Assembly: GCA_001403755.1 (NCBI GenBank)
Contig: CYUH01000012.1
Location: forward strand, 62,001 to 126,000
DNA length: 64,000 nt
Reading direction: 5' to 3'
From: Chryseobacterium senegalense
GTDB taxonomy: Bacteria > Bacteroidota > Bacteroidia > Flavobacteriales > Weeksellaceae
Below, piece after piece: positions 1 to 64,000 of the stretch (positions within the stretch are counted from its first letter, which is position 1; each line of letters opens with the position of its first letter). A program made the translations under genes and the position numbers. Under the pieces are notes generated by a model. It was not told the origin of the DNA, did not search any database, and saw only the letters and a list, made by a program, of their open reading frames with translations.

Positions 1-864
1 ATCTCTTTTCATGAGATAATTTGCGCTTACCGTCCAGTTATTAAAGCTACCGATCACGTTTACATAAGCTTTTCCGGGTGCATAAAGCGCTAAACCAACT
101 TTAGTTGGATCCGTTGGATCGTAAGAAATTCCCTGTTTCATATAGGCCGGCATTGCAGCCGTTTGCACTGGAACTGCAAGAGCAATAGTGAAAGTTTTAG
201 TAACGACAGTACCATCCGAAGGATTGGTTGCAACCACTTCCATATTGGCATCCTGAGTTACGGTATACGGAAAATTTAAATTGGCAGAAGCCGCAGAACT
301 TGTATAAACAGGATTTCCGTTGGCTTTCACCACATAATTTGCAGGCTGCGAAGAAGTTCCTGTAATATTAATCACCGTTCCAGAATTGACCACATTGGTA
401 CTTCCGGCAGCAGGATTGGTTAAATTAAATTGAAATTTACCAACATTCAAGACAATATCCTGCGATTGAACAGATCCGTTAAGTGTTTTTACTAGAAATC
501 CAATTTTAGATAGCGGATTGGTTCGGTTTCCGAAAAAAGATTTCACGGTATTCATGGTAAACGTGTACGTTCCTGTAGAACCCGAACTGGAAACATAAGT
601 CAGTTTATTAGCTGCATTCGAGGCGGTCCAGGTTCCGTTCGTGGGAGCATCGGCTTGGGCATTATTCGAATCGTAAGACCAGGCCCACAAATAAAGTGCA
701 TGCGAAGTGCCAACCTCGAAATTTGTTTCATTGACCGTAAATGTAATGGTAATGGACTCAGTTTCGTTGAAAGTCGGCGGATTTACCGAATACGAAACAG
801 TTTGTTGTGCGATGGCTAAATAAGGCAATAGGAAAGCCATCATCAGCGTATAAAAATATTTCAT
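1..864 (-). CDS. Secreted alpha-amylase-like protein, N-terminal part (cut by window edge)
   Basis: The first 288 codons are visible, read leftward from ATG at 862-864, and the frame stays open to base 1. Residues 1 to about 19 form a signal peptide (MKYFYTLMMAFLLPYLAIAQ), so the product is exported. A stretch rich in Thr, Ser and Asn follows, looking like an immunoglobulin-like beta-sandwich. Near the cut comes YVNVIGSFNNW, typical of the early-set/CBM48-like domain ahead of the catalytic barrel in family 13 glycoside hydrolases of Bacteroidota. The catalytic domain and any type IX sorting tail lie outside the window, so starch or glycogen breakdown is inferred from this one motif and the architecture. 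It could also be another CBM48-bearing enzyme. Confidence 0.65.
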   Translation of the reverse strand, partial: MKYFYTLMMAFLLPYLAIAQQTVSYSVNPPTFNETESITITFTVNETNFEVGTSHALYLWAWSYDSNNAQADAPTNGTWTASNAANKLTYVSSSGSTGTYTFTMNTVKSFFGNRTNPLSKIGFLVKTLNGSVQSQDIVLNVGKFQFNLTNPAAGSTNVVNSGTVINITGTSSQPANYVVKANGNPVYTSSAASANLNFPYTVTQDANMEVVATNPSDGTVVTKTFTIALAVPVQTAAMPAYMKQGISYDPTDPTKVGLALYAPGKAYVNVIGSFNNWTVSANYLMKRD

Positions 865-1030
865 AGCATTATAAATTTTAATGGCTGTAAAATTAAGAAA
901 ATGTAACGATAAAAAATCATTCTCTGAAAATTCTAAGTCAATATCCATTAAAATTTAAATTTTGTAAATGCTCATTAGAGAAATATTAAAAAAATCGAAA
1001 TGCACAATAATTTTTGTGATATCGAAAACT
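865..1030. other. Intergenic region ahead of the amylase-like gene
   Basis: An AT-rich spacer of 166 bases between the amylase-like gene and the end of the acyltransferase gene, both read leftward. It should hold the amylase promoter, but I find no clean TAnnTTTG box and no convincing terminator hairpin. Confidence 0.4.
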
Positions 1031-2041
1031 TTAAGAAACAAGCAAACTGCACCCGCGAATATCCGAATGATCAATTCTGCCCAAAACTTGAAATTTTGGA
1101 GCTGAAAGTTCACTTTCTACCTCTAAAAATGCACCTGATTCTTCCACTATTTTACCTAAATCCTGCGTTGCAATGAAACTACAGGAATGAACATTCGCCA
1201 AATCAATGATATTAATAGCGCCGGTTCTTCCATGTTCCACGTAGGAAAACGGGTCTTCGGTATTTCTAATAAGAATCCTCATCCAGTGCGGTGTTTCATA
1301 GATATTTTCACCTAAAGAATAGGCTTGGGAAAGCAGTTCTGTCATCGAATATTCCGAAAAAATACGATCGGTTCCGAAACCTTTCTGCAAAATTTTCAGC
1401 AACTCATCTTTCGTCATTTCTTCTTTTCTGCCTTTCATTCCGCCGGTTTCAATAATGAATAAATCTGGAAAATTGAGTGTCTTGGAAAAAGAATCCAAAA
1501 AATCCAAAAGCGCAAAAGAAACACCAAAAAGAATGACTTTTTTATGTTTTAAATTTTGTAAAAGTTCCAATAATTCATGATGGTTATAAAGAAAATATCC
1601 ATTTTCAGGTTTTCCGGATTTTCTCATGAGAAAATCGACCATATAAATCAAAGATGAATGTGGATTTTCCGAATAATTGGGCAATAATCCTAAGAAAATA
1701 AAATCTTCGGGCTTTCCAATAAATTTCGCAAAACTGTGATAAATACTTTCTTCATACAAATCAAAATCCGCAATAAAATGTTTGGAACGATTCATTTGAG
1801 TGGTTCCCGAACTTTGAAAATACTGATCTGTAGAAAAATTTCGATCTGAAACCAAATGATTTTTAAACATTTCAATTGGCAAGAAGGGAATTTTTTCAAT
1901 ATCATGAATCTCAGTAACGTTTATGTGCAGATAATCGCAAAATTTCCGGTAAACTTCCACAGTTTCATATTGATAACGGAAAGTTTCCAAACATTTTTGT
2001 CGAAAATCTGCTTCAGTTTTTATGTCGAAAATTTTATTCAA
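1031..2041 (-). CDS. LuxE/PaaK-type acyl-protein synthetase-like acyltransferase
   Basis: A 336-residue protein resembling the acyl-protein synthetase LuxE family, found widely in Bacteroidota as 'acyl transferase'. LuxE proteins activate fatty acids with ATP and move them to a protein thiol. Visible family features are IPFLPIEMFKNH (about 51-62), SSGTT (about 78-82, the phosphate-binding serine/threonine loop) and EYSMTELLSQAY (about 229-240). No luciferase or reductase genes are nearby, so the role is more likely lipid or surface-glycan acyl transfer. The start used is TTG at 2041. The frame has a stop two codons upstream and the next ATG lies about 57 codons inside, so TTG is the best choice, though unusual. 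It is followed by lpxH on the same strand after an 87-base gap. Confidence 0.72.
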   Translation of the reverse strand: MNKIFDIKTEADFRQKCLETFRYQYETVEVYRKFCDYLHINVTEIHDIEKIPFLPIEMFKNHLVSDRNFSTDQYFQSSGTTQMNRSKHFIADFDLYEESIYHSFAKFIGKPEDFIFLGLLPNYSENPHSSLIYMVDFLMRKSGKPENGYFLYNHHELLELLQNLKHKKVILFGVSFALLDFLDSFSKTLNFPDLFIIETGGMKGRKEEMTKDELLKILQKGFGTDRIFSEYSMTELLSQAYSLGENIYETPHWMRILIRNTEDPFSYVEHGRTGAINIIDLANVHSCSFIATQDLGKIVEESGAFLEVESELSAPKFQVLGRIDHSDIRGCSLLVS

Positions 2042-2128
2042 ATTGTTTTATTGTTTTTGAAAAAGCGTACTGATTTCAATAGTTAAATCATGAAACCATT
2101 TTAACATTCTACAATCATTAAGAAATTC

Positions 2129-2896
2129 TTATTCCCAAATTTTCAGTTCAAAATCCTGCTGAAATTCTCCGTAGGTAAAGTAAGAAATCCAATCGCCAAG
2201 GTTAACGTATTTCGCTTCGTTTTCATTCATTTTTAAATCCAAAACCATGGGCAAATGCCGATGACCATAAACGAAATAATCAATCTTATCATTTCTCAAT
2301 TTTTCTTTGGAATAGACAATTAAAAATTCTTTGTCCTCGCCCAAAAACGCTTTGTCTTCTTCGCCGGAAATCATTTTATTTTTGGTTGAAAAATAAATGG
2401 CTACTTTCATTGCAATATCCGGATGAAGCCATTTGAAAGCCCATTGCGCCAACGGATTGGTAAATAATTTCTTCATCCTTTTATAACCTTTGTCACCCGG
2501 GCCTAAACCATCGCCGTGAGCCAAAAGGAATTTTTTTCCATTGATGTCAAAGAATTGTTTTTCGAAAAAAACTGTGCAACCAATTTCTTCTTCAAAATAG
2601 TTTTTCATCCACAAATCATGATTTCCTACGAACATAAAAAGCTCAATTCCAGCATCTTTCAATTCTGCTAATTTGCCCAAAACACGCACATATCCTTTCG
2701 GTATTACGTATTTCCATTCATGCCAAAAATCGAACAAATCACCCATGAGAAACAGGACTTGCGCGTCAGATTTTATCTCATCTAACCAACGGATAAATTT
2801 CTCTTCACGAATTTTGCTTGCCTGTGGAGTTGGAGCTCCAAAATGCTGATCGGACGCAAAATATACTTTTTTGTGCTGTTCTAATTTTATTTTCAT
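2129..2896 (-). CDS. lpxH: UDP-2,3-diacylglucosamine diphosphatase (LpxH)
   Basis: A 255-residue calcineurin-like phosphoesterase. LpxH cleaves UDP-2,3-diacylglucosamine to lipid X and UMP, the fourth step of lipid A synthesis, at the inner face of the inner membrane. The metal-binding motifs are in order: DQH at 16-18, GDLFDFW at 52-58, GNHD at 91-94, HGD at 127-129 and GHRH near 212. Length and motif order fit LpxH rather than a general phosphodiesterase. It starts at ATG 2896. It may share a transcript with the acyltransferase to its left, which would suit an envelope-lipid role for both, but no operon evidence beyond orientation is seen. Confidence 0.9.
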   Translation of the reverse strand: MKIKLEQHKKVYFASDQHFGAPTPQASKIREEKFIRWLDEIKSDAQVLFLMGDLFDFWHEWKYVIPKGYVRVLGKLAELKDAGIELFMFVGNHDLWMKNYFEEEIGCTVFFEKQFFDINGKKFLLAHGDGLGPGDKGYKRMKKLFTNPLAQWAFKWLHPDIAMKVAIYFSTKNKMISGEEDKAFLGEDKEFLIVYSKEKLRNDKIDYFVYGHRHLPMVLDLKMNENEAKYVNLGDWISYFTYGEFQQDFELKIWE

Positions 2897-2952
2897 GAAT
2901 AAATTTCAGGTGCGAATTTTAGATTTTTTAATTAAAATAACCAGGAAAAATT

Positions 2953-3399
2953 TTAGTTATTTTCTTCGGCAAACCATTCTCCGTAGGAATTTTCGGTTTC
3001 GTGAAGTTTAAGATAAGCAAGTTGCACCTCTTTTGGAAGTTTATTTTGAATTTTTTCGGCGATATCGTACAACATATTTTCGCAAGTTGGTTGGTAATTG
3101 CAGAAGATTACTTTGTGTCCTTTTCCTTCCAAATCTTGCCCCAAATCTTGGTGCGGAGAATTTCCATTTACCAAAACGGCGTGATCCCAAACATCGATGA
3201 TTTCGGAGTTAACGATTTTTTTGATATCGCCAAAATCCACCACCATTCCGTTTTTCGGATCGTCTAAATTATTGATCGGTTTTCCTTTCACCGATACAAA
3301 AAGTTTGTAGGAATGCCCGTGCATATTTTTGCATTTTCCGTCGTAATTATACAGAACATGTGCCGTTTCAAAAGTGAAAATTTTGGTAATTCGTATCAT
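2953..3399 (-). CDS. queD: 6-carboxytetrahydropterin synthase (QueD)
   Basis: A 148-residue enzyme of the PTPS/QueD fold that turns 7,8-dihydroneopterin triphosphate into 6-carboxytetrahydropterin, an early step of queuosine (7-deazaguanine) synthesis. Zinc ligands are seen in FETAHVL (His near 13) and MHGHSY (His near 27 and 29). The catalytic Cys is in CKNMHGH. The open frame runs further upstream to a TTG at 3507, but ATG 3399 gives the normal family N-terminus, MIRITKIFTF. A TATCTTTG promoter box ends only four bases before this ATG, so the message is probably leaderless. The aceBA terminator separates it from the genes to the right. Confidence 0.9.
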   Translation of the reverse strand: MIRITKIFTFETAHVLYNYDGKCKNMHGHSYKLFVSVKGKPINNLDDPKNGMVVDFGDIKKIVNSEIIDVWDHAVLVNGNSPHQDLGQDLEGKGHKVIFCNYQPTCENMLYDIAEKIQNKLPKEVQLAYLKLHETENSYGEWFAEENN

Positions 3400-3403
3400 T
3401 TTG

Positions 3404-3411
3404 CAAAGATA
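3404..3411 (-). promoter_or_regulatory. -7 box of queD (TATCTTTG), four bases from the start codon
   Basis: Read on the minus strand the box is TATCTTTG, matching the Bacteroidota TAnnTTTG element, followed by CAAA and the ATG. Transcription would begin at or within four bases of the ATG. No clear -33 TTG is visible at the expected spacing. Confidence 0.65.
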
Positions 3412-3487
3412 AAGAAAGTTAGAAGATCGCAGGAACGATGAAAAAATTTTATTAAAATGAAATGAACCATTATAAAGGATAAAGCTA

Positions 3488-3519
3488 AAAAAAAAGCCTT
3501 CCGCCAAAAAAGCAGAAGG
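3488..3519 (-). terminator. Rho-independent terminator of aceBA
   Basis: On the minus strand CCTTCTGC and GCGGAAGG (3512-3519 and 3497-3504) form an 8-bp stem with one G-U pair, followed by a run of nine T. It lies 32 bases after the aceA stop. Confidence 0.8.
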
Positions 3520-3550
3520 ACTTCAAAATAACAATTATTAAAAAATATGA

Positions 3551-4837
3551 TTAATGGAACTGCGCCGATTCGGTAGAATCTTTCATCGCGACTACAGAAG
3601 AATTTCCAGCAGTAATCACGGTTTGCAATGCATCAAAATATCCGGTTCCTACAAAGCTTTGGTGTTTTACCGCCCGGAAACCTTCTTTCTGCAATGCGAA
3701 TTCTCTTTCCTGAAGTTCGGAATAGCCCGCCATTCCACGTTTTTTGTAAGCTAAAGCCAGTTCAAACATCGATGTATTTAATGCGTGGAAACCTGCCAAA
3801 GTAATAAATTGGAATTTATAACCCATTTTCGCCAGCTCTTCCCGGAAAGTTTCCATTTCTTCAACCGAAAGTTTTGCAGCCCAATTAAATGATGGAGAAC
3901 AGTTGTAAGCCAGCATTTTACCAGGAAATTTAGCATGAATTCCTTCCGCAAATTTTCGGGCATAATCCAAATCCGGATTGGAGGTCTCCATCCAAATCAA
4001 ATCTGCGTATGGCGCGTAGGACAAACCTCGATCGATTCCTTGCTCTACTCCATTTTTCACTTCAAAAAAGCCTTCCACAGTACGAGTTCCGGTTACGAAT
4101 TTCTTGTCGCGATCATCGATATCCGACGTCAACAAATCCGCGGCATCAGCATCAGTTCTTGCCACCAAAATTGTTGGAACTCCGCATACATCGGCCGCCA
4201 AGCGAGCCGCAACCAGCTTATTAATCGCCTCTTGGGTAGGCACCAAAACCTTTCCTCCGAGATGCCCGCATTTTTTAGCAGATGACAATTGATCTTCGAA
4301 ATGCACACCCGCTGCTCCTGCTTCTATCATTTGTTTCATCAATTCAAAAGCATTCAAATTTCCACCGAACCCAGCTTCCGCATCAGCAACAATTGGTACC
4401 AAATAATTTTTTCTGTTCACTTCGTCCACGTCGTTTACCGATTGAATTTGATCCGCTCTGAGCAAAGCATTATTAATTCTTTTCACAACACTCGGCACCG
4501 AATTCGCCGGATAAAGACTTTGATCAGGATACATTTCGCCGCTCAAGTTCGCATCTGCAGCCACTTGCCAACCGGAAAGATAAATTGCTTCCAAACCGGC
4601 ATCAACTTCCTGAACTGCCTGATTTCCGGTAAGTGCGCCCAATGCTGCCACAAAATCCTGATTGTTCAGTTTTTCCCATAATTTTTCAGACATGAGTTTT
4701 GCAACGGTATAATCGAGTTGATAGGAACCTCTCAATTTTAACACTTCTTCTGCAGAATAAGGTCTTTTTACTCCGTTCCATCTTGGGTTTTCCAACCAGT
4801 CTTTTTCCAATTTCTGGATTTGCTCTTGATTTTTCAT
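3551..4837 (-). CDS. aceA: Isocitrate lyase
   Basis: A 428-residue isocitrate lyase, the first enzyme of the glyoxylate bypass, splitting isocitrate into glyoxylate and succinate in the cytoplasm. The active-site signature KKCGHLGGK is present near residue 188 with the catalytic Cys and His. [10 protein letters not shown] and HFEDQ carry the magnesium and substrate-binding residues. Length is normal for the bacterial AceA class. It follows aceB by 47 bases on the same strand and ends at a strong terminator, so the two form an aceB-aceA operon. The divergent regulator at 6637 probably controls it. Expression is likely induced by acetate or fatty acids, by analogy with other bacteria. Confidence 0.96.
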
Positions 4838-4884
4838 AATATTTTGGATTTTATTTTTTGTTGAATTTTTAATGACTCTTAATT

Positions 4885-6462
4885 TTAAATAAACTGATAG
4901 GCCTCCAAGGTTAAGAATTCTACGAAAGCATCATTTAAAACAATGCCGTTGAAAATTTCAGTGGCCAATTCAAATTTCCCGGAAGCGAACCTTTCTTCGC
5001 CGATATATTCTTTAATTTTTTGAAGTTCTTCAACTTGCCAATTCAGAATCATTTCTGGAAAAAGCGTTCTTCCATCCTCTAATTTGGCTTCGTTTTTTAA
5101 CCATTGCCAGATTTGTGTTCTTGAAATTTCGGCGGTTGCTGCATCTTCCATTAAGTTGTAAAGTGCGGCAGCTCCAACACCCATTAGCCAAGATTCGATG
5201 TACAAAATTCCTACATTGATGTTTTTGCGAACACCTTTTTCGGTGATGGTTCCTTTTGGAATTTCGAGCAAATCTGCTTCTGAAATCTGATATTCATCGA
5301 ATTTTTTATCGATTTGATTGGGAGAAGGCATATATTCATCGAAAATATCTTTCGCCACTTTCACCAAACCGGGATGTGCAACCCAAGTTCCATCGTGACC
5401 ATTTTTTACCTCTCTCTCTTTATCTGTACGAACTTTTGCATAAGCCACTTCATTTTCTGCTTCATTATTTTTCACCGGAATTTGCGCTGCCATTCCACCC
5501 ATCGCATGGACGTTTCTTTGATGACAAGCTTTGATTACCAACTTGGAATACGCACTCATAAAAGGAGTAGTCATCGTCACTTGGTCGCGATCCGGAACCA
5601 AAAATTCTGGTAGATTTCTAAACTTTTTGATGTAAGAAAATATATAATCCCATCTACCGCAATTCAGTCCGGAACTGTGTTCCTTGAGTTCAAATAAAAT
5701 TTCATGCATTTGAAAAGCCGCGGTAATGGTCTCAATTAGAACCGTTGCTTTAATGGTTCCACGCGGAATTTTCAGATAATCCTGAGCATAATTAAACACC
5801 TCGTTCCACCATTTAGCTTCCTTGTAATGCTCTAATTTTGGGAGATAAAAATAAGGTCCGCTTCCGTTCTCAATCAGTTGGTTTGCATTTCTAAAGAAGA
5901 AAATCCCGAAATCAATCAAAGAACCAGAAGCATTTTTCCCATTGATTTCAATATTTTTTTCTTCCAAATGAAGACCTCTCGGCCTAACCAATAGCGTTGC
6001 TAATTCATCGTTAAGTGCATATTTTTTTCCATTTTCATTTTCAAAACTGATGGTTCGGTTTACGGCTTCGGAAAGGTTAATTTGTCCTTCCATACAATTT
6101 TTCCAAGTTGGGGAGTTGCTGTCTTCAAAATCCGCCATAAAAGCCGAAGCTCCGGAATTGAGCGCATTAATAATCATTTTCCTTTCCACAGGACCGGTAA
6201 TTTCTACTCTACGATCCAACAAATCTTTCGGAAGCGGATTACAAACCCAATTTCCAGTTCTGATATCTTCAGTTTCAAGCAAGAATTGTGGCAATTGATG
6301 ATGATCAAATTCTATCTGTCGCATTTGTCGGGCAATCAAAAGCCTTTCTCTTTCCTCCCCGAATACATCGTGAAGTTGATATAAAAACTCAACAAGTTCC
6401 GGCGTAAAAACTTCCTTATACTGCTCCGTTGCAAGAATTTTGAAATGAGTGGCTGTTTCCAT
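4885..6462 (-). CDS. aceB: Malate synthase A
   Basis: A 525-residue malate synthase of the A type (AceB is about 530 residues; the G type is over 700). It condenses glyoxylate with acetyl-CoA to malate, the second step of the glyoxylate bypass. Recognisable regions are [20 protein letters not shown], the glyoxylate/magnesium region with ATVLIETI and [12 protein letters not shown], and the C-terminal [15 protein letters not shown] containing the catalytic acid. It starts at ATG 6462. It is the first gene of the aceBA operon, transcribed leftward from a promoter overlapping the 6516-6529 palindrome. Confidence 0.96.
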
Positions 6463-6490
6463 ATTGAAATATTTTTCGGTATTGCTTTTA

Positions 6491-6521
6491 CAAACTTAGA
6501 CAAAATATTTTAATTAGCGAA
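6491..6521 (-). promoter_or_regulatory. Probable aceB promoter
   Basis: On the minus strand TAAGTTTG (6491-6498) fits TAnnTTTG. Nineteen bases upstream stands TTCG (6518-6521), a poor -33 element lying inside the palindrome. The start codon is 29 bases downstream of the box. A weak -33 box under a symmetrical site suits regulated transcription. Confidence 0.55.
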
Positions 6522-6529
6522 CGTTCGCT
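6516..6529. promoter_or_regulatory. Perfect 14-bp palindrome, likely operator between aceB and its regulator
   Basis: AGCGAACGTTCGCT is identical to its reverse complement. It occupies the -33 region of the aceB promoter. The half-site GCGAAC recurs in the same orientation at 6543-6548, 26 bases from the first copy and near the regulator's own promoter. This arrangement suits binding by the divergent XRE-type protein with autoregulation. The binding itself is inferred. Confidence 0.55.
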
Positions 6530-6566
6530 GAAAAATATTTTTGCGAACATTAGAATTTATTTTCAT

Positions 6567-6574
6567 TACCTTTG
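6567..6574 (+). promoter_or_regulatory. -7 box of the XRE-type regulator gene (TACCTTTG)
   Basis: TACCTTTG matches TAnnTTTG and leaves a leader of about 60 bases before ATG 6637. The nearest TTG (6541-6543) lies 23 bases upstream, a little far, and overlaps the GCGAAC half-site. Confidence 0.5.
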
Positions 6575-6636
6575 TGTCAATCGCATTTCCACAAGGATAT
6601 TTAGAAAGAATATAAATTGCAATCAGCAGAAAAATA

Positions 6637-8106
6637 ATGACACAAGACGGCAACTTTATCAAAACAGTTTTCGGACTGAAACTTAAGCAACAAAGGCAAA
6701 AAAAGAACTGGTCACTGCAGGATTTAGCCAATGAAACTGGCATGTCCAAATCCTACTTGAATGAAATTGAGAACGGAAAAAAATTCCCAAAACATGAAAA
6801 AATCATTCAACTTTCCGAAAAATTAGGCTGCAATTATGATGATTTAGTTTCGACAAAACTCGATAAAGGCTTGGCTCCTTTTACCGAGATCCTGCAATCT
6901 GATTTTTTCAAGGAAATTCCGCTCGAACTTTTCGGTATTAACAAAAGCAACCTCATCAGCATCATCAGCGATGCACCGAAAAAAGTTACTGCATTCATCA
7001 ACACTCTTATTGAAATTTCGCAGAATTACAATTTGGGAAAAGAGCGATTTTATTTTGCAGTTTTGCGGAGTTTTCAGGAGTTGTACGACAATTATTTTCC
7101 GGAAATTGAGGAAAAAGCACATGAGTATTTCATGGAAAATCATTTGCATTCAAAACCAAAAGTGGATGATTTTGAACAACTGCTAACTCAGTCTTTTGGC
7201 TATGAAATCAGAACGATGAATTTCGAAAATTTCGGTGCTTCCGGGAAGCTGAGATCACTTTTTATTCCTGAAAAAAAATTGCTTTTGCTGAACGAAAAAC
7301 TCAGCGAAGACCAGCGAACTTTCATTTTTGCTAAAGAAATTGGCTTTAATGTTTTAAATCTAAATCCACGTCCCAACACTTATTCCTGGCTAGATTTTAC
7401 CAATTTTGAAAACTTGCTAAATAATTTCCATGCATCGTATTTTGCCGGTTGTTTACTCATCCCGAAAGCAGCTTTGACGGAAAAATTGAATGATTTTTTT
7501 CAGCTTAATCAATGGGAACCGGTTGTTTTCGACCAATTAATTCAAGAATTCACCAATTCGCCAGAAACCTTTTATTACCGACTAACCAATATTCTACCGC
7601 CGGAATTGGGAATTAAAGACCTATTTTATCTTTGCTTTACAAAAAAGAAACATTCTGATAAAATACACATCTTTAAGGAATTACACCTTAATCAACAACA
7701 AGCTCCGCATGCCAACGCAACCAACGAACACTATTGCAGAAGATGGATTGCGGTGAAAAACCTGGTAAGTTTAAAGGAAAATGAAAAACTAACCGATGCG
7801 CAAATTTCGCATTACAAAGACAGCAGTCTTTCTTATTTAGTGATTTCAACTTCTCAGAAAAATCCTTTTTCAGACGGGACAAACCGCAGTTATTGCTTGG
7901 GAATTTTGCTCAACACCAATTCTCTGAAAAAGATAAAATTTGCCAAAAGTGATCGCATAAAAACAATCAGCGTTGGCGTTACTTGCGAGACGTGCAGCAT
8001 TTCGGATTGCGAAGTAAGACAGGCACCGCCAATTCGTTTGGAGAAGGAACTTTTCAATGAGGAAATGAGAAAATCCATCCAAAAAATCAGGAAAAATTTG
8101 TTGTGA
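6637..8106 (+). CDS. XRE-family regulator with degenerate IrrE domain (ScfR/RamB-like)
   Basis: A 489-residue regulator. Residues 13-67 are a Cro/CI-type helix-turn-helix (SLQDLANETGMSKSYLNEIE). The middle part resembles the ImmA/IrrE domain, but where active members have HEXXH this one reads FAKEIGFNVL, so peptidase activity is unlikely. The C-terminus has CETCSISDCEVRQAPP, the Cys-rich pattern of DUF2083 proteins. Known relatives (RamB of Corynebacterium and Mycobacterium, and ScfR-type proteins) sense short-chain acyl-CoA or acetate status and control glyoxylate genes. Here the gene is divergent from aceBA with a palindrome between them, so it is very probably their regulator. The ligand and the sign of control cannot be read from sequence. 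Confidence 0.82.
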   Translation: MTQDGNFIKTVFGLKLKQQRQKKNWSLQDLANETGMSKSYLNEIENGKKFPKHEKIIQLSEKLGCNYDDLVSTKLDKGLAPFTEILQSDFFKEIPLELFGINKSNLISIISDAPKKVTAFINTLIEISQNYNLGKERFYFAVLRSFQELYDNYFPEIEEKAHEYFMENHLHSKPKVDDFEQLLTQSFGYEIRTMNFENFGASGKLRSLFIPEKKLLLLNEKLSEDQRTFIFAKEIGFNVLNLNPRPNTYSWLDFTNFENLLNNFHASYFAGCLLIPKAALTEKLNDFFQLNQWEPVVFDQLIQEFTNSPETFYYRLTNILPPELGIKDLFYLCFTKKKHSDKIHIFKELHLNQQQAPHANATNEHYCRRWIAVKNLVSLKENEKLTDAQISHYKDSSLSYLVISTSQKNPFSDGTNRSYCLGILLNTNSLKKIKFAKSDRIKTISVGVTCETCSISDCEVRQAPPIRLEKELFNEEMRKSIQKIRKNLL

Positions 8107-8151
8107 TTTCAGTGCATTATTTTTGTAATTTTAAAACTTAAATAACTGAAA

Positions 8152-8805
8152 GTGAATATTCTGCAAATCCTTTTTCCTAATCGATGTCTTAAATGTAACC
8201 GAATTATTCATTCAGAAGAAGTAGTTTGTGATTTATGTTTTGATCAAATCCATTTCACTCATAGTCGTTTTGCGAATAATAATTTGCTTAAAGAAAAATG
8301 CGCGTTGCTTTTCCCCACGGAAAATGCGGTCGCTTTGATGCAATTTGAAAACGAAAATCTGAGCCGAAAGATTGTCCATCAGTTGAAATACGGAAATCGG
8401 GAAAAAATTGGAAAAATTTTAGCTAAATGGACATTGGAAAAAACAGACCTCAACATTCTGAACCCCGACCTTTTAGTCACCGTTCCGCTTCATCCTAAAA
8501 AATTGAAAAAACGTGGCTACAACCAGCTTCATCTCTACACCGAAACGCTTTCCCAAGAATTGGAAATTCCTTTTGATCACACTTTAATTCAAAGAAATTT
8601 CTATAAAAAAGCACAAGCAAAAAGAAGCAGAAAAGAACGCGAGGAAACGCAAAACCTCTTCAGTAGCACCAAAGAAGTTTCGGGAAAACATATCCTCTTA
8701 ATTGACGATGTTTTCACGACCGGCAATACGATAAGTTCCGTGGCGTGGGAACTCCTGAAATATCCAAACAACAAAATTTCTGTTTTAATGATTGCCACAG
8801 ATTAA
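8152..8805 (+). CDS. ComF family phosphoribosyltransferase-like protein
   Basis: A 217-residue ComF-family protein with a GTG start. An N-terminal zinc finger of two Cys pairs (CLKC and CDLC, residues 15-34) is followed by a phosphoribosyltransferase fold with the PRPP motif LLIDDVFTTGNT near residue 183. In naturally competent bacteria ComF takes part in handling incoming single-stranded DNA, but the family is found in nearly all bacteria and its reaction is not settled. It lies 45 bases after the regulator gene on the same strand and may be read with it. A hairpin shared with upp ends transcription. Confidence 0.88.
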   Translation: MNILQILFPNRCLKCNRIIHSEEVVCDLCFDQIHFTHSRFANNNLLKEKCALLFPTENAVALMQFENENLSRKIVHQLKYGNREKIGKILAKWTLEKTDLNILNPDLLVTVPLHPKKLKKRGYNQLHLYTETLSQELEIPFDHTLIQRNFYKKAQAKRSRKEREETQNLFSSTKEVSGKHILLIDDVFTTGNTISSVAWELLKYPNNKISVLMIATD

Positions 8806-8812
8806 CCAAAAA

Positions 8813-8841
8813 AAAACCTTCACTTATGAAATGAAGGTTTT
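8813..8841. terminator. Bidirectional terminator between comF-type gene and upp
   Basis: AAAACCTTCA (8813-8822) and TGAAGGTTTT (8832-8841) form a perfect 10-bp stem with a 9-base loop, flanked by A and T runs. It serves the two convergent genes. Confidence 0.85.
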
Positions 8842-8861
8842 AATTGTATATCGAAAGTCGT

Positions 8862-9512
8862 TTATCGCTGAAGTTTTTCACCATAAGACAAATCTCCGGC
8901 ATCGCCTAAACCGGGCGTGATATAGCCTTTCGAAGTGAGCTTTTCATCGATCACACCTACCCAAATTTTCGCATCCGGATATTCATTTTGAATCGTTTCG
9001 ACGCCTTGTTGTGAAGCAATAGCCGCCACGATATGAAGCTGGGTTGGTTTTCCATGGTTCAGTAAATCCTTAATGGCCTCGATTAAACTTGCGCCGGTTG
9101 CCAACATTGGATCAGCAACAATCAAAGGTCGCCCATCAATATTGGGACAAGTAAGATAATCTTGTTTGATCGAAAAATAATCGTTGGCATCGTGCTTTCG
9201 GTACGCTGCCACAAATCCGCAATCTGCTTTATCAAGATAATTTAAAATTCCCTGAAACAAAGGAACTCCGGCTCTCAAGATGGTTGTAATCACCGGCTGA
9301 ACAGCGATTTCTTTTACTTTAATCAGATCCAGAGGTGTAGTGATTTCTATTTCTTTCTGTTCTAAACCTTTGCTGATTTCGAAGGCAGCAATTTCGCCGA
9401 TCCGTTCCATATTTCTACGGAATTTCATTCGGTCGTTTTGCACTTCTACATTTCGCAATTCATTAATCCAGGTATTCACAAGTGAGAATTGATCGGATAA
9501 AACAGTAATCAT
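8862..9512 (-). CDS. upp: Uracil phosphoribosyltransferase
   Basis: A 216-residue enzyme converting uracil and PRPP to UMP in pyrimidine salvage. The PRPP-binding stretch is VADPMLATGAS near residue 132, and GVIDEKLTSKGYITPGLGDA near the C-terminus is the uracil-binding region of Upp. The open frame could begin at a TTG two codons earlier, but ATG 9512 is preferred. It stands alone between a der terminator upstream and a bidirectional terminator downstream. Confidence 0.93.
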   Translation of the reverse strand: MITVLSDQFSLVNTWINELRNVEVQNDRMKFRRNMERIGEIAAFEISKGLEQKEIEITTPLDLIKVKEIAVQPVITTILRAGVPLFQGILNYLDKADCGFVAAYRKHDANDYFSIKQDYLTCPNIDGRPLIVADPMLATGASLIEAIKDLLNHGKPTQLHIVAAIASQQGVETIQNEYPDAKIWVGVIDEKLTSKGYITPGLGDAGDLSYGEKLQR

Positions 9513-9555
9513 AGGCAATATTTATTCGGTAAAGTTCGGGAAAAAATTCATTTAA

Positions 9556-9588
9556 TAAAAAACCTTTCAGAAAAAAAAAACTGAAAGG
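9556..9588 (-). terminator. Terminator of der
   Basis: CTGAAAGG (9581-9588) and CCTTTCAG (9563-9570) form an 8-bp stem with an unusual loop of ten identical bases, followed on the minus strand by a T run. Confidence 0.8.
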
Positions 9589-9599
9589 CTTAAAAATAT

Positions 9600-10910
9600 T
9601 TATTTCTGACGGAAATATATTTCGATAGGAACTCCTGTAAAACCAAAATGTTTTCTCAATTGGTTTTCGGTGAATCTTTTATAAGATTCTTTCACATACT
9701 GCGGAAGGTTGCAGAAAAATACAAATTGCGGACTCGGCGTTGGAAGTTGTACGCAATATTTTATTTTTACGTACTTTCCTTTAATTGCCGGCGGTGGTGT
9801 TTGCTCGAAAACTGGCAACATTACCTCGTTTAATTTGGAGGTTTTGATTTTTTTTGCACGGTTTTCATATACTTCCATCGCAACTTCTACTGCCTTCAGG
9901 ATTCTTTGTTTGGTTAAAGCCGAAATAAACAGAATTGGCACGTCGGTAAATTGCCCGATTCTTTCTTTGATCTGGTTTTCGAAATCACGGGTCGAATTGG
10001 TACTTTTATCTTCAACAAGATCCCACTTGTTCACTAAAATTACAATTCCTTTTCTGTTTTTCTGTGCCAACCCGAAGATATTCATATCCTGAGATTCCCA
10101 ACCTAAAGTTGCATCAACCATGATGATTACGACATCAGAATATTCGATAGAACGAATAGAACGCATCACGGAATAAAATTCCAAATCTTCTTTTACCTTG
10201 GCTTTTCTACGCATTCCGGCGGTATCAACCAACACAAATTCGTGACCAAATTTATTATATAATGTTTGAATAGAATCCCTAGTTGTTCCTGCAATATCAG
10301 TTACGATATTCCTTTCCACGTCCAGCAAAGCGTTAGTTAAAGTGGATTTTCCAACGTTTGGTCTTCCTGCAATAGTGATTTTGGGCAAGCCTTCAAAAGG
10401 ATCTTTGTATTCGGTTGTAGGGAATTCCTTCACAATATCATCAAGCAATTCGCCCGTTCCGGAGCCCGTCGCTGAAGACAATGTATAATATTTCTCAATT
10501 CCGAGTTGATAAAATTCTGTTGCCGCAAGTTCTTCGGTTGCGGAATCTACTTTATTTACAGTGATATAAATAGGTTTGTTGGATCGACGAAGCATTTCAT
10601 AAATCTCCTGATCAGTGTCTGTTAAACCTTCTTCCACATTCAGCATAAAGATGATTGAGGTTGCTTCATCTACTGCCAATTCAACTTGTTTGATGATTTC
10701 TTCCTGAAAAATATCTTCTGTATTTACTTCATAGCCACCGGTATCAATCACAGTGAATTCTACTCCATTCCAGTCGGATTTTCCGTAATGGCGGTCTCTG
10801 GTAACACCGGCAGTAGAATCTACGATGGCTTCTCTTCTTTCTAACAAACGGTTAAATAGGGTTGATTTTCCTACGTTGGGGCGCCCAACAATTGCAACGA
10901 TATTGCTCAT
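9600..10910 (-). CDS. der: Ribosome biogenesis GTPase Der (EngA)
   Basis: A 436-residue protein with two GTPase domains in tandem, the hallmark of Der/EngA, which helps mature the 50S ribosomal subunit. The first domain has GRPNVGKST at 8-16, DTGG and NKVD. The second has [10 protein letters not shown] near 182, [12 protein letters not shown] and NKWD. A C-terminal KH-like domain follows, ending YFRQK. Length is typical. It has its own promoter box at 10976-10983, beyond the murA terminator. Confidence 0.97.
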
Positions 10911-10975
10911 TAAAATTTGTTTAATAAATTAATTATTAATGGGTTACTTCAACTTTTGAAGCCCAAAAATTTTTG

Positions 10976-10983
10976 CAAAGATA
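10976..10983 (-). promoter_or_regulatory. -7 box of der (TATCTTTG)
   Basis: On the minus strand the sequence is TATCTTTG followed by CAAA, matching TAnnTTTG and giving a leader of about 60 bases before the der ATG. It lies just past the murA terminator. Confidence 0.6.
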
Positions 10984-11003
10984 ACGTTTAAAAGTTAAAA
11001 ATT

Positions 11004-11032
11004 AAAAAATCCGCAAAAAAAGCGGATTTTTT
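11004..11032 (-). terminator. Terminator of murA
   Basis: AAAAAATCCGC (11004-11014) pairs with GCGGATTTTTT (11022-11032) around a 7-base loop, giving an 11-bp stem whose outer part supplies the T run. Confidence 0.85.
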
Positions 11033-11060
11033 TTATCTAAAATTAAATTCAAGAGACAAA

Positions 11061-12368
11061 TTATACCCTTTCAATCTCAGCTCCTAAAGCTCGTAATCTT
11101 CCGTCGATATTCTCGTAACCACGGTCGATTTGCTCGATATTGTGAATGGTAGAATTTCCTTCCGCAGAAAGTGCCGCGATCAATAAAGCATTTCCAGCTC
11201 TGATGTCGGGAGAAATCATAGTAGTTCCACGTAAAGGATATTCATGATTCAACCCTACAACGGTTGCACGATGCGGATCGCACAAAATAATCTGTGCACC
11301 CATATCGATTAATTTATCCACGAAGAATAATCGGGATTCGAACATTTTTTGATGAATCAATACGGTTCCTTTTGCCTGAGTAGCTACGACCAAAATAATG
11401 GAAAGCAAATCCGGCGTGAATCCTGGCCAAGGTGCGTCGGAAATGGTTAGTATAGAACCATCGATAAATTTCTGAATCTTGTAATTTTCCTGAGCAGGAA
11501 TGAAAATATCGTCGCCACGTCTTTCCAGATGAATTCCTAATTTTCGAAAGGTATTTGGAATTACGCCAAGTTCATCCCAGTGAACATTTTTGATAGTAAT
11601 TTCGGATTTTGTCATCGCAGCGAGTCCAATCCAGGAGCCAATTTCCACCATATCGGGTAGCATGGTATGCTCTGTTCCTTTCAAACTTTCAACCCCATCA
11701 ATAGTAAGTAAATTGGAACCAATTCCGGAAATATTTGCCCCCATTCTATTCAGCATTTTACAAAGTTGTTGCAAATAAGGTTCACAAGCAGCATTGTAGA
11801 TTTTGGTTTGTCCTTTTGCTAGAACGGCGGCCATAACAATATTTGCTGTTCCCGTTACAGAAGCTTCTTCTAAAAGAATAAACTTACCGCGCAGTTCAGT
11901 TGCTTTTAATGAATAGAGATACTGGTTTTCATCATAATGAAATTCCGCACCCAGTTCTACAAATCCTTGGAAATGAGTATCCAGGCGTCTTCTACCAATT
12001 TTATCCCCTCCGGGAGTCGGCATATACGCTTCGCCAAATCTCGCCAACATTGGGCCTAAAAGCATAATGGAACCACGAAGTTTGGAACCATCTTCTTTAA
12101 ATTCTTGTGATTTTACATAATCAAAATTTACTGAATCCGATTTAAAGGTATAATCGCCGTGAGCATTTTTAGTTACTTTTACCCCAAAATCCCCTAGGAT
12201 TTCGATCAACCTGTTAACATCATGAATATCTGGAATATTTTTGATTCGCACTTCGTCTTCGGTGAGCAGTACTGCACACAAAATCTGTAACGCTTCGTTT
12301 TTGGCACCTTGCGGAGTTATTTCACCCTGTAGCCTTTTTCCTCCTTTTATCTTAAATGATCCGCTCAT
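11061..12368 (-). CDS. murA: UDP-N-acetylglucosamine 1-carboxyvinyltransferase (MurA), Asp-type active site
   Basis: A 435-residue enzyme transferring enolpyruvate from PEP to UDP-GlcNAc, the first committed step of peptidoglycan synthesis. KNEALQ near 23-28 is the conserved substrate region. In the mobile loop the usual PGGCxIG is PTPGGDKIGRRR: residue 122 is Asp (codon GAT), where E. coli has Cys115, the residue alkylated by fosfomycin. Cys-to-Asp MurA proteins (Mycobacterium, Chlamydia) are active and fosfomycin-resistant. The rest of the protein looks normal in length. It is co-transcribed with the DUF4290 gene, whose stop lies two bases upstream of the murA start. Confidence 0.95.
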   Translation of the reverse strand: MSGSFKIKGGKRLQGEITPQGAKNEALQILCAVLLTEDEVRIKNIPDIHDVNRLIEILGDFGVKVTKNAHGDYTFKSDSVNFDYVKSQEFKEDGSKLRGSIMLLGPMLARFGEAYMPTPGGDKIGRRRLDTHFQGFVELGAEFHYDENQYLYSLKATELRGKFILLEEASVTGTANIVMAAVLAKGQTKIYNAACEPYLQQLCKMLNRMGANISGIGSNLLTIDGVESLKGTEHTMLPDMVEIGSWIGLAAMTKSEITIKNVHWDELGVIPNTFRKLGIHLERRGDDIFIPAQENYKIQKFIDGSILTISDAPWPGFTPDLLSIILVVATQAKGTVLIHQKMFESRLFFVDKLIDMGAQIILCDPHRATVVGLNHEYPLRGTTMISPDIRAGNALLIAALSAEGNSTIHNIEQIDRGYENIDGRLRALGAEIERV

Positions 12369-12370
12369 GC

Positions 12371-13015
12371 TTATTTTCGATTTTTATTATATTGAAAGTT
12401 TCTTCTTTTGTTTTGGTTATTTTGGTTTTGATTTTTTCCGTTGGATTTTCCGTTTCGGTTGGTGGCATAATAAATTTTACTTTTTTCAAGGGAATCCAGC
12501 CCGGTCAAATCTAATCTGTTTTCGGAAAGATCTTTTAAATGCCTGAAAATTACCTCATCCTGAACATGTTCTTTGTTATAAACATTATAGGATTTCTTCA
12601 TATTATTTGCGATCACTTGGATTAAAGCATCTTTTTCGTCGCCATCTTCCAGCTCAATAGCTTTATCGATTAATTGTAAAATACTTTTTCCGTAAAATTT
12701 AAAATCACCTTGAAGTTTTGGGTATTCCATTCTTTTGGGCTTTTCCTTCAATTCTTCCATAGTGGGAAAAGGATAAGGGGAATCCACATCTAAATCGTAA
12801 TTCGCAAGGATAAAAAGGTGATCCCAAAGTTTATGTTTATAGTTTTCTTCATCTCTAAGTTGCGGGTTGCGCTGCCCCATAAAATCCACGATGGCCACGG
12901 CCATTTCGTTGCGCTGTTCTTTAGTTTCCAGTTCTTTGCAACGCTCTACAAGCTGCTGTATAATTCTGCCGTACTCGGGCATGTGCAGATGCGTTCTGTT
13001 GGTATTATATTCCAT
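12371..13015 (-). CDS. DUF4290 family protein
   Basis: A 214-residue protein matching DUF4290, a family of unknown function largely limited to Bacteroidota. The N-terminal two thirds are a helical domain with charged stretches such as LVERCKELETKEQRNEMA and HKLWDHLFILANY. The last 30 residues are a low-complexity Asn/Lys/Arg/Gln tail (RNGKSNGKNQNQNNQNKRR), which suggests nucleic-acid or ribosome contact, though this is only inference. It lies two bases upstream of murA, a pairing that points to one transcript. Its ATG is four bases after a TATATTTG box, so the operon mRNA is probably leaderless. Confidence 0.85.
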   Translation of the reverse strand: MEYNTNRTHLHMPEYGRIIQQLVERCKELETKEQRNEMAVAIVDFMGQRNPQLRDEENYKHKLWDHLFILANYDLDVDSPYPFPTMEELKEKPKRMEYPKLQGDFKFYGKSILQLIDKAIELEDGDEKDALIQVIANNMKKSYNVYNKEHVQDEVIFRHLKDLSENRLDLTGLDSLEKSKIYYATNRNGKSNGKNQNQNNQNKRRNFQYNKNRK

Positions 13016-13019
13016 TTTG

Positions 13020-13027
13020 CAAATATA
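13020..13027 (-). promoter_or_regulatory. -7 box of the DUF4290-murA operon (TATATTTG)
   Basis: On the minus strand TATATTTG is followed by CAAA and the ATG, the same spacing as at queD. No clear -33 TTG is seen. Confidence 0.6.
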
Positions 13028-13099
13028 AGAATTAGTTTGAGGTAAAAATCGAGCGATAATTTAATTTTCAAGCGGTCATAGTACTTAAAAATTCCCGAT

Positions 13100-13513
13100 T
13101 TAATCATTATTAAAAATGAATTTCTTTCTTTGATCCGGTGAAGGAACGATGCAGCTATCTGGCGACCACCGATGACGATTTGTTGCCATTTGACTGTAAA
13201 CAAAATCTGTTAAAAATTGGGGAAAGTATTTCAGATAACTTAGCAAAAGGTATCTTCCTCCTAAAACATAGCCAATTTTAAAGATTGCTTGTGATTTGGT
13301 GAGATAAAAAGATTGAGGTTTCCAGAGGTAAATTGTTTTTAAATCCCGAGTTTCGAGCCCTCTTTCTTTTAAAAAATTTTGTCCAAAATCGGATTGCAAA
13401 GACGAAAAAAGAAACTGATCCCGAGCATCATTTTCTAAAATCCATTGAACCCAATGATTACAAAAACCGCAATCTCCATCATAGAAAACATAATATTTAG
13501 ACGAGTTGACCAC
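13100..13513 (-). CDS. DCC-family thiol-disulfide oxidoreductase-like protein (DUF393)
   Basis: A 137-residue protein of the DCC/DUF393 family, named for the motif YDGDCGFCNHW (residues 10-20), which holds a Cys-x-x-Cys pair. These proteins are thioredoxin-like in fold, but their substrates are unknown. The start is GTG at 13513. It lies two bases downstream of the haem-binding protein gene stop, so the two are probably co-transcribed. That pairing suggests a link to redox handling of haem proteins, which is an inference. Confidence 0.82.
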   Translation of the reverse strand: MVNSSKYYVFYDGDCGFCNHWVQWILENDARDQFLFSSLQSDFGQNFLKERGLETRDLKTIYLWKPQSFYLTKSQAIFKIGYVLGGRYLLLSYLKYFPQFLTDFVYSQMATNRHRWSPDSCIVPSPDQRKKFIFNND

Positions 13514-13515
13514 TT

Positions 13516-13995
13516 TTATTTTTTCTGTTCTGCAGGCAGGTTATGAGTTAATCGAATATCATTTTCTATTTTAGTAAAATATTTGATCAACTCTTGTTTT
13601 TGAGCTTCGGTATATTTCGCATCCGAGTGAATCAAAACATAGGAATCCAAAGGCATTTCTCCATTTTCAATCATTTCCACAACTTCATGCAGTTTATGCG
13701 CTTGTCTTTTCGGTTCATAGGTAGCGAAAGTAGAAAAATTTAATTTTCTTCGACCTTCATCGATGTGATCTTTCAGGAACCATGCGACAGGCTGGAAATT
13801 ACTGTACCAAGGGTATTTAGATTCATTGCTATGGCAATCGTAACAACCAGTTCTAATTAATTTCGCGGTGCTTTCCGGGGTATTTTTTATGGTTAGAAAA
13901 TCCAGTTGCGGCGTAGGAGCTGGATTATTTTTATCAATCGGGAAAAATTGAATTAATATGAACGCCACCAAGAGAATAACAAGGATTTTTTTCAT
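13516..13995 (-). CDS. Membrane-anchored haem-binding domain protein
   Basis: A 159-residue protein with an N-terminal hydrophobic anchor (residues 3-18) and a c-type haem motif CYDCH at 51-55, followed by NESKYPWYSNFQPVAWFLKDH. This is the haem-binding domain common in Bacteroidota, which faces the periplasm. The function is probably electron transfer or haem sensing, not yet assigned. ATG 13995 is preferred to the TTG at 14007 that extends the frame. The DCC-family gene follows after two bases. Confidence 0.82.
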   Translation of the reverse strand: MKKILVILLVAFILIQFFPIDKNNPAPTPQLDFLTIKNTPESTAKLIRTGCYDCHSNESKYPWYSNFQPVAWFLKDHIDEGRRKLNFSTFATYEPKRQAHKLHEVVEMIENGEMPLDSYVLIHSDAKYTEAQKQELIKYFTKIENDIRLTHNLPAEQKK

Positions 13996-14150
13996 AACTT
14001 TATACAATTAAAAGGTGAATTTACAGTAATATTTTTAATTACATCAAAAAAAATATTAATTAGATAAAGACGACTTTGAATTCATAGCAAACCTCTTACT
14101 ATTATAGATATTATAAATCAGAAAATATTTTTCCATTGATAAAAACTTTG

Positions 14151-14158
14151 TATTTTTG
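14151..14158 (+). promoter_or_regulatory. -7 box of the peroxiredoxin operon (TATTTTTG)
   Basis: TATTTTTG fits TAnnTTTG, 27 bases before the peroxiredoxin ATG. No good -33 element at normal spacing. Confidence 0.5.
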
Positions 14159-14185
14159 TACTATTAATTTTAAAAACCAATTATT

Positions 14186-14824
14186 ATGTCACTAGTAGGA
14201 AAAAAATTCCCAAATGTAGCAATCGATGCAATGAGCGAAATGGGTGATGATTTGAAAATCAACATCTTTGAAGAAGCAACAAAAAATCAACAAAAAGTAG
14301 TCTTATTCTGGTATCCAAAAGATTTCACTTTTGTTTGCCCAACAGAACTTCACGCTTTCCAAGAGGCATTACCTGAATTCGAAAAGAGAAACACCAAAGT
14401 AATCGGAGCTTCTTGTGATACCAACGAAGTACACTTTGCTTGGTTGAACACCGCAAAAGATAATGGAGGAATCGAAGGAGTTACTTACCCAATTCTTGCC
14501 GATACTCACAGACAGTTGGCTAATATGCTTGGTATTGTAGATCAGGATTTCGAATTTGATGAAGATGGTAATGAATTTTACACTGGTTCCAACGTAACTT
14601 ACAGAGCAACTTACCTAATTGATGAAGAAGGAAAAATCTTCCACGAATCTGTGAACGATATGCCATTGGGAAGAAACGTAAAAGAATTCTTAAGATTAAT
14701 CGATGCGTACACGCACGTACAAAAACATGGTGAAGTGTGTCCGGCGAACTGGGAAGAAGGCAAAGATGCAATGAAAGCGGATAGAAACTCTACTGCGGAA
14801 TACCTTGCGACTCACAAAAACTAA
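14186..14824 (+). CDS. Typical 2-Cys peroxiredoxin (AhpC/Prx1 type)
   Basis: A 212-residue peroxiredoxin reducing hydrogen peroxide and organic peroxides. The peroxidatic Cys is residue 51 in DFTFVCPTELHAF, and the resolving Cys is residue 185 in HGEVCPANW. The long form with both Cys is the typical 2-Cys class. The next gene is a small thioredoxin, the probable reductant, and DUF6952 follows. The three form one operon with gaps of 20 and -4 bases. AhpF is not present here. Confidence 0.93.
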   Translation: MSLVGKKFPNVAIDAMSEMGDDLKINIFEEATKNQQKVVLFWYPKDFTFVCPTELHAFQEALPEFEKRNTKVIGASCDTNEVHFAWLNTAKDNGGIEGVTYPILADTHRQLANMLGIVDQDFEFDEDGNEFYTGSNVTYRATYLIDEEGKIFHESVNDMPLGRNVKEFLRLIDAYTHVQKHGEVCPANWEEGKDAMKADRNSTAEYLATHKN

Positions 14825-14844
14825 TTAAAAATTACACAACCGAA

Positions 14845-15156
14845 ATGTATACAGAATTAACAGAAGACATTTTGCAACAGATTGTTGCAGAACAAGATCA
14901 GGTTGTAGTACAATACGGCGCATCCTGGTGCGGGAACTGCAGAATTATGAAACCAAAATTCAAAAAATTGGCTGCAGAGAACGAAAATATTCCTTTCTAC
15001 TATGTAGATGCGGAAAAATTGCCGGAAAGCCGAAAATTGGCAAAAGTAGATAATTTACCAACCTTTGCAATATTCAAAAAAGGGGAATTATTCAACCAAG
15101 TACAAACCAATCAAGCGGAAAGTCTTATTAATCTTTTTAACGAAGCGAACTCATGA
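14845..15156 (+). CDS. Thioredoxin family protein
   Basis: A 103-residue single-domain thioredoxin with active site WCGNC (Cys 29 and 32), in place of the usual WCGPC. The cis-proline is in DNLPTFAIF. No signal peptide is present, so it is cytoplasmic. From its position it probably reduces the peroxiredoxin just upstream. Its last codons overlap the start of the DUF6952 gene by four bases (ATGA), which usually means translational coupling. Confidence 0.92.
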   Translation: MYTELTEDILQQIVAEQDQVVVQYGASWCGNCRIMKPKFKKLAAENENIPFYYVDAEKLPESRKLAKVDNLPTFAIFKKGELFNQVQTNQAESLINLFNEANS

Positions 15157-15401
15157 AACTACCTATAATTAGACAGTTTTACCAAACTCAAACTCCGGAA
15201 AACTTAGAAAAAACTGTAGAAGTTTTAGAAGCTTTCTGCGAATTTCGAGGCGCTACGGAAGAAGACCTTAATGTAGCAGGAGAACTGATTACCAATATCT
15301 GCGGAGCGCTGGAAGTTCACCAAAACGTGAAAAACGGAATGAGTGAAAAAGATGCACTGAACGGATTTGCACAAAAAGTTTTAGGGTCTATCGACAAGTA
15401 A
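15153..15401 (+). CDS. DUF6952 family small protein
   Basis: An 82-residue acidic, helical protein of the DUF6952 family, with unknown function. It has two Cys residues (in EAFCEFRG and ITNICGALE) but no CxxC. It overlaps the thioredoxin gene by four bases and ends the peroxiredoxin operon, so a role in peroxide defence or as a redox partner is likely but unproven. Confidence 0.8.
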   Translation: MKLPIIRQFYQTQTPENLEKTVEVLEAFCEFRGATEEDLNVAGELITNICGALEVHQNVKNGMSEKDALNGFAQKVLGSIDK

Positions 15402-15420
15402 AACCAACTTGCTGAATAGC

Positions 15421-15451
15421 AAAAAACGCGGGATATTTTCCCGCGTTTTTT
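15421..15451. terminator. Bidirectional terminator after the peroxiredoxin operon
   Basis: A-run plus CGCGGGA (15427-15433) pairs with TCCCGCG (15439-15445) plus T-run, giving a 13-bp stem with a 5-base loop. It serves the operon and the convergent lipoprotein gene, whose stop lies inside it. Confidence 0.9.
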
Positions 15452-15923
15452 ATTTGTGATTTTTCTTTCCTTTTTTGTGCTTATCCTTCTTGTGTTTTCC
15501 TTTTTTATAATCGCCGTATTGGTCGTCATCTTGCCAATTTCGGTTGTTATTCCAAGACCCATTTCGATTCTTGGTTTGTCCGTAAGCATAATCTTTTGCA
15601 TTACCACCGTAGATCTTTTTAGCCTGTCCCGGAGGTAATCTTTTTGCATTTCCGTTTGGATAATAAACGGTATTATTACCATTTCTTCCCAAAACTCCCG
15701 GTCGGCCCGACACGTCGCCTGTTCTTATCACACGCCCGTTTTGGTATACATTCCCATTTATATCACGATAAATCTCGCCTTGTCGGTAAACTGTTCCGTC
15801 CGATGATCGGTAAACAGTTCCATTGTTTGGATAATTATTGCCATAAACATCATTCGCCGTTCCACATGAAGCGAGGGTGAAAGCGAGTCCTGCTATAGCA
15901 ACTATTTTAAATAGACTTTTCAT
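15450..15923 (-). CDS. Putative lipoprotein with Asn/Gly-rich repeats and basic tail
   Basis: A 157-residue protein with a lipoprotein signal: the hydrophobic stretch ends at LASC with the Cys at about 20. The body has short repeats of the type YRSSDGTVYRQGEIYRDING and NGRVIRTGD, rich in Tyr, Asn and Gly, then PPGQAKKIYGG. The final 20 residues are almost all Lys, His and Gly. No enzyme family is recognised. It is probably surface- or periplasm-facing. The basic tail could bind polyanions or metal, which is speculation. Confidence 0.7.
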   Translation of the reverse strand: MKSLFKIVAIAGLAFTLASCGTANDVYGNNYPNNGTVYRSSDGTVYRQGEIYRDINGNVYQNGRVIRTGDVSGRPGVLGRNGNNTVYYPNGNAKRLPPGQAKKIYGGNAKDYAYGQTKNRNGSWNNNRNWQDDDQYGDYKKGKHKKDKHKKGKKNHK

Positions 15924-16048
15924 TCTTTCTAAATATTTAAAGTTCTCAATAGCTATTTCAATGATGATGCCAAACGGGAAAATTTTTAATTTTAGAAAAA
16001 AGTCTAAAGGAAGAAAACACTTTAGGAAACAGACAAAATCGGTGTATT

Positions 16049-16549
16049 TTAAGAGACACCAATTGTTTTGCTTCTTCTCTCAAGCAGAAGTACCTCTCGC
16101 CAAACGCCATTCATTTGAGCAATTTTTTCGCGATTTCCAACGATTCTGAAACCAAATTTCTGATGAATAATTAAACTCGGCTGATTCTCTGGAAAAATAC
16201 CTGCTTGAAGCATCCAAAAACCATGTTCTTCGCTGGCAAGGATTAATTTCTGAAGCAACATCGCGCCTAAACCTTTACCTTGCGCAACGTTCGACAAATA
16301 AATACTTACTTCGGCAACACCTTTGTAGCAATCGCGGTTGCTGATGGGTTGCAATGCCGCCCAGCCTACCAGATTACCGTTTTCATCCTCCAAAATCAGT
16401 CGAGCTATTTTGAAATATTTTTGGTCCCAAGCTTCCCAACTCGGTGCTGTTTGGTCGAAAGTTGCATTGCCGCCGGCAATTCCTTCTTCGAAAATTTCGA
16501 TGACTTTGGCGCCATCCTCTGGTTGCATTGCTCGTATCTCGTAGTTCAT
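16049..16549 (-). CDS. GNAT family N-acetyltransferase
   Basis: A 166-residue acetyltransferase of the phosphinothricin/methionine-sulfoximine type: IRAMQPEDGAKVIEIFEEG at the N-terminus, the family's VAEVSIYL, and the acetyl-CoA loop QGKGLGAMLLQKLI near residue 91. Such enzymes acetylate small amines. The exact substrate cannot be told. The gene starts two bases after the DUF421 gene stop, so the two are co-transcribed. Confidence 0.88.
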   Translation of the reverse strand: MNYEIRAMQPEDGAKVIEIFEEGIAGGNATFDQTAPSWEAWDQKYFKIARLILEDENGNLVGWAALQPISNRDCYKGVAEVSIYLSNVAQGKGLGAMLLQKLILASEEHGFWMLQAGIFPENQPSLIIHQKFGFRIVGNREKIAQMNGVWREVLLLERRSKTIGVS

Positions 16550-16551
16550 TT

Positions 16552-17064
16552 TTAATGATATTTTTTCTTTAATTTTCTTTTAATTCGGGAATATTGAATT
16601 TGTTGATCGATTATGTTTTCAGAAATCACACTGATCGTTCCATCCACTTCCATGACGGAGAGTTTAACATCCTCAATCCTTTCCACTCCATGTTCACGTA
16701 CAGCTTCTTCGAGCTCATCTAGGGAAATTTCTACTCTTTGCAAATTATCGTGCAGCACCTTTCCACTCCGAATTAAAATGACTGGATCAGACTCTAGAAT
16801 GCTTGTTATTTTGGGATTTTTAAACATCAGTTTTTTCAGTAAAAAATTAGTGAGAAAAAGTACCAAAGCTGCTAAAAGACCACCTTCCAGCGAAGAATTA
16901 GAACCAACCATCGCATTTTGAACCGCATTTGAAATTAAAAGAAGCAAAACTACATCGCCGGCATTGAGCTGTGAGAGCTGATTTTTTCCGAAAATGCGTA
17001 TTCCCGCCACCATAAATAAATAAACAACAAGGGAACGTAAAACAATATTGAGTAAATCCTCCAT
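16552..17064 (-). CDS. DUF421 (YetF-type) membrane protein
   Basis: A 170-residue protein of the DUF421/YetF family. Three membrane segments are seen near residues 8-24, 38-54 and 60-78, followed by a soluble domain with the conserved IRSGKVLHDNLQRVEISLDEL. DUF421 proteins are common in spore-formers and Bacteroidota, and their function is not established. It is the first gene of a two-gene unit with the acetyltransferase. Confidence 0.86.
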   Translation of the reverse strand: MEDLLNIVLRSLVVYLFMVAGIRIFGKNQLSQLNAGDVVLLLLISNAVQNAMVGSNSSLEGGLLAALVLFLTNFLLKKLMFKNPKITSILESDPVILIRSGKVLHDNLQRVEISLDELEEAVREHGVERIEDVKLSVMEVDGTISVISENIIDQQIQYSRIKRKLKKKYH

Positions 17065-17156
17065 TCAAAATTTTTAATAAAGTTAAAAAAAAGCGAAAAA
17101 ATTATGAACTCTTTTTAGGATTATATCAATTTTGACAGTTGAAAAAATTGTAAGGT

Positions 17157-17191
17157 AAAAAAAAGACCTTGCCAAGAACGCTGACAAGGTC
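17157..17191 (-). terminator. Terminator of uvrA
   Basis: GACCTTG (17165-17171) pairs with CAAGGTC (17185-17191) in a 7-bp stem with a 13-base loop, followed on the minus strand by a run of eight T. It lies 27 bases after the uvrA stop. Confidence 0.75.
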
Positions 17192-17217
17192 ATTATTTTA
17201 TCATAAGATTCTGAAAT

Positions 17218-20052
17218 TTATGCTTCCATTTCTTTTTTAAGGTATTTCGCAGTCAATGATTTTTTAGATTTTATGATTTCTTCGGGCGTTCCTTTGGCAA
17301 TGATTTCGCCACCTTTGTTACCGCCTTCCAAACCAACATCGATAATGTGATCCGCCATTTTTATCACATCTAAATTATGTTCGATGATGATGAAAGAATT
17401 TCCCAAGTCCACCAATTTATTGATGGCGTCCAATAATACTTTCACATCTTCAAAATGCAATCCCGTGGTGGGTTCATCCAAAATGTAGAGGGTATTCCCG
17501 GTTTGTCTTTTTGCCAATTCGGTGGCCAGCTTTATTCTTTGTGCTTCACCGCCCGAAAGCGTGGTCGATTGCTGACCCAGCGTGATATAACCCAAACCAA
17601 CATCTTGTAATGTTTTCACTTTAGCAAAAATCTTTGGAATTGGCTGAAAGAATTCCGTAGCTTCATCGATGGTCATTTCCAAGACATCTGCGATGGATTT
17701 TCCTTTGTACCGCACCTCTAGAGTTTCTCTGTTGAAACGTTTTCCATTACAAGTTTCGCAGTGTACATATACATCTGGCAGAAAATTCATTTCAATCACT
17801 TTCAATCCACCACCTTGGCAAGTTTCGCATCTGCCTCCTTTAACATTAAATGAAAAACGACCGGCTTTGTAACCTCTAATTTTCGATTCTGGCAATTCTG
17901 CGAACAAGTTTCTGATGTCGGTAAACATTCCGGTATATGTTGCCGGATTCGAACGCGGCGTTCTACCAATCGGAGTTTGGTCTACATCAACAATTTTATC
18001 AATATGTTCGATTCCTTCAATTTTTTTGTAAGGCAAAGGCTCCTGAACACTTCTATAGAAATGTCGGTTGAGAATCGGGTACAAAGTTCCGTTGATTAAA
18101 GAAGATTTTCCACTACCAGAAATCCCAGTTACGACCACCAATTTTCCTAATGGAATTTCGAGGGTTACATTCTTTAGATTATTTCCGGTAGCACCTTTGA
18201 GTACAATGGACTTGCCGTTGCCAGGTCTTCTTGTTTCAGGAATCTCCAGTTTTCTTTTTCCGGTGATATAATCGGCAGTGATGGTATTGGCTTTGAGCAA
18301 ATTTATCGGTTTTCCTTGCCAAAGAACCTCACCTCCATACTTTCCCGCTCGCGGACCAATATCAAGAACTTCATCTGCTTCCAGAATCATATCTTTATCA
18401 TGCTCGACAACAATTACGGAATTTCCAATATCGCGGAGATGTTTCAGGGAATTGATGAGTCTTTCATTATCCCTTTGATGAAGTCCGATAGAAGGTTCAT
18501 CCAGGATATAAAGCACATTTACGAGTTGTGACCCAATCTGTGTAGCCAAACGAATACGCTGCGATTCCCCACCAGAAAGCGTTCGAGAACTTCTGCTTAA
18601 ACTAAGATAATCCAGTCCAACATCCAGGAGAAACTGCAATCTCGTTTTGATTTCCTTTAAGATTTCGTGGGCAATTACCTTATTTTTTTCGCTGAAAGTA
18701 TCTTCCACATCATTCAGCCACGTTTTTAAATCAAGAAGAGAAAGTGCGTTAATTTCTGCAATATTTTTTCCATCAATTTTAAAACTAAGACTTGAGGGTT
18801 GCAAGCGAGTACCTTTACATTGCGGGCACACTTCTTCGGTGGTAAAATGTCTTTCGAGGAGCACAGCGTCATAGCTATCCTTATCCTCAATCATATCATT
18901 AATGAGCGACACCAAACCATCAAAATTCACCTTTATTTTTTTGGTGATTCCTGCGTATTTTAAATCTTTATTAAATTCTTTGTGGCAACCGTTGTAGATA
19001 TAATCCAAAGCTTCCTGTGGAATATCCTTGAATGAGGTCATCAATCCGAGACCAAATATTTCGAGAATATTTTTGATCTGCCCGAGAATCCATTTGTTGG
19101 ATTTAATATCCTCCAGAGGCAATAAAGCACCTTGATTGATGGAAAGATTGGCATTTTCTACAAAATAATCAGTGTTTACCTTTTTGATGGTTCCCAAACC
19201 TTTGCAATGTGGGCAACTGCCTTTTGGTGAATTGAACGAGAAGGTATTCGGTTCTGGCAACGCCATGGAATAACCGCTTTCGGCATCCATTAAATTTTTG
19301 GAGAAATATTCGATTTCGTCCGAACCCAGTTTTTGTATTCCGATAGTTCCTTCGCCCATTTGCATGGCTGTGCGCAAAGATTTTTCCATCCGGTTTTCGG
19401 TTGCGCTTTCGCCGATAATCCAACGGTCGATAACAATGTCGATATCGTGAGTTTTGTAGCGGTCGAGTTTCAGGTCGATTTCAATGTCTTGTAATTCACC
19501 ATCAATTCTGGCCTGTCCGTAACCTTTTTTCGCCATTTGAACGAAAAGTTCGTGGTAATGTCCTTTTCTGGAACGAACGACAGGAGCCATGAGCATTACC
19601 TTTTCGCCTTTATAATTTTTCTGAATCGCTTCCAAAATTTGCTCCTCGGAATAGCTTACAAGTTTTTTTCCACTGGAAAGTGAGTATGCATCAGAAACCC
19701 TTGCGAACAATAACCTCAGAAAGTCGTAAAGTTCGGTAACGGTACCTACGGTTGATCTTGGATTTTTATTGGTGGTTTTCTGCTCAATTGCTATTACCGG
19801 CGATAAGCCATCAATTTTATCGACATCCGGTCTTTCCAGTCCACCGAGGAATTGCCTCGCATAAGCAGAGAAGGTTTCGATGTATCTGCGCTGTCCTTCG
19901 GCGAAAATTGTATCGAATGCGAGCGAAGATTTTCCGCTTCCCGATAAGCCGGTGATGACTACGAGTTCGTTTCGAGGGATCTTCACGGAGATATTTTTCA
20001 GGTTGTGTTCCCGTGCTCCGTAAATTTCAATATATTCTTTGGAATCTTTCAT
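17218..20052 (-). CDS. uvrA: Excinuclease ABC subunit A
   Basis: A 944-residue ATPase of nucleotide excision repair that finds helix-distorting lesions and loads UvrB. It has two ABC modules, each with Walker A (GLSGSGKSS near 33, GISGSGKSS near 645) and signatures [12 protein letters not shown] and [12 protein letters not shown]. The zinc-finger Cys pairs CPHC...CPQC and CETC...CETC are intact, so DNA binding should be normal. Length is typical. A TATTTTTG box on the minus strand lies about 40 bases upstream. The gene is monocistronic. Confidence 0.98.
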
Positions 20053-20416
20053 TTTAATGGTCCGAAATTAGCCAATTCGGGATTGGCAAAAATACGGAAA
20101 TTTTATGGCATTTCGCATGAAGGATTATCCATGAAAATCAGCAGGCTGAAAGAAGTTAAGAATTAAAAATCTGAAAAGGAAGATCAAATAATTTCTGGCT
20201 ATTTGATATCTGATCATCTGCTTTTCGAGTTTTTCTCAGATAAAATTTAAAAAAATATTATTAATTAAAACTTCATTAGGGATTGAATGTGTGATTATTA
20301 AGCAGAACTTTTATTTTTAAGATGATGTTTATTGATAATTCTTATCATACATCAATAAATTGATCGATGAAAGTGGTTATTTTTGCAAATCTATTTTAAT
20401 CAATAATCAATTCACA
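20053..20416. other. Divergent intergenic region uvrA / YceI gene
   Basis: An AT-rich stretch of 364 bases holding the two divergent promoters: TATTTTTG on the minus strand about 40 bases from uvrA, and TATTTTTG at 20378-20385 on the plus strand for the YceI gene. No other gene-like structure or repeat is seen. Confidence 0.5.
20378..20385 (+). promoter_or_regulatory. -7 box of the YceI lipoprotein gene (TATTTTTG)
   Basis: TATTTTTG fits TAnnTTTG and lies 31 bases before ATG 20417. This box also argues against the TTG at 20360, which extends the frame but lies upstream of it. Confidence 0.55.
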
Positions 20417-21091
20417 ATGAAAAAACTATCAATCTTCGCATTATCTGCTTTTTTATTTGCAGTATCTTGTAAAGAATCGAAAACCGACAAAGTTTCTACT
20501 GCAACTGAACAAGCTGTAGCTGAACAAAAAGGTGAAACCTATACTGTAAATGCAGACAGCAGCTCGGTAAAATGGACAGGATATCACAAAGGCGGCCTTA
20601 ATCCAAGATTCGGAAGCATGAAAACTTCAGGAACTCTTACTTTAGATGGTGACAACCTTACTTCAGGAAGTTTAAGCTCTGATGTCAGCACGTTGGTAAC
20701 CGATCCTGCATCTGTAGATCCTGCACAAAGTGAAGGAAAAACTTCTGCAGATTTAGATGGCCACTTGAAAAGTGCTGACTTCTTCGACGCAGCAAAATAC
20801 CCAACTGTGAAATTCGAAATCACTAAGATTTCAGATTTAGCAGCAGGAACTGAAAGCAAAACTGAAGGTGCTAACAAAACTGTAAGCGGTAACCTTACCA
20901 TCAAAGATAAAACCGTAAATGTAACTTTCCCTGCTAAAGTAGTTGTAGCAAACGGAAAAGCTGAAGTTACTTCAAAATTCACCATCAACAGACAAGATTG
21001 GGGATTAACTTATGGAGCAGAAGGAGATCCAAAAGATTGGATGATCTCTCAGGAAGTAGATTTAGAGCTTCATGTTGTCGCAACAAAATAA
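20417..21091 (+). CDS. YceI family lipoprotein
   Basis: A 224-residue YceI-family protein. YceI proteins are small lipocalin-like barrels that bind isoprenoid chains in the periplasm. The N-terminus is a lipoprotein signal ending FAVSC, so it is membrane-anchored. The YceI domain starts near TYTVNADSSSVKWTGYH and includes LDGHLKSADFFDAAKYPTVKFE, typical of the family. It starts at ATG 20417, downstream of the promoter box. Its terminator, starting 20 bases after the stop, has been split by the IS3 element, so read-through into the IS is possible. Confidence 0.92.
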   Translation: MKKLSIFALSAFLFAVSCKESKTDKVSTATEQAVAEQKGETYTVNADSSSVKWTGYHKGGLNPRFGSMKTSGTLTLDGDNLTSGSLSSDVSTLVTDPASVDPAQSEGKTSADLDGHLKSADFFDAAKYPTVKFEITKISDLAAGTESKTEGANKTVSGNLTIKDKTVNVTFPAKVVVANGKAEVTSKFTINRQDWGLTYGAEGDPKDWMISQEVDLELHVVATK

Positions 21092-21110
21092 GTTGCATAA
21101 AATAAATTAT

Positions 21111-21120
21111 AATCCACCTC
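21111..21120 (+). terminator. Left half of the YceI terminator, split by the IS element
   Basis: AATCCACCTC here is the reverse complement of GAGGTGGATT at 22556-22565 beyond the IS, which runs into a T tract. Removing the IS and one target copy restores a 10-bp stem, a 5-base loop AAATC and a T run. In the present state the hairpin arms are about 1.4 kb apart and cannot work as a terminator. Confidence 0.8.
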
Positions 21121-21121
21121 A

Positions 21122-21124
21122 AAT
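21122..21124. repeat. Target site duplication AAT, left copy
   Basis: AAT directly flanks the left end of the IS, and the right copy is at 22552-22554. A 3-base duplication is normal for IS3-family insertion. Confidence 0.65.
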
Positions 21125-21149
21125 TAGACTGCACCCAAAAGTTTAGACA
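21125..21149 (+). repeat. Terminal inverted repeat, left end of IS
   Basis: TAGACTGCACCCAAAAGTTT begins the left end. Compared base by base with the right end over 25 positions there are four mismatches (positions 2, 9, 17 and 18). Confidence 0.8.
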
Positions 21150-21152
21150 AAA

Positions 21153-21941
21153 TTAAACAATATTTTCAAAGGAAAGAGTTCGGTACTGTACCGGACTCTT
21201 TCCTTTGAGATTGAGTCTTATTCTATCATTGTTGTAATAGTGAATGTACTTCACTATTTCCTTCTTAAGTTCCTGAATGGAACCAAACTTTCTGGTATAA
21301 AACATTTCTGATTTTATCGTTCCAAAAAAGTTTTCTATCACCGCATTGTCCAAACAGTTTCCTTTTCGGGACATACTTTGAACAATTCCTTTTTCTTTTA
21401 ATATATTTTGATAAGCTTTCATTTGATATTGCCAACCTTGATCAGAATGTAGAATGATGTTCTGTGTAGATTTTACTTTTCTGAATGATTTCTTTAGCAT
21501 TCTGATGATTTGGCTAAACACAGGTCTTTCAGATAAGTCAAAACTGACAATTTCACCATTAAATAAATCGATGATTGGAGATAGGTAAAGTTTATTACCC
21601 GATACATTAAACTCTGTAACATCGGTTGCCCATTTCTGATTAGGAGTGTCCGATTTGAAATTCCTCTGTAGAACATTGGGCGCAATTTTCCCTTGCTCTC
21701 CCTTGTAAGATTTATATTTCTTCACTCGGATAATACTCTTTAATCCTAATATTTTCATAAGTCGTAAAACAGTTTTGTGATTAATCAAAATTCCTTTTTC
21801 TTTCAAAAGCAAAGTAATTCTTCTATAGCCCAACCTTCCTTTGTGACGATGATAAACCTGCTTAATCATTTCTTTTATTTCCGCATATTTATCTTTCATT
21901 TGAAAGCGTTTTTGATAGTAATAAAAACTGCTTCTTGCCAT
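21153..21941 (-). CDS. IS3 transposase OrfB (DDE catalytic part)
   Basis: The ATG-initiated part is 262 residues and holds the retroviral-integrase-type core. The triad is visible as TDVTEF, HSDQGWQY and the Glu in NAVIENFFGTIKSE, with the family C-terminus YHYYNNDRIRLNLKGKSPVQYR-like. The frame is open further upstream, back to the slippery site at 22034-22040, with VRRLNSGKEKSKAIEELRQD coded between, so the real product is an OrfAB fusion made by -1 frameshifting. No truncation is seen. Confidence 0.9.
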   Translation of the reverse strand: MARSSFYYYQKRFQMKDKYAEIKEMIKQVYHRHKGRLGYRRITLLLKEKGILINHKTVLRLMKILGLKSIIRVKKYKSYKGEQGKIAPNVLQRNFKSDTPNQKWATDVTEFNVSGNKLYLSPIIDLFNGEIVSFDLSERPVFSQIIRMLKKSFRKVKSTQNIILHSDQGWQYQMKAYQNILKEKGIVQSMSRKGNCLDNAVIENFFGTIKSEMFYTRKFGSIQELKKEIVKYIHYYNNDRIRLNLKGKSPVQYRTLSFENIV

Positions 21942-21982
21942 CGATGTACAATGCAGCAGTACTGCTAAATCAAAGTCCTGCC

Positions 21983-22507
21983 TTAACTCTTCGATGGCTT
22001 TGGATTTTTCCTTTCCTGAATTAAGGCGTCTAACTTTTTTAAAATGGCGTTCTCGGCTTCTAAATAATAAATCCTCTCCAACAGTTCTTCCTCCCTTGTT
22101 AAGGGTTTGCCTGTTTTCTTTTTTTTTCGCTTGTAATTACTCATGGTTTTAGGTCTTCCTCTGGGTCTGTTTTCTAAACCTAAAATACCATTTTTTTTGT
22201 AATTACGCTGCCAAATAAGAATACTGGACTCCGCAGGAATATTAAACCTTCTCGACGCTTCTTTTAAACTTAAATTCTCTTTCTCAATTACTGATAAAAT
22301 CTTTAATTTAAAATCTTTTGTGTAATGCGTATTGGAAAGCCGAACAAGTCCTGAAACGCCATAAAGTTCATAAAATTTTATCCATTTACGAACCAATGAA
22401 CCACAAACTCCAATGCGTTTTCCTAAATCGTCTGTTCCAATATCCCCTTTGTGATATCTCTTTATAGCTTTTAATTTAAAGTCTACTGAATATTTACTTT
22501 TCCCCAT
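21983..22507 (-). CDS. IS3 OrfA (helix-turn-helix DNA-binding part)
   Basis: A 174-residue protein with two helix-turn-helix segments (YSVDFKLKAIKRYHKGDIGT and FKLKILSVIEKENLSLKEAS) that recognise the IS ends, and a C-terminal leucine-zipper-like coiled coil (LLERIYYLEAENAILKKLDA) for dimerisation. ATG 22507 is chosen; the TTG at 22552 lies in the inverted repeat. It overlaps orfB through the slippery run at 22034-22040. Confidence 0.88.
   Translation of the reverse strand: MGKSKYSVDFKLKAIKRYHKGDIGTDDLGKRIGVCGSLVRKWIKFYELYGVSGLVRLSNTHYTKDFKLKILSVIEKENLSLKEASRRFNIPAESSILIWQRNYKKNGILGLENRPRGRPKTMSNYKRKKKKTGKPLTREEELLERIYYLEAENAILKKLDALIQERKNPKPSKS
22034..22040 (-). other. -1 frameshift site of the IS (A AAA AAG)
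   Basis: In the orfA frame the codons read TTA AAA AAG, placing the efficient slippery heptamer A AAA AAG in phase. A T TTA AAA heptamer overlaps it. Slipping back one base joins orfA to the orfB frame, which stays open from here to the orfB stop. Confidence 0.75.
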
Positions 22508-22526
22508 AAAAAATGCCCCTAAAAAG

Positions 22527-22551
22527 TGTCTAACTTTTTGGGGGCAGTCCA
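22527..22551 (-). repeat. Terminal inverted repeat, right end of IS
   Basis: Read on the minus strand this end begins TGGACTGCCCCCAAAAAGTT and matches the left end at 21 of 25 positions. Confidence 0.8.
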
Positions 22552-22554
22552 AAT
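22552..22554. repeat. Target site duplication AAT, right copy
   Basis: Matches the AAT at 21122-21124. The base C and then the right arm of the split terminator follow directly. Confidence 0.65.
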
Positions 22555-22555
22555 C

Positions 22556-22569
22556 GAGGTGGATTTTTT
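22556..22569 (+). terminator. Right half of the split YceI terminator with T tract
   Basis: GAGGTGGATT followed by TTTT completes the hairpin whose left arm is at 21111-21120, on the other side of the IS. Confidence 0.8.
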
Positions 22570-22709
22570 ATTTCGCGGTGAGAGATTTTCAGTATTTTAG
22601 CTAAGCAGGAGCAAAAAATTTATATTTTTAGATGAATCTTATGAATTTAAAAAAAGTATTATTGGTACAATAAAAGCCCTAAAACCATCAAGAAGTAAAC
22701 TCATATAAA

Positions 22710-23156
22710 ATGCAAAACAACCGTTTTCAGGACGAAAATTTAAGATTGACTCATTTCCAGAATGAAGTTTTGGTCGAATGTCCAATGTGCAAAAAGAAAG
22801 CCGTTGCAAAAACCAATACCGAAGCCAAAAAAGTAAGACTTTATTGCGAAAACTGCAGCTATAATAAGGAAATTGTTGCCGAAGCAACCGTGTTTGGCAT
22901 CACCGGAAATTGGAGAATGGCAGCTCATCAATATTTTGGAGCCGAGTTGTGGTTGCAACATCCCTTTAAAAATGATATTTTCTGGAGCTATAACCACGAG
23001 CATCTGGCATATTTGGAACAATATATTTCTGCCGCTCTGCGGGAACACAAAGACCGCTCGCATTTTACTTTATTAGAAAAGCTTCCCAAATTTTATCAGG
23101 AAGCCAAAAACCGAGATGCTTTACTAAAAATTATTAGAAAACTTAAAAACAAATAA
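22710..23156 (+). CDS. Zinc-ribbon protein of unknown function
   Basis: A 148-residue protein with an N-terminal zinc ribbon: CPMC near residues 26-29 and CENC near 49-52. The C-terminal half is Lys-rich and helical (KLPKFYQEAKNRDALLKIIRKLKNK). Similar proteins occur across Bacteroidota and other bacteria next to unrelated genes. Nucleic-acid or protein binding is likely, but no specific role can be given. It is followed by a bidirectional hairpin shared with the tRNA gene. Confidence 0.72.
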   Translation: MQNNRFQDENLRLTHFQNEVLVECPMCKKKAVAKTNTEAKKVRLYCENCSYNKEIVAEATVFGITGNWRMAAHQYFGAELWLQHPFKNDIFWSYNHEHLAYLEQYISAALREHKDRSHFTLLEKLPKFYQEAKNRDALLKIIRKLKNK

Positions 23157-23172
23157 TTTAAAAAAAAAAAAA

Positions 23173-23194
23173 GGATTACAAAGCTCTGTAACCC
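23173..23194. terminator. Bidirectional terminator between zinc-ribbon gene and tRNA-Ala
   Basis: GGATTACA (23173-23180) pairs with TGTAACCC (23187-23194), one G-U pair and a 6-base loop. A run of twelve or more A lies on one side and a T tract on the other, so it can act for both strands. Confidence 0.75.
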
Positions 23195-23202
23195 TTTTAT
23201 AG

Positions 23203-23276
23203 TGGAGAATACGGGGATCGAACCCGTCACCTTTAGACTGCCAGTCTAACGCTCTAGCCAGATGAGCTAATTCCCC
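23203..23276 (-). tRNA. tRNA-Ala (anticodon GGC)
   Basis: A 74-base cloverleaf on the minus strand. The acceptor GGGGAAT pairs with ATTCTCC, including G3-U70, the identity pair of alanine tRNAs. The D arm is AGCTC...GAGC, the anticodon stem TTAGA/TCTAA encloses loop CTGGCAG with anticodon GGC, and the T arm is GGGTTCGATCCCC-like. The discriminator is A at 23203. The CCA end is not encoded (CT follows). It decodes GCC and GCU. Confidence 0.92.
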
Positions 23277-23327
23277 TGAAAGTTTTGCAATGATACAAAA
23301 AATTTTATCACGGCGAAACTCTTATAT

Positions 23328-24128
23328 CTAAAATTTAGCACTACCTTTTTCGGCTACCAAAGAGAAAACATGAGGAACTTTGTTGCCAAATTGTGGAATT
23401 CTATACTTCCCCATCTCAAATTCTTCATTATGCCGGAAGCATGCATACGGCGACCAATCATATTCCTGGAAAGACCGTAGTGACAGATTGGCTTTTAATA
23501 ATCCCGCCAATACCTCGGAAGTTGGGTGATTCCACATCACGTACTGCTGTACCAGATCGGCGTTTTGATCAGCATAAGTTCCCTCCTCAATCTCTACAAT
23601 GGGCATTTCGTTAAAATAACTGTATTTAAGATGCGTAAAATCGTCATCAAACATCCAAACAAAAGGATGAAATTCAACAAAAACAAATTTTCCCCCGGGT
23701 TTTAGAAAATGAGAAACAATTGCCGCCCACTTTTCCAGATCGGGAAGCCAGCCAATTGTGCCATAACTTGTATAAACGACGTCGAATTTTCTGTCCAAAA
23801 TATTAGGCAATTCATAGACATCAGAAACCAAGAAATGCGTATCGGTCCCACATTTTTGTGCTAAATCTTTCGCCGCTTCGATCGCTTTGTCCGAAAAATC
23901 GATGCCCGTAACCTTCGCCCCCATTCTTGAAAGCGAGATAGAATCTTGCCCGAAATGACATTGCAGATGAAGGATTTCTTTCCCCGAAACATCTCCCAAA
24001 ATTTCCAGTTCAATGGAATTCAAAGATGTTCTCCCCTTGAGAAATTCATCAACAAAATAAAAATCGGATTTCAGATGTGGTTCTACTTTGGCGTTCCACG
24101 AATTTCGGTTTATTTCAAGATAATTCAT
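23328..24128 (-). CDS. Class I SAM-dependent methyltransferase
   Basis: A 266-residue methyltransferase. Motif I is seen as ILHLQCHFGQDSISLSRMGA near residues 50-69, where the usual DxGxGxG is HLQCHFGQ, as in a common subgroup of family 11/25 methyltransferases. Motif II is GIDFSDKAIEAA, and FDVVYTSYGTIGWLPDL is motif IV. The substrate is unknown. The small membrane protein gene lies upstream on the same strand after a 133-base gap. Confidence 0.85.
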   Translation of the reverse strand: MNYLEINRNSWNAKVEPHLKSDFYFVDEFLKGRTSLNSIELEILGDVSGKEILHLQCHFGQDSISLSRMGAKVTGIDFSDKAIEAAKDLAQKCGTDTHFLVSDVYELPNILDRKFDVVYTSYGTIGWLPDLEKWAAIVSHFLKPGGKFVFVEFHPFVWMFDDDFTHLKYSYFNEMPIVEIEEGTYADQNADLVQQYVMWNHPTSEVLAGLLKANLSLRSFQEYDWSPYACFRHNEEFEMGKYRIPQFGNKVPHVFSLVAEKGSAKF

Positions 24129-24261
24129 TGTAATGTTTAGAAAATTTGATAATTATTTCCATGCGTCTATCAACGATTCTAGCAAAAATTGCAACAAATG
24201 CTACGAAAGCTGTCTCAAGAAAAGTATAAATCTACCTCATCGTATAATATTGATATCAAAA

Positions 24262-24426
24262 TTATCTGAAGACAAAATAATACAACAAAGCCCAAATCGA
24301 GATGAAAACCAGTCCCGGATAAAGCACTGCACGGAACTTCATAACATCTCTTTTCCAGAAAAATAAGTAGAAAAGATAGGCGATATAAACCACAGTCAGC
24401 AATGCAGGAAGAATCATATAAGCCAT
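24262..24426 (-). CDS. Small two-helix membrane protein (54 residues)
   Basis: An ATG at 24426 opens a 54-codon frame ending in TAA at 24262-24264. The product begins MAYMILPALLTVVYIAYLFY and has two membrane segments, near residues 4-23 and 34-53, joined by the basic loop WKRDVMKFR. This helix-loop-helix layout with the positive loop is unlike random translation of AT-rich DNA, so I call it real. It is the main content of the gap between the methyltransferase and hisS. Function unknown. Confidence 0.6.
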   Translation of the reverse strand: MAYMILPALLTVVYIAYLFYLFFWKRDVMKFRAVLYPGLVFISIWALLYYFVFR

Positions 24427-24556
24427 TGTGAATTATTTAGCAATTAAGATATAAATATAGGCTTTTCCGAAAAATAACCTATTGATTTTGCTTAAAACTT
24501 ATTGATCCAATAAAATCCGTTATTCAGAATTACAATATTGTCGTGGGAGGAAGCAC

Positions 24557-25912
24557 TTATTCTGACTTCATAAAATCCGAAAGTGCGATAGTTTCCTGTT
24601 CGCCACTTTCCAGATTTTTTATGGTGATTTTTCCGTCAGAAATCTCCTGTTCGCCGAAGAAAACAAGATTCGGAATCCCTTTCTTTTCAGCGTAGGTAAA
24701 TTGCTTTTTAAGTTTCGCAGACTCAGGATACAATTCCGCAGAAATACCTTTCTCTCTGAGTTTTTGTATCATTTTTAATGCTTCTACCGCTTCAGTTTCA
24801 CCATAATTGGCAAATAAATATTTCACTGTACTTTCACTATTATCGGGGAAAAGTCCAAGTTCTTCCATTACCAAATAAATTCTGTCGAGACCGAAAGAAA
24901 TTCCGATGCCCGGAATATTTTTCACCCCGAAAACCTCGGTAAGATTGTTGTATCTTCCGCCACCACCGATGGAACCCATTGCAACATCATTAGCTTTCAC
25001 CTCAAAAATTGCTCCGGTATAATAATCCAATCCACGAGCGAGCGTGATATCGAATTTTAAATTCTCGGCAGAAATCCCCAAATCCATACATTTAGTAAGC
25101 ACAAATTCCAATTCTTCAACACCTTGAAGACCAATTTCGTTCTCTGCAAACTTCTCTTTTAAATGAAGAACATTTTCCAAAGCATCATCACTCTGGCTAA
25201 AGAGAAAATCCAGTTGATCGATGGATTCTTGAGAAATATTTTTCTCTAAAAGTTCTTTTACCACTCCTTCTTTTCCGATTTTGTCTAGTTTATCCAACGC
25301 CACGGTAAAGTCGATTAATTGTTCAGAAATTCCCGCAAATTCAGCCAGACCGGAAAGAATCTTTCGGTTGTTCAGATGAATGGTTACCGGAATATTCAAT
25401 TCCTTAAATGACTTTAAATAAAGTTGTACTAATTCTACTTCCTGCCACAGACTTTCGCTTCCTACCACATCTGCATCACATTGATAAAATTCTCTGAAAC
25501 GTCCTTTCTGGGGACGATCAGCTCGCCAAACCGGCTGAATCTGATACCTTTTAAAAGGAAAAACCATTTGCCCATGATTCATTGCTACAAACCTTGCGAA
25601 AGGCACCGTGAGATCGTAACGCAAAGCTTTTTCAGAAATCTGGGAAATCAGTCTCTGGGAATTTTTTGCGTTCCAGTCTTCGTCTTTGGTTTTCGCCGCG
25701 TAATCGCCGGAATTCAAAATTTTAAAAATCAATCGATCGCCTTCTTCGCCATATTTACCGGTTAACGTTGCAAGATTCTCAAAACTTGGAGTTTCCAAAG
25801 GCTGGAAACCGAAAAGTTCGAAATTCTTCTGTAAGGTATTTATGATGGCTCTTCTGTTAATGACTTCCCGGGCGGTAAAATCGCGCGTTCCTTTTGCTAA
25901 GCTTGGCTTCAT
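24557..25912 (-). CDS. hisS: Histidyl-tRNA synthetase
   Basis: A 451-residue class II synthetase charging tRNA-His. It has the class II motifs: GTRDF at the N-terminus, motif 2 as [20 protein letters not shown], and the His-specific [13 protein letters not shown]. Motif 3 is [10 protein letters not shown]. The C-terminal anticodon-binding domain is complete. The open frame extends upstream to a TTG at 25969, but ATG 25912 gives the normal [12 protein letters not shown] start. A TAATTTTG box lies near 25967-25974. Confidence 0.97.
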
Positions 25913-26002
25913 GCTGGTTTGTAATACGTAATGATTTATAAGCAATTTCGGATTGCTTTTCGGTCGCAAAATTAAGGAATTGGAAAGGATTTTTCATCAC
26001 AA

Positions 26003-26030
26003 AAAGCCGAAGAATGCAATCCCCGGCTTT
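26003..26030 (-). terminator. Terminator of the HRDC gene
   Basis: AAAGCCG (26003-26009) and CGGCTTT (26024-26030) form a 7-bp stem with a 14-base loop, followed on the minus strand by TT and GTG. A short T run makes it moderately convincing. Confidence 0.6.
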
Positions 26031-26093
26031 AATAAAATATATAGGAATTTGTGTTTTTGTGGGACTAAAGCAAAACAAAACAAGAATATTACC

Positions 26094-26543
26094 CTAAACC
26101 GATTCTAAAATCTCAATAATTTCTTCGCCGTAATTTTCTATTTTATGCTTCCCAAATCCTTTGATTTCAAGCAGTTGCTCTTTTTTTCCAGGTTTATATT
26201 TGGCGATAGATCGCAATTCTTGATTGGTCGCAATAAAATATACGGGAAGTTTCTGATTTTTCGCTTTTTCGGTGCGCCAGAGTTTTAAAGAATCGAGAAT
26301 TTTTATTTCGTCGGAATTAAGTTCCGCATCCTCTTCCAAAGTATATTTCTCTGATTTGGTGTCGTTTAATATAATTTTTGGATCTTCGTAATATAAAATT
26401 ACCGACCAATAAGCTTCATCATCCTGTACAAATGCCGATTCGAATTTTAGTACATTATTTTCTCGCAAAAAACGATCTAATGCAGCTTGATCTCTACCAA
26501 TAAACTCATCAGACAATCTTACTTTTAAAACTTTTACTTTCAT
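26094..26543 (-). CDS. HRDC domain protein
   Basis: A 149-residue protein. The N-terminal half is an uncharacterised acidic/aromatic domain (MKVKVLKVRLSDEFIGRDQA). The C-terminal half, from about 80, is an HRDC domain: LKLWRTEKAKNQKLPVYFIA and LLEIKGFGKHKIENYGEEI. HRDC domains bind DNA or RNA in RecQ helicases and RNase D, but no helicase or nuclease part is present here. ATG 26543 is used; the TTG at 26585 lies in the ssb terminator. It follows ssb after that hairpin. Confidence 0.85.
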   Translation of the reverse strand: MKVKVLKVRLSDEFIGRDQAALDRFLRENNVLKFESAFVQDDEAYWSVILYYEDPKIILNDTKSEKYTLEEDAELNSDEIKILDSLKLWRTEKAKNQKLPVYFIATNQELRSIAKYKPGKKEQLLEIKGFGKHKIENYGEEIIEILESV

Positions 26544-26571
26544 GATTTGTGTTTTTGAAAATGAAAAAATT

Positions 26572-26606
26572 GCTGCCAAAATCAATTACCGAAAGACTTT
26601 GGCAGC
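26572..26606 (-). terminator. Terminator of ssb
   Basis: GCTGCCAAA (26572-26580) pairs perfectly with TTTGGCAGC (26598-26606), a 9-bp stem with a 17-base loop, followed on the minus strand by AATTTTTTC. Confidence 0.75.
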
Positions 26607-26611
26607 TTAGA

Positions 26612-26941
26612 TTATTTACCGCCCAGAAGCACCATTTCATCTACTCTGATTTCGGTGATGTAATGTTTGATTCCTTCTTTATCGTCCCAGCTTCGGTACA
26701 CTATTTTGCCTTCTACCGCGATTTCTTTGCCTTTTTCGACATATTTTTCTACAATATCAACCAATTTTCCGTTGAATACCAAATTATGCCATTGGGTTTC
26801 TTCCACTTTTTCGCCGAGTGCGTTGGTGTAAAAATCGCTGGTTGCGAGACTTACTTTTCCAATTCTTCCGTTGTCGAATTTTACAAATTCTACATCTTTT
26901 CCTGTTCTACCAATCAAGGTAACTTTGTTTCTTAGTGACAT
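26612..26941 (-). CDS. ssb: Single-stranded DNA-binding protein, short form
   Basis: A 109-residue OB-fold SSB: MSLRNKVTLIGRTGKDVEFV at the N-terminus, and WHNLVFNGKLVDIVEKYVEKG in the middle. It ends at VLLGGK directly after the OB fold. The usual flexible tail and acidic tip (DDDIPF-like), which recruits repair and replication proteins, is missing. Another full-length SSB may exist elsewhere in the genome. This short form is common in flavobacteria and could be a stress or recombination variant. Confidence 0.9.
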   Translation of the reverse strand: MSLRNKVTLIGRTGKDVEFVKFDNGRIGKVSLATSDFYTNALGEKVEETQWHNLVFNGKLVDIVEKYVEKGKEIAVEGKIVYRSWDDKEGIKHYITEIRVDEMVLLGGK

Positions 26942-27174
26942 GGCTTTAAAATTTTTAATTAAACATTAGAAACGGGTCTCACTGATTTTCCCCGAATCTC
27001 TGGTGCAAAGTTTCACCGGTTGGCAAAATTTAGTCGGTAACAAACTATTTAATATCGTTTGTAGTCGTTTGCATCAAATATGTAACTAAAAATCAGCTTA
27101 TTAAAAATTCACTTTACTTGGATTTTGTTACATCAAAAATTCCGTTTTTTCAGGATTTACCTTAAAGATTTAAA

Positions 27175-27182
27175 TATATTTG
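27175..27182 (+). promoter_or_regulatory. -7 box of the oxidoreductase gene (TATATTTG)
   Basis: TATATTTG fits TAnnTTTG and is 16 bases from ATG 27199. No clear -33 TTG at normal spacing. Confidence 0.5.
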
Positions 27183-27198
27183 TAAAAAATAATAGACA

Positions 27199-28254
27199 AT
27201 GCAAGTAGTAAAAGTAGGTTTGTGCGCTTTTGGAATGAGTGGAAAAGTTTTTCACGCGCCGTTTGTAAAAGAACATCCCGGATTTTTTTTATCCGCAGTA
27301 GTGGAAAGAAATAGACAAGAATCTAGAACAAAATATCCCGAATCCACATTATACCGTTCTGTGGAGGAGATGTTGCAATCTGATGTCGATGTGGTGGTGG
27401 TGAATACGCCCGTTCAAACCCATTACGAATATGCAAAAATGGCTCTGAATGCCGGTAAAAACGTGATTGTCGAAAAACCATTTACCACAAATGTTGCGGA
27501 AGCGCAGGAATTGGTGGAACTTGCCGAAGAAAAGAATCTGTTCTTAAGTGTTTATCAGAACCGCAGATTCGATCGGGATTATCAGCAGGTCAGGAAAGTA
27601 TTATCGGAAGGATATTTAGGAAACATCAAAGAAGTAGAAATCCGGTTTGACCGCTTCCGTACAAATCCCAGTGCTAAAGTTCACAAAGAAGATCCCGCAA
27701 AGCCGGGTTCCGGTACCTTGCATGATTTAGGCGCTCACCTCATCGATCAGGCGATGCAGCTTTTCGGCACTCCCGAAAAACTTTTCGCCGATGTATTTTC
27801 AATGAAAGGAGCTGCTTTTGCCAATGATTATTTTGAAGTTTTGCTCTATTATAAGAATGATTTACGAGTACGGTTGAAGTCCTCAGTTTTTAGCAAAGAA
27901 GCTCATTATGCTTACACAATACATGGGGACAAAGGAAGTTTCTTACAAAAAAGAACCGACGAACAGGAAAGCGAACTGGTTGCAGGAGCAATTCCTGTTT
28001 TCGGGGAAGACTGGACAAAACCTTTAACAGAAAATGATGGGATTCTGAATTATATAAATGAAAACTCCGAATCTGAAAGAATATTAACCAAAAGCGAACC
28101 TGGTAATTACATGAACTACTATCAACAAATATACGAGCACATCGTTTTCCAGCAACCATTGCCGTCTCCTGGCGCTGAAATTATCATCAACATGAAACTG
28201 ATTGAAGCAGCAGAAGAAAGTTCGCGAAGTGAACGGGTAACCCTAATTAAATAA
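27199..28254 (+). CDS. Gfo/Idh/MocA family oxidoreductase
   Basis: A 351-residue NAD(P)-dependent dehydrogenase. The N-terminal Rossmann fold has the glycine-rich loop GLCAFGMSGKVFHAPFV and the family motif VEKPF near 95. The C-terminal domain holds the catalytic GTLHDLGAHLIDQA with the conserved Asp and His. Such enzymes oxidise sugars, inositol or related compounds. The substrate cannot be read here. It is monocistronic, read from the box at 27175. Confidence 0.9.
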   Translation: MQVVKVGLCAFGMSGKVFHAPFVKEHPGFFLSAVVERNRQESRTKYPESTLYRSVEEMLQSDVDVVVVNTPVQTHYEYAKMALNAGKNVIVEKPFTTNVAEAQELVELAEEKNLFLSVYQNRRFDRDYQQVRKVLSEGYLGNIKEVEIRFDRFRTNPSAKVHKEDPAKPGSGTLHDLGAHLIDQAMQLFGTPEKLFADVFSMKGAAFANDYFEVLLYYKNDLRVRLKSSVFSKEAHYAYTIHGDKGSFLQKRTDEQESELVAGAIPVFGEDWTKPLTENDGILNYINENSESERILTKSEPGNYMNYYQQIYEHIVFQQPLPSPGAEIIINMKLIEAAEESSRSERVTLIK

Positions 28255-28298
28255 GGCTAACTGATACATCAACCACTATTTAAACAAAAGTTGCTAAG

Positions 28299-28329
28299 TT
28301 TGTTCTTAAGGACTAAATTATTACCTTTG
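28299..28329 (+). promoter_or_regulatory. Promoter of the signalling operon
   Basis: TTTG (28299-28302), 19 bases, TACCTTTG (28322-28329): a near-perfect Bacteroidota promoter. The first ATG (28368) follows after a leader of about 35 bases. It probably drives all six genes up to 35249. Confidence 0.75.
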
Positions 28330-28367
28330 GAAACTTATCCCATTTTTACCTAAATTTATTTTTGATA

Positions 28368-29513
28368 ATGATTCTAATTGTAGATGATGCTCCTGAGAAT
28401 ATTATATCTTTGAAAAAGGTACTCGAGAAAAATGATTTTGAGGTTGATACCGCATCTTCAGGGGAGGAAGCATTAAAAAAAATTCTAAAAAAATCCTACG
28501 TCCTAATCATTCTGGACGTGCAAATGCCCGGAATGGATGGATTTGAAGTAGCGGAAGCCATTTCCGGTTACAGCCGAGCCAAAGAAACCGCTATCATATT
28601 TCTTTCTGCAGCGAGCGCAAATCTAAATTTAATTACTAAAGGATACTCTTCCGGCGGTCTCGATTACATCAGCAAACCGGTGGACATCAATATCCTTTTG
28701 CTTAAAGTGAAAACTTTTTATCGGATTTATGAGCAAAGCCGCGCATTGAACGAAATGCAAACCGCACTTCGCGAAGAAATCGAGTTTCGGAAAGAAGCCG
28801 AAAGAAAAAAAGACGAATTCATCAGTATCGCAAGTCACGAACTGAAAACACCGATGACGAGTATCAAAGGATACATTCAACTTTTGGAAAGAAGTTTGGA
28901 TAAAAACGACCTCGAAACAGTGCGAACCCGACTTCATAAAGTCCAGAATCAAGTTGAAAAACTCCATTTATTGATCGCCGATTTGCTTGATATCTCGAAA
29001 ATTGAAAGTGGAAAACTGAAATTCAACAAGAAATATTTCGAATTCGATGGTTTGGTTTCGCACATTGCTGAAATTATGCAACAATCGAATCCACAGGTTA
29101 AAATCATTAGAAAAAATAAAGTTGAAGCCCAAATCTATGCAGACGAAATGCGAATTGAGCAGGTGATTATCAATTTCATGACTAACGCCATCAAATATGC
29201 GCCTGATTCGGATGAAATCCATATCAGTTCAGAACTGAAAGGGAACAATCTTTGCTTTTCGGTGAAGGATTTTGGAATCGGCATGTCGCCGGAACACCAG
29301 CAAAAAATATTTGATAAATTTTACCGAATCGAAGAAACATCAGCCCGTTTCCAAGGTTTGGGAATCGGCTTATACATTTGCCAGGAAATTATCGAGAGAC
29401 ACAACGGAATCATCGGGGTCAACAGTGTTCTTGGTGAAGGTTCGGAGTTTTATTTTACAATTCCCCTAAATCCTGAAAAGGAAGAAATTAAAAACGAAAA
29501 CAATGAGTTTTAA
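28368..29513 (+). CDS. Hybrid histidine kinase: receiver then HisKA/HATPase
   Basis: A 381-residue protein with receiver first, then kinase. The receiver has Asp 6 and 7, the phospho-acceptor Asp 50 in LDVQMPG and Lys 103 in SKP. A short coiled linker leads to HisKA with SHELKTP (His 157) and the HATPase with N box NFMTNAIKYAP, G1 DFGIGM and G2 GLGIGLY. No sensor or membrane domain is present, so input probably comes through phosphorylation of its receiver. ATG 28368 is preferred to the TTG at 28362. The gene overlaps the next by 11 bases, so both are translationally coupled. Confidence 0.92.
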   Translation: MILIVDDAPENIISLKKVLEKNDFEVDTASSGEEALKKILKKSYVLIILDVQMPGMDGFEVAEAISGYSRAKETAIIFLSAASANLNLITKGYSSGGLDYISKPVDINILLLKVKTFYRIYEQSRALNEMQTALREEIEFRKEAERKKDEFISIASHELKTPMTSIKGYIQLLERSLDKNDLETVRTRLHKVQNQVEKLHLLIADLLDISKIESGKLKFNKKYFEFDGLVSHIAEIMQQSNPQVKIIRKNKVEAQIYADEMRIEQVIINFMTNAIKYAPDSDEIHISSELKGNNLCFSVKDFGIGMSPEHQQKIFDKFYRIEETSARFQGLGIGLYICQEIIERHNGIIGVNSVLGEGSEFYFTIPLNPEKEEIKNENNEF

Positions 29514-32500
29514 AAAAAATCTATTTTTCGGACTTGGATTATCACTTTTGCTGTTATTTATAAGTTCACTCGCCTCGTACATCAGCATCCGTAACCTTAT
29601 CGAAAGCTCTGAAATGGTTCGGAGCAGCAATCGGGTGATCAAAAATCTAGACATTACCCTTTCTCTGCTTAAAGACGCCGAAACCGGACAAAGAGGATAT
29701 CTTTTAACAGGAAAAAAACAATTCCTGAATCCTTATCTCGAAGCTAAAAAAAATATTGAAGTACAAATCGATAAAGTTTCTAAACAAATTTCTGCAACGC
29801 CCACTCAAAAAGGTAATTTCGAAAACCTTAAGAAATATACTTATTTGCGTTTGCAAATTCTGGACAATAATCTGAAGAGCAAAACCACGAAAAATTATAT
29901 TGATCCAAAACTCTTGGATCTTGGTAAACAATATATGGATAATGTTCGGGCAATAGTGCTCAAAATGCAAGAAGAGGAACAAATCGTTCTTGCATCCCGA
30001 ACCGAAACCATGAAGAAGTTTGCTTCGTACACGCCACTTCTCATTGTCCTTTCCGCGTTGCTCGCGATTTCCATAACCTTGTCTTTTTTCAGAAAAGTAT
30101 CCAATGACTTCAACGAAAAAACAAGACTTACCGAGGAACTAGAACAAAAAAATGAAGAAACGCAAAACCGCCTGATTGCCATAGAAAATGTTGCGGCAAA
30201 AATTTCTGCGGGCAATTATGATATTATTTCGGATTCCTTTGCAGTACAAAACCTTGGAAACGTAGCTGTACCATTAAATAAAATGGCGCAGTCTCTTCAA
30301 TCTTCATTTAATGCACTTCAGGAAAGAGAATGGCTTAGCACTTCAATTGCCCAACTGAACGATAAAATGATGGGCGACAAAAGCATTGAAAAACTAGCTT
30401 CCGACGTTCTGAATCAGCTTACCGGTAGTACTGAAAGTCATGTAGCTGCGATTTATCTTCAAGGTGAAGATAACCGTTTGCACCTTGCCGGAAGTTATGC
30501 TTTGGCAGATCATAACTCCAGAAAACCATTGCAGATTGGTGAAGGAATTGCCGGAGAAGCGTTCCGTTCCGAAAAACAAATTGTGGTTCAAAATATTCCT
30601 GATGATAATCTCACAATAAGTTTTGCCACCGGAAATACCAAACCAAAAAATATCGTCGCAGTACCTATTACGCGCTATAATCTTCCGCTTGGTGTGATTG
30701 AATTGGGAGCGATGCACAACTATCTGCCGCATCAACTTGAGTTTTTGAATGCAGTTGCCGGCAATATCGGCCTCGCTTTTTTCAGTGCCCAAAGCAGAAT
30801 TAAAATGCAGGAACTTCTGGAAGAAACCCAAGCACAATCCGAAGAATTACAAACACAACATTCTGAATTAGAAAATATTAATGCAGAATTAGAAGCTCAG
30901 TCTCAAAAACTTCTCGCTTCGGAGGAGGAACTTCGCGTACAGCAAGAAGAATTAATGCAAAGCAACCAAGAACTCGAAGAACGAACGAGTCTTTTGGAAG
31001 AAAAAAACATGCTTATCGAGCAGCATAATATCGAAATTCAGCAGAAATCCATCGAATTGGAGCAAAGCACCAAATATAAATCGGAATTTCTTGCCAATAT
31101 GTCTCACGAATTGCGAACGCCGCTGAACTCTATCCTGTTGCTTTCCAAACTCATGACAGAAAGCGACGATCTCGACGAACAATATGTGGAATATGCTGAA
31201 GTGATGCAAAGTTCCGGGCAAGGACTTTTAACATTGATTGATGAAATTCTGGATCTCTCGAAAATTGAATCCGGCAAAATGATTTTGGAAATAGAGGAAG
31301 TTCCGCTTCAAGAAATAACCACCGATATGAAAATGATGTTCGGTGCCATTGCTAAAGACAAAAATCTTTCTTTAAACATCGAAACTTTACCGAAAACTAC
31401 TCCAATTTTAAAAACCGACAAACTTCGATTAGAGCAAATCCTGAAAAATTTACTTTCAAACGCGATCAAATTTACTGCGGTAGGAAGTATTACCTTAAAA
31501 GTTTCTAATGACGAGTCGAAAAAAAATGTAATTTTCAAGGTAATCGATACCGGTATCGGAATAGCACAGGATAAGCTGAAAATGATCTTTGAAGCCTTCC
31601 AACAAGCAGATGGTTCTACCCAAAGAAAATACGGCGGAACAGGACTTGGTCTATCCATCAGCCGTGAATTAGCAAGACTTCTCGGTGGAGAAATTTCATT
31701 AAAAAGTACTGAAGGCGTAGGAAGTGAATTCACCTTAACCCTGCCGATAGAAATGATGGAAAACCAAGAAACGACCATTTCTGAAGAGCCAAAAACACTT
31801 CCGACGCCTCCGCAAATCGAAGAAAAACAAGAGAATAATCAACCTGAAAGATTCGTCGCTCAAAAAATTCCGCAACCGATTGAAGATGATCGCGATCAAA
31901 TTCAGGAAGGCGATAAAGTAATTTTGATTATTGAAGATGATACGGCTTTTGCCAAAATTCTTCGCGATTTTTCCAGAACTAAAAATTACAAAGTAATAGT
32001 GGCTGTACGCGGCGATGTGGGAATCGAAATGGCGCAACATTACAAACCGTTGGCAATTTTGCTCGACATTCAACTTCCGATCATGGATGGTTGGCAAGTG
32101 ATGGAAGCATTGAAATCGAACCCTAAAACCAAACCGATTCCGGTTCACATTATGTCTTCGATGAAGTTTAAGCAGGAAAGCCTACTTCGAGGCGCTGTGG
32201 ATTTCATCAATAAACCATTCGCCTTAGAACAAATGCAGGAAATTTTCATTAAACTTGAAAATGCTCTGAATCGTTCACCAAAAAAGGTGCTGATCGTAGA
32301 AGAAAATGAGCAACACGCGAAAGCTTTAAGTTACTTTTTGGCCGAAAATAATATCACCACGGATATTGTAATAAGCGTTTCCGACAGCATTGAATCTCTT
32401 CAGAATAAAGAAATCGATTGTGTAATTCTCGACATGGGAGTTCCGGATAGAACCGCTTATGAAACTCTGGAAACCATTAAACAAAACAAAGGAATAGAAA

Positions 32501-33096
32501 ATTTACCCATCATCGTATTCACAGGGAAAAACCTTTCGAAGGGCGAAGAAAATAGAATCAAAAAGTACGCAGATTCTATTGTGGTAAAAACTGCTTATTC
32601 TTACCAAAGAATTTTAGATGAAGCGGGGCTTTTCCTGCATTTAGTGGAAGAAAAACACAAGAAAAATCACAATTCAAATTCCCATTATAAAGACGAAGGC
32701 GAAATGAGAAACATCCTGAAAGGGAAAACCGTTTTAATCGCCGACGATGATGTGCGAAATATTTTCTCACTGACCAAAGTTCTGGAAATGCACGGAATGA
32801 AAGCTATTCCGGCAATGGATGGAAAAGAAGCTTTAAAAGTATTAAATGAAAACCCAATCATAGATGTGGTTTTAATGGACATGATGATGCCTGAAATGGA
32901 CGGCTACGAAAGCATCCGCGAGATCAGATCATCTTATAAATTCAAAAATTTGCCTGTTTTGGCAGTAACTTCCAAAGCGATGATGGGCGATCGTGAAAAA
33001 TGCATTGCAGTGGGAGCTTCCGATTATATTTCGAAACCTGTCGATGTAGATCAGCTGGTTTCTTTGCTACGCGTTTGGTTATATGATAAAATTTAA
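29503..33096 (+). CDS. Hybrid sensor kinase: CHASE3, GAF, HisKA, HATPase, three receivers
   Basis: A 1197-residue membrane kinase. In order: membrane segment at 8-28, periplasmic CHASE3 domain with DAETGQRGYLLTG near 58-70, second membrane segment near 175-195, a GAF domain near 270-430, a long Glu/Gln-rich coiled coil near 435-525, HisKA with MSHELRTPLN, HATPase with NLLSNAIKFT and GGTGLGLS, then three receivers. The first (Asp in LLDIQLP) and third (LMDMMMP) look intact. The middle one has EEN in place of the acidic Asp pair (VEENEQ) but keeps LDMGVP. This is a phosphorelay hub whose signal is unknown. The coiled coil is where CheB/CheR-linked kinases are modified in some models. Confidence 0.93.
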   Translation: MSFKKNLFFGLGLSLLLLFISSLASYISIRNLIESSEMVRSSNRVIKNLDITLSLLKDAETGQRGYLLTGKKQFLNPYLEAKKNIEVQIDKVSKQISATPTQKGNFENLKKYTYLRLQILDNNLKSKTTKNYIDPKLLDLGKQYMDNVRAIVLKMQEEEQIVLASRTETMKKFASYTPLLIVLSALLAISITLSFFRKVSNDFNEKTRLTEELEQKNEETQNRLIAIENVAAKISAGNYDIISDSFAVQNLGNVAVPLNKMAQSLQSSFNALQEREWLSTSIAQLNDKMMGDKSIEKLASDVLNQLTGSTESHVAAIYLQGEDNRLHLAGSYALADHNSRKPLQIGEGIAGEAFRSEKQIVVQNIPDDNLTISFATGNTKPKNIVAVPITRYNLPLGVIELGAMHNYLPHQLEFLNAVAGNIGLAFFSAQSRIKMQELLEETQAQSEELQTQHSELENINAELEAQSQKLLASEEELRVQQEELMQSNQELEERTSLLEEKNMLIEQHNIEIQQKSIELEQSTKYKSEFLANMSHELRTPLNSILLLSKLMTESDDLDEQYVEYAEVMQSSGQGLLTLIDEILDLSKIESGKMILEIEEVPLQEITTDMKMMFGAIAKDKNLSLNIETLPKTTPILKTDKLRLEQILKNLLSNAIKFTAVGSITLKVSNDESKKNVIFKVIDTGIGIAQDKLKMIFEAFQQADGSTQRKYGGTGLGLSISRELARLLGGEISLKSTEGVGSEFTLTLPIEMMENQETTISEEPKTLPTPPQIEEKQENNQPERFVAQKIPQPIEDDRDQIQEGDKVILIIEDDTAFAKILRDFSRTKNYKVIVAVRGDVGIEMAQHYKPLAILLDIQLPIMDGWQVMEALKSNPKTKPIPVHIMSSMKFKQESLLRGAVDFINKPFALEQMQEIFIKLENALNRSPKKVLIVEENEQHAKALSYFLAENNITTDIVISVSDSIESLQNKEIDCVILDMGVPDRTAYETLETIKQNKGIENLPIIVFTGKNLSKGEENRIKKYADSIVVKTAYSYQRILDEAGLFLHLVEEKHKKNHNSNSHYKDEGEMRNILKGKTVLIADDDVRNIFSLTKVLEMHGMKAIPAMDGKEALKVLNENPIIDVVLMDMMMPEMDGYESIREIRSSYKFKNLPVLAVTSKAMMGDREKCIAVGASDYISKPVDVDQLVSLLRVWLYDKI

Positions 33097-33107
33097 AAAT
33101 ACTGAGT

Positions 33108-33482
33108 ATGAATAGCAGTCAGAAAATCCTCATCATCGATGATGACAGCAAAAACATTTTCGCGCTGAATGCAGTTCTTAAAGCCCGAAAATATCACTGT
33201 CTTTCAGCACTCAGTGCCAAAGAAGGTTTGCAGATCCTTTCGGGAAACGATTCGATCGGAGTGGTTTTAATGGATATGATGATGCCCGAAATGGATGGTT
33301 ATGAAGCGATCGCGAAAATGAAAACTGATGAACAACTGAAAGAAATTCCCGTAATAGCCATCACCGCACAAGCGATGACCGGCGACCGCGAAAAATGTCT
33401 CTATGCTGGCGCAGACGGATATCTATCTAAACCCGTCGATGTTGATGAATTGGTAAAAATGCTCAAACATATAATCCATTAA
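33108..33482 (+). CDS. Single-domain response regulator (REC)
   Basis: A 124-residue stand-alone receiver: acidic IIDDDS at the N-terminus, phospho-acceptor Asp in LMDMMMPEMDGYEA near 57, Thr in AITAQAM and Lys in SKPVDVDE. There is no output domain. It closely resembles the third receiver of the upstream hybrid kinase, so it is probably a duplicated relay partner. It lies 11 bases after the kinase gene. Confidence 0.93.
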   Translation: MNSSQKILIIDDDSKNIFALNAVLKARKYHCLSALSAKEGLQILSGNDSIGVVLMDMMMPEMDGYEAIAKMKTDEQLKEIPVIAITAQAMTGDREKCLYAGADGYLSKPVDVDELVKMLKHIIH

Positions 33483-33487
33483 AAAAC

Positions 33488-34306
33488 GTGAACTCCGAAC
33501 ACAGCGACATCTATCTCGAAACCCTACTCGGCGATATCCTGGAAGTCTATGGTTATGATTTTACGGGATATTCTCGTGCTTCGCTCAAGCGGCGAATTGT
33601 GCGGCTTTATCAGCTGGATCATTTTGTGAGTTTCGCTGAATTTCGCTACAAAATAAGAACAGAGCCCGGGTATTTTAAAAGATTTCTGGAAGAAGTTACG
33701 ATCAATGTAACGGAAATGTTCCGAGATCCTTCTTTTTATAAAACTTTAAGGACAGAAATCCTTCCCAAACTTGGCACTTATCCGTTCATCAGAATTTGGG
33801 TGGCCGGTTGCAGTACAGGCGAAGAAGCTTACTCGATTGCGATTTTCTTGCAAGAACTCAACTTGTTGCATAAATCTCTGATTTACGCCACCGACATCAA
33901 CAGTGCAGTGCTCGAAAATGCTGCTCAAGCGATGATTCCTTTAAGTAAAATAAAATTCTACACCGAAAATTATATCGCCGCAGGCGGTAGTGAACAATTT
34001 TCGGATTATTATGCCGCCAATTATTCGCTCGGTAAATTGAAAGACGAATTGAAATCGAAAATCATTTTTTCTACGCATAATTTGGTTACGGACAATTCTT
34101 TCAATGAATTTCAACTCATACTTTGTCGAAATGTGATTATCTATTTCGACAGGCCATTGCAAAATACCGTTTTTGAACTTTTCGATAATAGTTTGGAGAA
34201 GCGTGGTTATTTGGCATTAGGAACGAAAGAAACTTTGGATTTTTCATCAATTTCTAAAAATTATGAAAGATTAAAAGGAGAAAAAATCTGGCGTAAAATA
34301 CAATAA
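33488..34306 (+). CDS. CheR-type glutamate O-methyltransferase
   Basis: A 272-residue CheR-family protein with a GTG start. The N-terminal helical domain precedes the SAM-binding domain with FRDPSFY, VAGCSTGEEAYSIAI and LILCRNVIIYFD, all family motifs. CheR methylates glutamates of chemoreceptors with S-adenosylmethionine. No receptor, CheA or CheW gene is in the window, so the target is probably the kinase coiled coil next door. It starts five bases after the receiver gene stop and is followed by CheB. Confidence 0.9.
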   Translation: MNSEHSDIYLETLLGDILEVYGYDFTGYSRASLKRRIVRLYQLDHFVSFAEFRYKIRTEPGYFKRFLEEVTINVTEMFRDPSFYKTLRTEILPKLGTYPFIRIWVAGCSTGEEAYSIAIFLQELNLLHKSLIYATDINSAVLENAAQAMIPLSKIKFYTENYIAAGGSEQFSDYYAANYSLGKLKDELKSKIIFSTHNLVTDNSFNEFQLILCRNVIIYFDRPLQNTVFELFDNSLEKRGYLALGTKETLDFSSISKNYERLKGEKIWRKIQ

Positions 34307-34308
34307 AA

Positions 34309-34875
34309 ATGGAAAATTGCAGCGCATTAATCATTGGCGGATCAGCAGGAAGCATCGAGGTTTTACTGAAGATATTGCCCGGGCTTAATTCTTTTCTGGA
34401 TTTCCCAATTGTGATTGTATTGCATCGAAAATCCGGGAAGGACAATATCCTGACCGATATTTTATCCACCAAAACACAACTGCGGGTAAAAGAACTTGAA
34501 GAAAAAGAAAAAATAAAACCTGCCACGATTTATCTTGCACCTCCGAATTATCACACCTTAATCGAGGCTGATCAAACTTTTTCACTCGATGCTTCCGAGA
34601 AAGTGAATTTCTCAAGACCTTCCATCGATGTCACTTTTGAAAGTGCTGCGGAAGTTTTTAAAAATAATCTTGTCTGTTTGCTGCTTTCCGGAGCCAATAA
34701 CGATGGCACAGAAGGACTGAAAAAAGTTAAACATAAAGGCGGAAAAGTGATCATTCAAAACCCCAATTCGGCCATTGTAAGATATATGCCCGAATTCGCA
34801 ATAGAACACGTAAACCCCGATGCAGTCTTGGACGATTCAGAAATGGCTGCATATATAAATAAGCTTTCAAAATAA
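34309..34875 (+). CDS. CheB-type protein-glutamate methylesterase, no receiver
   Basis: A 188-residue CheB catalytic domain without the usual N-terminal receiver. The triad is visible: Ser 12 in GGSAGS, His 39 in VLHR and Asp 132 in SGANNDGTEG. Removing methyl groups added by CheR is the known role, with the same unknown target. Lacking its own receiver, it must be controlled otherwise, perhaps by the next gene's receiver protein, whose ATG overlaps its stop codon by one base. Confidence 0.9.
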   Translation: MENCSALIIGGSAGSIEVLLKILPGLNSFLDFPIVIVLHRKSGKDNILTDILSTKTQLRVKELEEKEKIKPATIYLAPPNYHTLIEADQTFSLDASEKVNFSRPSIDVTFESAAEVFKNNLVCLLLSGANNDGTEGLKKVKHKGGKVIIQNPNSAIVRYMPEFAIEHVNPDAVLDDSEMAAYINKLSK

Positions 34876-35249
34876 TGAATCCTACCACAGCAAAAAAAAT
34901 ATTTATCTTCGACGATAATCTGGAAATTCTGGAACTGTGCACCGAAATTCTTGAAGATTTGGGTTGCCAAGTAAAAACCTCGCCCACAACAAATAATGTG
35001 GAACGACAAGTCTCGGATTTTATGCCGGATCTTATTTTCATGGACAATTGGCTTCCTGACATCAGCGGGATTGAAGCTACAAGAATGTTAAAATCTAACG
35101 AAAATTTAAAAAATATACCTATTCTCTATTTTTCGGCAAACAGCAATATTGATGCATTAGCCAAAGAAGCAGGTGCTGATGATTATCTGGCTAAACCTTT
35201 CGATATCGACCAATTTGAAGAAGTTGTCAAAAAATATATCGGAGCATAA
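34875..35249 (+). CDS. Single-domain response regulator (REC), last gene of the signalling operon
   Basis: A 124-residue receiver. FIFDDN at the N-terminus has the acidic pair, the acceptor Asp is in FMDNWLPDISG (Asp near 54) and Lys is in AKPFDIDQ. No output domain is present. The ATG shares one base with the CheB stop, so the two are made together. It differs in sequence from the first single receiver and may be the missing regulatory half of the short CheB. Confidence 0.9.
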   Translation: MNPTTAKKIFIFDDNLEILELCTEILEDLGCQVKTSPTTNNVERQVSDFMPDLIFMDNWLPDISGIEATRMLKSNENLKNIPILYFSANSNIDALAKEAGADDYLAKPFDIDQFEEVVKKYIGA

Positions 35250-35279
35250 TCTCTCAAAATCAATACTGATAATCCCAAG

Positions 35280-36251
35280 ATGACCATTAAAAACAATACT
35301 CCCGAGAAAACACGACTTCATCTTCGCAATAAAAACCGTGAACCGTATGATCTGGAAGCCTTAAAAAAAGTCGTTCCCGAACTCGAGCAACATCTTAAAC
35401 CCAATAAATACGGTGCGGAATCCGTGGATTTTGCTAAACCTGAAGCGGTAAAATTGCTCAATCAAGCGTTGCTGAGTCATTATTACGGAATAAAAAACTG
35501 GGATTTTCCGGATGAAAATCTTTGTCCGCCGATTCCGGGAAGAGCAGATTATCTGCATTATATCGCGGATCTTTTGCAACAAACCAACTTCGGAAATTTG
35601 CCTGAAGGAAACAAAATTACCGCTTTAGACATCGGCGTTGGAGCCAATTGCATCTATCCCATCATCGGGGTTACCGAATATGGCTGGAATTTCATAGGTT
35701 CAGATATTGATCCAAAATCTGTAGAAACGGCTAAAAAAATAGTGGCATCAAACGACAGTTTAGCGGGCAAAATCGAGATGAAATTACAACAAAATTCCGA
35801 CGCGTTTTTTGAGGGAATTATTGGTGAAAACGACAAAGTAGATCTCACTTTTTGCAATCCCCCATTTCATTCCTCTGTCGAAGATGCGGAAAAAGGAACG
35901 CAAAGAAAATTAAAAAATCTTACCGGGAAAAAACCTCAAAAAGCAACGCTCAACTTCGCAGGAATCAGCAATGAATTGGTTTATGAAGGTGGAGAAGCTG
36001 CTTTTATCCACAAAATGATTCGCGAAAGCAAACAATTCTCAGAGGATGTTTTTTGGTTTTCAACATTAGTTTCTAAACAAAGCAACCTGAAAGGAATCTA
36101 CAAGCTCCTCAACGAAATGGAAATTGTGCAAATAAAAACCATTCCGATGGGAACAGGAAACAAAAGTACCCGGATCATCGCTTGGAGCTATCTTTCGAAA
36201 GCCAAACAACAAGAATGGCGAGAAAAAAAATGGATTGGCAAAAACAAATAA
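35280..36251 (+). CDS. rlmF: 23S rRNA (adenine-1618-N6)-methyltransferase
   Basis: A 323-residue methyltransferase matching RlmF, which makes m6A1618 in 23S rRNA. The SAM motif is LDIGVGANCIYPIIG near 119-133 and the amino-methyltransferase motif is NPPFHSS near 195. The family's other regions (WDFPDENLCPPIPGRADYLH, GTGNKSTRIIAW) are present. It follows the signalling operon by 30 bases but is unrelated to it in function; read-through is possible. Confidence 0.93.
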   Translation: MTIKNNTPEKTRLHLRNKNREPYDLEALKKVVPELEQHLKPNKYGAESVDFAKPEAVKLLNQALLSHYYGIKNWDFPDENLCPPIPGRADYLHYIADLLQQTNFGNLPEGNKITALDIGVGANCIYPIIGVTEYGWNFIGSDIDPKSVETAKKIVASNDSLAGKIEMKLQQNSDAFFEGIIGENDKVDLTFCNPPFHSSVEDAEKGTQRKLKNLTGKKPQKATLNFAGISNELVYEGGEAAFIHKMIRESKQFSEDVFWFSTLVSKQSNLKGIYKLLNEMEIVQIKTIPMGTGNKSTRIIAWSYLSKAKQQEWREKKWIGKNK

Positions 36252-36375
36252 TCCCAATCAATCTTGTAGTACTCATGACTAAATTCGTTGTTTTTTTATT
36301 TTAATTTTTATAAAATGTATTTCCCTTTAATTAAAATATTTTTTAAAGATTAAAAATCAGCGGAAATCATCAAAA

Positions 36376-37836
36376 ATGACGGAAAATAACAGAAAGTATT
36401 GGACGATTTGCCCGGAATGTCTGGGAATTGGCAAAAAAAAGCGCCGAATCCGAAAAAGCGTGCGACTTCGTTACCTTTCAGCATTAGAAAATTTTGAAAA
36501 ATCCGGTAAACAAGGAAAACCACCCGTTCTCCCGATTCCTCATATCTATTCTTGCGCAAAATGCTCAGGTTCCGGCTTGATGGTTTTTGAAGAATTTCCC
36601 GCTCCGGATTTCGAGCGATTCCCACATGTTTCGATTATTGGTGGTGGAATTGGTGGCGTTGCACTTGCGGTGGCGTGTTTGCATCGTGGCATTCCTTTTA
36701 CGCTTTTCGAGAGAGATTTAAGTTTCGATTCACGTTCACAAGGTTACGGACTCACGCTTCAGCAAGCGAGTAAAGCGATTGAAGGATTTGGAATTTTCAA
36801 TTTAAAAAAATCCGTAGTTTCTACAAGACATCTGGTTCATAATCCCAACGGAAAAGTGGTTGGCGAATGGGGAATGCGAAAATGGCTCGAAAACAGAACT
36901 CAAAAATCGCCTAGAAAAACCAATGTTCATATTGCCAGACAAGCTTTGCGTGCAGCCCTTTTAGAACAACTCGGAAACACGGATAATATTCAGTGGAATC
37001 ACCGATTGCTAAACATTAAAAAAAATAAAACCGGAATTATAGAATTGCACTTTGAAAACGGCAGTCAAACAAAAACAATTCACACCGATCTGGTCGTAGG
37101 AGCCGATGGAATTAGAAGTACGGTAAGAAATTTTTTAATTAATGAGGACAAGTTTCCACTAAGATACTTGAATTGTATGGTCATTCTTGGAATCTGTCCT
37201 TTGAATGCTTTGGAAAATCGGGAAAGTGAATTGCTGGATTCCGCAACGGTTTTCCAGACCGCAAATGGGCACGAAAGAATTTATGTGATGCCTTACGATT
37301 CCGAATCTGTGATGTGGCAACTCAGTTTTCCGATAGCGGAAGAAGAAGCCAAAATTTTGAGTGCAAAAGGCTCATACGCTTTAAAAGAAGAAGCCATCCG
37401 CCGAACTCCGTGGCACGCTCCGATTCCTGATATTTTATCGGCAACTCCGGAAGTTTTCGTTTCCGGTTATCCAGTTTATGATCGCGAATTACTATCTCCG
37501 GAATCTTTTGAAAATGCAGGATCCATCACTTTGATCGGTGATGCAGCACATCCGATGAGTCCATTTAAAGGTCAAGGTGCTAATCAAGCATTGCTGGATG
37601 CACTATCACTGGCTCGGGAAATTTCCAGAAATTGCAATCCATCTTCCGATTGGCGAAAGAATGGTATTCGAGAAACAGTATTATCAAAATTTGAATCAGA
37701 AATGCTGGAACGCAGCGCAATAAAAGTAGCCGATTCCGCCGCGGCAGCAGAATTTCTACATACAGAAATCGCTTTGTACGAAGGCGATGAACCGCGAGGA
37801 AAGGTTTTGAAAAGGAAAAAAAATCTGGGGAATTAA
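36376..37836 (+). CDS. FAD-dependent monooxygenase with N-terminal DnaJ-type zinc finger
   Basis: A 486-residue protein. The N-terminus has two CxxCxGxG motifs, CPECLGIG (12-19) and CAKCSGSG (60-67), the pattern of the DnaJ Cys-rich zinc module. Then comes a class A flavoprotein monooxygenase: FAD loop IIGGGIGGVALA near 87, DLVVGADGIRSTVR, and GDAAHPMSPFKGQGAN. The enzyme class hydroxylates aromatic or similar compounds with NAD(P)H. The substrate is unknown. The zinc module is an unusual addition and may bind a carrier or protein. The gene's stop overlaps that of the convergent J-domain gene by three bases. Confidence 0.88.
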   Translation: MTENNRKYWTICPECLGIGKKKRRIRKSVRLRYLSALENFEKSGKQGKPPVLPIPHIYSCAKCSGSGLMVFEEFPAPDFERFPHVSIIGGGIGGVALAVACLHRGIPFTLFERDLSFDSRSQGYGLTLQQASKAIEGFGIFNLKKSVVSTRHLVHNPNGKVVGEWGMRKWLENRTQKSPRKTNVHIARQALRAALLEQLGNTDNIQWNHRLLNIKKNKTGIIELHFENGSQTKTIHTDLVVGADGIRSTVRNFLINEDKFPLRYLNCMVILGICPLNALENRESELLDSATVFQTANGHERIYVMPYDSESVMWQLSFPIAEEEAKILSAKGSYALKEEAIRRTPWHAPIPDILSATPEVFVSGYPVYDRELLSPESFENAGSITLIGDAAHPMSPFKGQGANQALLDALSLAREISRNCNPSSDWRKNGIRETVLSKFESEMLERSAIKVADSAAAAEFLHTEIALYEGDEPRGKVLKRKKNLGN

Positions 37837-38279
37837 TCCGCCATCACTTCGCCCGACTTTCTAAAAATAAAATTTCCGTAGATATGTCTTCTTGCAAAAC
37901 GGCTAGGCGAATCGGCGTTCACCATTTTGATGTATGTATTTCTTGGAACTCCAATGTATTCGTACATTTTCCCATTAAAATGCTGAATTTTTAAGATAGA
38001 TTTTTCCAAATAAAAATCCTGAATGGTAGATTGGGTAATGGTTTCCGTATATTCTTCATTATACTTTTCCTGAGTTTCCGGGTTGATGCTCACCAAAAAA
38101 TGATACGCTTCGATTACCGATTTGCTTTTTTCTTCAGCATCTAATTTTCCGGCCTCGTCATTCACAAATTTATCAGGATGTGCATCTTTCATCGTGTTTC
38201 TATACACGGTTTTTAGGTCTTTCAGCGTTGCAGTTTGATCTACTCCCAACAATTTTCGGTATTCGCCAATTCTTTTCAT
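37833..38279 (-). CDS. J-domain protein with C-terminal KTSC domain
   Basis: A 148-residue protein. Residues 5-65 are a J domain with HPDK at 34-37, which activates Hsp70 (DnaK). From about 90 to the end is a KTSC domain (STIQDFYLEKSILKIQHFNGKMYEYIGVP), a small fold seen in RNA- and lysyl-tRNA-synthetase-linked proteins. No Gly/Phe or zinc part is present, so it is a specialised co-chaperone. ATG 38279 is chosen; the TTG at 38306 adds an unlikely tail. A TAATTTTG box lies about 30 bases upstream. It converges on the zinc-finger monooxygenase. Confidence 0.9.
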   Translation of the reverse strand: MKRIGEYRKLLGVDQTATLKDLKTVYRNTMKDAHPDKFVNDEAGKLDAEEKSKSVIEAYHFLVSINPETQEKYNEEYTETITQSTIQDFYLEKSILKIQHFNGKMYEYIGVPRNTYIKMVNADSPSRFARRHIYGNFIFRKSGEVMAD

Positions 38280-38475
38280 ATTCGTATTTCTTTTTTCGGG
38301 GTGCAAAATTAGGCTTTTATAATTAAATGAAAATCTGTGATTTAAATTTTAATTCAAAACATCCAAAGTCAACTTTTTTATTGCGATTGAGCCTTACTTT
38401 TTTTAATCTGAAAAAGCAAACCATCTTTCATCTCACATTTCAAAAAAAAACAGAAAACCTCCATAATTTCGAAAC

Positions 38476-38506
38476 TTGCAATTTGCAACTCGAAACCTTA
38501 TCTTTG
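38476..38506 (+). promoter_or_regulatory. Promoter of tyrS
   Basis: TTG (38476-38478), 20 bases, TATCTTTG (38499-38506), with ATG 38530 following after 23 bases. Confidence 0.65.
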
Positions 38507-38529
38507 CTAATTAAATAATTTTTGAGAAA

Positions 38530-39825
38530 ATGAATTCCTTTATTGAAGAACTGAAATGGCGCGGACTTTTTGCCGACATGATGCCCGGAACCGAAGAACA
38601 ACTGAACAAAGAAATCACTACCGCTTATATCGGTTTTGATCCAACAGCAGATTCTTTGCACATCGGAAGTCTTATTCAGATCAAAATTCTGGCTCATTTT
38701 CAACTACACGGACACAAACCTATCGCGTTGGTAGGCGGTGCAACCGGAATGATCGGTGATCCTTCGGGAAAATCCAACGAGAGAAATCTTTTGGATGAAG
38801 CGACTTTAAACCACTATGTGGATTGCTTAAAAAACCAACTTTCGAAATTTTTGAAATTCGACGGAGATGAGGCCAACAAAGCTGAATTGGTTAATAATTA
38901 TGATTGGATGAAGGAATTTTCTTTCCTAGAATTCATTCGTGATATTGGGAAAAACATCACCGTAAATTACATGATGGCGAAAGAGTCGGTAAAAAAGAGA
39001 ATTACCGGCGAAGGTGGCGCAGAAGGAATGAGCTTCACCGAATTTACTTACCAGCTTTTGCAAGGTTACGATTTCCTACACTTGTACCGTGCAAAAAATG
39101 TAAAACTACAAATGGGAGGTTCCGATCAATGGGGAAATATCACCACCGGAACAGAACTTATCCGTAGAAAAGCACAAGGAGAAGCTTTCGCTTTGACGGT
39201 TCCATTAATCACCAAATCCGACGGTTCCAAGTTTGGAAAATCGGAAAGTGGCGAAAATTACTGGCTCGATCCAAAGAAAACTTCGCCTTATAAATTTTAC
39301 CAATTTTGGGTAAATGCAACCGATGAAGATGCAGAAAGATTCATTAAATTCTATACATTTTTAAGTAAAGAAGAAATCGATAACTTAATTGCTGAACACA
39401 AAACGGCTCCACACGAGAGAAAACTTCAGAAAAAACTCGCTGAGGAAGTTACCGTTTGGGTGCACAACCGCGAAGAATTTGAAAAAGCAGTGAAAGCTTC
39501 GGAAATTCTTTTCGGGAAATCTACTGCAGAAGATTTGGTGAATTTGGACGAGGCTACTTTTCTGGAAGTTTTTGAAGGAGTTCCACAAAAGGAAATCGAC
39601 CGAAATGAAGTGTTGGGAAGCAGTGTGATCGATTTAATTTCCGAACAATCCGGATTCTTGAAATCAAAAGGTGAAGCAAGAAGGGAGTTACAAAGCAACG
39701 CAATTTCCATCAATAAAGAAAAAGTGGACGATAGCTTTTCTGTATCCGAAAAAGACCTGATCGACGGAAAATTTCTCTTGCTGCAGAAAGGCAAGAAAAA
39801 TTATTTCATCGTAAAAACAATATAA
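38530..39825 (+). CDS. tyrS: Tyrosyl-tRNA synthetase
   Basis: A 431-residue class I synthetase charging tRNA-Tyr. HIGS near 41-44 is the HIGH signature, and KFGKS near 235 is the KMSKS equivalent. The tyrosine site [12 protein letters not shown] and DQWGN are present. The C-terminal S4-like domain ends the protein. Normal length. A strong terminator follows. Confidence 0.97.
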
Positions 39826-39833
39826 CCAGAAAC

Positions 39834-39859
39834 AAAATCCGGAAAATAATCCGGATTTT
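39834..39859 (+). terminator. Terminator of tyrS
   Basis: AAAATCCGGA (39834-39843) pairs with TCCGGATTTT (39850-39859) around a 6-base loop, ten base pairs, followed by T. Confidence 0.88.
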
Positions 39860-39930
39860 TATTTCTTAACAACATTTTGATCCGGGCCAACCACCCATTT
39901 TTATATTTTAATCTTTTATTCCTATTTCTA

Positions 39931-40683
39931 ATGGTTATCATCATTTTCATCGCAGTTCTATGGTATTCAGGGCTGTTTTTCCAGACTTTTTTCCTTCACC
40001 GGTACGCAGCGCATCAAACCTACAAGATGTCGCGATTCGGCGAAAAATTATGTTATGTACTGACTTGGATTACCCAAGGTTCCAACTACCTTTCCGCCTA
40101 CGGTTATGGAGTAATGCACCGCATGCATCATGCTTATGCCGACACCGAAAAAGATCCTCATTCACCAAAATATGATCACAATCTTTTCACGATGATGTGG
40201 CGCACCAAAACGATTTACCAGCAAATCAACCAGCAAAAGGTAAAAATCGAGGAAAAATTCACCAAAAACGTTCCTCAATGGGAAGGTTTCGACAAGTTTG
40301 CAAGTTCGTGGGGTTCCAGAATTGGTTGGGCAATTGCTTACACTGCATTTTTCTACTTTTTCGCGACCGCTTGGTGGCAATGGATTTTGCTTCCGGTAGC
40401 CTACATGATGGCTCCAATTCACGGCGTAATCATCAATTGGTTCGGACACATTTACGGATATGTGAATTTTAAAGTTTCAGACACTTCAAAAAACCTCTTT
40501 CACTTTGACTGGTTAATGATGGGCGAAGGTTACCACAACAATCACCACAGACATGGCGGAAGAGCTAATTTCGGTGGCGTAAGATGGCACGAAATCGATG
40601 TTACTTATTACATCATGATCCTTTTGGATAAAATGAAACTCATCCAGCTAAAACCTGTAACAAAAGTTACGAGAGAGATATAA
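39931..40683 (+). CDS. Fatty acid desaturase (acyl-CoA/acyl-lipid delta-9 type)
   Basis: A 250-residue membrane di-iron desaturase. The three His boxes are HRYAAH near 23-28, HRMHH near 63-67 and HNNHH near 206-210. Hydrophobic segments flank them. It introduces a double bond in membrane fatty acids. The open frame extends to TTG 39877, but ATG 39931 gives the expected short N-terminus. It follows tyrS beyond a terminator and is followed by its own hairpin. Confidence 0.9.
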   Translation: MVIIIFIAVLWYSGLFFQTFFLHRYAAHQTYKMSRFGEKLCYVLTWITQGSNYLSAYGYGVMHRMHHAYADTEKDPHSPKYDHNLFTMMWRTKTIYQQINQQKVKIEEKFTKNVPQWEGFDKFASSWGSRIGWAIAYTAFFYFFATAWWQWILLPVAYMMAPIHGVIINWFGHIYGYVNFKVSDTSKNLFHFDWLMMGEGYHNNHHRHGGRANFGGVRWHEIDVTYYIMILLDKMKLIQLKPVTKVTREI

Positions 40684-41228
40684 AACAATCTTGTTCAAAA
40701 AAACATTAATCTTCTCAAAAATCTTAATCCTGAATTTCTTATTCAGGATTTTTTTTGGCTCTAAATTTCAATTCAATAATTCAAATTGTATATTCATTCC
40801 TTATTATTTTTACTAAGAAATTTGAAACGAATAAACTAATTATTTTAAATTAAAAATTCAATTCAATTATTGTCATGGATATTCATTACTTCTTTTTTTA
40901 CCAAAGAAAGTTGATACCAATAAAATGCTTATCACAATTTTAAGATTAAGGAGAAGCACTGTAAGTTTTCATTAAAAATAATTTAAATTTTTCTTCAGAT
41001 AAGATGATTACGAATGTAAATTGCACTTATTAATTATTTATAATTACTTAAAGTAAAATTTAACTTTTTAATTTAAGTATTTAATTTTCACATGTTAAAA
41101 TATATTTTATTTAAAGCGAAACTTTAGATAAAAATGTTATATTTAAAAAATGTTTAATTCTACTTCATTTCTAGAAGGAGAAAGATGTAGGTTGAAAAAA
41201 TATTGAAATTTCCATTGATCATTCTGCA
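40684..41228. other. Long AT-rich non-coding gap
   Basis: The desaturase terminator is at 40726-40750. The rest is extremely AT-rich, with homopolymer and TAAT runs, and I find no open frame above about 25 codons that looks real, no RNA-like cloverleaf and no repeats. The end is the promoter of the next gene (41229-41258). Confidence 0.6.
40726..40750 (+). terminator. Terminator of the desaturase gene
   Basis: AATCCTGAAT (40726-40735) pairs with ATTCAGGATT (40741-40750), a 10-bp stem with a 5-base loop, then eight or more T. Confidence 0.9.
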
Positions 41229-41258
41229 TTGCAACTCCTAAAAAATAGAATATCTTTG
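41229..41258 (+). promoter_or_regulatory. Promoter of the hydrolase pair, four bases from the start codon
   Basis: TTG (41229-41231), 19 bases, TATCTTTG (41251-41258). The ATG (41263) follows after four bases, so the mRNA is probably leaderless. Confidence 0.75.
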
Positions 41259-41262
41259 TTCT

Positions 41263-41901
41263 ATGGATTTACATTATTTGGTTCGCGAACCACAAAACTT
41301 GAACTCGAAAACTCCACTATTAATTTTACTTCACGGCTACGGAAGCAACGAAGAAGATCTTTTTTCCTTCATTCCTACTCTGCCCGAAGATTGGTTGGTG
41401 GTTAGTTTTCGTGCACCGATGAATTCACAATATGAAGGGTATTCTTGGTACGACATCGATCTGATGAACATGGAAAACCGAATCGATATTCCGCAAGCCA
41501 AAGATTCACTGAATGGAATTTTGGAAAATATTTTGAAGATTAGCAACCATTACGGTTTAACGCATAATGAAACTCATTTGTGCGGATTTTCGCAGGGAGG
41601 AATTCTGTCGTATGCATTGGCTCTAGAAAACCCTCAATTATTCTCCAAAGTAGCCTGCTTGAGTTGTTATCCGGAAGAAAAACTGATGGAAAACATGGTA
41701 AAGGATAAAAAGAAACTCGAAAGATTAAGATTCTTCATTTCTCACGGAACCGAAGACGCGGTAATCCCATTGGAATGGGGTCGCAAGGCAGCTGATCTGT
41801 TGTACGATTTAAGCTGCTACTTCTCTTTCAGAGAATACATGAGTGGACACGGCGTGAACCAAAAAAACTACATGGATTTGATGGATTTCTTTAAAAAATA
41901 A
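41263..41901 (+). CDS. Alpha/beta hydrolase (phospholipase/carboxylesterase family)
   Basis: A 212-residue cytoplasmic esterase. The oxyanion loop is LHGYGSNEEDL near 23-33, the nucleophile Ser is in CGFSQGG near 107-113, the acid Asp is in HGTEDAVIP near 165, and the His is in SGHGVN near 195. The family hydrolyses carboxyl esters, and some members act on thioesters. The downstream esterase gene overlaps by one base, so the two are made together. No signal peptide. Confidence 0.9.
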   Translation: MDLHYLVREPQNLNSKTPLLILLHGYGSNEEDLFSFIPTLPEDWLVVSFRAPMNSQYEGYSWYDIDLMNMENRIDIPQAKDSLNGILENILKISNHYGLTHNETHLCGFSQGGILSYALALENPQLFSKVACLSCYPEEKLMENMVKDKKKLERLRFFISHGTEDAVIPLEWGRKAADLLYDLSCYFSFREYMSGHGVNQKNYMDLMDFFKK

Positions 41902-43049
41902 TGAAAAACTGGCTGTTTCTGATTTGTGTTTCGGTACAATTTTCAGCTCAAATCACTTTAAAAGTAACGGAAATCCCTATAGACACTCCAAAGAATAGCA
42001 CTATTTATGTTGCAGGGAATTTCAATGGATGGAATCCGAATGCTACCCCTTTAATTGCTGATAAAAAAGGCAATCTTATGATCACGTTGCCTGAAGAAGA
42101 CGGCACAATTGAATACAAATTCACTCGCGGCAGTTGGGATACCGCCGAAGGAGACGGTTTCGGAAAACCACTACCCAACCGCAATTCCAGATTCACGGGG
42201 AAGCCACAAACAGTTGAAGCGAAAATTATTTCCTGGGAAAAAACTAGCGAAAAAACCAGCACTGCAGCCAAAAATGTACATTTAATTAGCGATTCTTTTC
42301 TTATTCCGGAACTCGGAAGAACAAGAAGAATCTGGATTTATCTTCCCCCTGATTACGAAAACGGGAAGAAAAAATATCCTGTCATTTATATGCAAGACGG
42401 GCAAAATCTCTTCGACGAATCCACCTCGTTTTCAGGAGAATGGGAAATCGACGAAACCCTGAACCAACTTTTTTCAGAAGGCGATTACGGCGCTATCGTA
42501 GTAGGAGTCGACAATGGTGGTAGCCATAGAATTGACGAATATACTCCTTGGAAAAACTCGCAATACGGAGGTGGAGAAGGCAATTTATATGCAGATTTCT
42601 TTGCAAAAACTTTAAAACCGTTCATTGACAAACACTATAGAACAAAAAGAAGAAAAAACCATAATGCACTGATTGGAAGTTCTTTAGGAGCATTAATTTC
42701 TACTTATTGCGGCATAAAATATCATCGTATTTTTTCAAAAATCGGCTCTTTCAGTCCGGCTTACTGGATTGTCAACGAAGAATTAAATCATTACATTAAA
42801 AATTCTGATGCAAACTTATCGAAAACACGGATGTATTTCGTTGCTGGTTCCAGCGAAAGCAAGAACATGATAAAAGATTTGGAAACCGTAAAAGACGTTT
42901 TGGAGAAAAAAGGTCTAAAGCCTGAAAATACCGTTGTGAAAATAGATTCTTACGGTCAGCACAATGAAAATTACTGGAAAGGAGAATTTGCAGAAGCTTA
43001 TCAATGGCTTTTCAAAACTTTAAACACGAAAGCAAAAAAGAAAAAGTAA
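41901..43049 (+). CDS. Secreted esterase with N-terminal CBM48-like domain
   Basis: A 382-residue protein. The N-terminus is a signal peptide (MKNWLFLICVSVQFSAQ). Residues 20-105 form a carbohydrate-binding early-set domain (IYVAGNFNGWNPNATPL), like CBM48 and AMPK glycogen-binding domains. From about 120 it is an esterase of the Fes/putative esterase D type: VIYMQDGQNLFD, nucleophile Ser in LIGSSLGALIS, and His in GQHNENYW. Known members cleave ferric enterobactin or feruloyl esters. The carbohydrate domain favours a polysaccharide-linked substrate. It overlaps the cytoplasmic hydrolase by one base. Confidence 0.85.
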   Translation: MKNWLFLICVSVQFSAQITLKVTEIPIDTPKNSTIYVAGNFNGWNPNATPLIADKKGNLMITLPEEDGTIEYKFTRGSWDTAEGDGFGKPLPNRNSRFTGKPQTVEAKIISWEKTSEKTSTAAKNVHLISDSFLIPELGRTRRIWIYLPPDYENGKKKYPVIYMQDGQNLFDESTSFSGEWEIDETLNQLFSEGDYGAIVVGVDNGGSHRIDEYTPWKNSQYGGGEGNLYADFFAKTLKPFIDKHYRTKRRKNHNALIGSSLGALISTYCGIKYHRIFSKIGSFSPAYWIVNEELNHYIKNSDANLSKTRMYFVAGSSESKNMIKDLETVKDVLEKKGLKPENTVVKIDSYGQHNENYWKGEFAEAYQWLFKTLNTKAKKKK

Positions 43050-43080
43050 CAAAAGAAAAAAGGGAATATTTTATTAAATT

Positions 43081-43536
43081 TTACGGCGCAACCACTGTAG
43101 AATTTTTCACTTCTTTAATCATAAAAGAGCTCTGCGTACTCGCAATCTGCTGCAAATTAGTGAGTTTTTCTACCATGAATTCTCGATATTCTTGGATGTC
43201 GCGGACACAAATTTTCAGGATATAATCGTAATCTCCCGAAACATGAAAACACTCTAAAACTTCGGAAAACTGGGATATTTCATTTTCAAATTGGGAAATA
43301 TAATCTTTTCGATGTTGAATGAGTTTTACATGACATAAAACAACGAAACTCTTCTGAATTTTTTCATTGTTGAGCAATGCAACATATTTTGAAATGATTT
43401 TCTGTTTTTCTAGTTTTTTTATCCGTTCAAAAACCGCAGTAACTGACAAATCGAGTTCTTGAGCAAGCTGTTTTGTAGTTTTTTTCGCGTCAGTTTGGAG
43501 CAGAATAAGTATTTTTTTGTCTTTAATATCCAACAT
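43081..43536 (-). CDS. Lrp/AsnC family transcriptional regulator
   Basis: A 151-residue regulator. The N-terminal winged helix-turn-helix (LDIKDKKILILLQTDAKKTT ... LDLSVTAVFERIKKLEK) is followed by the RAM effector domain with VSGDYDYILKI. Lrp/AsnC proteins sense amino acids. The gene is divergent from the trans-sulfuration enzyme at 43686 with 149 bases between, so regulation of that gene is likely. TAGA-N7-TCTA at 43581-43595 is a possible site. Confidence 0.9.
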   Translation of the reverse strand: MLDIKDKKILILLQTDAKKTTKQLAQELDLSVTAVFERIKKLEKQKIISKYVALLNNEKIQKSFVVLCHVKLIQHRKDYISQFENEISQFSEVLECFHVSGDYDYILKICVRDIQEYREFMVEKLTNLQQIASTQSSFMIKEVKNSTVVAP

Positions 43537-43685
43537 TGAAAGAATTTTTTTCGGTGAAACTTCGCATTAATGATCAAATATAGATTTAAATTCTATTATC
43601 TCATTAAATTTTCTATTTATTTTCTAAATTTCTAGATGTTTATTGTTATTTAATTGGAAAACATACATTTTTAGTAAAAAAAATC
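43537..43685. promoter_or_regulatory. Divergent control region of lrp-like gene and PLP enzyme gene
   Basis: An AT-rich region with several TCTA/TAGA repeats, among them TAGATTTAAATTCTA at 43581-43595, with TAGA/TCTA outer arms. Such symmetrical AT-rich sites suit an Lrp octamer. Binding not shown. Confidence 0.4.
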
Positions 43686-44891
43686 ATGGAAAAATTTAAT
43701 GCAGCAAACAACATTCAGGATTTGCAATATTTTGGAGAATTTGGCGGAGTTAATCCCTCTATTTCCGACAGTTCCACTTACACATTTCTATCGGCGAAAA
43801 CCATGTTCGATACCTTCGAAGGCAATACAGAAGGTTGTTATCTGTACTCGCGACATTCCTCGCCAAGCAACCTATATCTAGGGCAAGCTTTGGCACAAAT
43901 GGAAGGAACGGAAAGTGCAAATGTAACCGCATCGGGAATGGGGGCGATCACTTCTACCCTTTTACAGCTTTGCAAAAGTGGTGACCACATCATTTCCAGT
44001 CGTACGATCTACGGTGGAACTTACGCTTTTATGAAAAATTTTCTGCCGGGTTTCCAAATTAGTACTTCATTCGTGGATATCACCAATTTAGACAAAGTTG
44101 AAAGCGCGATAAATAAGAATACAAAAGTGATTTTCTGCGAGACAGTAAGCAATCCCCTTCTTGAAATTGCTAACCTTGAAGCGTTGGCAGAACTCGCCAA
44201 GAAGCATCAGTTGAAACTTGTAGTAGATAATACCTTTTCTCCGCTTTCAGTAGCTCCTGTTCAGCTCGGTGCCGATATTGCTATTCACAGTTTAACCAAA
44301 TTCATCAACGGTAGCAGCGATGCAGTGGCAGGCGTAGTGTGTGCCACATCGTCATTCATCAATGATTTAAAGGACGTAAATTCAGGAGCATGCATGTTAC
44401 TAGGCCCAACTTTGGACAGTTTGCGAGCATCCAGCATCTTGAAAAATATACGGACGCTACACATCCGGATAAAAAAACACAGTGAAAATGCTCAATATTT
44501 AGCTGAAAAATTTGAAAAAGATGGTTTAGATGTAAAATATCCAGGTCTGAAAAGCCATAAACAACACGAACTTTTCAGAAAAATGATGAACGAAGAGTAT
44601 GGATTCGGTGGGTTGCTAACTTTAGATGTGAAAACAGTAGAAAAAGCTAATGAACTGATGGAGTTGATGCAAAAAGAAAATTTAGGTTATCTCGCGGTAA
44701 GTCTCGGTTTTTATAAAACACTATTTTCGGCTTCAGGAAGTTCAACATCTTCCGAAATTCCACCAGATGAGCAAAATGAAATGGGTCTCTCTCCAGGTTT
44801 GATAAGGATGTCCGTTGGGCTGGACCATGATATTCAGCGAACGTATGAAAAAATGAAAAAATGCATGCAACAAATAGGAATTTTGAACTAG
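43686..44891 (+). CDS. PLP-dependent trans-sulfuration enzyme (methionine gamma-lyase/cystathionine family)
   Basis: A 401-residue enzyme of the Cys/Met metabolism PLP family. The cofactor Lys is in HSLTKFINGSSDAV near 206, with DNTF as the PLP-ring Asp. SRHSSPSN and YGGTYAF flank the active site. In classic methionine gamma-lyase the latter is YGCTFAF, with a Cys that is missing here, so gamma-lyase, cystathionine synthase or lyase cannot be separated by sequence alone. A divergent Lrp gene suggests amino-acid-dependent expression. It ends at a hairpin. Confidence 0.88.
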   Translation: MEKFNAANNIQDLQYFGEFGGVNPSISDSSTYTFLSAKTMFDTFEGNTEGCYLYSRHSSPSNLYLGQALAQMEGTESANVTASGMGAITSTLLQLCKSGDHIISSRTIYGGTYAFMKNFLPGFQISTSFVDITNLDKVESAINKNTKVIFCETVSNPLLEIANLEALAELAKKHQLKLVVDNTFSPLSVAPVQLGADIAIHSLTKFINGSSDAVAGVVCATSSFINDLKDVNSGACMLLGPTLDSLRASSILKNIRTLHIRIKKHSENAQYLAEKFEKDGLDVKYPGLKSHKQHELFRKMMNEEYGFGGLLTLDVKTVEKANELMELMQKENLGYLAVSLGFYKTLFSASGSSTSSEIPPDEQNEMGLSPGLIRMSVGLDHDIQRTYEKMKKCMQQIGILN

Positions 44892-44908
44892 AAACGCAAC
44901 AATTAAAT

Positions 44909-44935
44909 AAGACTTCTAAACGAGGTCTTTTTTTT
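44909..44935 (+). terminator. Terminator of the PLP enzyme gene
   Basis: AAGACTTC (44909-44916) pairs with GAGGTCTT (44922-44929) around a 5-base loop, one G-U pair, then a T run. Confidence 0.75.
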
Positions 44936-45096
44936 GGAGTTACCCTAATAAATACTTAAGTAGTTCAAAAACAGTGACATCACTACCAAAATTTTTAATC
45001 CATAAATATACGAGCTATTTCAAAAACAGCGTGTGATGGACAGAATAATTAATTGTTAATTAATTTCGAACGGTTTTCTAATTAACAAAATGTGCA

Positions 45097-45104
45097 TATA
45101 TTTG
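45097..45104 (+). promoter_or_regulatory. -7 box of the secreted-protein pair (TATATTTG)
   Basis: TATATTTG lies 37 bases before ATG 45142. No clear -33 TTG. Confidence 0.5.
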
Positions 45105-45141
45105 TGCGAGTTAAAAAAAATAAGTATAAGCACCATAAATA

Positions 45142-45768
45142 ATGAAAAAAATTATCTACCTTATTGGCTTCATCTCTACATTTTACGCTCATGCGCAAGT
45201 AGGAATTAACACCACTTCGCCATCCACTTCTTTTGATGTTTCAAAATCTTCTGTTGCTACTGTAGCCGATGGAGTACTTGTAACAAGAATTTCCGGTGAC
45301 GAACTGAAAGCCAAGGATGCTAATTATGGTACCAATCAGCATGCTACATTAGTGTATGTTACCAGCATTCCCACGACTGCCTCTACCAAAACGTCAAACA
45401 TTAAAACGCCCGGTTTTTATTACTATAATAACACCATCAGCAAATGGGTAGGCGCTTTTGGAAATAACAATTTCCCAAAATTTTTCTACATGCCATCAGT
45501 ATTGGTGAACACTTCCACCTTGGGAACAAAAACGATGGATTTATATAATTTGTACTATACACAGTTCAATACTCCGCCAGTAAAAAGCACCGGATCGACA
45601 GGCAGTATCCCTACTCTTCCAAAAAATGAACTGGAATATTATGTTACCTATTATGATACTTCTCTGATGAACAATGTATCTATAACTGCTGATGGAGTAA
45701 TGTCTTACAACGTGATAGGAAATGCTTCCGATGCAAGTTTTATGAATATTGTATTTGTGGTAAAATAA
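45142..45768 (+). CDS. Secreted protein of unknown function (VGINTTSPS type)
   Basis: A 208-residue protein with a signal peptide (MKKIIYLIGFISTFYAHAQ) followed by VGINTTSPSTSFDVSKSS. This opening is shared by many flavobacterial surface proteins annotated as hypothetical, some of which resemble tail-fibre parts. The rest is Thr/Ser/Tyr-rich beta structure with no type IX sorting tail. It is three bases before the lectin gene and probably co-expressed. Function not known. Confidence 0.72.
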   Translation: MKKIIYLIGFISTFYAHAQVGINTTSPSTSFDVSKSSVATVADGVLVTRISGDELKAKDANYGTNQHATLVYVTSIPTTASTKTSNIKTPGFYYYNNTISKWVGAFGNNNFPKFFYMPSVLVNTSTLGTKTMDLYNLYYTQFNTPPVKSTGSTGSIPTLPKNELEYYVTYYDTSLMNNVSITADGVMSYNVIGNASDASFMNIVFVVK

Positions 45769-45771
45769 CCG

Positions 45772-47163
45772 ATGATGATGAAGCAATTTTATAAAACTCT
45801 TTGCGGGGCTCTATTGTTTAGTTCGGGGATAGTTTTCTCTCAGTTTACCCTGACCAATACTTTTAGAACAAATGACGCAACCGGACTAAAGATTGGAGAT
45901 AATGCGACCCTTACGGCCGCCACAGGAGTTGATCCGAACGGAAGTGGGTGGTTGCGTCTTACCAATGGCTCAGCAAACCAAAAGGGTTACATGTATACAC
46001 AAGACAGTTTTCCGACAACCTTGGGTGTGCTTGCGGATTTTGAATATGTATCTTGGAGATCTTCAAACGACGGTTATTTGGGCGCTGATGGACTTACCTT
46101 TTTTCTTTTTGATGGAAATATCACTGATGCCAACTTCAAATTGGGAGGATACGGTGGATCTTTAGGTTATGCCACCTATTCTAACCCTGCAAATACCACG
46201 GGGTTAAGTGGAGGATATATCGGCGTAGGTTTTGATGAATACGGAAATTACGCTCGTGCAGCGGAAAACAGGAACGGAGGAACCACTGGCTTTGTACCAA
46301 ATGCAATTGTTCTACGTGGTCCAACCTCAGCAACATATACTGCATCAAACCCGTATTTAACCCACACTGCATTGGGCAACAGAACAGGAACTGATAATGA
46401 CATAAGAGGCCGCGATGAGATTGATTACAACACCATTGTTACTTCGCGACCAGCTCCTACTGCCTTTTACAGAAGAGTGCAAGTTTACATTACAAAATCC
46501 GGAAGTGATTATTTAATCAACATAAAGTGGAGAAAACAAGGTGAAACCACCTTCACCAACATTCTTACTTATACGATGAACGGAACCACTTATCCGCTGC
46601 CACCTACCTTAAAGTTAGGCTTTGCTGCCTCTACTGGTGGAGGATATAATTTTCATGAAATCCGAAATATCGTATTGACAACGCCGGGAAATATTCGTGT
46701 GGACAGCAGATCCAGTTCCGCATCACTATGTAATGATATAAAAGAGAACCCTATTACTTTTTCGATTGAAGTAACAAATGATACCGCAGCAAATCTAAAT
46801 AATATTGATTATACCAATCAGATACAGGACGCCGCAGGAAATCTTTTAGATATCACCAAATTTAAAATTACAAGCTTGTCAACTACTGGATTTACAAGTT
46901 CCAACTTGCCAACAAGCAACTTTACTTCCAACAGTATTACTGGTAAGTTAGGTTTGGCTAGCAATTCTTCAGGAATTATCACGATCACTGGGAACTACTA
47001 TAAAAGATCCATTCCAACCAATGCAAGTTTCAAAAGTGTTTCTACGGTAAATACTACGGAAATTACAGACAGCGATCTCACGAACAACTCGACGACCACT
47101 TCGATCTATGCTCGGAAATGCAGCATTCTTACAAACCCGTCGTTGCCTTCGTATAGTAAATAA
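45772..47163 (+). CDS. Secreted L-type lectin domain protein
   Basis: A 463-residue protein with a signal peptide ending near FSQ. The region from about 28 to 290 is an L-type (legume) lectin-like sandwich: GSGWLRLTNGSANQKGYMY, ADGLTFFLFDG, GYIGVGFDEYGNY and RVQVYITKSG. After that comes a DUF11-like domain (NPITFSIEVTNDTAANLNNI). The C-terminus is CSILTNPSLPSYSK, with no type IX sorting signal. The end therefore looks unusually short for a surface lectin, although the stop is followed by a strong terminator. Sugar binding is inferred from the fold. Confidence 0.82.
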   Translation: MMMKQFYKTLCGALLFSSGIVFSQFTLTNTFRTNDATGLKIGDNATLTAATGVDPNGSGWLRLTNGSANQKGYMYTQDSFPTTLGVLADFEYVSWRSSNDGYLGADGLTFFLFDGNITDANFKLGGYGGSLGYATYSNPANTTGLSGGYIGVGFDEYGNYARAAENRNGGTTGFVPNAIVLRGPTSATYTASNPYLTHTALGNRTGTDNDIRGRDEIDYNTIVTSRPAPTAFYRRVQVYITKSGSDYLINIKWRKQGETTFTNILTYTMNGTTYPLPPTLKLGFAASTGGGYNFHEIRNIVLTTPGNIRVDSRSSSASLCNDIKENPITFSIEVTNDTAANLNNIDYTNQIQDAAGNLLDITKFKITSLSTTGFTSSNLPTSNFTSNSITGKLGLASNSSGIITITGNYYKRSIPTNASFKSVSTVNTTEITDSDLTNNSTTTSIYARKCSILTNPSLPSYSK

Positions 47164-47181
47164 AATATACACAAGAGCTAA

Positions 47182-47216
47182 CAAAAAAGCCGCATTCGAT
47201 GAATGCGGCTTTTTTG
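47182..47216. terminator. Bidirectional terminator between lectin gene and purE
   Basis: AAAAAAGCCGCATTC (47183-47197) pairs perfectly with GAATGCGGCTTTTTT (47201-47215), a 15-bp stem with a 3-base loop, serving both convergent genes. Confidence 0.93.
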
Positions 47217-47220
47217 TTGT

Positions 47221-47721
47221 TTAATCAAAAGAATTAGGATGAAATTGCTTGATTTCATCCACTGTATCTAGCACTTTATTCTTTAAATAATGTTGATATT
47301 TCTGCAATTTCGTTGCGATCGTTTCATCGGAAGTTCCAATGATTTTCGCAGCTAAAATTCCTGCATTTGCGGCTCCGTTCAGCGCTACTGTTGCCACCGG
47401 TATTCCAGATGGCATCTGCAAAATCGATAAAACAGAATCCCATCCATCAATAGAATTTGACGATAAAATTGGCACACCAATCACCGGCAAAGTGGTGCAA
47501 CTCGCCACCATTCCCGGCAAATGAGCCGCTCCTCCCGCTCCGGCGATAATTACTTTCAAACCGCGGTCTTTAGCAGAATTTGCATACTCAAACATTCTTT
47601 CAGGAGTTCGGTGAGCCGAAACCACCGTTAATTCATAAGGAATTTCTAGAGATTTAAGAAAATCCGCTGCTTGCTGCATCACCGGCAAATCGCTTTTGCT
47701 GCCCATTATAATTCCTACCAT
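47221..47721 (-). CDS. purE: N5-carboxyaminoimidazole ribonucleotide mutase
   Basis: A 166-residue class I PurE, converting N5-CAIR to CAIR in purine synthesis. The signature GSKSDLP near 6-12 and the loop HRTPERM near 41 (general acid His) are clear, with [10 protein letters not shown] near 70. It follows purK after a 78-base gap on the same strand, the usual pairing. Confidence 0.96.
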
Positions 47722-47799
47722 TTTTTTTTTATATTTTTTATCGTTAAAAAGATAATATTTTCAAATTTACAAAAATAAAACTTGAACCTTAGACATCCA

Positions 47800-48915
47800 T
47801 TATATGGTTTCCGCCTTCACTTTCACTAAAGATTTGATGTGGGTAAGCTTTTCTAAAAGTTCTTCTCGGGAATTTGCCAAAACATTAATGTGGCCCATTT
47901 TTCTGCCGGGTTTGGTATCGGTTTTTCCATAAAGATGTATGTAAGTTTGGGGTAGTTTCATCACTTCATTTAATCCTTCGTATTTCACTTTTCCTGAATA
48001 ATTTTCTTCTCCTACCAAATTCAGCATGCCGGAAAAACCAAAACTTGTTGTATCTGCAAGGGGTAAATTTTTCACCACGCGATAGAACTGTTCAAACTGG
48101 GAATTGGCATTTCCTTCCTGGCTTTGATGACCCGAATTGTGAAGTCTAGGAGCAGTTTCATTTACCCAAACCTTTCCGTTTTTATCTAAGAAAAGTTCAA
48201 TTGCAAATAGACCAGGGGAAGCAATTGCCATTGTAAATTGTTCCGCAATTTTGGTAATTTGATCTTCTACATCTGCAGAGATTGCCGCGGGACAAATGTT
48301 AAAATCCAAAAGGTTCAGCTTCGGATCGGCAACCATTTCTGTCACCGGAAAAGTTTGGCTTTCACCAGCTTCATTGATGCCTATAATTACAGACAATTCC
48401 TTATCAATATCTACCAACTTTTCCAAAACCGAAGGTACCTTCCACATTTTATCCAAATCTTCCTCCGATTTAATAATTTGTACGCCTTTGCCATCGTATC
48501 CGCCGGTATTCATTTTTTGTACGAACGGCAGCGAAAAATTTCTTTCCGAAGCATTTTGAATTACTTGAAACTCCGGACTAGGAATTTCATTTTCTAGATA
48601 AAAGTATTTCTGAAGAATTTTTTGTTGAATGATTTTTACACTTTTGGAATTCGGAACCACTTTTACACCTTGGTTTTCAAGGGTTTCCAAAGCCTCCGAA
48701 TTTACATGTTCAATTTCAATCGTTACCACATCTTTGTCTTTTCCGAAAGCCAAAACATCAATATAATCATTAAAATCACCTTTCACAAAATGAGAAATTC
48801 CAGCACAAGAACAATCCGGATTTGGATCCAAAACATGGAATTCATCATCGTATTTCAACGCTTCTTGAATAAACATTCGGCCCAACTGACCGCCTCCTAA
48901 AATTCCGATTTTCAT
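47800..48915 (-). CDS. purK: N5-carboxyaminoimidazole ribonucleotide synthase
   Basis: A 371-residue ATP-grasp enzyme making N5-CAIR from AIR, ATP and bicarbonate. The start is IGILGGGQLGRM, followed by NTGGYDGKGVQII as the ATP-grasp loop and NETAPRLHNSGH as the metal/AIR region. It is upstream of purE, whose product uses its product. Confidence 0.96.
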   Translation of the reverse strand: MKIGILGGGQLGRMFIQEALKYDDEFHVLDPNPDCSCAGISHFVKGDFNDYIDVLAFGKDKDVVTIEIEHVNSEALETLENQGVKVVPNSKSVKIIQQKILQKYFYLENEIPSPEFQVIQNASERNFSLPFVQKMNTGGYDGKGVQIIKSEEDLDKMWKVPSVLEKLVDIDKELSVIIGINEAGESQTFPVTEMVADPKLNLLDFNICPAAISADVEDQITKIAEQFTMAIASPGLFAIELFLDKNGKVWVNETAPRLHNSGHQSQEGNANSQFEQFYRVVKNLPLADTTSFGFSGMLNLVGEENYSGKVKYEGLNEVMKLPQTYIHLYGKTDTKPGRKMGHINVLANSREELLEKLTHIKSLVKVKAETI

Positions 48916-48953
48916 TTTTATAGATTAAATTTTATTTAATAATCATTTATTCT

Positions 48954-49337
48954 TCATCCATTCATTTCATAAAATTCCAGCGGCAAATCGTCGGGATCTC
49001 GAGTGAAAAAGAATTTCTTGTTGGTAAATTCATCCACCCGAATTTCTTCACAAACCAATCCTTTGGAAATCAATTCCGCTCGTTTATCCTCCACATTTTC
49101 TACCGCAAATGCCAAATGCCTCAATCCGCAACTTTCTGGTCGCGAAGGCCTTGCCGGAGGATTAGGGAAAGAAAACAATTCGATAATATACTGATTTCCA
49201 ATACCCAAATCCAATTTATATGAATCACGATCAGCGCGGTAAACTTCATATAAAATACGAAGTCCTAAAATTTCGGTATAGAAGTTTTTGGAGATTTCGT
49301 AATTCGAACAAATAATCGCGATGTGATGAATGTGCAT
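48954..49337 (-). CDS. VOC-family (glyoxalase I-like) protein
   Basis: A 127-residue two-module vicinal-oxygen-chelate protein of the YaeR/SMU1112c type. Metal ligands are His 5 in HIHHIAI, Glu near 53 (IIELF), His near 73 in LRHLAFAV and Glu near 121. The substrate is unknown. It is one base downstream of the isochorismate synthase gene, so co-translation is likely, but no pathway link is established. Confidence 0.85.
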   Translation of the reverse strand: MHIHHIAIICSNYEISKNFYTEILGLRILYEVYRADRDSYKLDLGIGNQYIIELFSFPNPPARPSRPESCGLRHLAFAVENVEDKRAELISKGLVCEEIRVDEFTNKKFFFTRDPDDLPLEFYEMNG

Positions 49338-49338
49338 T

Positions 49339-50316
49339 CTAATTTTTCTTTATCTCTAAATTTTTCAAAATGGCTTGAGATTTTAGTTCGGTTTCCTTCC
49401 ACTCTTTTTCAGGCATACTTTCCGCAGTAATACCGCCACCAACATAGATCAAAGCTGCATTTTTGAAAAACTCCGCACACCGCAAATTGACAAAATATTG
49501 TATCGTTTGCGCTGTCTCGACCTGAATATATCCTGCATAAAATTTCCGAGGGTGAGGTTCGAAATTTTCAATTGCCTCTTTGCATAATTCCTTTGGAATT
49601 CCACAAACAGCAGGCGTTGGATGAAGTTCAGCAATAAGATCTTCTAGTTTAGAATTCTCAATTTGTGCTTTAAAATCTGTTCTCAAATGCTTAATGTTTC
49701 CGGAAATATGATCGTAGGTTTCCGATTCAGTAACTTCTGAAGCAAATTTTTTAAGGATATTTTTAATGAATTCCGTGACAGGTTTTTGTTCCTCTACCTC
49801 TTTTGAAGTCCAGGAATCTTCGACAGGAATAGTTCCCGCCAGACTCATGGTTGCAAACTCGGAAGTTTTGTTGTTGAATTTACCCAGAACTTCAGAAAAG
49901 GCACCGATCCAACAGCGATCATCTTTAATAAAAAGATACACAAAAGCGTTCGGATAGGATTCACATAAATTCAGGAATGTTTGGTTTAAATCAACTGCAA
50001 ATTCATTAAAAACAACCAACTTTCTTCTGGAAATCACCAATTTTGAAAGATTGTGTTCTTGAATAAAATGAATTACTTTGTCTAATTTCTGCTGATATTC
50101 AATTTGTTTTTCTTCTTGAAAATCAATTAATTCACCTGATAAATCTGAACTTAAAATGTTCAGGTTTTGAAAGTGAGAAAGCGAAATCTCTTTTAAATCT
50201 CCCTCAAAATCCATCCTTTCAGATTGATCAAAAGAATGGAAAGAAACATGCTGCGAAGCTGAATTTTGCTCAGTGGTCCACAATGTTTCGGAGAAAGGAA
50301 ATCTAAAGAAAACCAT
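49339..50316 (-). CDS. Isochorismate synthase (chorismate-binding, MenF/EntC type)
   Basis: A 325-residue member of the chorismate-binding family, short at the N-terminus. The catalytic domain shows SKLVISRRKLV (Lys general base region), ATMSLAGTIPVED, HLRTDFK and LHPTPAVCGIPKE, all family hallmarks. It turns chorismate to isochorismate, the first step to menaquinone or a siderophore. With the hotdog thioesterase gene two bases away, menaquinone is more likely. ATG 50316. Confidence 0.88.
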   Translation of the reverse strand: MVFFRFPFSETLWTTEQNSASQHVSFHSFDQSERMDFEGDLKEISLSHFQNLNILSSDLSGELIDFQEEKQIEYQQKLDKVIHFIQEHNLSKLVISRRKLVVFNEFAVDLNQTFLNLCESYPNAFVYLFIKDDRCWIGAFSEVLGKFNNKTSEFATMSLAGTIPVEDSWTSKEVEEQKPVTEFIKNILKKFASEVTESETYDHISGNIKHLRTDFKAQIENSKLEDLIAELHPTPAVCGIPKELCKEAIENFEPHPRKFYAGYIQVETAQTIQYFVNLRCAEFFKNAALIYVGGGITAESMPEKEWKETELKSQAILKNLEIKKN

Positions 50317-50318
50317 AT

Positions 50319-50747
50319 CTACTGCGGTCTTGGAATGATATTGTTGGTCATCGTGGTGTGATTTATCAATGCACCTTTTTCATCGCGAATTTCGATTTCG
50401 GAAACATGCATGGTATTCCCTTTTCTGATAAATCTTGCGGTTCCTGTTATGGTACCATCTTTCTTACTTCGCAAATGATTGGAATTAATATTGGTTCCCA
50501 CCGGCACTACTTTTTCGGTATCGACATGCAAAACGGAGAGACAAGACCCCAAGGTTTCCGCCAAAACGCAGCTTGCGCCACCATGTAAAATACCAAAAGG
50601 TTGATGAACTTTTGGAGTAACCGGCATTGTGGCAGTAAGCGATTCATCGGTAACATTTGTAAAAACGATGGATAATGTTTTGCCCAAATTTTCCCCACCC
50701 CAATTATTTAATTGATGTAATATTTCGTTTTTTTTACGGTCTTCCAT
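50319..50747 (-). CDS. Hotdog-fold thioesterase (PaaI family, possible DHNA-CoA hydrolase)
   Basis: A 142-residue hotdog-fold thioesterase. HGGASCVLAETLGS near 53-66 is the PaaI/MenI active-site helix with the catalytic Glu, and NHLRSKKDGTITGTARF follows. Some members release 1,4-dihydroxy-2-naphthoate from its CoA ester in menaquinone synthesis. The next gene is isochorismate synthase with a two-base gap, which supports this. Another acyl-CoA substrate remains possible. Confidence 0.85.
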   Translation of the reverse strand: MEDRKKNEILHQLNNWGGENLGKTLSIVFTNVTDESLTATMPVTPKVHQPFGILHGGASCVLAETLGSCLSVLHVDTEKVVPVGTNINSNHLRSKKDGTITGTARFIRKGNTMHVSEIEIRDEKGALINHTTMTNNIIPRPQ

Positions 50748-50762
50748 ATTGAATTTTAGAAA

Positions 50763-51329
50763 TTAATAGATTTTAGGATTCCATTTTTCCGGATATTTCG
50801 GAGTGATATTTTTGTAATAATTCTCCATTTCCTGCATGATATCTTCGAAAGTCCGGGTTTCCAAATCTTCTACAGAAATTTTATAGCCCAGATGGATTTC
50901 TTTGTGTTTGAAATCGCCTGCTGCAACCACAATCGGAACTTTAGCAGCGAGTGCCATGTGATAAAACCCTTTTCGCCACTTGGGTACCCAACTTCTGGTT
51001 CCTTCGGGAGTAATTACAAGACTGAAATCATCTTTTTTGAACTCATCGGCAACGAAATTCACCAAATCATTTTTCTGTGAACGGTCAATCCCAATTCCGC
51101 CTAAAGCTTTAACGATAAAGCCATACCAAGCTTTGGTGTGCGCATCTTTGATGATGATTTTCAGCGGTTTATCGAGTGCCCAATATGCCAAATTTCCCAA
51201 AATATATTCTGAGTTGGAAGTATGAGGAGCCACTACAAGAATACATCGGTTGAGCGTTTCTACATCGCCTTCAAGAACGATTTTCCAGCCAACAAGTTTC
51301 AGGATCAGTTTTCCGAGGAATTTTTTCAT
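50763..51329 (-). CDS. Lysophospholipid (1-acylglycerol-3-phosphate) acyltransferase-like protein
   Basis: A 188-residue PlsC-family protein. The EGTR motif (VITPEGTRSW) is intact. The catalytic HX4D box is changed: PHTSNSEYIL gives H-x4-E. PlsC transfers fatty acyl chains to lysophosphatidate. Whether a Glu supports this is unclear. ATG 51329 is used; the TTG at 51347 lies beside a terminator stem. The gene starts 15 bases before the thioesterase on the same strand, and its 5' side holds a terminator, so read-through or a weak internal promoter is required. Confidence 0.8.
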   Translation of the reverse strand: MKKFLGKLILKLVGWKIVLEGDVETLNRCILVVAPHTSNSEYILGNLAYWALDKPLKIIIKDAHTKAWYGFIVKALGGIGIDRSQKNDLVNFVADEFKKDDFSLVITPEGTRSWVPKWRKGFYHMALAAKVPIVVAAGDFKHKEIHLGYKISVEDLETRTFEDIMQEMENYYKNITPKYPEKWNPKIY

Positions 51330-51343
51330 TTTGAAATATTTAA

Positions 51344-51378
51344 ACAAAAAAGTATAACCAGTGTATTGGTTATACTTT
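51344..51378 (-). terminator. Terminator/attenuator between tiny peptide and acyltransferase gene
   Basis: AAAGTATAACCA (51349-51360) pairs perfectly with TGGTTATACTTT (51367-51378), a 12-bp stem with a 6-base loop, followed on the minus strand by a T run. It ends the tiny peptide unit and may attenuate the acyltransferase operon. Confidence 0.85.
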
Positions 51379-51405
51379 ACAAATATATTGAATTAATATT
51401 CTTAA

Positions 51406-51468
51406 CTAAAATAAACTGCTGATGAAATCGATGATTTTGATTGCGATTTCAATAACGAACTGTACCAT
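51406..51468 (-). CDS. Tiny amphipathic peptide (20 residues)
   Basis: ATG at 51468 opens a 20-codon frame ending in TAG at 51406-51408. The product starts MVQFVIEIAIKII and ends DFISSLF. Nearly all residues are hydrophobic, with Glu 7, Lys 11 and Asp 14 spaced to lie on one helix face. A possible promoter box (TAATTTCG, one base off) is 49 bases upstream and a perfect terminator 27 bases downstream, so it makes a self-contained transcript. It could be a membrane-active or leader peptide. No homologue was searched. Confidence 0.5.
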   Translation of the reverse strand: MVQFVIEIAIKIIDFISSLF

Positions 51469-51517
51469 GATTTGCTGTTGTTTAAATGTTAATAGTGACT
51501 GGTTAAAATTAACAGTA

Positions 51518-51550
51518 CGAAATTAAGTTTTATTTTAATAAAATCACAAA
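51518..51550 (-). promoter_or_regulatory. Possible promoter of the tiny peptide gene
   Basis: On the minus strand TTTG (51547-51550), 21 bases, TAATTTCG (51518-51525), the latter one base off TAnnTTTG. Confidence 0.4.
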
Positions 51551-51596
51551 ATAACATGTTAAAATTTATTAAAATATTTTATCGTGGAACAAGCGA

Positions 51597-51633
51597 AAAG
51601 CGGATTTTTTATAAAGATAAATGCCTCCGCCTT
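51597..51633 (-). terminator. Possible weak terminator of the PspC-domain gene
   Basis: AAGGCGGA and TCCGCTTT on the minus strand (51626-51633 and 51597-51604) form an 8-bp stem with one G-U pair and a long 21-base loop, then TTCGC. Weak. Confidence 0.4.
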
Positions 51634-51649
51634 TGCTCATCCACTCTCA

Positions 51650-53347
51650 TTATTTAGTTTTAATGGAAATTTCTTTCTTGCCGTTCTTGATGGAAATATT
51701 CACATCCTGAAATTTATCAAAATCTACTTTCATAGAATCCATTACTTTATCAGCTGCTGCTTTTGGCATTTTTTTCCCGTTGATGATTACGCTGTCAGCA
51801 TCATTGGAACTGTACTGAATCGTAGATCCATTGATTTTTATTTTATTTTTTTCGATCACCACGCCGTTGTCGTCACTATCATCATCATTTCCGTCACCAT
51901 CAAGATCGCCATCGAGGTTTACGCCATCTTCTTTCAGTTTGAAAACTTTTGTGGACATCGGAACAACCAATTCATAATTCACAGAATAATCGCGGAAACG
52001 GTGTTTGTAAGGATACTTAACGAAATTTGGCAAGAGGATTTTGTTGTTTTCAATTTCCAGAGGAACAGTCAATTCAATAGGAACATTGTAGCCTTCTCCT
52101 TCTTTTTTGATGATTAAATAAGGTGTTTTCACATCCGCTTTGCGCGTTACATTTACGTAAGGATAATCTTCTTCGTAGACATCTTTCTTGTCGGAATAAA
52201 TATCGTCATCATATCCGATAAAGTTTTGCGGAATAACCACTTGTTTTATATCCACATACAAACTATCAGAAGTGGTATTGATGGCGACGTTTTCGGTATC
52301 AACCTTATGACCTTTGTAGATCATATCTTTTTTTGCCATGTTGATTCCGAAATAAGTTCCGAATGCCAAAAGGATTAAAAATAATGCTCCAAGTACATAT
52401 CCTACGTTTCTCAATTGAGTTTTCGGTGAGATTAATTTGATGGAAAGCAAGCTGAATAATAGTGCAGGAATCAATACTCCGATAATCATCATTCCATATA
52501 AAACATTGCTCATTCCGCCATCTTCAAAAAGAAAATTAAATTCTCTTAGCGGTGGAAATTCATTGGTCCCAAACATTCCGAAGAGGAAAAATGCACCTAC
52601 AATACACATTAATGCCATGAAAGCGAACAGACTTCCTAGAATATAGCGGAACACGTTCCACAAACCGCTTCCTGCATTGTTGATATACGGTTTATTTTCG
52701 TTGTAGATCTCGCCTACTCTTTGGGTAGATTCGTTTGCAAATTGCACCAATTTGTTGGATTCATTTTTTAAATTATCAAAATTCATGGGCTTTCCCTTCA
52801 TTTTCAAAAAATCCGTTGCTGTTTCTGCTTTTGGCAAAACGATCCAAAGAATCACATAAATTAAGATGATTAATGAAGTAGAAATTGCCGCAGTGAAAAT
52901 TCCTAAAATTGCAACGCCCAGCCAAATAGCACGCATCGCACTTATATCCATTCCAACATAATGAGCTAAACCGGCGCAAACTCCAGCGATTTTCTGTTTC
53001 TCAGGATCACGGAAAAGTTGTTTTTGGCGGCTGTTACCTGCAGATTTACTTTCTTTTCTGGCATTTTTTTCCGAGAAATAAGCTTCTTCTTGTTCTTCGA
53101 TTTGCTCAGGTTTTCCGATTTGGGAAATTACTTTTTCTACATCAGCATCGTTGATAACTTCTCTTTTACCAAGGGTATCTTTGAAGATTTCCACCATTCT
53201 GATTTCGATATCGTGCATTACCTCATCTGCTTCGTGTGCATCCAAAGAGCTTCGGAGCGCAGCAAGGTAATCGCTGAGTTTGATGTATGCATGTTCCTCG
53301 ATTGTGAAAGAGAAACCGGCGAGTCCTATTGAGAGTGTCTTGTTCAT
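51650..53347 (-). CDS. PspC-domain membrane protein
   Basis: A 565-residue protein. The first 90 residues resemble the small helical head of HAAS/DUF1700-type proteins (YIKLSDYLAALRSSLDAHEA). A PspC domain follows (KQKIAGVCAGLAHYVGMDI, near 115-133) with a membrane helix. Further membrane segments lie near 165, 230, 285 and 320, then a long soluble tail with a Gly/Asp-rich calcium-like run DGDLDGDGNDDDSDDN near 490. PspC proteins take part in envelope stress. The gene is four bases downstream of a PadR regulator gene and probably controlled by it. Confidence 0.85.
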   Translation of the reverse strand: MNKTLSIGLAGFSFTIEEHAYIKLSDYLAALRSSLDAHEADEVMHDIEIRMVEIFKDTLGKREVINDADVEKVISQIGKPEQIEEQEEAYFSEKNARKESKSAGNSRQKQLFRDPEKQKIAGVCAGLAHYVGMDISAMRAIWLGVAILGIFTAAISTSLIILIYVILWIVLPKAETATDFLKMKGKPMNFDNLKNESNKLVQFANESTQRVGEIYNENKPYINNAGSGLWNVFRYILGSLFAFMALMCIVGAFFLFGMFGTNEFPPLREFNFLFEDGGMSNVLYGMMIIGVLIPALLFSLLSIKLISPKTQLRNVGYVLGALFLILLAFGTYFGINMAKKDMIYKGHKVDTENVAINTTSDSLYVDIKQVVIPQNFIGYDDDIYSDKKDVYEEDYPYVNVTRKADVKTPYLIIKKEGEGYNVPIELTVPLEIENNKILLPNFVKYPYKHRFRDYSVNYELVVPMSTKVFKLKEDGVNLDGDLDGDGNDDDSDDNGVVIEKNKIKINGSTIQYSSNDADSVIINGKKMPKAAADKVMDSMKVDFDKFQDVNISIKNGKKEISIKTK

Positions 53348-53351
53348 GGTT

Positions 53352-53723
53352 TTAAGTATTTGGCTGGAACGAGCTTTCAGGTGCGTTCGTCGGGTTATTG
53401 TTTTTAGTAATTTGGTTTACAGATTCGGTAAGTTCATTCCAAGTATTGAGCAATTCAGCGAGAAAAAGTTTGCCTTTTTCGGTAATCTGATAGTATTTTC
53501 TTGGAGGTCCTCCGGTAGATTCTTCCCATCGGTACGAAAGGAATTCTCCGTTTTTCAATCTTGTAAGCAGAGGGTAAAGGGTACCTTCCACCACATCCAG
53601 TTTTCCTTTTTTGAGCTCGTCGATTAAATCGGAAACATACATTTCTCGTCGGTCGATCAAACTCAAAATACAGAATTCCAGAATTCCTTTCCGCATTTGC
53701 GCTTTGGTGTTTTCGGTGTTCAT
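53352..53723 (-). CDS. PadR family transcriptional regulator
   Basis: A 123-residue PadR-type regulator with a winged helix: KGILEFCILSLIDRREMYV, VVEGTLYPLLTRLKNGEFLS and RKYYQITEKGKL. PadR proteins are often repressors of a neighbouring membrane gene. Four bases separate it from the PspC-domain gene. A promoter box (TATCTTTG) is at 53798-53805, and a symmetrical CCAGCTCT/AGAGTTGG element (53763-53779) lies in the leader and may be its operator. Confidence 0.9.
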   Translation of the reverse strand: MNTENTKAQMRKGILEFCILSLIDRREMYVSDLIDELKKGKLDVVEGTLYPLLTRLKNGEFLSYRWEESTGGPPRKYYQITEKGKLFLAELLNTWNELTESVNQITKNNNPTNAPESSFQPNT

Positions 53724-53762
53724 ATTATTTGAGGTTATTAATTGGTATCTTATTAAAATTTT

Positions 53763-53779
53763 CCAGCTCTTAGAGTTGG
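53763..53779. promoter_or_regulatory. Inverted repeat in the padR leader, possible operator
   Basis: CCAGCTCT, one base, AGAGTTGG: 8-base arms with one G-U/G-T mismatch, between the -7 box and the padR ATG. Role inferred. Confidence 0.35.
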
Positions 53780-53797
53780 AATCTCATTCTTACAATG

Positions 53798-53805
53798 CAA
53801 AGATA
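53798..53805 (-). promoter_or_regulatory. -7 box of padR-pspC operon (TATCTTTG)
   Basis: On the minus strand TATCTTTG matches TAnnTTTG, 74 bases before the padR ATG. Confidence 0.5.
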
Positions 53806-53937
53806 TAAAATTAGTTTAGTAATATGCAATACAAAGTAGTGAATTTTTAAAAAGTTTTTTCATTTAAATTTTAATAAAGCATTACGATCCTTTATCAATA
53901 AGCTTTTAAACAAAATTTATTCACTAAAATTAAATGC

Positions 53938-53969
53938 AAAAAAAAATCTGTCTCGATGCTGAAACAGAT
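53938..53969 (-). terminator. Terminator of the type IX cargo gene
   Basis: ATCTGT (53946-53951) pairs with ACAGAT (53964-53969); on the minus strand a T run of nine follows. Short stem with a 12-base loop, moderately convincing. Confidence 0.6.
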
Positions 53970-54009
53970 CTTTTGATTAAAAATTAATATTCTTAGTGAG
54001 ATTTCGGAT

Positions 54010-57000
54010 TTAATTTCGGTTTTTTACCACTACCCAACCTTTGTAAAGTCGCCCATCGGGAAGCGTGATCACATACCAATAAGTGGTAGTAGGAACCGGA
54101 CGACTGAGATATTTTCCGTTCCAAACAAATTGATCTGCCGATTTCTGCTCGAAAACCAAGATTTGCTGACGGTCAAAAACCTGAATTGATGATTGTTGCC
54201 CTTCAAAAACATCCAAACCTTTGATAATCCAATGGTCATTAATCCCATCTTCGTTTGGGGTAAACACATTCGGAATATCGAAAACCACGCCTTTTTTCGG
54301 CAATCCTCTGCATTGTTCATTTTCAAACTTCACATAAAAAGTGGTTATCCCTTTCGGTAAATTCACAAAAACATTGCTCGTTTGCCAATTAATTCCATCG
54401 ATTGAATATAAAATAGGTTTGCTTCCTGTCGCGATTACGGTAAATGAATTATCGTTTGGAACAAGTTGCGTAATGACAGGAACTTCATAGTTTTTCACTT
54501 CAATAGTGGTGGTAAAAGTACAGTCATTTGCTGCTGTAACCGTAATAGAGTAAGTTCCTGCGACATTCACCCCGAGCAATTCGGGATCTGTAGAAACCAC
54601 TTGTCCTGCCGGATTTTTCCATTCGTAGGAAACTAGATTTAATCCTGAAAAATCTGGTTTTATATCAACTGAATCGCCATCGTAGGGACAGAAATAATGA
54701 TCAGGAATAGAAAAAGATGGCGCCACTTTGAACTGAACTTTAATGGTAGCCATTTCTGGACAAAACCCTGATGAAGCTACTTTCACATAAATTAGATTTC
54801 CGCCCGGACCTGTGTTGTAGGGAAAATTCGATGGATTGGTAATCGCATTGGTATTATTATGTAAATCTGCAAGCGACGGGTAATAAGTAAAAGTTCCACC
54901 TGCGAGCATTTGCGTTTCAAATTGGGTTAAATCTACCACTTCACTTCCATCGTTTCCAGCATCGCAAGATTCCAAAGTAAACGGCCCTGAATTCCCCATT
55001 ACAACCTTGACTCCAGCTTGTAAGTCAATGGATGCAAGGTCATTACAGCCCGGAATATTCTCAACCTTCACCCAAATTCTCGCAGGCAAAGTAGCAATTT
55101 CAAAATTGGAAGGGTTTGTTATTTCATTCTGGCTATTCTCTGCATCTGTTTCATTTAAATAGAATATAAAATGGTTTTCAGGATCATGGAAATCAACCAT
55201 TTGAGAAGTGTAATTCAAAAGATTAACTTCATATTTCCCATCCAAATTGCTATCACAAATTCCGTTTATCACCGAATTTATTGCTTTTGGCGGGAAATAA
55301 GTTTTCAAATGAATGGCCTGTACCGAAAAACATTGTGTCAATGTGGACTCGAACCTCGCATAGATGGTGGTAAGTGCATTATCGGTAATTTGAGGAGAAG
55401 GAATTTGGGTAGAAACCAGTCCTGCATTCGCTTCATATAAAGTTTTATAATAGGTGATTTGAATATCGGAAAGCTGAACTGTATTTTGCGACTGATCAAA
55501 CATCAAAGGCGTTGCTTCACTCAGATTAAAGCTTTCATTAAAATCAAAACCCGGATCACATCGTCTCAAAGTTGTTTCAGAAAGGATAATTGTCGGTAAA
55601 AAATTAATTTTCAAATTCAACGCAACAATAGAAAAACATCCACTTGCGGTGAATTGAACTTTCACATAAACCGTATTTTCCGCAGAAGCTAAATAAGATT
55701 GTGGATTGTAAATTGGGTTATACAACGATTGAGATGACGAATCATAATTCTTATAATAGGTAAAAATAACAGAGGAAGTATCGCTGTAAATCTCACTTTC
55801 GTATTTAGTAATATCAAAAGGTTCTTTACCATCGTTATTGTTGTCGCAAATATCATTTGCCATGAAATTGTTATTAAAAGTCACATCCGGAGCAACCACC
55901 AATTTAATGGTAATCGGATAAATTTCCACACAATTCTGTACCTGAACCTTTGCATAATAAGTCTGAGTGCCCGATAAAAGAATATTTGTTTGAGGATTAG
56001 TACCACTGACCGCATCCGCATTACTCAGAAAATAAGAAACCGTTGCCGATTGCGAACCTGCAATTTGCCAACTATAATCCGTAAGATTGATGTTTTCGCT
56101 TCCATTATTTCCAGTATCACAAGCGCTGAAATCGGTTCTCATCGCAACGGGATGAATGAGCGAAATGGTTAAAGGCCGAACCGTAAAACAATGATCTGCT
56201 CCCTCAAATCTTACATAAAAAGTTTTGTACACATGATAACCATCATCAGTAACTACTTGCGAAGGAGAAATTGCATTTTGAGGAATTTCTGCATCATTCT
56301 GGTTATTGTAAAAAGTAACCGTAATTCCAGGCGCTGTACTGTCGTACATTGTTTGGGAAAGCGCTGCCAGATCCACCGTAATATCGTCTGTTCCATTGAA
56401 ACAAATAGGGATTGTTTTCGCAGTAGCCGGAATATTTGTAAACGTGACGTCTAATTTTATTTCCGCAATCGAAAAACATCCACCCGGATAAGCAACCCTG
56501 GCAAATACAGAATATTGCCCATTATGAATGGTACTCAAACTGTACCCATAACCATCGTACGCTTCTTGAAAAGTACTATGATACGAAATGACAACACCCG
56601 TTTCGCTGGTCACCAAGCTATCAAGATTGGTGGAAAAATCGAAATTTTCTTCTAGATCATCATTATAATCGCAGGTCGTAACAGCAAACGGAATTGGCGT
56701 ATTCACCGCTGGACCTGGAGTAAAACTCACCGAAATGGGACCAAAAACCATGGAGCAAGAAGCAGTAGTATATCGCACCCATAATTGTGTCGTGGCAGTA
56801 ATATTGGCAACAGAGATGGGGTTTGTTGAGGAATTCGCATCCGCAGCATTTGTATAATAACTGATTGTCGCAGCTGCACCGGATGAAAATAACTGATTAT
56901 TGAATTTCCAAAGCTGGTAATTATTTTCGATTCCATCATTATTGGAATCACATAAATTTACGGTGGTTCCCAAAAGTACATTACTGATGAACTCAAACCT

Positions 57001-58233
57001 CAACTCAGCTACTCGGAAACAGTTTGGATTTGTTTTATTCTGAATTCTTACAAAATAGGTCGTATTGCTATTGATCGAAACATTCGCACCTATTGAATTA
57101 TTTCCAAATCCCGCATCGGTTGCTGAATTAAAATAAGTAAAATTAAAATTTCCAATATTTTGAGGAGTTACATTCTGTTGATAATCATCCAAATTGATGC
57201 TTTCCGAAGTTCCGCTGGTTATACAAAAAGTTTTGGTGAAATTTTTGGCAAGCGGATAATCCGGCGCAAAATTTACATTAATGTCATCGGTGAAAACCTG
57301 TGGCGTTCCACAAATATTATAAGTGGCTCTGGCTCTATAAGTCGTGGTGTTTTCCGGGCAAACTGAAATCGATTTTCCGGTTCCCAAATAAGAATTAGCA
57401 ACGTCAAACCAATCAATAACCGGACTGATCACTGCTCCGTTGGGCGAAAATTTCCAGCCTTCATTCTGTGCTGCCCAAACTCCGGTGTTTCTATTGGCCG
57501 GTGAATATCCTTTTGTTCCGTCCTCATTCATAATTCCTAAAAGCGAATTAGAAAATCTGGCGGTAGAACATGGTAATTTTTTATCTTCAACAAAAATCTC
57601 AATTTCATTCGTAAATTCTGAAAGCACAATCTGTGTAGAAACTCTTTCATCACAACCAACCAATCTTCCTTGATAAAAATTAATGACCAATTTCCTGCAA
57701 GATCCCGCTCCAATCACCGAATAATAAATTTCCGAAGGCTCCGAAGCCGGAAACGTTAAGTCCTGATACACTCCAAAAATCGAATTTCCCGGCAATAAAG
57801 GATGCGGATTACTATGCGCAATATTCGGAAAACTGATTTTATTCAATTGAGAAAGATCAAAAGTGATCAGACCGTTGGATCCCACAACGACTTTGTTATA
57901 ACTTTTCCCAAAAAAGCAAAACGTGAACGGAATATCAATAGAAGCAGCAAATAAATCATCGTAATCGGCATTTAGAGCAGTTCCACTATTAAAAGGAATG
58001 TATGGTGAGTACGCGATCGGAGACATCGAATACCCATCAGTTGCGCGGGTTGTAGGCGCAGAAGCATTAAGCGTCAAACACCGATTATTGTTCACCAAAG
58101 GATAATTACAATCTATTAAAACATCGCTATTTCCCGCTGCATCTGTTACCGAAAGTGATTGACAAACCTGAGCTTCATAAAAAGATTGCCAAAATGAAGA
58201 GAGGACGATTAAAAAAGTAAAAAGGTTTTTCAC
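54010..58233 (-). CDS. Large type IX-secreted repeat protein (gliding-type C-terminal sorting domain)
   Basis: A 1407-residue protein. A GTG at 58233 begins a signal peptide (VKNLFTFLIVLSSF...). The N-terminal part has an NHL/ nidogen-like region (GLITFDLSQLNKISF, YYSVIGAGSCRKLVINFYQG). About nine tandem modules of roughly 100 residues follow, each with a CDxNxDGxE-like core, such as CDSNNDGIENN, CDYNDDLEENF, CDTGNNGSENI, CDNNNDGKEPF, CDPGFDFNESF, CDSNLDGKYEV and CDAGNDGSEVV. The C-terminus has VFTPNEDGINDHW, the type B sorting domain of the type IX system. It is a surface or adhesive protein. The TTG at 58275 lies upstream of the promoter box, so GTG is chosen. Confidence 0.88.
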   Translation of the reverse strand: MKNLFTFLIVLSSFWQSFYEAQVCQSLSVTDAAGNSDVLIDCNYPLVNNNRCLTLNASAPTTRATDGYSMSPIAYSPYIPFNSGTALNADYDDLFAASIDIPFTFCFFGKSYNKVVVGSNGLITFDLSQLNKISFPNIAHSNPHPLLPGNSIFGVYQDLTFPASEPSEIYYSVIGAGSCRKLVINFYQGRLVGCDERVSTQIVLSEFTNEIEIFVEDKKLPCSTARFSNSLLGIMNEDGTKGYSPANRNTGVWAAQNEGWKFSPNGAVISPVIDWFDVANSYLGTGKSISVCPENTTTYRARATYNICGTPQVFTDDINVNFAPDYPLAKNFTKTFCITSGTSESINLDDYQQNVTPQNIGNFNFTYFNSATDAGFGNNSIGANVSINSNTTYFVRIQNKTNPNCFRVAELRFEFISNVLLGTTVNLCDSNNDGIENNYQLWKFNNQLFSSGAAATISYYTNAADANSSTNPISVANITATTQLWVRYTTASCSMVFGPISVSFTPGPAVNTPIPFAVTTCDYNDDLEENFDFSTNLDSLVTSETGVVISYHSTFQEAYDGYGYSLSTIHNGQYSVFARVAYPGGCFSIAEIKLDVTFTNIPATAKTIPICFNGTDDITVDLAALSQTMYDSTAPGITVTFYNNQNDAEIPQNAISPSQVVTDDGYHVYKTFYVRFEGADHCFTVRPLTISLIHPVAMRTDFSACDTGNNGSENINLTDYSWQIAGSQSATVSYFLSNADAVSGTNPQTNILLSGTQTYYAKVQVQNCVEIYPITIKLVVAPDVTFNNNFMANDICDNNNDGKEPFDITKYESEIYSDTSSVIFTYYKNYDSSSQSLYNPIYNPQSYLASAENTVYVKVQFTASGCFSIVALNLKINFLPTIILSETTLRRCDPGFDFNESFNLSEATPLMFDQSQNTVQLSDIQITYYKTLYEANAGLVSTQIPSPQITDNALTTIYARFESTLTQCFSVQAIHLKTYFPPKAINSVINGICDSNLDGKYEVNLLNYTSQMVDFHDPENHFIFYLNETDAENSQNEITNPSNFEIATLPARIWVKVENIPGCNDLASIDLQAGVKVVMGNSGPFTLESCDAGNDGSEVVDLTQFETQMLAGGTFTYYPSLADLHNNTNAITNPSNFPYNTGPGGNLIYVKVASSGFCPEMATIKVQFKVAPSFSIPDHYFCPYDGDSVDIKPDFSGLNLVSYEWKNPAGQVVSTDPELLGVNVAGTYSITVTAANDCTFTTTIEVKNYEVPVITQLVPNDNSFTVIATGSKPILYSIDGINWQTSNVFVNLPKGITTFYVKFENEQCRGLPKKGVVFDIPNVFTPNEDGINDHWIIKGLDVFEGQQSSIQVFDRQQILVFEQKSADQFVWNGKYLSRPVPTTTYWYVITLPDGRLYKGWVVVKNRN

Positions 58234-58251
58234 GAATAAAATAAATATGTG

Positions 58252-58259
58252 CAAATGTA
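58252..58259 (-). promoter_or_regulatory. -7 box of the type IX cargo gene (TACATTTG)
   Basis: On the minus strand TACATTTG matches TAnnTTTG, 18 bases before the GTG start. It decides the start, since any earlier codon would lie outside the transcript. Confidence 0.6.
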
Positions 58260-58296
58260 TAAAGAAACTCACCAAGTCGATATCAATCTAAACGAT

Positions 58297-58304
58297 TAAA
58301 TTTG
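58297..58304 (+). promoter_or_regulatory. -7 box of the symporter gene (TAAATTTG)
   Basis: TAAATTTG matches TAnnTTTG, 20 bases before ATG 58325. No clear -33 TTG. Confidence 0.5.
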
Positions 58305-58324
58305 CAAGATCAAATTATGAATGT

Positions 58325-59554
58325 ATGAAACAATTAATAAAAAATTACTCTGGAATTATCCTGCTGATCATCGGGATCACCGCCGGAAGTTTCCTAGGAA
58401 TTTTCTTTCCAAAAGCGGTGGATTATGTGAAACCATTGGGTGATATTTTCCTAAATTTATTGTTTGTGAGTGTAGTTCCATTGGTTTTTTTCGCGGTTTC
58501 TAATTCCATTGCTTCCCTGGAAGAGCAGTCGAAATTTGGTAAAATTATTTTCTCAATGATTTTCACTTTTCTTTTATTCATCATCCTTGCAGCACTTTTT
58601 ACGATCAGCGCAGTATATTTTTTTCCTACGGAAGCATTACCGTCAACCTCTAAAGAAATCTTGGAAACGGGCAACGACGCTACTTGGGGTGATCGAATTG
58701 TGAGTTTCTTCACGGTCGGCGAGTTTACCGAATTGTTTTCGCGAAAAAATATGCTTGCCTTACTTATTTTCGCTTTTCTCACTGGAACTGCTGCCAGAAA
58801 AACCGGTCACGCAGGGAAAGATTTCACGCTTTTTCTCGCTTCTGGGTACGAAGTGATGAAAGAACTTTTATTATTAGTAATGAAGGCTGCTCCCATTGGT
58901 TTAGGTGCCTATTTCGCTTATCAAGTAGCGACGGTCGGACCTCAGCTTTTCGGATTTTATGCCAAACCACTTGGCTTGTATTACGCAGCCGGAGTGGTTT
59001 ATTTTCTTGTCTTTTTCTCGCTTTATGCATTTTTAGCTAAAGGCAAAGACGGAATAAAAATATTCTGGAAAAACAATATTTATCCAAGTTTAACGGCAAT
59101 TTCCACGTGCAGCAGTTTCGCTACGATGCCCGCAAATCTACAAGCAGCCGCAAGAATTGGTGTGCCCGATGCCATCGCCAATATTGTAATTCCTATCGGC
59201 AGTACGCTTCACAAAAACGGCTCGTCGATGTCTTCTATAATCAAAATTTATGTCGCATTTCTCATCATCGGGCGCGATTTCTTTGATCCAATGAATTTGC
59301 TATTAGCTTTAGGAATTACCATTTTCGTGAGCATTGTTGCGGGCGGTATCCCAAACGGAGGCTACATTGGTGAAATGCTGATGATTTCCGTTTACCAACT
59401 ACCTGTGGAAGCCATTCCAGCGGTCATGATTATTGGGACTTTGGTAGATCCGTTGGCAACTGTTCTCAATTCGACTGGAGACACCGTTGCAGCAATGTTT
59501 GTTACCAAAATTTCGGGAGAAAAATTTCAGGAACCCAAAGAATTTGCGGTGTAA
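58325..59554 (+). CDS. Dicarboxylate/amino acid:cation symporter (DAACS family)
   Basis: A 409-residue membrane transporter of the GltP/DctA family, taking up glutamate, aspartate or C4-dicarboxylates with Na+ or H+. The start NYSGIILLIIGITAGSFLGI is the first helix. The Ser-rich hairpin loop TAISTCSSFATMPANLQAA, GSTLHKNGSS, and the last helical hairpin TLVDPLATVLNSTGD are the substrate-site hallmarks. Length is normal. It is monocistronic and convergent with HMG-CoA synthase through a shared hairpin. Confidence 0.93.
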   Translation: MKQLIKNYSGIILLIIGITAGSFLGIFFPKAVDYVKPLGDIFLNLLFVSVVPLVFFAVSNSIASLEEQSKFGKIIFSMIFTFLLFIILAALFTISAVYFFPTEALPSTSKEILETGNDATWGDRIVSFFTVGEFTELFSRKNMLALLIFAFLTGTAARKTGHAGKDFTLFLASGYEVMKELLLLVMKAAPIGLGAYFAYQVATVGPQLFGFYAKPLGLYYAAGVVYFLVFFSLYAFLAKGKDGIKIFWKNNIYPSLTAISTCSSFATMPANLQAAARIGVPDAIANIVIPIGSTLHKNGSSMSSIIKIYVAFLIIGRDFFDPMNLLLALGITIFVSIVAGGIPNGGYIGEMLMISVYQLPVEAIPAVMIIGTLVDPLATVLNSTGDTVAAMFVTKISGEKFQEPKEFAV

Positions 59555-59584
59555 GATTTAAACAAAATTCAATATCATTAATAA

Positions 59585-59616
59585 AGAAAAGCCGCTTCCA
59601 CTGAAACGGCTTTTCT
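59585..59616. terminator. Bidirectional terminator between symporter and HMG-CoA synthase genes
   Basis: AGAAAAGCCG (59585-59594) pairs with CGGCTTTTCT (59607-59616), a 10-bp stem with a 12-base loop, serving both convergent genes. Confidence 0.8.
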
Positions 59617-59633
59617 CTATTTAAAACTGAAAA

Positions 59634-60959
59634 TTATTGATAATCATAATATCTTGCTCCCAATGATAGTGGGTTTTGAGTTTCGATACTTTTTAGTCCA
59701 AATCCTCTATAATTCGGATTTACCGATGTTTCCAATTGTTTACGATGGAGTTTTTCGTAGGTCTCAAAATCAATAGCGTTTCTGTTTTTCAAATTCTCGA
59801 AAACATTCCACTTCTGAACCACTTCTCGCCAAGATTTTCCAACCTTTCCGGCAAAAACTTTCGCTTTTGAGCCACTGCCATACGCTAAAAATCCGATTTT
59901 TTGATCTTGCAAATTTTCATTTTTATCGTAGCTCACCTGCAACGCAGAAAGCAACGCCATAAAAATAGAAGCTGTGTACATATTCCCAACTTCCGAAGAA
60001 GCGCGCTGCGAAGGTTCTATTTTTTCATTAATAAATTTGAGATAATCTTCGGATTTTGCTACTGCTTTCTGGTCTTCAGCGCTTTGATAAGAAAGCTTAT
60101 TTTCTAAACTGTAAAGTTCTGTAAAAACCCTTTTCCCATGAAATGCATACGGCAAATGGAAAACCAGGTATCGCCAGTTTTCATAAGGTTTTTCAATTCC
60201 TGTCTGTTCTTTATAATGCTCGTAAGCTTCGCGAATTCTGTCTTGGTAACATTGGTTGGAATATTGTCCATCAAAAACCGGTTCATCCGTAAAAATTTCA
60301 ATTTTATCAGGCATAAATTCTGTTGCTGAAGTTAAATCGGATTTCAAGGCAATTCTTCTTGGTTTAAAGAAATCGAAAACACTATCTGTTGCCACTCCGT
60401 ACACATTTTCTATTTCTAAAAGTTGAGGTTTATCAGACACAAGAATCGCGACTGCACCTCCGCCTTGGGTATATTCGCCGGAACTAGCCAACTCATATTT
60501 TGCATAATCGGAAGCAATAACAACGGCTTTTTTTCCGGGATTTGCTCTACAAAAATCCAGGCAGTTTTGCAACGCATCTACCGCGCCTATGCACGCAAAC
60601 GTCATGTCCACCACATCGCAATTTTTGAAGCAACGTTTCCCGAAATCCTTTTCCAGAACGCTTTCCACCATTTGCATCGCGTAAGTCGCTGTCGGTTTTG
60701 CCACATCCAAAGCACTTTCGGTTCCGAGATAAATTCTGGAAATATCTTTTGGGTTAAGCTGGTAATCTTTAATAAGTTTCAGTAAAGCTTCTGCGGCGAA
60801 GGTAGCTGCATCTTCATGCGCATCGGGTAAAGCCATTTTGTGTATACCCAACCCTTTCTCGAGTTTTGCGGGTTCTATATTTCTTTTTTCTGCTAACTCC
60901 TTAATTTCCAAATACAGGGACGGAATATGGAAGCTCGCTGCCTCAATACCATAGTTCAT
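59634..60959 (-). CDS. Hydroxymethylglutaryl-CoA synthase
   Basis: A 441-residue thiolase-fold enzyme making HMG-CoA from acetoacetyl-CoA and acetyl-CoA, the second step of the mevalonate route to isoprenoids, which flavobacteria use. The catalytic Cys is in MTFACIGAVDAL near 121, with Glu in GTESALDV near 87 and His in LVFHLPYAFHGKR near 265. It ends with a complete C-terminus. The M1 peptidase terminator lies just upstream, so it has its own promoter, not clearly seen. Confidence 0.92.
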   Translation of the reverse strand: MNYGIEAASFHIPSLYLEIKELAEKRNIEPAKLEKGLGIHKMALPDAHEDAATFAAEALLKLIKDYQLNPKDISRIYLGTESALDVAKPTATYAMQMVESVLEKDFGKRCFKNCDVVDMTFACIGAVDALQNCLDFCRANPGKKAVVIASDYAKYELASSGEYTQGGGAVAILVSDKPQLLEIENVYGVATDSVFDFFKPRRIALKSDLTSATEFMPDKIEIFTDEPVFDGQYSNQCYQDRIREAYEHYKEQTGIEKPYENWRYLVFHLPYAFHGKRVFTELYSLENKLSYQSAEDQKAVAKSEDYLKFINEKIEPSQRASSEVGNMYTASIFMALLSALQVSYDKNENLQDQKIGFLAYGSGSKAKVFAGKVGKSWREVVQKWNVFENLKNRNAIDFETYEKLHRKQLETSVNPNYRGFGLKSIETQNPLSLGARYYDYQ

Positions 60960-61010
60960 ACTTCTTAAATTTTAAAACAAATTTCTGAAAAATATCTTCC
61001 ACTGAAAAAT

Positions 61011-61037
61011 AAAAAAGCCGGAACTACAAGCTCCGGC
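61011..61037 (-). terminator. Terminator of the M1 peptidase gene
   Basis: GCCGGA (61017-61022) pairs with TCCGGC (61032-61037), 6 bp with a 9-base loop, followed on the minus strand by six T, ATTTTT. Confidence 0.75.
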
Positions 61038-61063
61038 AAAAAAAATTATCGGCAAAGTAAAAA

Positions 61064-63574
61064 TTACTTGTACGCTTCAATCGCTTTATTAAGCGCATCA
61101 ATCTGTTGATTGATGGTTGGGCTTGAAGGATTTGCTTTTAAAACAGTCATTTTTTTGGCAAGTCCATCTTTCAAAATTTGTAAAATCATCATTTTGGCTT
61201 GTGGATTTTCACCAATTTGTTTTTTCACTTGGGTTAAAATTTTAGTTACATTTTCCGTAGCTTTCAAATTATCGGAACTCATAATCCAATTAAAACCTTC
61301 TTCAGCTGCTGCTCCCAATTCCGGATTCTGGAATTTAATGAAAGGATAAAACGCCGCTGTAGAAGCAATTGCAGGCATTTGTTTTTCGATTTTGTTTTTT
61401 ACGATAACCGGTAAAAGTTCGGAAATTAAATCCTCACTAGCGCTTTCCAAATCAATTTTGTCGGCCAACGTGGCAACTTTAGCAGGATCAACAAGCGAAA
61501 TCCCGCTGAGTGAACTTCCTTTCACCGAATTAGAAACGGCATTGATTCCTTTTTCAAAAAGCGGCAGATATTTTTTATCTTTTGTTTTTGCTAAAGCTGA
61601 AATCGCCGCACTTTGAACCAACGTTTTCGGATCGTTCGAAGCCATTTTTTCAACTTCCGAAAGTGCTGCTTTTGCCTGATCAGCTTTCGCAAGATCTAAT
61701 CCGCTCAATGCTTTCATTCGTATTCTGAAGTTGGAATCTTTCAGCGCTGCAACCAATGTTTTAAGTGAAGCTGCGTTTACTCCTTTATTTTCTACCGCAT
61801 TTTCCACTGCTTTATATCTACTCAAAAATTCTTTGGAGTTGGTATATTGAGTGAAATACTGTTCCGGTGTTTTGGTTTCGGTATATTCTGCTAACAAGAT
61901 TCCATCTGCATTAATATTGATGAAATCAGGATTTTTGCCAACCTGGAAAGTAAAATCGTTCTTTTCTTTGGCTGCTACCCACACATTTTTTCTGGTTGGT
62001 TTTCCGTTTTCGTAGACGTCGATTGCCAATGGAAACTCGAAATTTTCCGATATCTGATTTTGATTAATGGTGATGGTTACCATTTTCTTCACCGGTTCAA
62101 ACGATGTGGTGTACGAAATTTTCGGATGGCCGCTTCTATAATACCATTGATTGAAGAACCAATTAAGATCTTTACCGGAAACTTTTTCTAAAGAGAGACG
62201 AACTTGCTGCGCTTCGCCCGTTCCGTATTCGTTGGTTTTCAAATAATCATTTAAACCTGCAAAAAATGCATCATCCCCTAAATAATTTCTAAGCATATGA
62301 AGGATTGAACCTCCTTTGTTATAAGAAACTCCATCAAACATATCTTCTCTGGAATGATAATCGAATCTTACCAAATCTTTGGAAACATTGGATGGATCGC
62401 GGAAATACCCTTCGGAGGCTTTCATTAAAGTATAATCGGCAAAATCTTTTCCGTATTTGTATTCGTTCCAAAGGTATTCGGAATAATTGGCGAAAGACTC
62501 ATTAACAGTAAGATTGCTCCAGCTTTCCGCGGTAACCAAATCGCCGAACCAATGGTGGAAAAGCTCGTGAGAAATCACATCTTCCCATTTGTTTTCATCG
62601 ATTAAATCTCCCGGTTTTTGTTGAGCAGATTCCTGGTGAAGAACCGCTGTGGTATTTTCCATCGCTCCGGAAACATAATCTCTTGCAGTAATTTGCGAAT
62701 ATTTGGCCCAAGGATAATCATAATTCAATCGCTTCGAGAAAAATTCTATCATTTCCGGAGTATTTCCGAAAATTTGTTTTGCGTAAGGTTCGTATTCCTT
62801 CTCCACATAATAATCTACAGGAATATTTCTCCATTTATCTTTTATCACAGCATACTCGCCTACTCCAATGAAGAATAAATATGGCGCATGTTTTTTGTCC
62901 ATCACCCAATGGTCGGTGCGCATTCCGTTGTTTTCTTTGGTTGAAGATTTCATCAAACCATTGGATAAAGTCACATATTTATCCGGAACAGTCATGTAGA
63001 TTTCCTGAGTGGTTTTTTGGTTGGGTTTATCGATCGTTGGAAACCACGCGGAACTAGCTTCGGTTTCTCCTTGAGTCCAGATTTGAGTTGGTTTATCGGT
63101 GTCTTTTCCTTGCGCATTGATGAAGTAAAGTCCTTTTGCGTCAGTTATCGCTGCGCTTCCTTTGTCTTTAACCTCATTCGGACGAGCCGTATATTTGATG
63201 TAAACCGTATAATCCTGATTTCGATTATAGGTTTTGTCTAAATTAATTTTCAGGACATCATTTTTATAATCGTATTTTAAAGGCGTTTTCGAACCATTTT
63301 TATCCAAGGCCACTTCGTGAATCAACATGGCTTTTGCATCCAAAACCAAAGAATCCGATGGGTAAAAATACGGACTTGCGGTAAGCCATTCTTCGCCACT
63401 CATCTGCTCTTTCGCATAGTCGAAACTCACCTTCAGTTTCGTATGTTTCAGTTCGGTAGATTTGGTATGGGTTTGTCGGTACACTTTTGCTCGTCCGGAA
63501 GTTTCGGTCTGCGCGAAGGCATTTCCGATAAACAAAATTCCGAGTAAACTGATGGATAGGATAAGTTTCTTCAT
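61064..63574 (-). CDS. Secreted M1 family metallopeptidase (aminopeptidase N-like)
   Basis: An 836-residue zinc aminopeptidase with a signal peptide (MKKLILSISLLGILFIGNAFAQ). The exopeptidase motif GAMEN is near 303 and the zinc site HELFHHWFGDL near 334, with the second Glu ligand in NLTVNESFANYSEYLW. The last 250 residues are HEAT-like helical repeats. It trims N-terminal residues from peptides outside the cytoplasm. The small antitoxin-like gene is 15 bases upstream on the same strand. Confidence 0.94.
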   Translation of the reverse strand: MKKLILSISLLGILFIGNAFAQTETSGRAKVYRQTHTKSTELKHTKLKVSFDYAKEQMSGEEWLTASPYFYPSDSLVLDAKAMLIHEVALDKNGSKTPLKYDYKNDVLKINLDKTYNRNQDYTVYIKYTARPNEVKDKGSAAITDAKGLYFINAQGKDTDKPTQIWTQGETEASSAWFPTIDKPNQKTTQEIYMTVPDKYVTLSNGLMKSSTKENNGMRTDHWVMDKKHAPYLFFIGVGEYAVIKDKWRNIPVDYYVEKEYEPYAKQIFGNTPEMIEFFSKRLNYDYPWAKYSQITARDYVSGAMENTTAVLHQESAQQKPGDLIDENKWEDVISHELFHHWFGDLVTAESWSNLTVNESFANYSEYLWNEYKYGKDFADYTLMKASEGYFRDPSNVSKDLVRFDYHSREDMFDGVSYNKGGSILHMLRNYLGDDAFFAGLNDYLKTNEYGTGEAQQVRLSLEKVSGKDLNWFFNQWYYRSGHPKISYTTSFEPVKKMVTITINQNQISENFEFPLAIDVYENGKPTRKNVWVAAKEKNDFTFQVGKNPDFININADGILLAEYTETKTPEQYFTQYTNSKEFLSRYKAVENAVENKGVNAASLKTLVAALKDSNFRIRMKALSGLDLAKADQAKAALSEVEKMASNDPKTLVQSAAISALAKTKDKKYLPLFEKGINAVSNSVKGSSLSGISLVDPAKVATLADKIDLESASEDLISELLPVIVKNKIEKQMPAIASTAAFYPFIKFQNPELGAAAEEGFNWIMSSDNLKATENVTKILTQVKKQIGENPQAKMMILQILKDGLAKKMTVLKANPSSPTINQQIDALNKAIEAYK

Positions 63575-63589
63575 TTGAAATAATAATTT

Positions 63590-63817
63590 TTATTTTGCTT
63601 TTTTGGTAATTAGGATATCGAAAATATCGTTGACGATGCTTTCATATTCTCCTTTTTTCAATTGTTCTTTGCTTTTGGTAAATGCTTTTTTCAGATCGCT
63701 TTCTGTGTTTTCATCGTCGATGATTTCTACAGATTTGATGCCTTTGATCTGAAGCAAAAGTTCCGTCAGTTTTTCCAAACTGGCGTTTTCATCAAGATTT
63801 ATTTTTAATGATTTCAT
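63590..63817 (-). CDS. Small protein, antitoxin-like
   Basis: A 75-residue protein: KSLKINLDENASLEKLTELLLQ-type N-terminus, with a helical charged C-terminus (SKEQLKKGEYESIVNDIF). The shape is like many Bacteroidota antitoxins that pair with RelE/ParE toxins. A RelE/ParE-like toxin end is 77 bases upstream, but a terminator lies between, and the order (toxin before) is opposite to the usual one. It may be an orphan antitoxin or unrelated. The M1 peptidase gene follows. Confidence 0.55.
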   Translation of the reverse strand: MKSLKINLDENASLEKLTELLLQIKGIKSVEIIDDENTESDLKKAFTKSKEQLKKGEYESIVNDIFDILITKKAK

Positions 63818-63855
63818 TGGGGAATAAGTCTTTTAATTTCAGGAAAAGTTACAAA

Positions 63856-63879
63856 AAAAGTGAAGCATGAAACTTCACT
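63856..63879 (-). terminator. Terminator of the RelE/ParE-like toxin gene
   Basis: AGTGAAG (63859-63865) pairs with CTTCACT (63873-63879), 7 bp with a 7-base loop, followed on the minus strand by a T run. Confidence 0.75.
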
Positions 63880-63894
63880 ATAATTTTGAATATT

Positions 63895-64000
63895 CTATTT
63901 GATATTCAATAAATGTTTTACATTCTCGGGATTCTTTTTATTTGCCCAGAATAATAAGATTTCAACACAATCGTCTTTTAATTCAAAAAATACTTTTACT
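63895..64000 (-). CDS. RelE/ParE-like toxin, C-terminal end (cut by window edge)
   Basis: The last 34 codons are visible, read leftward and ending in TAG at 63895-63897. The sequence VFFELKDDCVEILLFWANKK, then NPENVKHLL, fits the C-terminus of Bacteroidota RelE/ParE toxins, which end with a hydrophobic strand, a Trp, and N-P near the end. The rest is outside the window. Its antitoxin should normally lie further upstream. Confidence 0.55.
   Translation of the reverse strand, partial: VKVFFELKDDCVEILLFWANKKNPENVKHLLNIK

What the first reader, a model, noticed from the sequence alone, without database searches (positions are those of the whole stretch)
51344..51550. Stand-alone transcription unit for a 20-residue amphipathic peptide
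Between the PspC gene and the acyltransferase, a 20-codon ATG frame (51468 to 51406) codes a nearly pure hydrophobic helix with three charged residues on one face. A promoter-like element lies upstream and a perfect 12-bp terminator directly after it. It is too short for usual gene finding. It could be a membrane-active peptide, a signalling peptide, or the leader of an attenuator for the phospholipid acyltransferase that starts after the hairpin.
Basis: partly seen in the sequence, partly recalled or inferred. Interest (0 to 1): 0.62.

Follow-up and report, generated by a model that had tools for sequence, protein, structure and literature searches.

The report
Family-wide gene for 20-residue amphipathic peptide
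A 20-codon gene that standard gene finding misses is kept, nearly unchanged and almost always beside the envelope-stress gene pspC and a lipid acyltransferase gene, in hundreds of species of one bacterial family, so these bacteria very probably make a tiny membrane-binding helix whose job is unknown but testable.

Summary
The ORF at 51468-51406 (MVQFVIEIAIKIIDFISSLF) is intact in all 25 Kaistella genomes compared, with codon-position variation 41/13/133 and dN/dS about 0.11. Relatives occur in about 250 of 296 genomes of the family (25 of 33 genera), nearly always between pspC and the acyltransferase gene, and were not found outside the family. Length stays at 20-21 residues; all 51 orthologues tested are amphipathic.

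In three genera the gene lies inside the 3' end of pspC in another frame, and pspC's wobble positions are frozen exactly there: a true overlapping gene. In two genera a paralogue precedes a LytTR-type histidine-kinase operon.

A Bacteroidetes -7 box precedes the ORF in 56 of 60 loci. The 12-bp hairpin is real, but a second -7 box abuts it, so the hairpin is probably both the peptide's terminator and the 5' end of the acyltransferase mRNA. The attenuator idea is not supported.

Most likely function (inferred, about 0.4): a peptide at the cytoplasmic membrane that serves the PspC envelope-stress module in bacteria mostly lacking PspA. Transcription, translation and activity are untested.

The parts
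51406..51468 (-). 20-codon peptide gene, MVQFVIEIAIKIIDFISSLF, stop TAG included
   Evidence: intact in 25/25 genus loci, codon-position variation 41/13/133, dN/dS 0.11; profile hits in 251/296 family genomes
51518..51525 (-). -7 promoter box TAATTTCG of the peptide gene (predicted +1 near 51513)
   Evidence: TAHHTT[TC]G upstream of the ATG in 56/60 loci, 3.9 expected from shuffles; -7 definition from PMC6847099 and PMC9723704
51557..51563 (-). TTTAACA block 31 bp upstream of the -7 box, conserved in nearly all genus loci; possible upstream promoter or regulator site
   Evidence: alignment of 25 loci; pattern unique in window
51346..51378 (-). 12-bp hairpin (6-nt loop) and T-run (51351-51346): intrinsic terminator of the peptide transcript and probable 5' end of the acyltransferase mRNA
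   Evidence: 98.7% of base-pair cells kept over 25 loci, AU to GC double change in 3; stem sequence replaced but still paired in L064, L068, L069
51380..51387 (-). second -7 box TATATTTG abutting the hairpin: probable promoter of the acyltransferase, predicted +1 near 51375 at the hairpin base
   Evidence: TAnnTTTG just before the hairpin in 47/60 loci plus several touching it; kept without the peptide in L115 and L121
50763..51329 (-). downstream acyltransferase gene (PF01553), start codon about 46 nt after the predicted +1
   Evidence: Pfam E 8.4e-11; adjacent in nearly all family loci
51650..53347 (-). upstream pspC gene (PF04024, LiaI-LiaF-TM_PspC, weak toast-rack)
   Evidence: Pfam; adjacent in nearly all family loci; in three genera its 3' end overlaps the peptide gene

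Best explanation
Shown by comparison: 51468-51406 is a real protein-coding gene for a 20-residue peptide, under strong purifying selection across the family, with conserved promoter and terminator signals in most genera. Inferred: the peptide is made without a signal sequence and folds into an amphipathic helix with a polar face of about 120 degrees (Q3, E7, K11, D14, S17/S18) and bulky hydrophobic residues elsewhere, so it lies at the cytoplasmic membrane. Inferred, most likely function: it is a small partner or sensor of the PspC-type envelope-stress module, a free amphipathic helix that reads or changes membrane packing and acts with PspC, in a family where PspA, the usual amphipathic-helix effector, is almost always missing.
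For: Gene is real: (dN/dS 0.11); distribution. In g25, g37 and g43 the gene overlaps the pspC 3' end; there pspC third-position variation drops from 45 (12 columns upstream) to 1 (12 columns inside) while peptide third positions vary, so peptide and pspC are physically inseparable in those genera. Position next to pspC is kept in nearly all genera. In the G005/G008 lineage pspC and the acyltransferase have separated and each keeps an intact copy. PspC was found in 30/33 genus representatives, PspA in only 2/33. Amphipathicity is significant in all 51 orthologues tested (p<=0.008).
Against: No physical or genetic link to PspC is shown; neighbourhood alone could be inherited by descent. The peptide stays with the acyltransferase where pspC is not within the fetched flank (L023, L029, L067, L122). 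Six genera have PspC but no peptide was detected (g18, g31, g33, g34, g44, g48). A paralogue sits by a LytTR histidine-kinase operon instead. The helix could also span the membrane as an oligomer. No transcript or peptide has been observed.
Confidence: 0.4

Rival explanations
1. The peptide is a secreted signal or surfactant, like a phenol-soluble modulin or a pheromone: exported, then sensed by a kinase or acting on membranes outside.
For: Size, lack of a signal peptide and amphipathicity resemble alpha-type phenol-soluble modulins (general knowledge); one of 38 members touches the NCBIfam PSM-epsilon model at E 0.054. Paralogues in two genera (g24, g47) lie upstream of a PF06580 histidine kinase operon.
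Against: The main copy has no transporter, kinase or processing gene beside it in the loci read. The sequence is very conserved across a whole family for a variable pheromone. The profile matches no PSM significantly.
Confidence: 0.22
2. The peptide regulates the acyltransferase (or membrane lipid synthesis) directly as a small membrane subunit or sensor.
For: The acyltransferase is the next gene in nearly all loci, and the link survives where pspC is not adjacent (L023, L029, L067, L122).
Against: The acyltransferase has its own predicted promoter after the peptide gene. In L073, L172 and L173 the peptide is with pspC and not with the acyltransferase. Acyltransferase homologues outside the family lack the peptide.
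Confidence: 0.2
3. Type I toxin: a small hydrophobic membrane toxin held down by an antisense RNA.
For: Short hydrophobic peptide with its own promoter and terminator signals.
Against: Mostly single-copy, syntenic and near-universal in the family, not patchy. An antisense TAHHTTTG box lies in the ORF region in only 6/60 loci. Not found on the plasmids or phages searched. Some copies overlap pspC.
Confidence: 0.06
4. Leader peptide of an attenuator that controls the acyltransferase.
For: A terminator hairpin lies between ORF and acyltransferase; the peptide is rich in Ile and Val.
Against: Amino acids, charged residues included, are conserved. A -7 box for the acyltransferase follows the ORF. 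Box plus hairpin persist without the peptide (L115, L121). Paralogues lie at other genes.
Confidence: 0.03
5. The conservation reflects a non-coding RNA, not a peptide.
For: Hairpin and promoter are conserved too.
Against: Third-position excess 133 vs 41 and 13, 390 vs 212 and 96 family-wide; constant 20-21 residue length; frozen pspC wobble sites in the overlapping genera.
Confidence: 0.02

Closest known systems
SpoVM (Bacillus subtilis, 26 aa, membrane curvature sensor)
   Same: short stand-alone amphipathic helix without signal sequence
   Different: no sequence relationship was tested or is apparent; different phylum, no sporulation; net charge about -1 here, whereas SpoVM is cationic (general knowledge)
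Phenol-soluble modulins, alpha type (Staphylococcus)
   Same: about 20 residues, amphipathic, no signal peptide
   Different: no significant profile match; no exporter beside it; family-wide synteny with pspC
Phage-shock small proteins and helices (PspA amphipathic helix, PspB/PspD/PspG, LiaI)
   Same: gene beside pspC; predicted membrane-associated small helix
   Different: 20-21 residues only, no match to any Pfam or NCBIfam family; occurs mostly where PspA is absent
Type I toxins (TisB, Fst, Ibs) and attenuator leader peptides
   Same: very short hydrophobic ORF with own promoter and hairpin
   Different: no conserved antisense promoter, no patchy distribution, no regulatory codon run

Membership tests
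Protein-coding gene (as opposed to spurious ORF) | changes concentrated in third codon positions, frame intact in relatives | tested here: met
   41/13/133 over 25 loci; dN/dS 0.11
Intrinsic terminator | hairpin plus T-run, pairing kept when sequence changes | tested here: met
   98.7% cells paired, double changes in 3 loci; replaced stems still paired
Phenol-soluble modulin | match to a PSM profile | tested here: not met
   1 of 38 members at E 0.054, others none; no Pfam match
Phenol-soluble modulin | secretion and membrane lysis outside the cell | not testable with these tools
   needs culture supernatants or synthetic peptide
SpoVM-like curvature sensor | stand-alone amphipathic helix | tested here: met
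   moment maximal at 100 degrees in 51/51 orthologues, p<=0.008
SpoVM-like curvature sensor | preferential binding to curved membrane | not testable with these tools
   needs liposome assays
Type I toxin-antitoxin | antisense RNA gene overlapping the toxin | tested here: not met
   antisense -7 box in only 6/60 loci; consensus scan only, no expression data
Attenuator leader peptide | downstream gene depends on read-through of the terminator; regulatory codons in the leader | tested here: not met
   own -7 box before the acyltransferase in most loci, also without the peptide; no codon run
Attenuator leader peptide | conserved alternative antiterminator structure | not tested
   no dedicated fold of leader plus hairpin was made
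Psp system component | physical interaction with PspC or response to envelope stress | not testable with these tools
   only synteny and gene overlap are known

The most novel reading that the evidence does not exclude
A previously undescribed family of 20-21 residue peptides is a core component of a PspA-less envelope-stress system throughout one bacterial family. It stands in for the PspA amphipathic helix as a free peptide that partners PspC, and has been recruited to a LytTR-type histidine kinase in some genera.
Probability: 0.3. Interest if true: 0.8.

Novelty: new variant of a known kind. Interest (0 to 1): 0.6.

Why it matters
It would be among the shortest family-wide conserved bacterial genes; it matches no Pfam or NCBIfam family, and no paper holding its sequence was found in the library searched. 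It points to a concrete missing part in the envelope-stress biology of bacteria that have PspC but no PspA. The overlapping version is a clear case of a tiny gene constraining a larger one. The shared hairpin suggests a compact design in which one transcript's terminator is the next transcript's 5' end.

Tried and rejected
Rfam: only a tRNA in the window. Pfam, NCBIfam and PDB sequence searches: no family. Homologues outside the family: none at E<=0.001 in 296 order-level and 395 class-level genomes (samples that include some family members); the best are partial matches (L113 inside a 293-aa frame, L181). Plasmids and phages: none. Papers: no relevant hit with the sequence, none relevant on small peptides of Weeksellaceae or Chryseobacterium. 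AlphaFold was not usable (20 residues, minimum 30). Type I toxin and attenuator were considered and set aside (see rivals).

Full report
WHAT IS THERE. The window lies in a 2.56 Mb genome whose nearest relatives are Kaistella species; several relatives' contigs match named Kaistella records in length and position. On the minus strand the order is pspC (51650-53347), a -7 box TAATTTCG (51525-51518), the 20-codon ORF (51468-51406), a second -7 box TATATTTG (51387-51380), a 12-bp hairpin with T-run (51378-51346), then the acyltransferase (ATG at 51329) and a thioesterase.

IT IS A GENE. The 301-bp region is found in all 24 other genus members searched. In the alignment of 25 loci the ORF runs from ATG to a stop after 20 codons (21 in two) in every one. 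Departures from the majority base by codon position are 41, 13 and 133; mean pairwise dN is 0.107 and dS 0.958. Over 60 loci from the whole family the figures are 212, 96 and 390.

HOW FAR IT GOES. A covariance model of ORF plus hairpin hits 233 of 296 family genomes at E<=0.001. A 20-residue profile hits 251 of 296 at E<=0.02 in 23 genera, a few of these weakly. A separate profile finds a divergent 21-residue form in g25, g37 and g43, which adds two genera; the two profiles align over their full length (hhalign probability 87%). Together this gives 25 of 33 genera. Outside the family nothing credible was found in order or class. Genera without a detected copy are g18, g21, g23, g31, g33, g34, g44 and g48; g21 and g23 are represented by incomplete genomes.

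THE PEPTIDE. Consensus M[VI]Q[FLV][VA][LIF]E[IV][AV][IMV]KI[IVM]DF[IV]S[SNG]LF. Q3 is invariant in 51 orthologues; E7 41/51, K11 40/51, D14 45/51, L19 47/51, F20 47/51. In all 51 the hydrophobic moment peaks at 100 degrees and exceeds shuffles (p 0 to 0.008). The polar residues fall within about 120 degrees of the helix. This is an amphipathic helix that could lie in the membrane interface or oligomerise across the membrane.

THE OVERLAPPING FORM. In g25, g37 and g43 the ORF starts inside pspC, in another frame, and runs past its stop, which sits at offset 38 or 50; in the 12 loci read the peptide always ends at codon 21. In the overlap, pspC wobble positions vary 1 time in 12 columns against 45 in the 12 columns just upstream. 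Peptide third positions vary 19, first 4, second 1. Selection on pspC alone is not expected to give this pattern. A terminator-like hairpin again follows the peptide.

COPIES. In sister genomes G005 and G008 pspC and the acyltransferase have separated, and both keep an intact peptide gene. In g24 and g47 a paralogue (for example MITLFIEIAVKIIDFFTQLF) lies upstream of a PF06580 kinase, with a LytTR regulator in the g24 loci long enough to show it, usually behind its own TAnATTTG box.

TRANSCRIPTION SIGNALS. In F. johnsoniae and F. psychrophilum the main sigma factor recognises TAHHTTTG at -12 to -5 (PMC6847099, PMC9723704). Such a box (T or C at the seventh base) lies within 110 nt upstream of the ATG in 56 of 60 loci, 3.9 expected. 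A TAnnTTTG box ends just before the hairpin in 47 of 60 loci, and touches it in several more. This predicts that the acyltransferase mRNA starts at the hairpin. The box and hairpin are kept without the peptide in L115 and L121, so the hairpin is not only the peptide's terminator. The hairpin itself is well supported: 98.7% of pair cells kept, with double changes.

FUNCTION. Not shown. PspC is present in 30 of 33 genus representatives and PspA in 2. The gene is beside or inside pspC nearly everywhere. The best guess is a free amphipathic helix that works with PspC at the cytoplasmic membrane; signalling, acyltransferase control and surfactant roles remain open.

LIMITS. No expression data were available. 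The class and order searches sampled genomes. The promoter reading rests on consensus boxes. The amphipathicity filter used to look for missed copies was chosen after seeing the peptides; the same filter gave 0.1 hits per 600 nt in the window and none in the nine loci read outside the family. The terminator scan accepts weak stems, so its 60/60 overstates the case for a few distant loci such as L070, L072 and L073.

Noticed in passing
window 51587-51650 (minus strand), and the same place in L015, L020, L021, L042-L061: A long imperfect hairpin (about 20 bp, loop of variable length) follows the pspC stop codon in many genera, without a T-run; it may be the pspC mRNA 3' end or a processing site.
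   Followed up: partly
window 51349-51387; L115, L121: A promoter -7 box abutting a terminator hairpin, so that one mRNA's terminator is the predicted 5' end of the next; kept even without the peptide gene.
   Followed up: partly
L054, L078, L079, L080 (G221): One genome carries four copies of the locus with identical model scores, three on a 27.8 kb contig; amplification or assembly artefact.
   Followed up: no
L138, L164, L171: Beside the paralogue in g24: a 66-aa ORF (MKDYKVESLIYY...) and a DUF3667 protein before the histidine kinase.
   Followed up: partly
L158 (G270): A second lone copy, MIQVVLEIAIKIADFISSLF, with no pspC, acyltransferase or kinase match within 1.5 kb.
   Followed up: no
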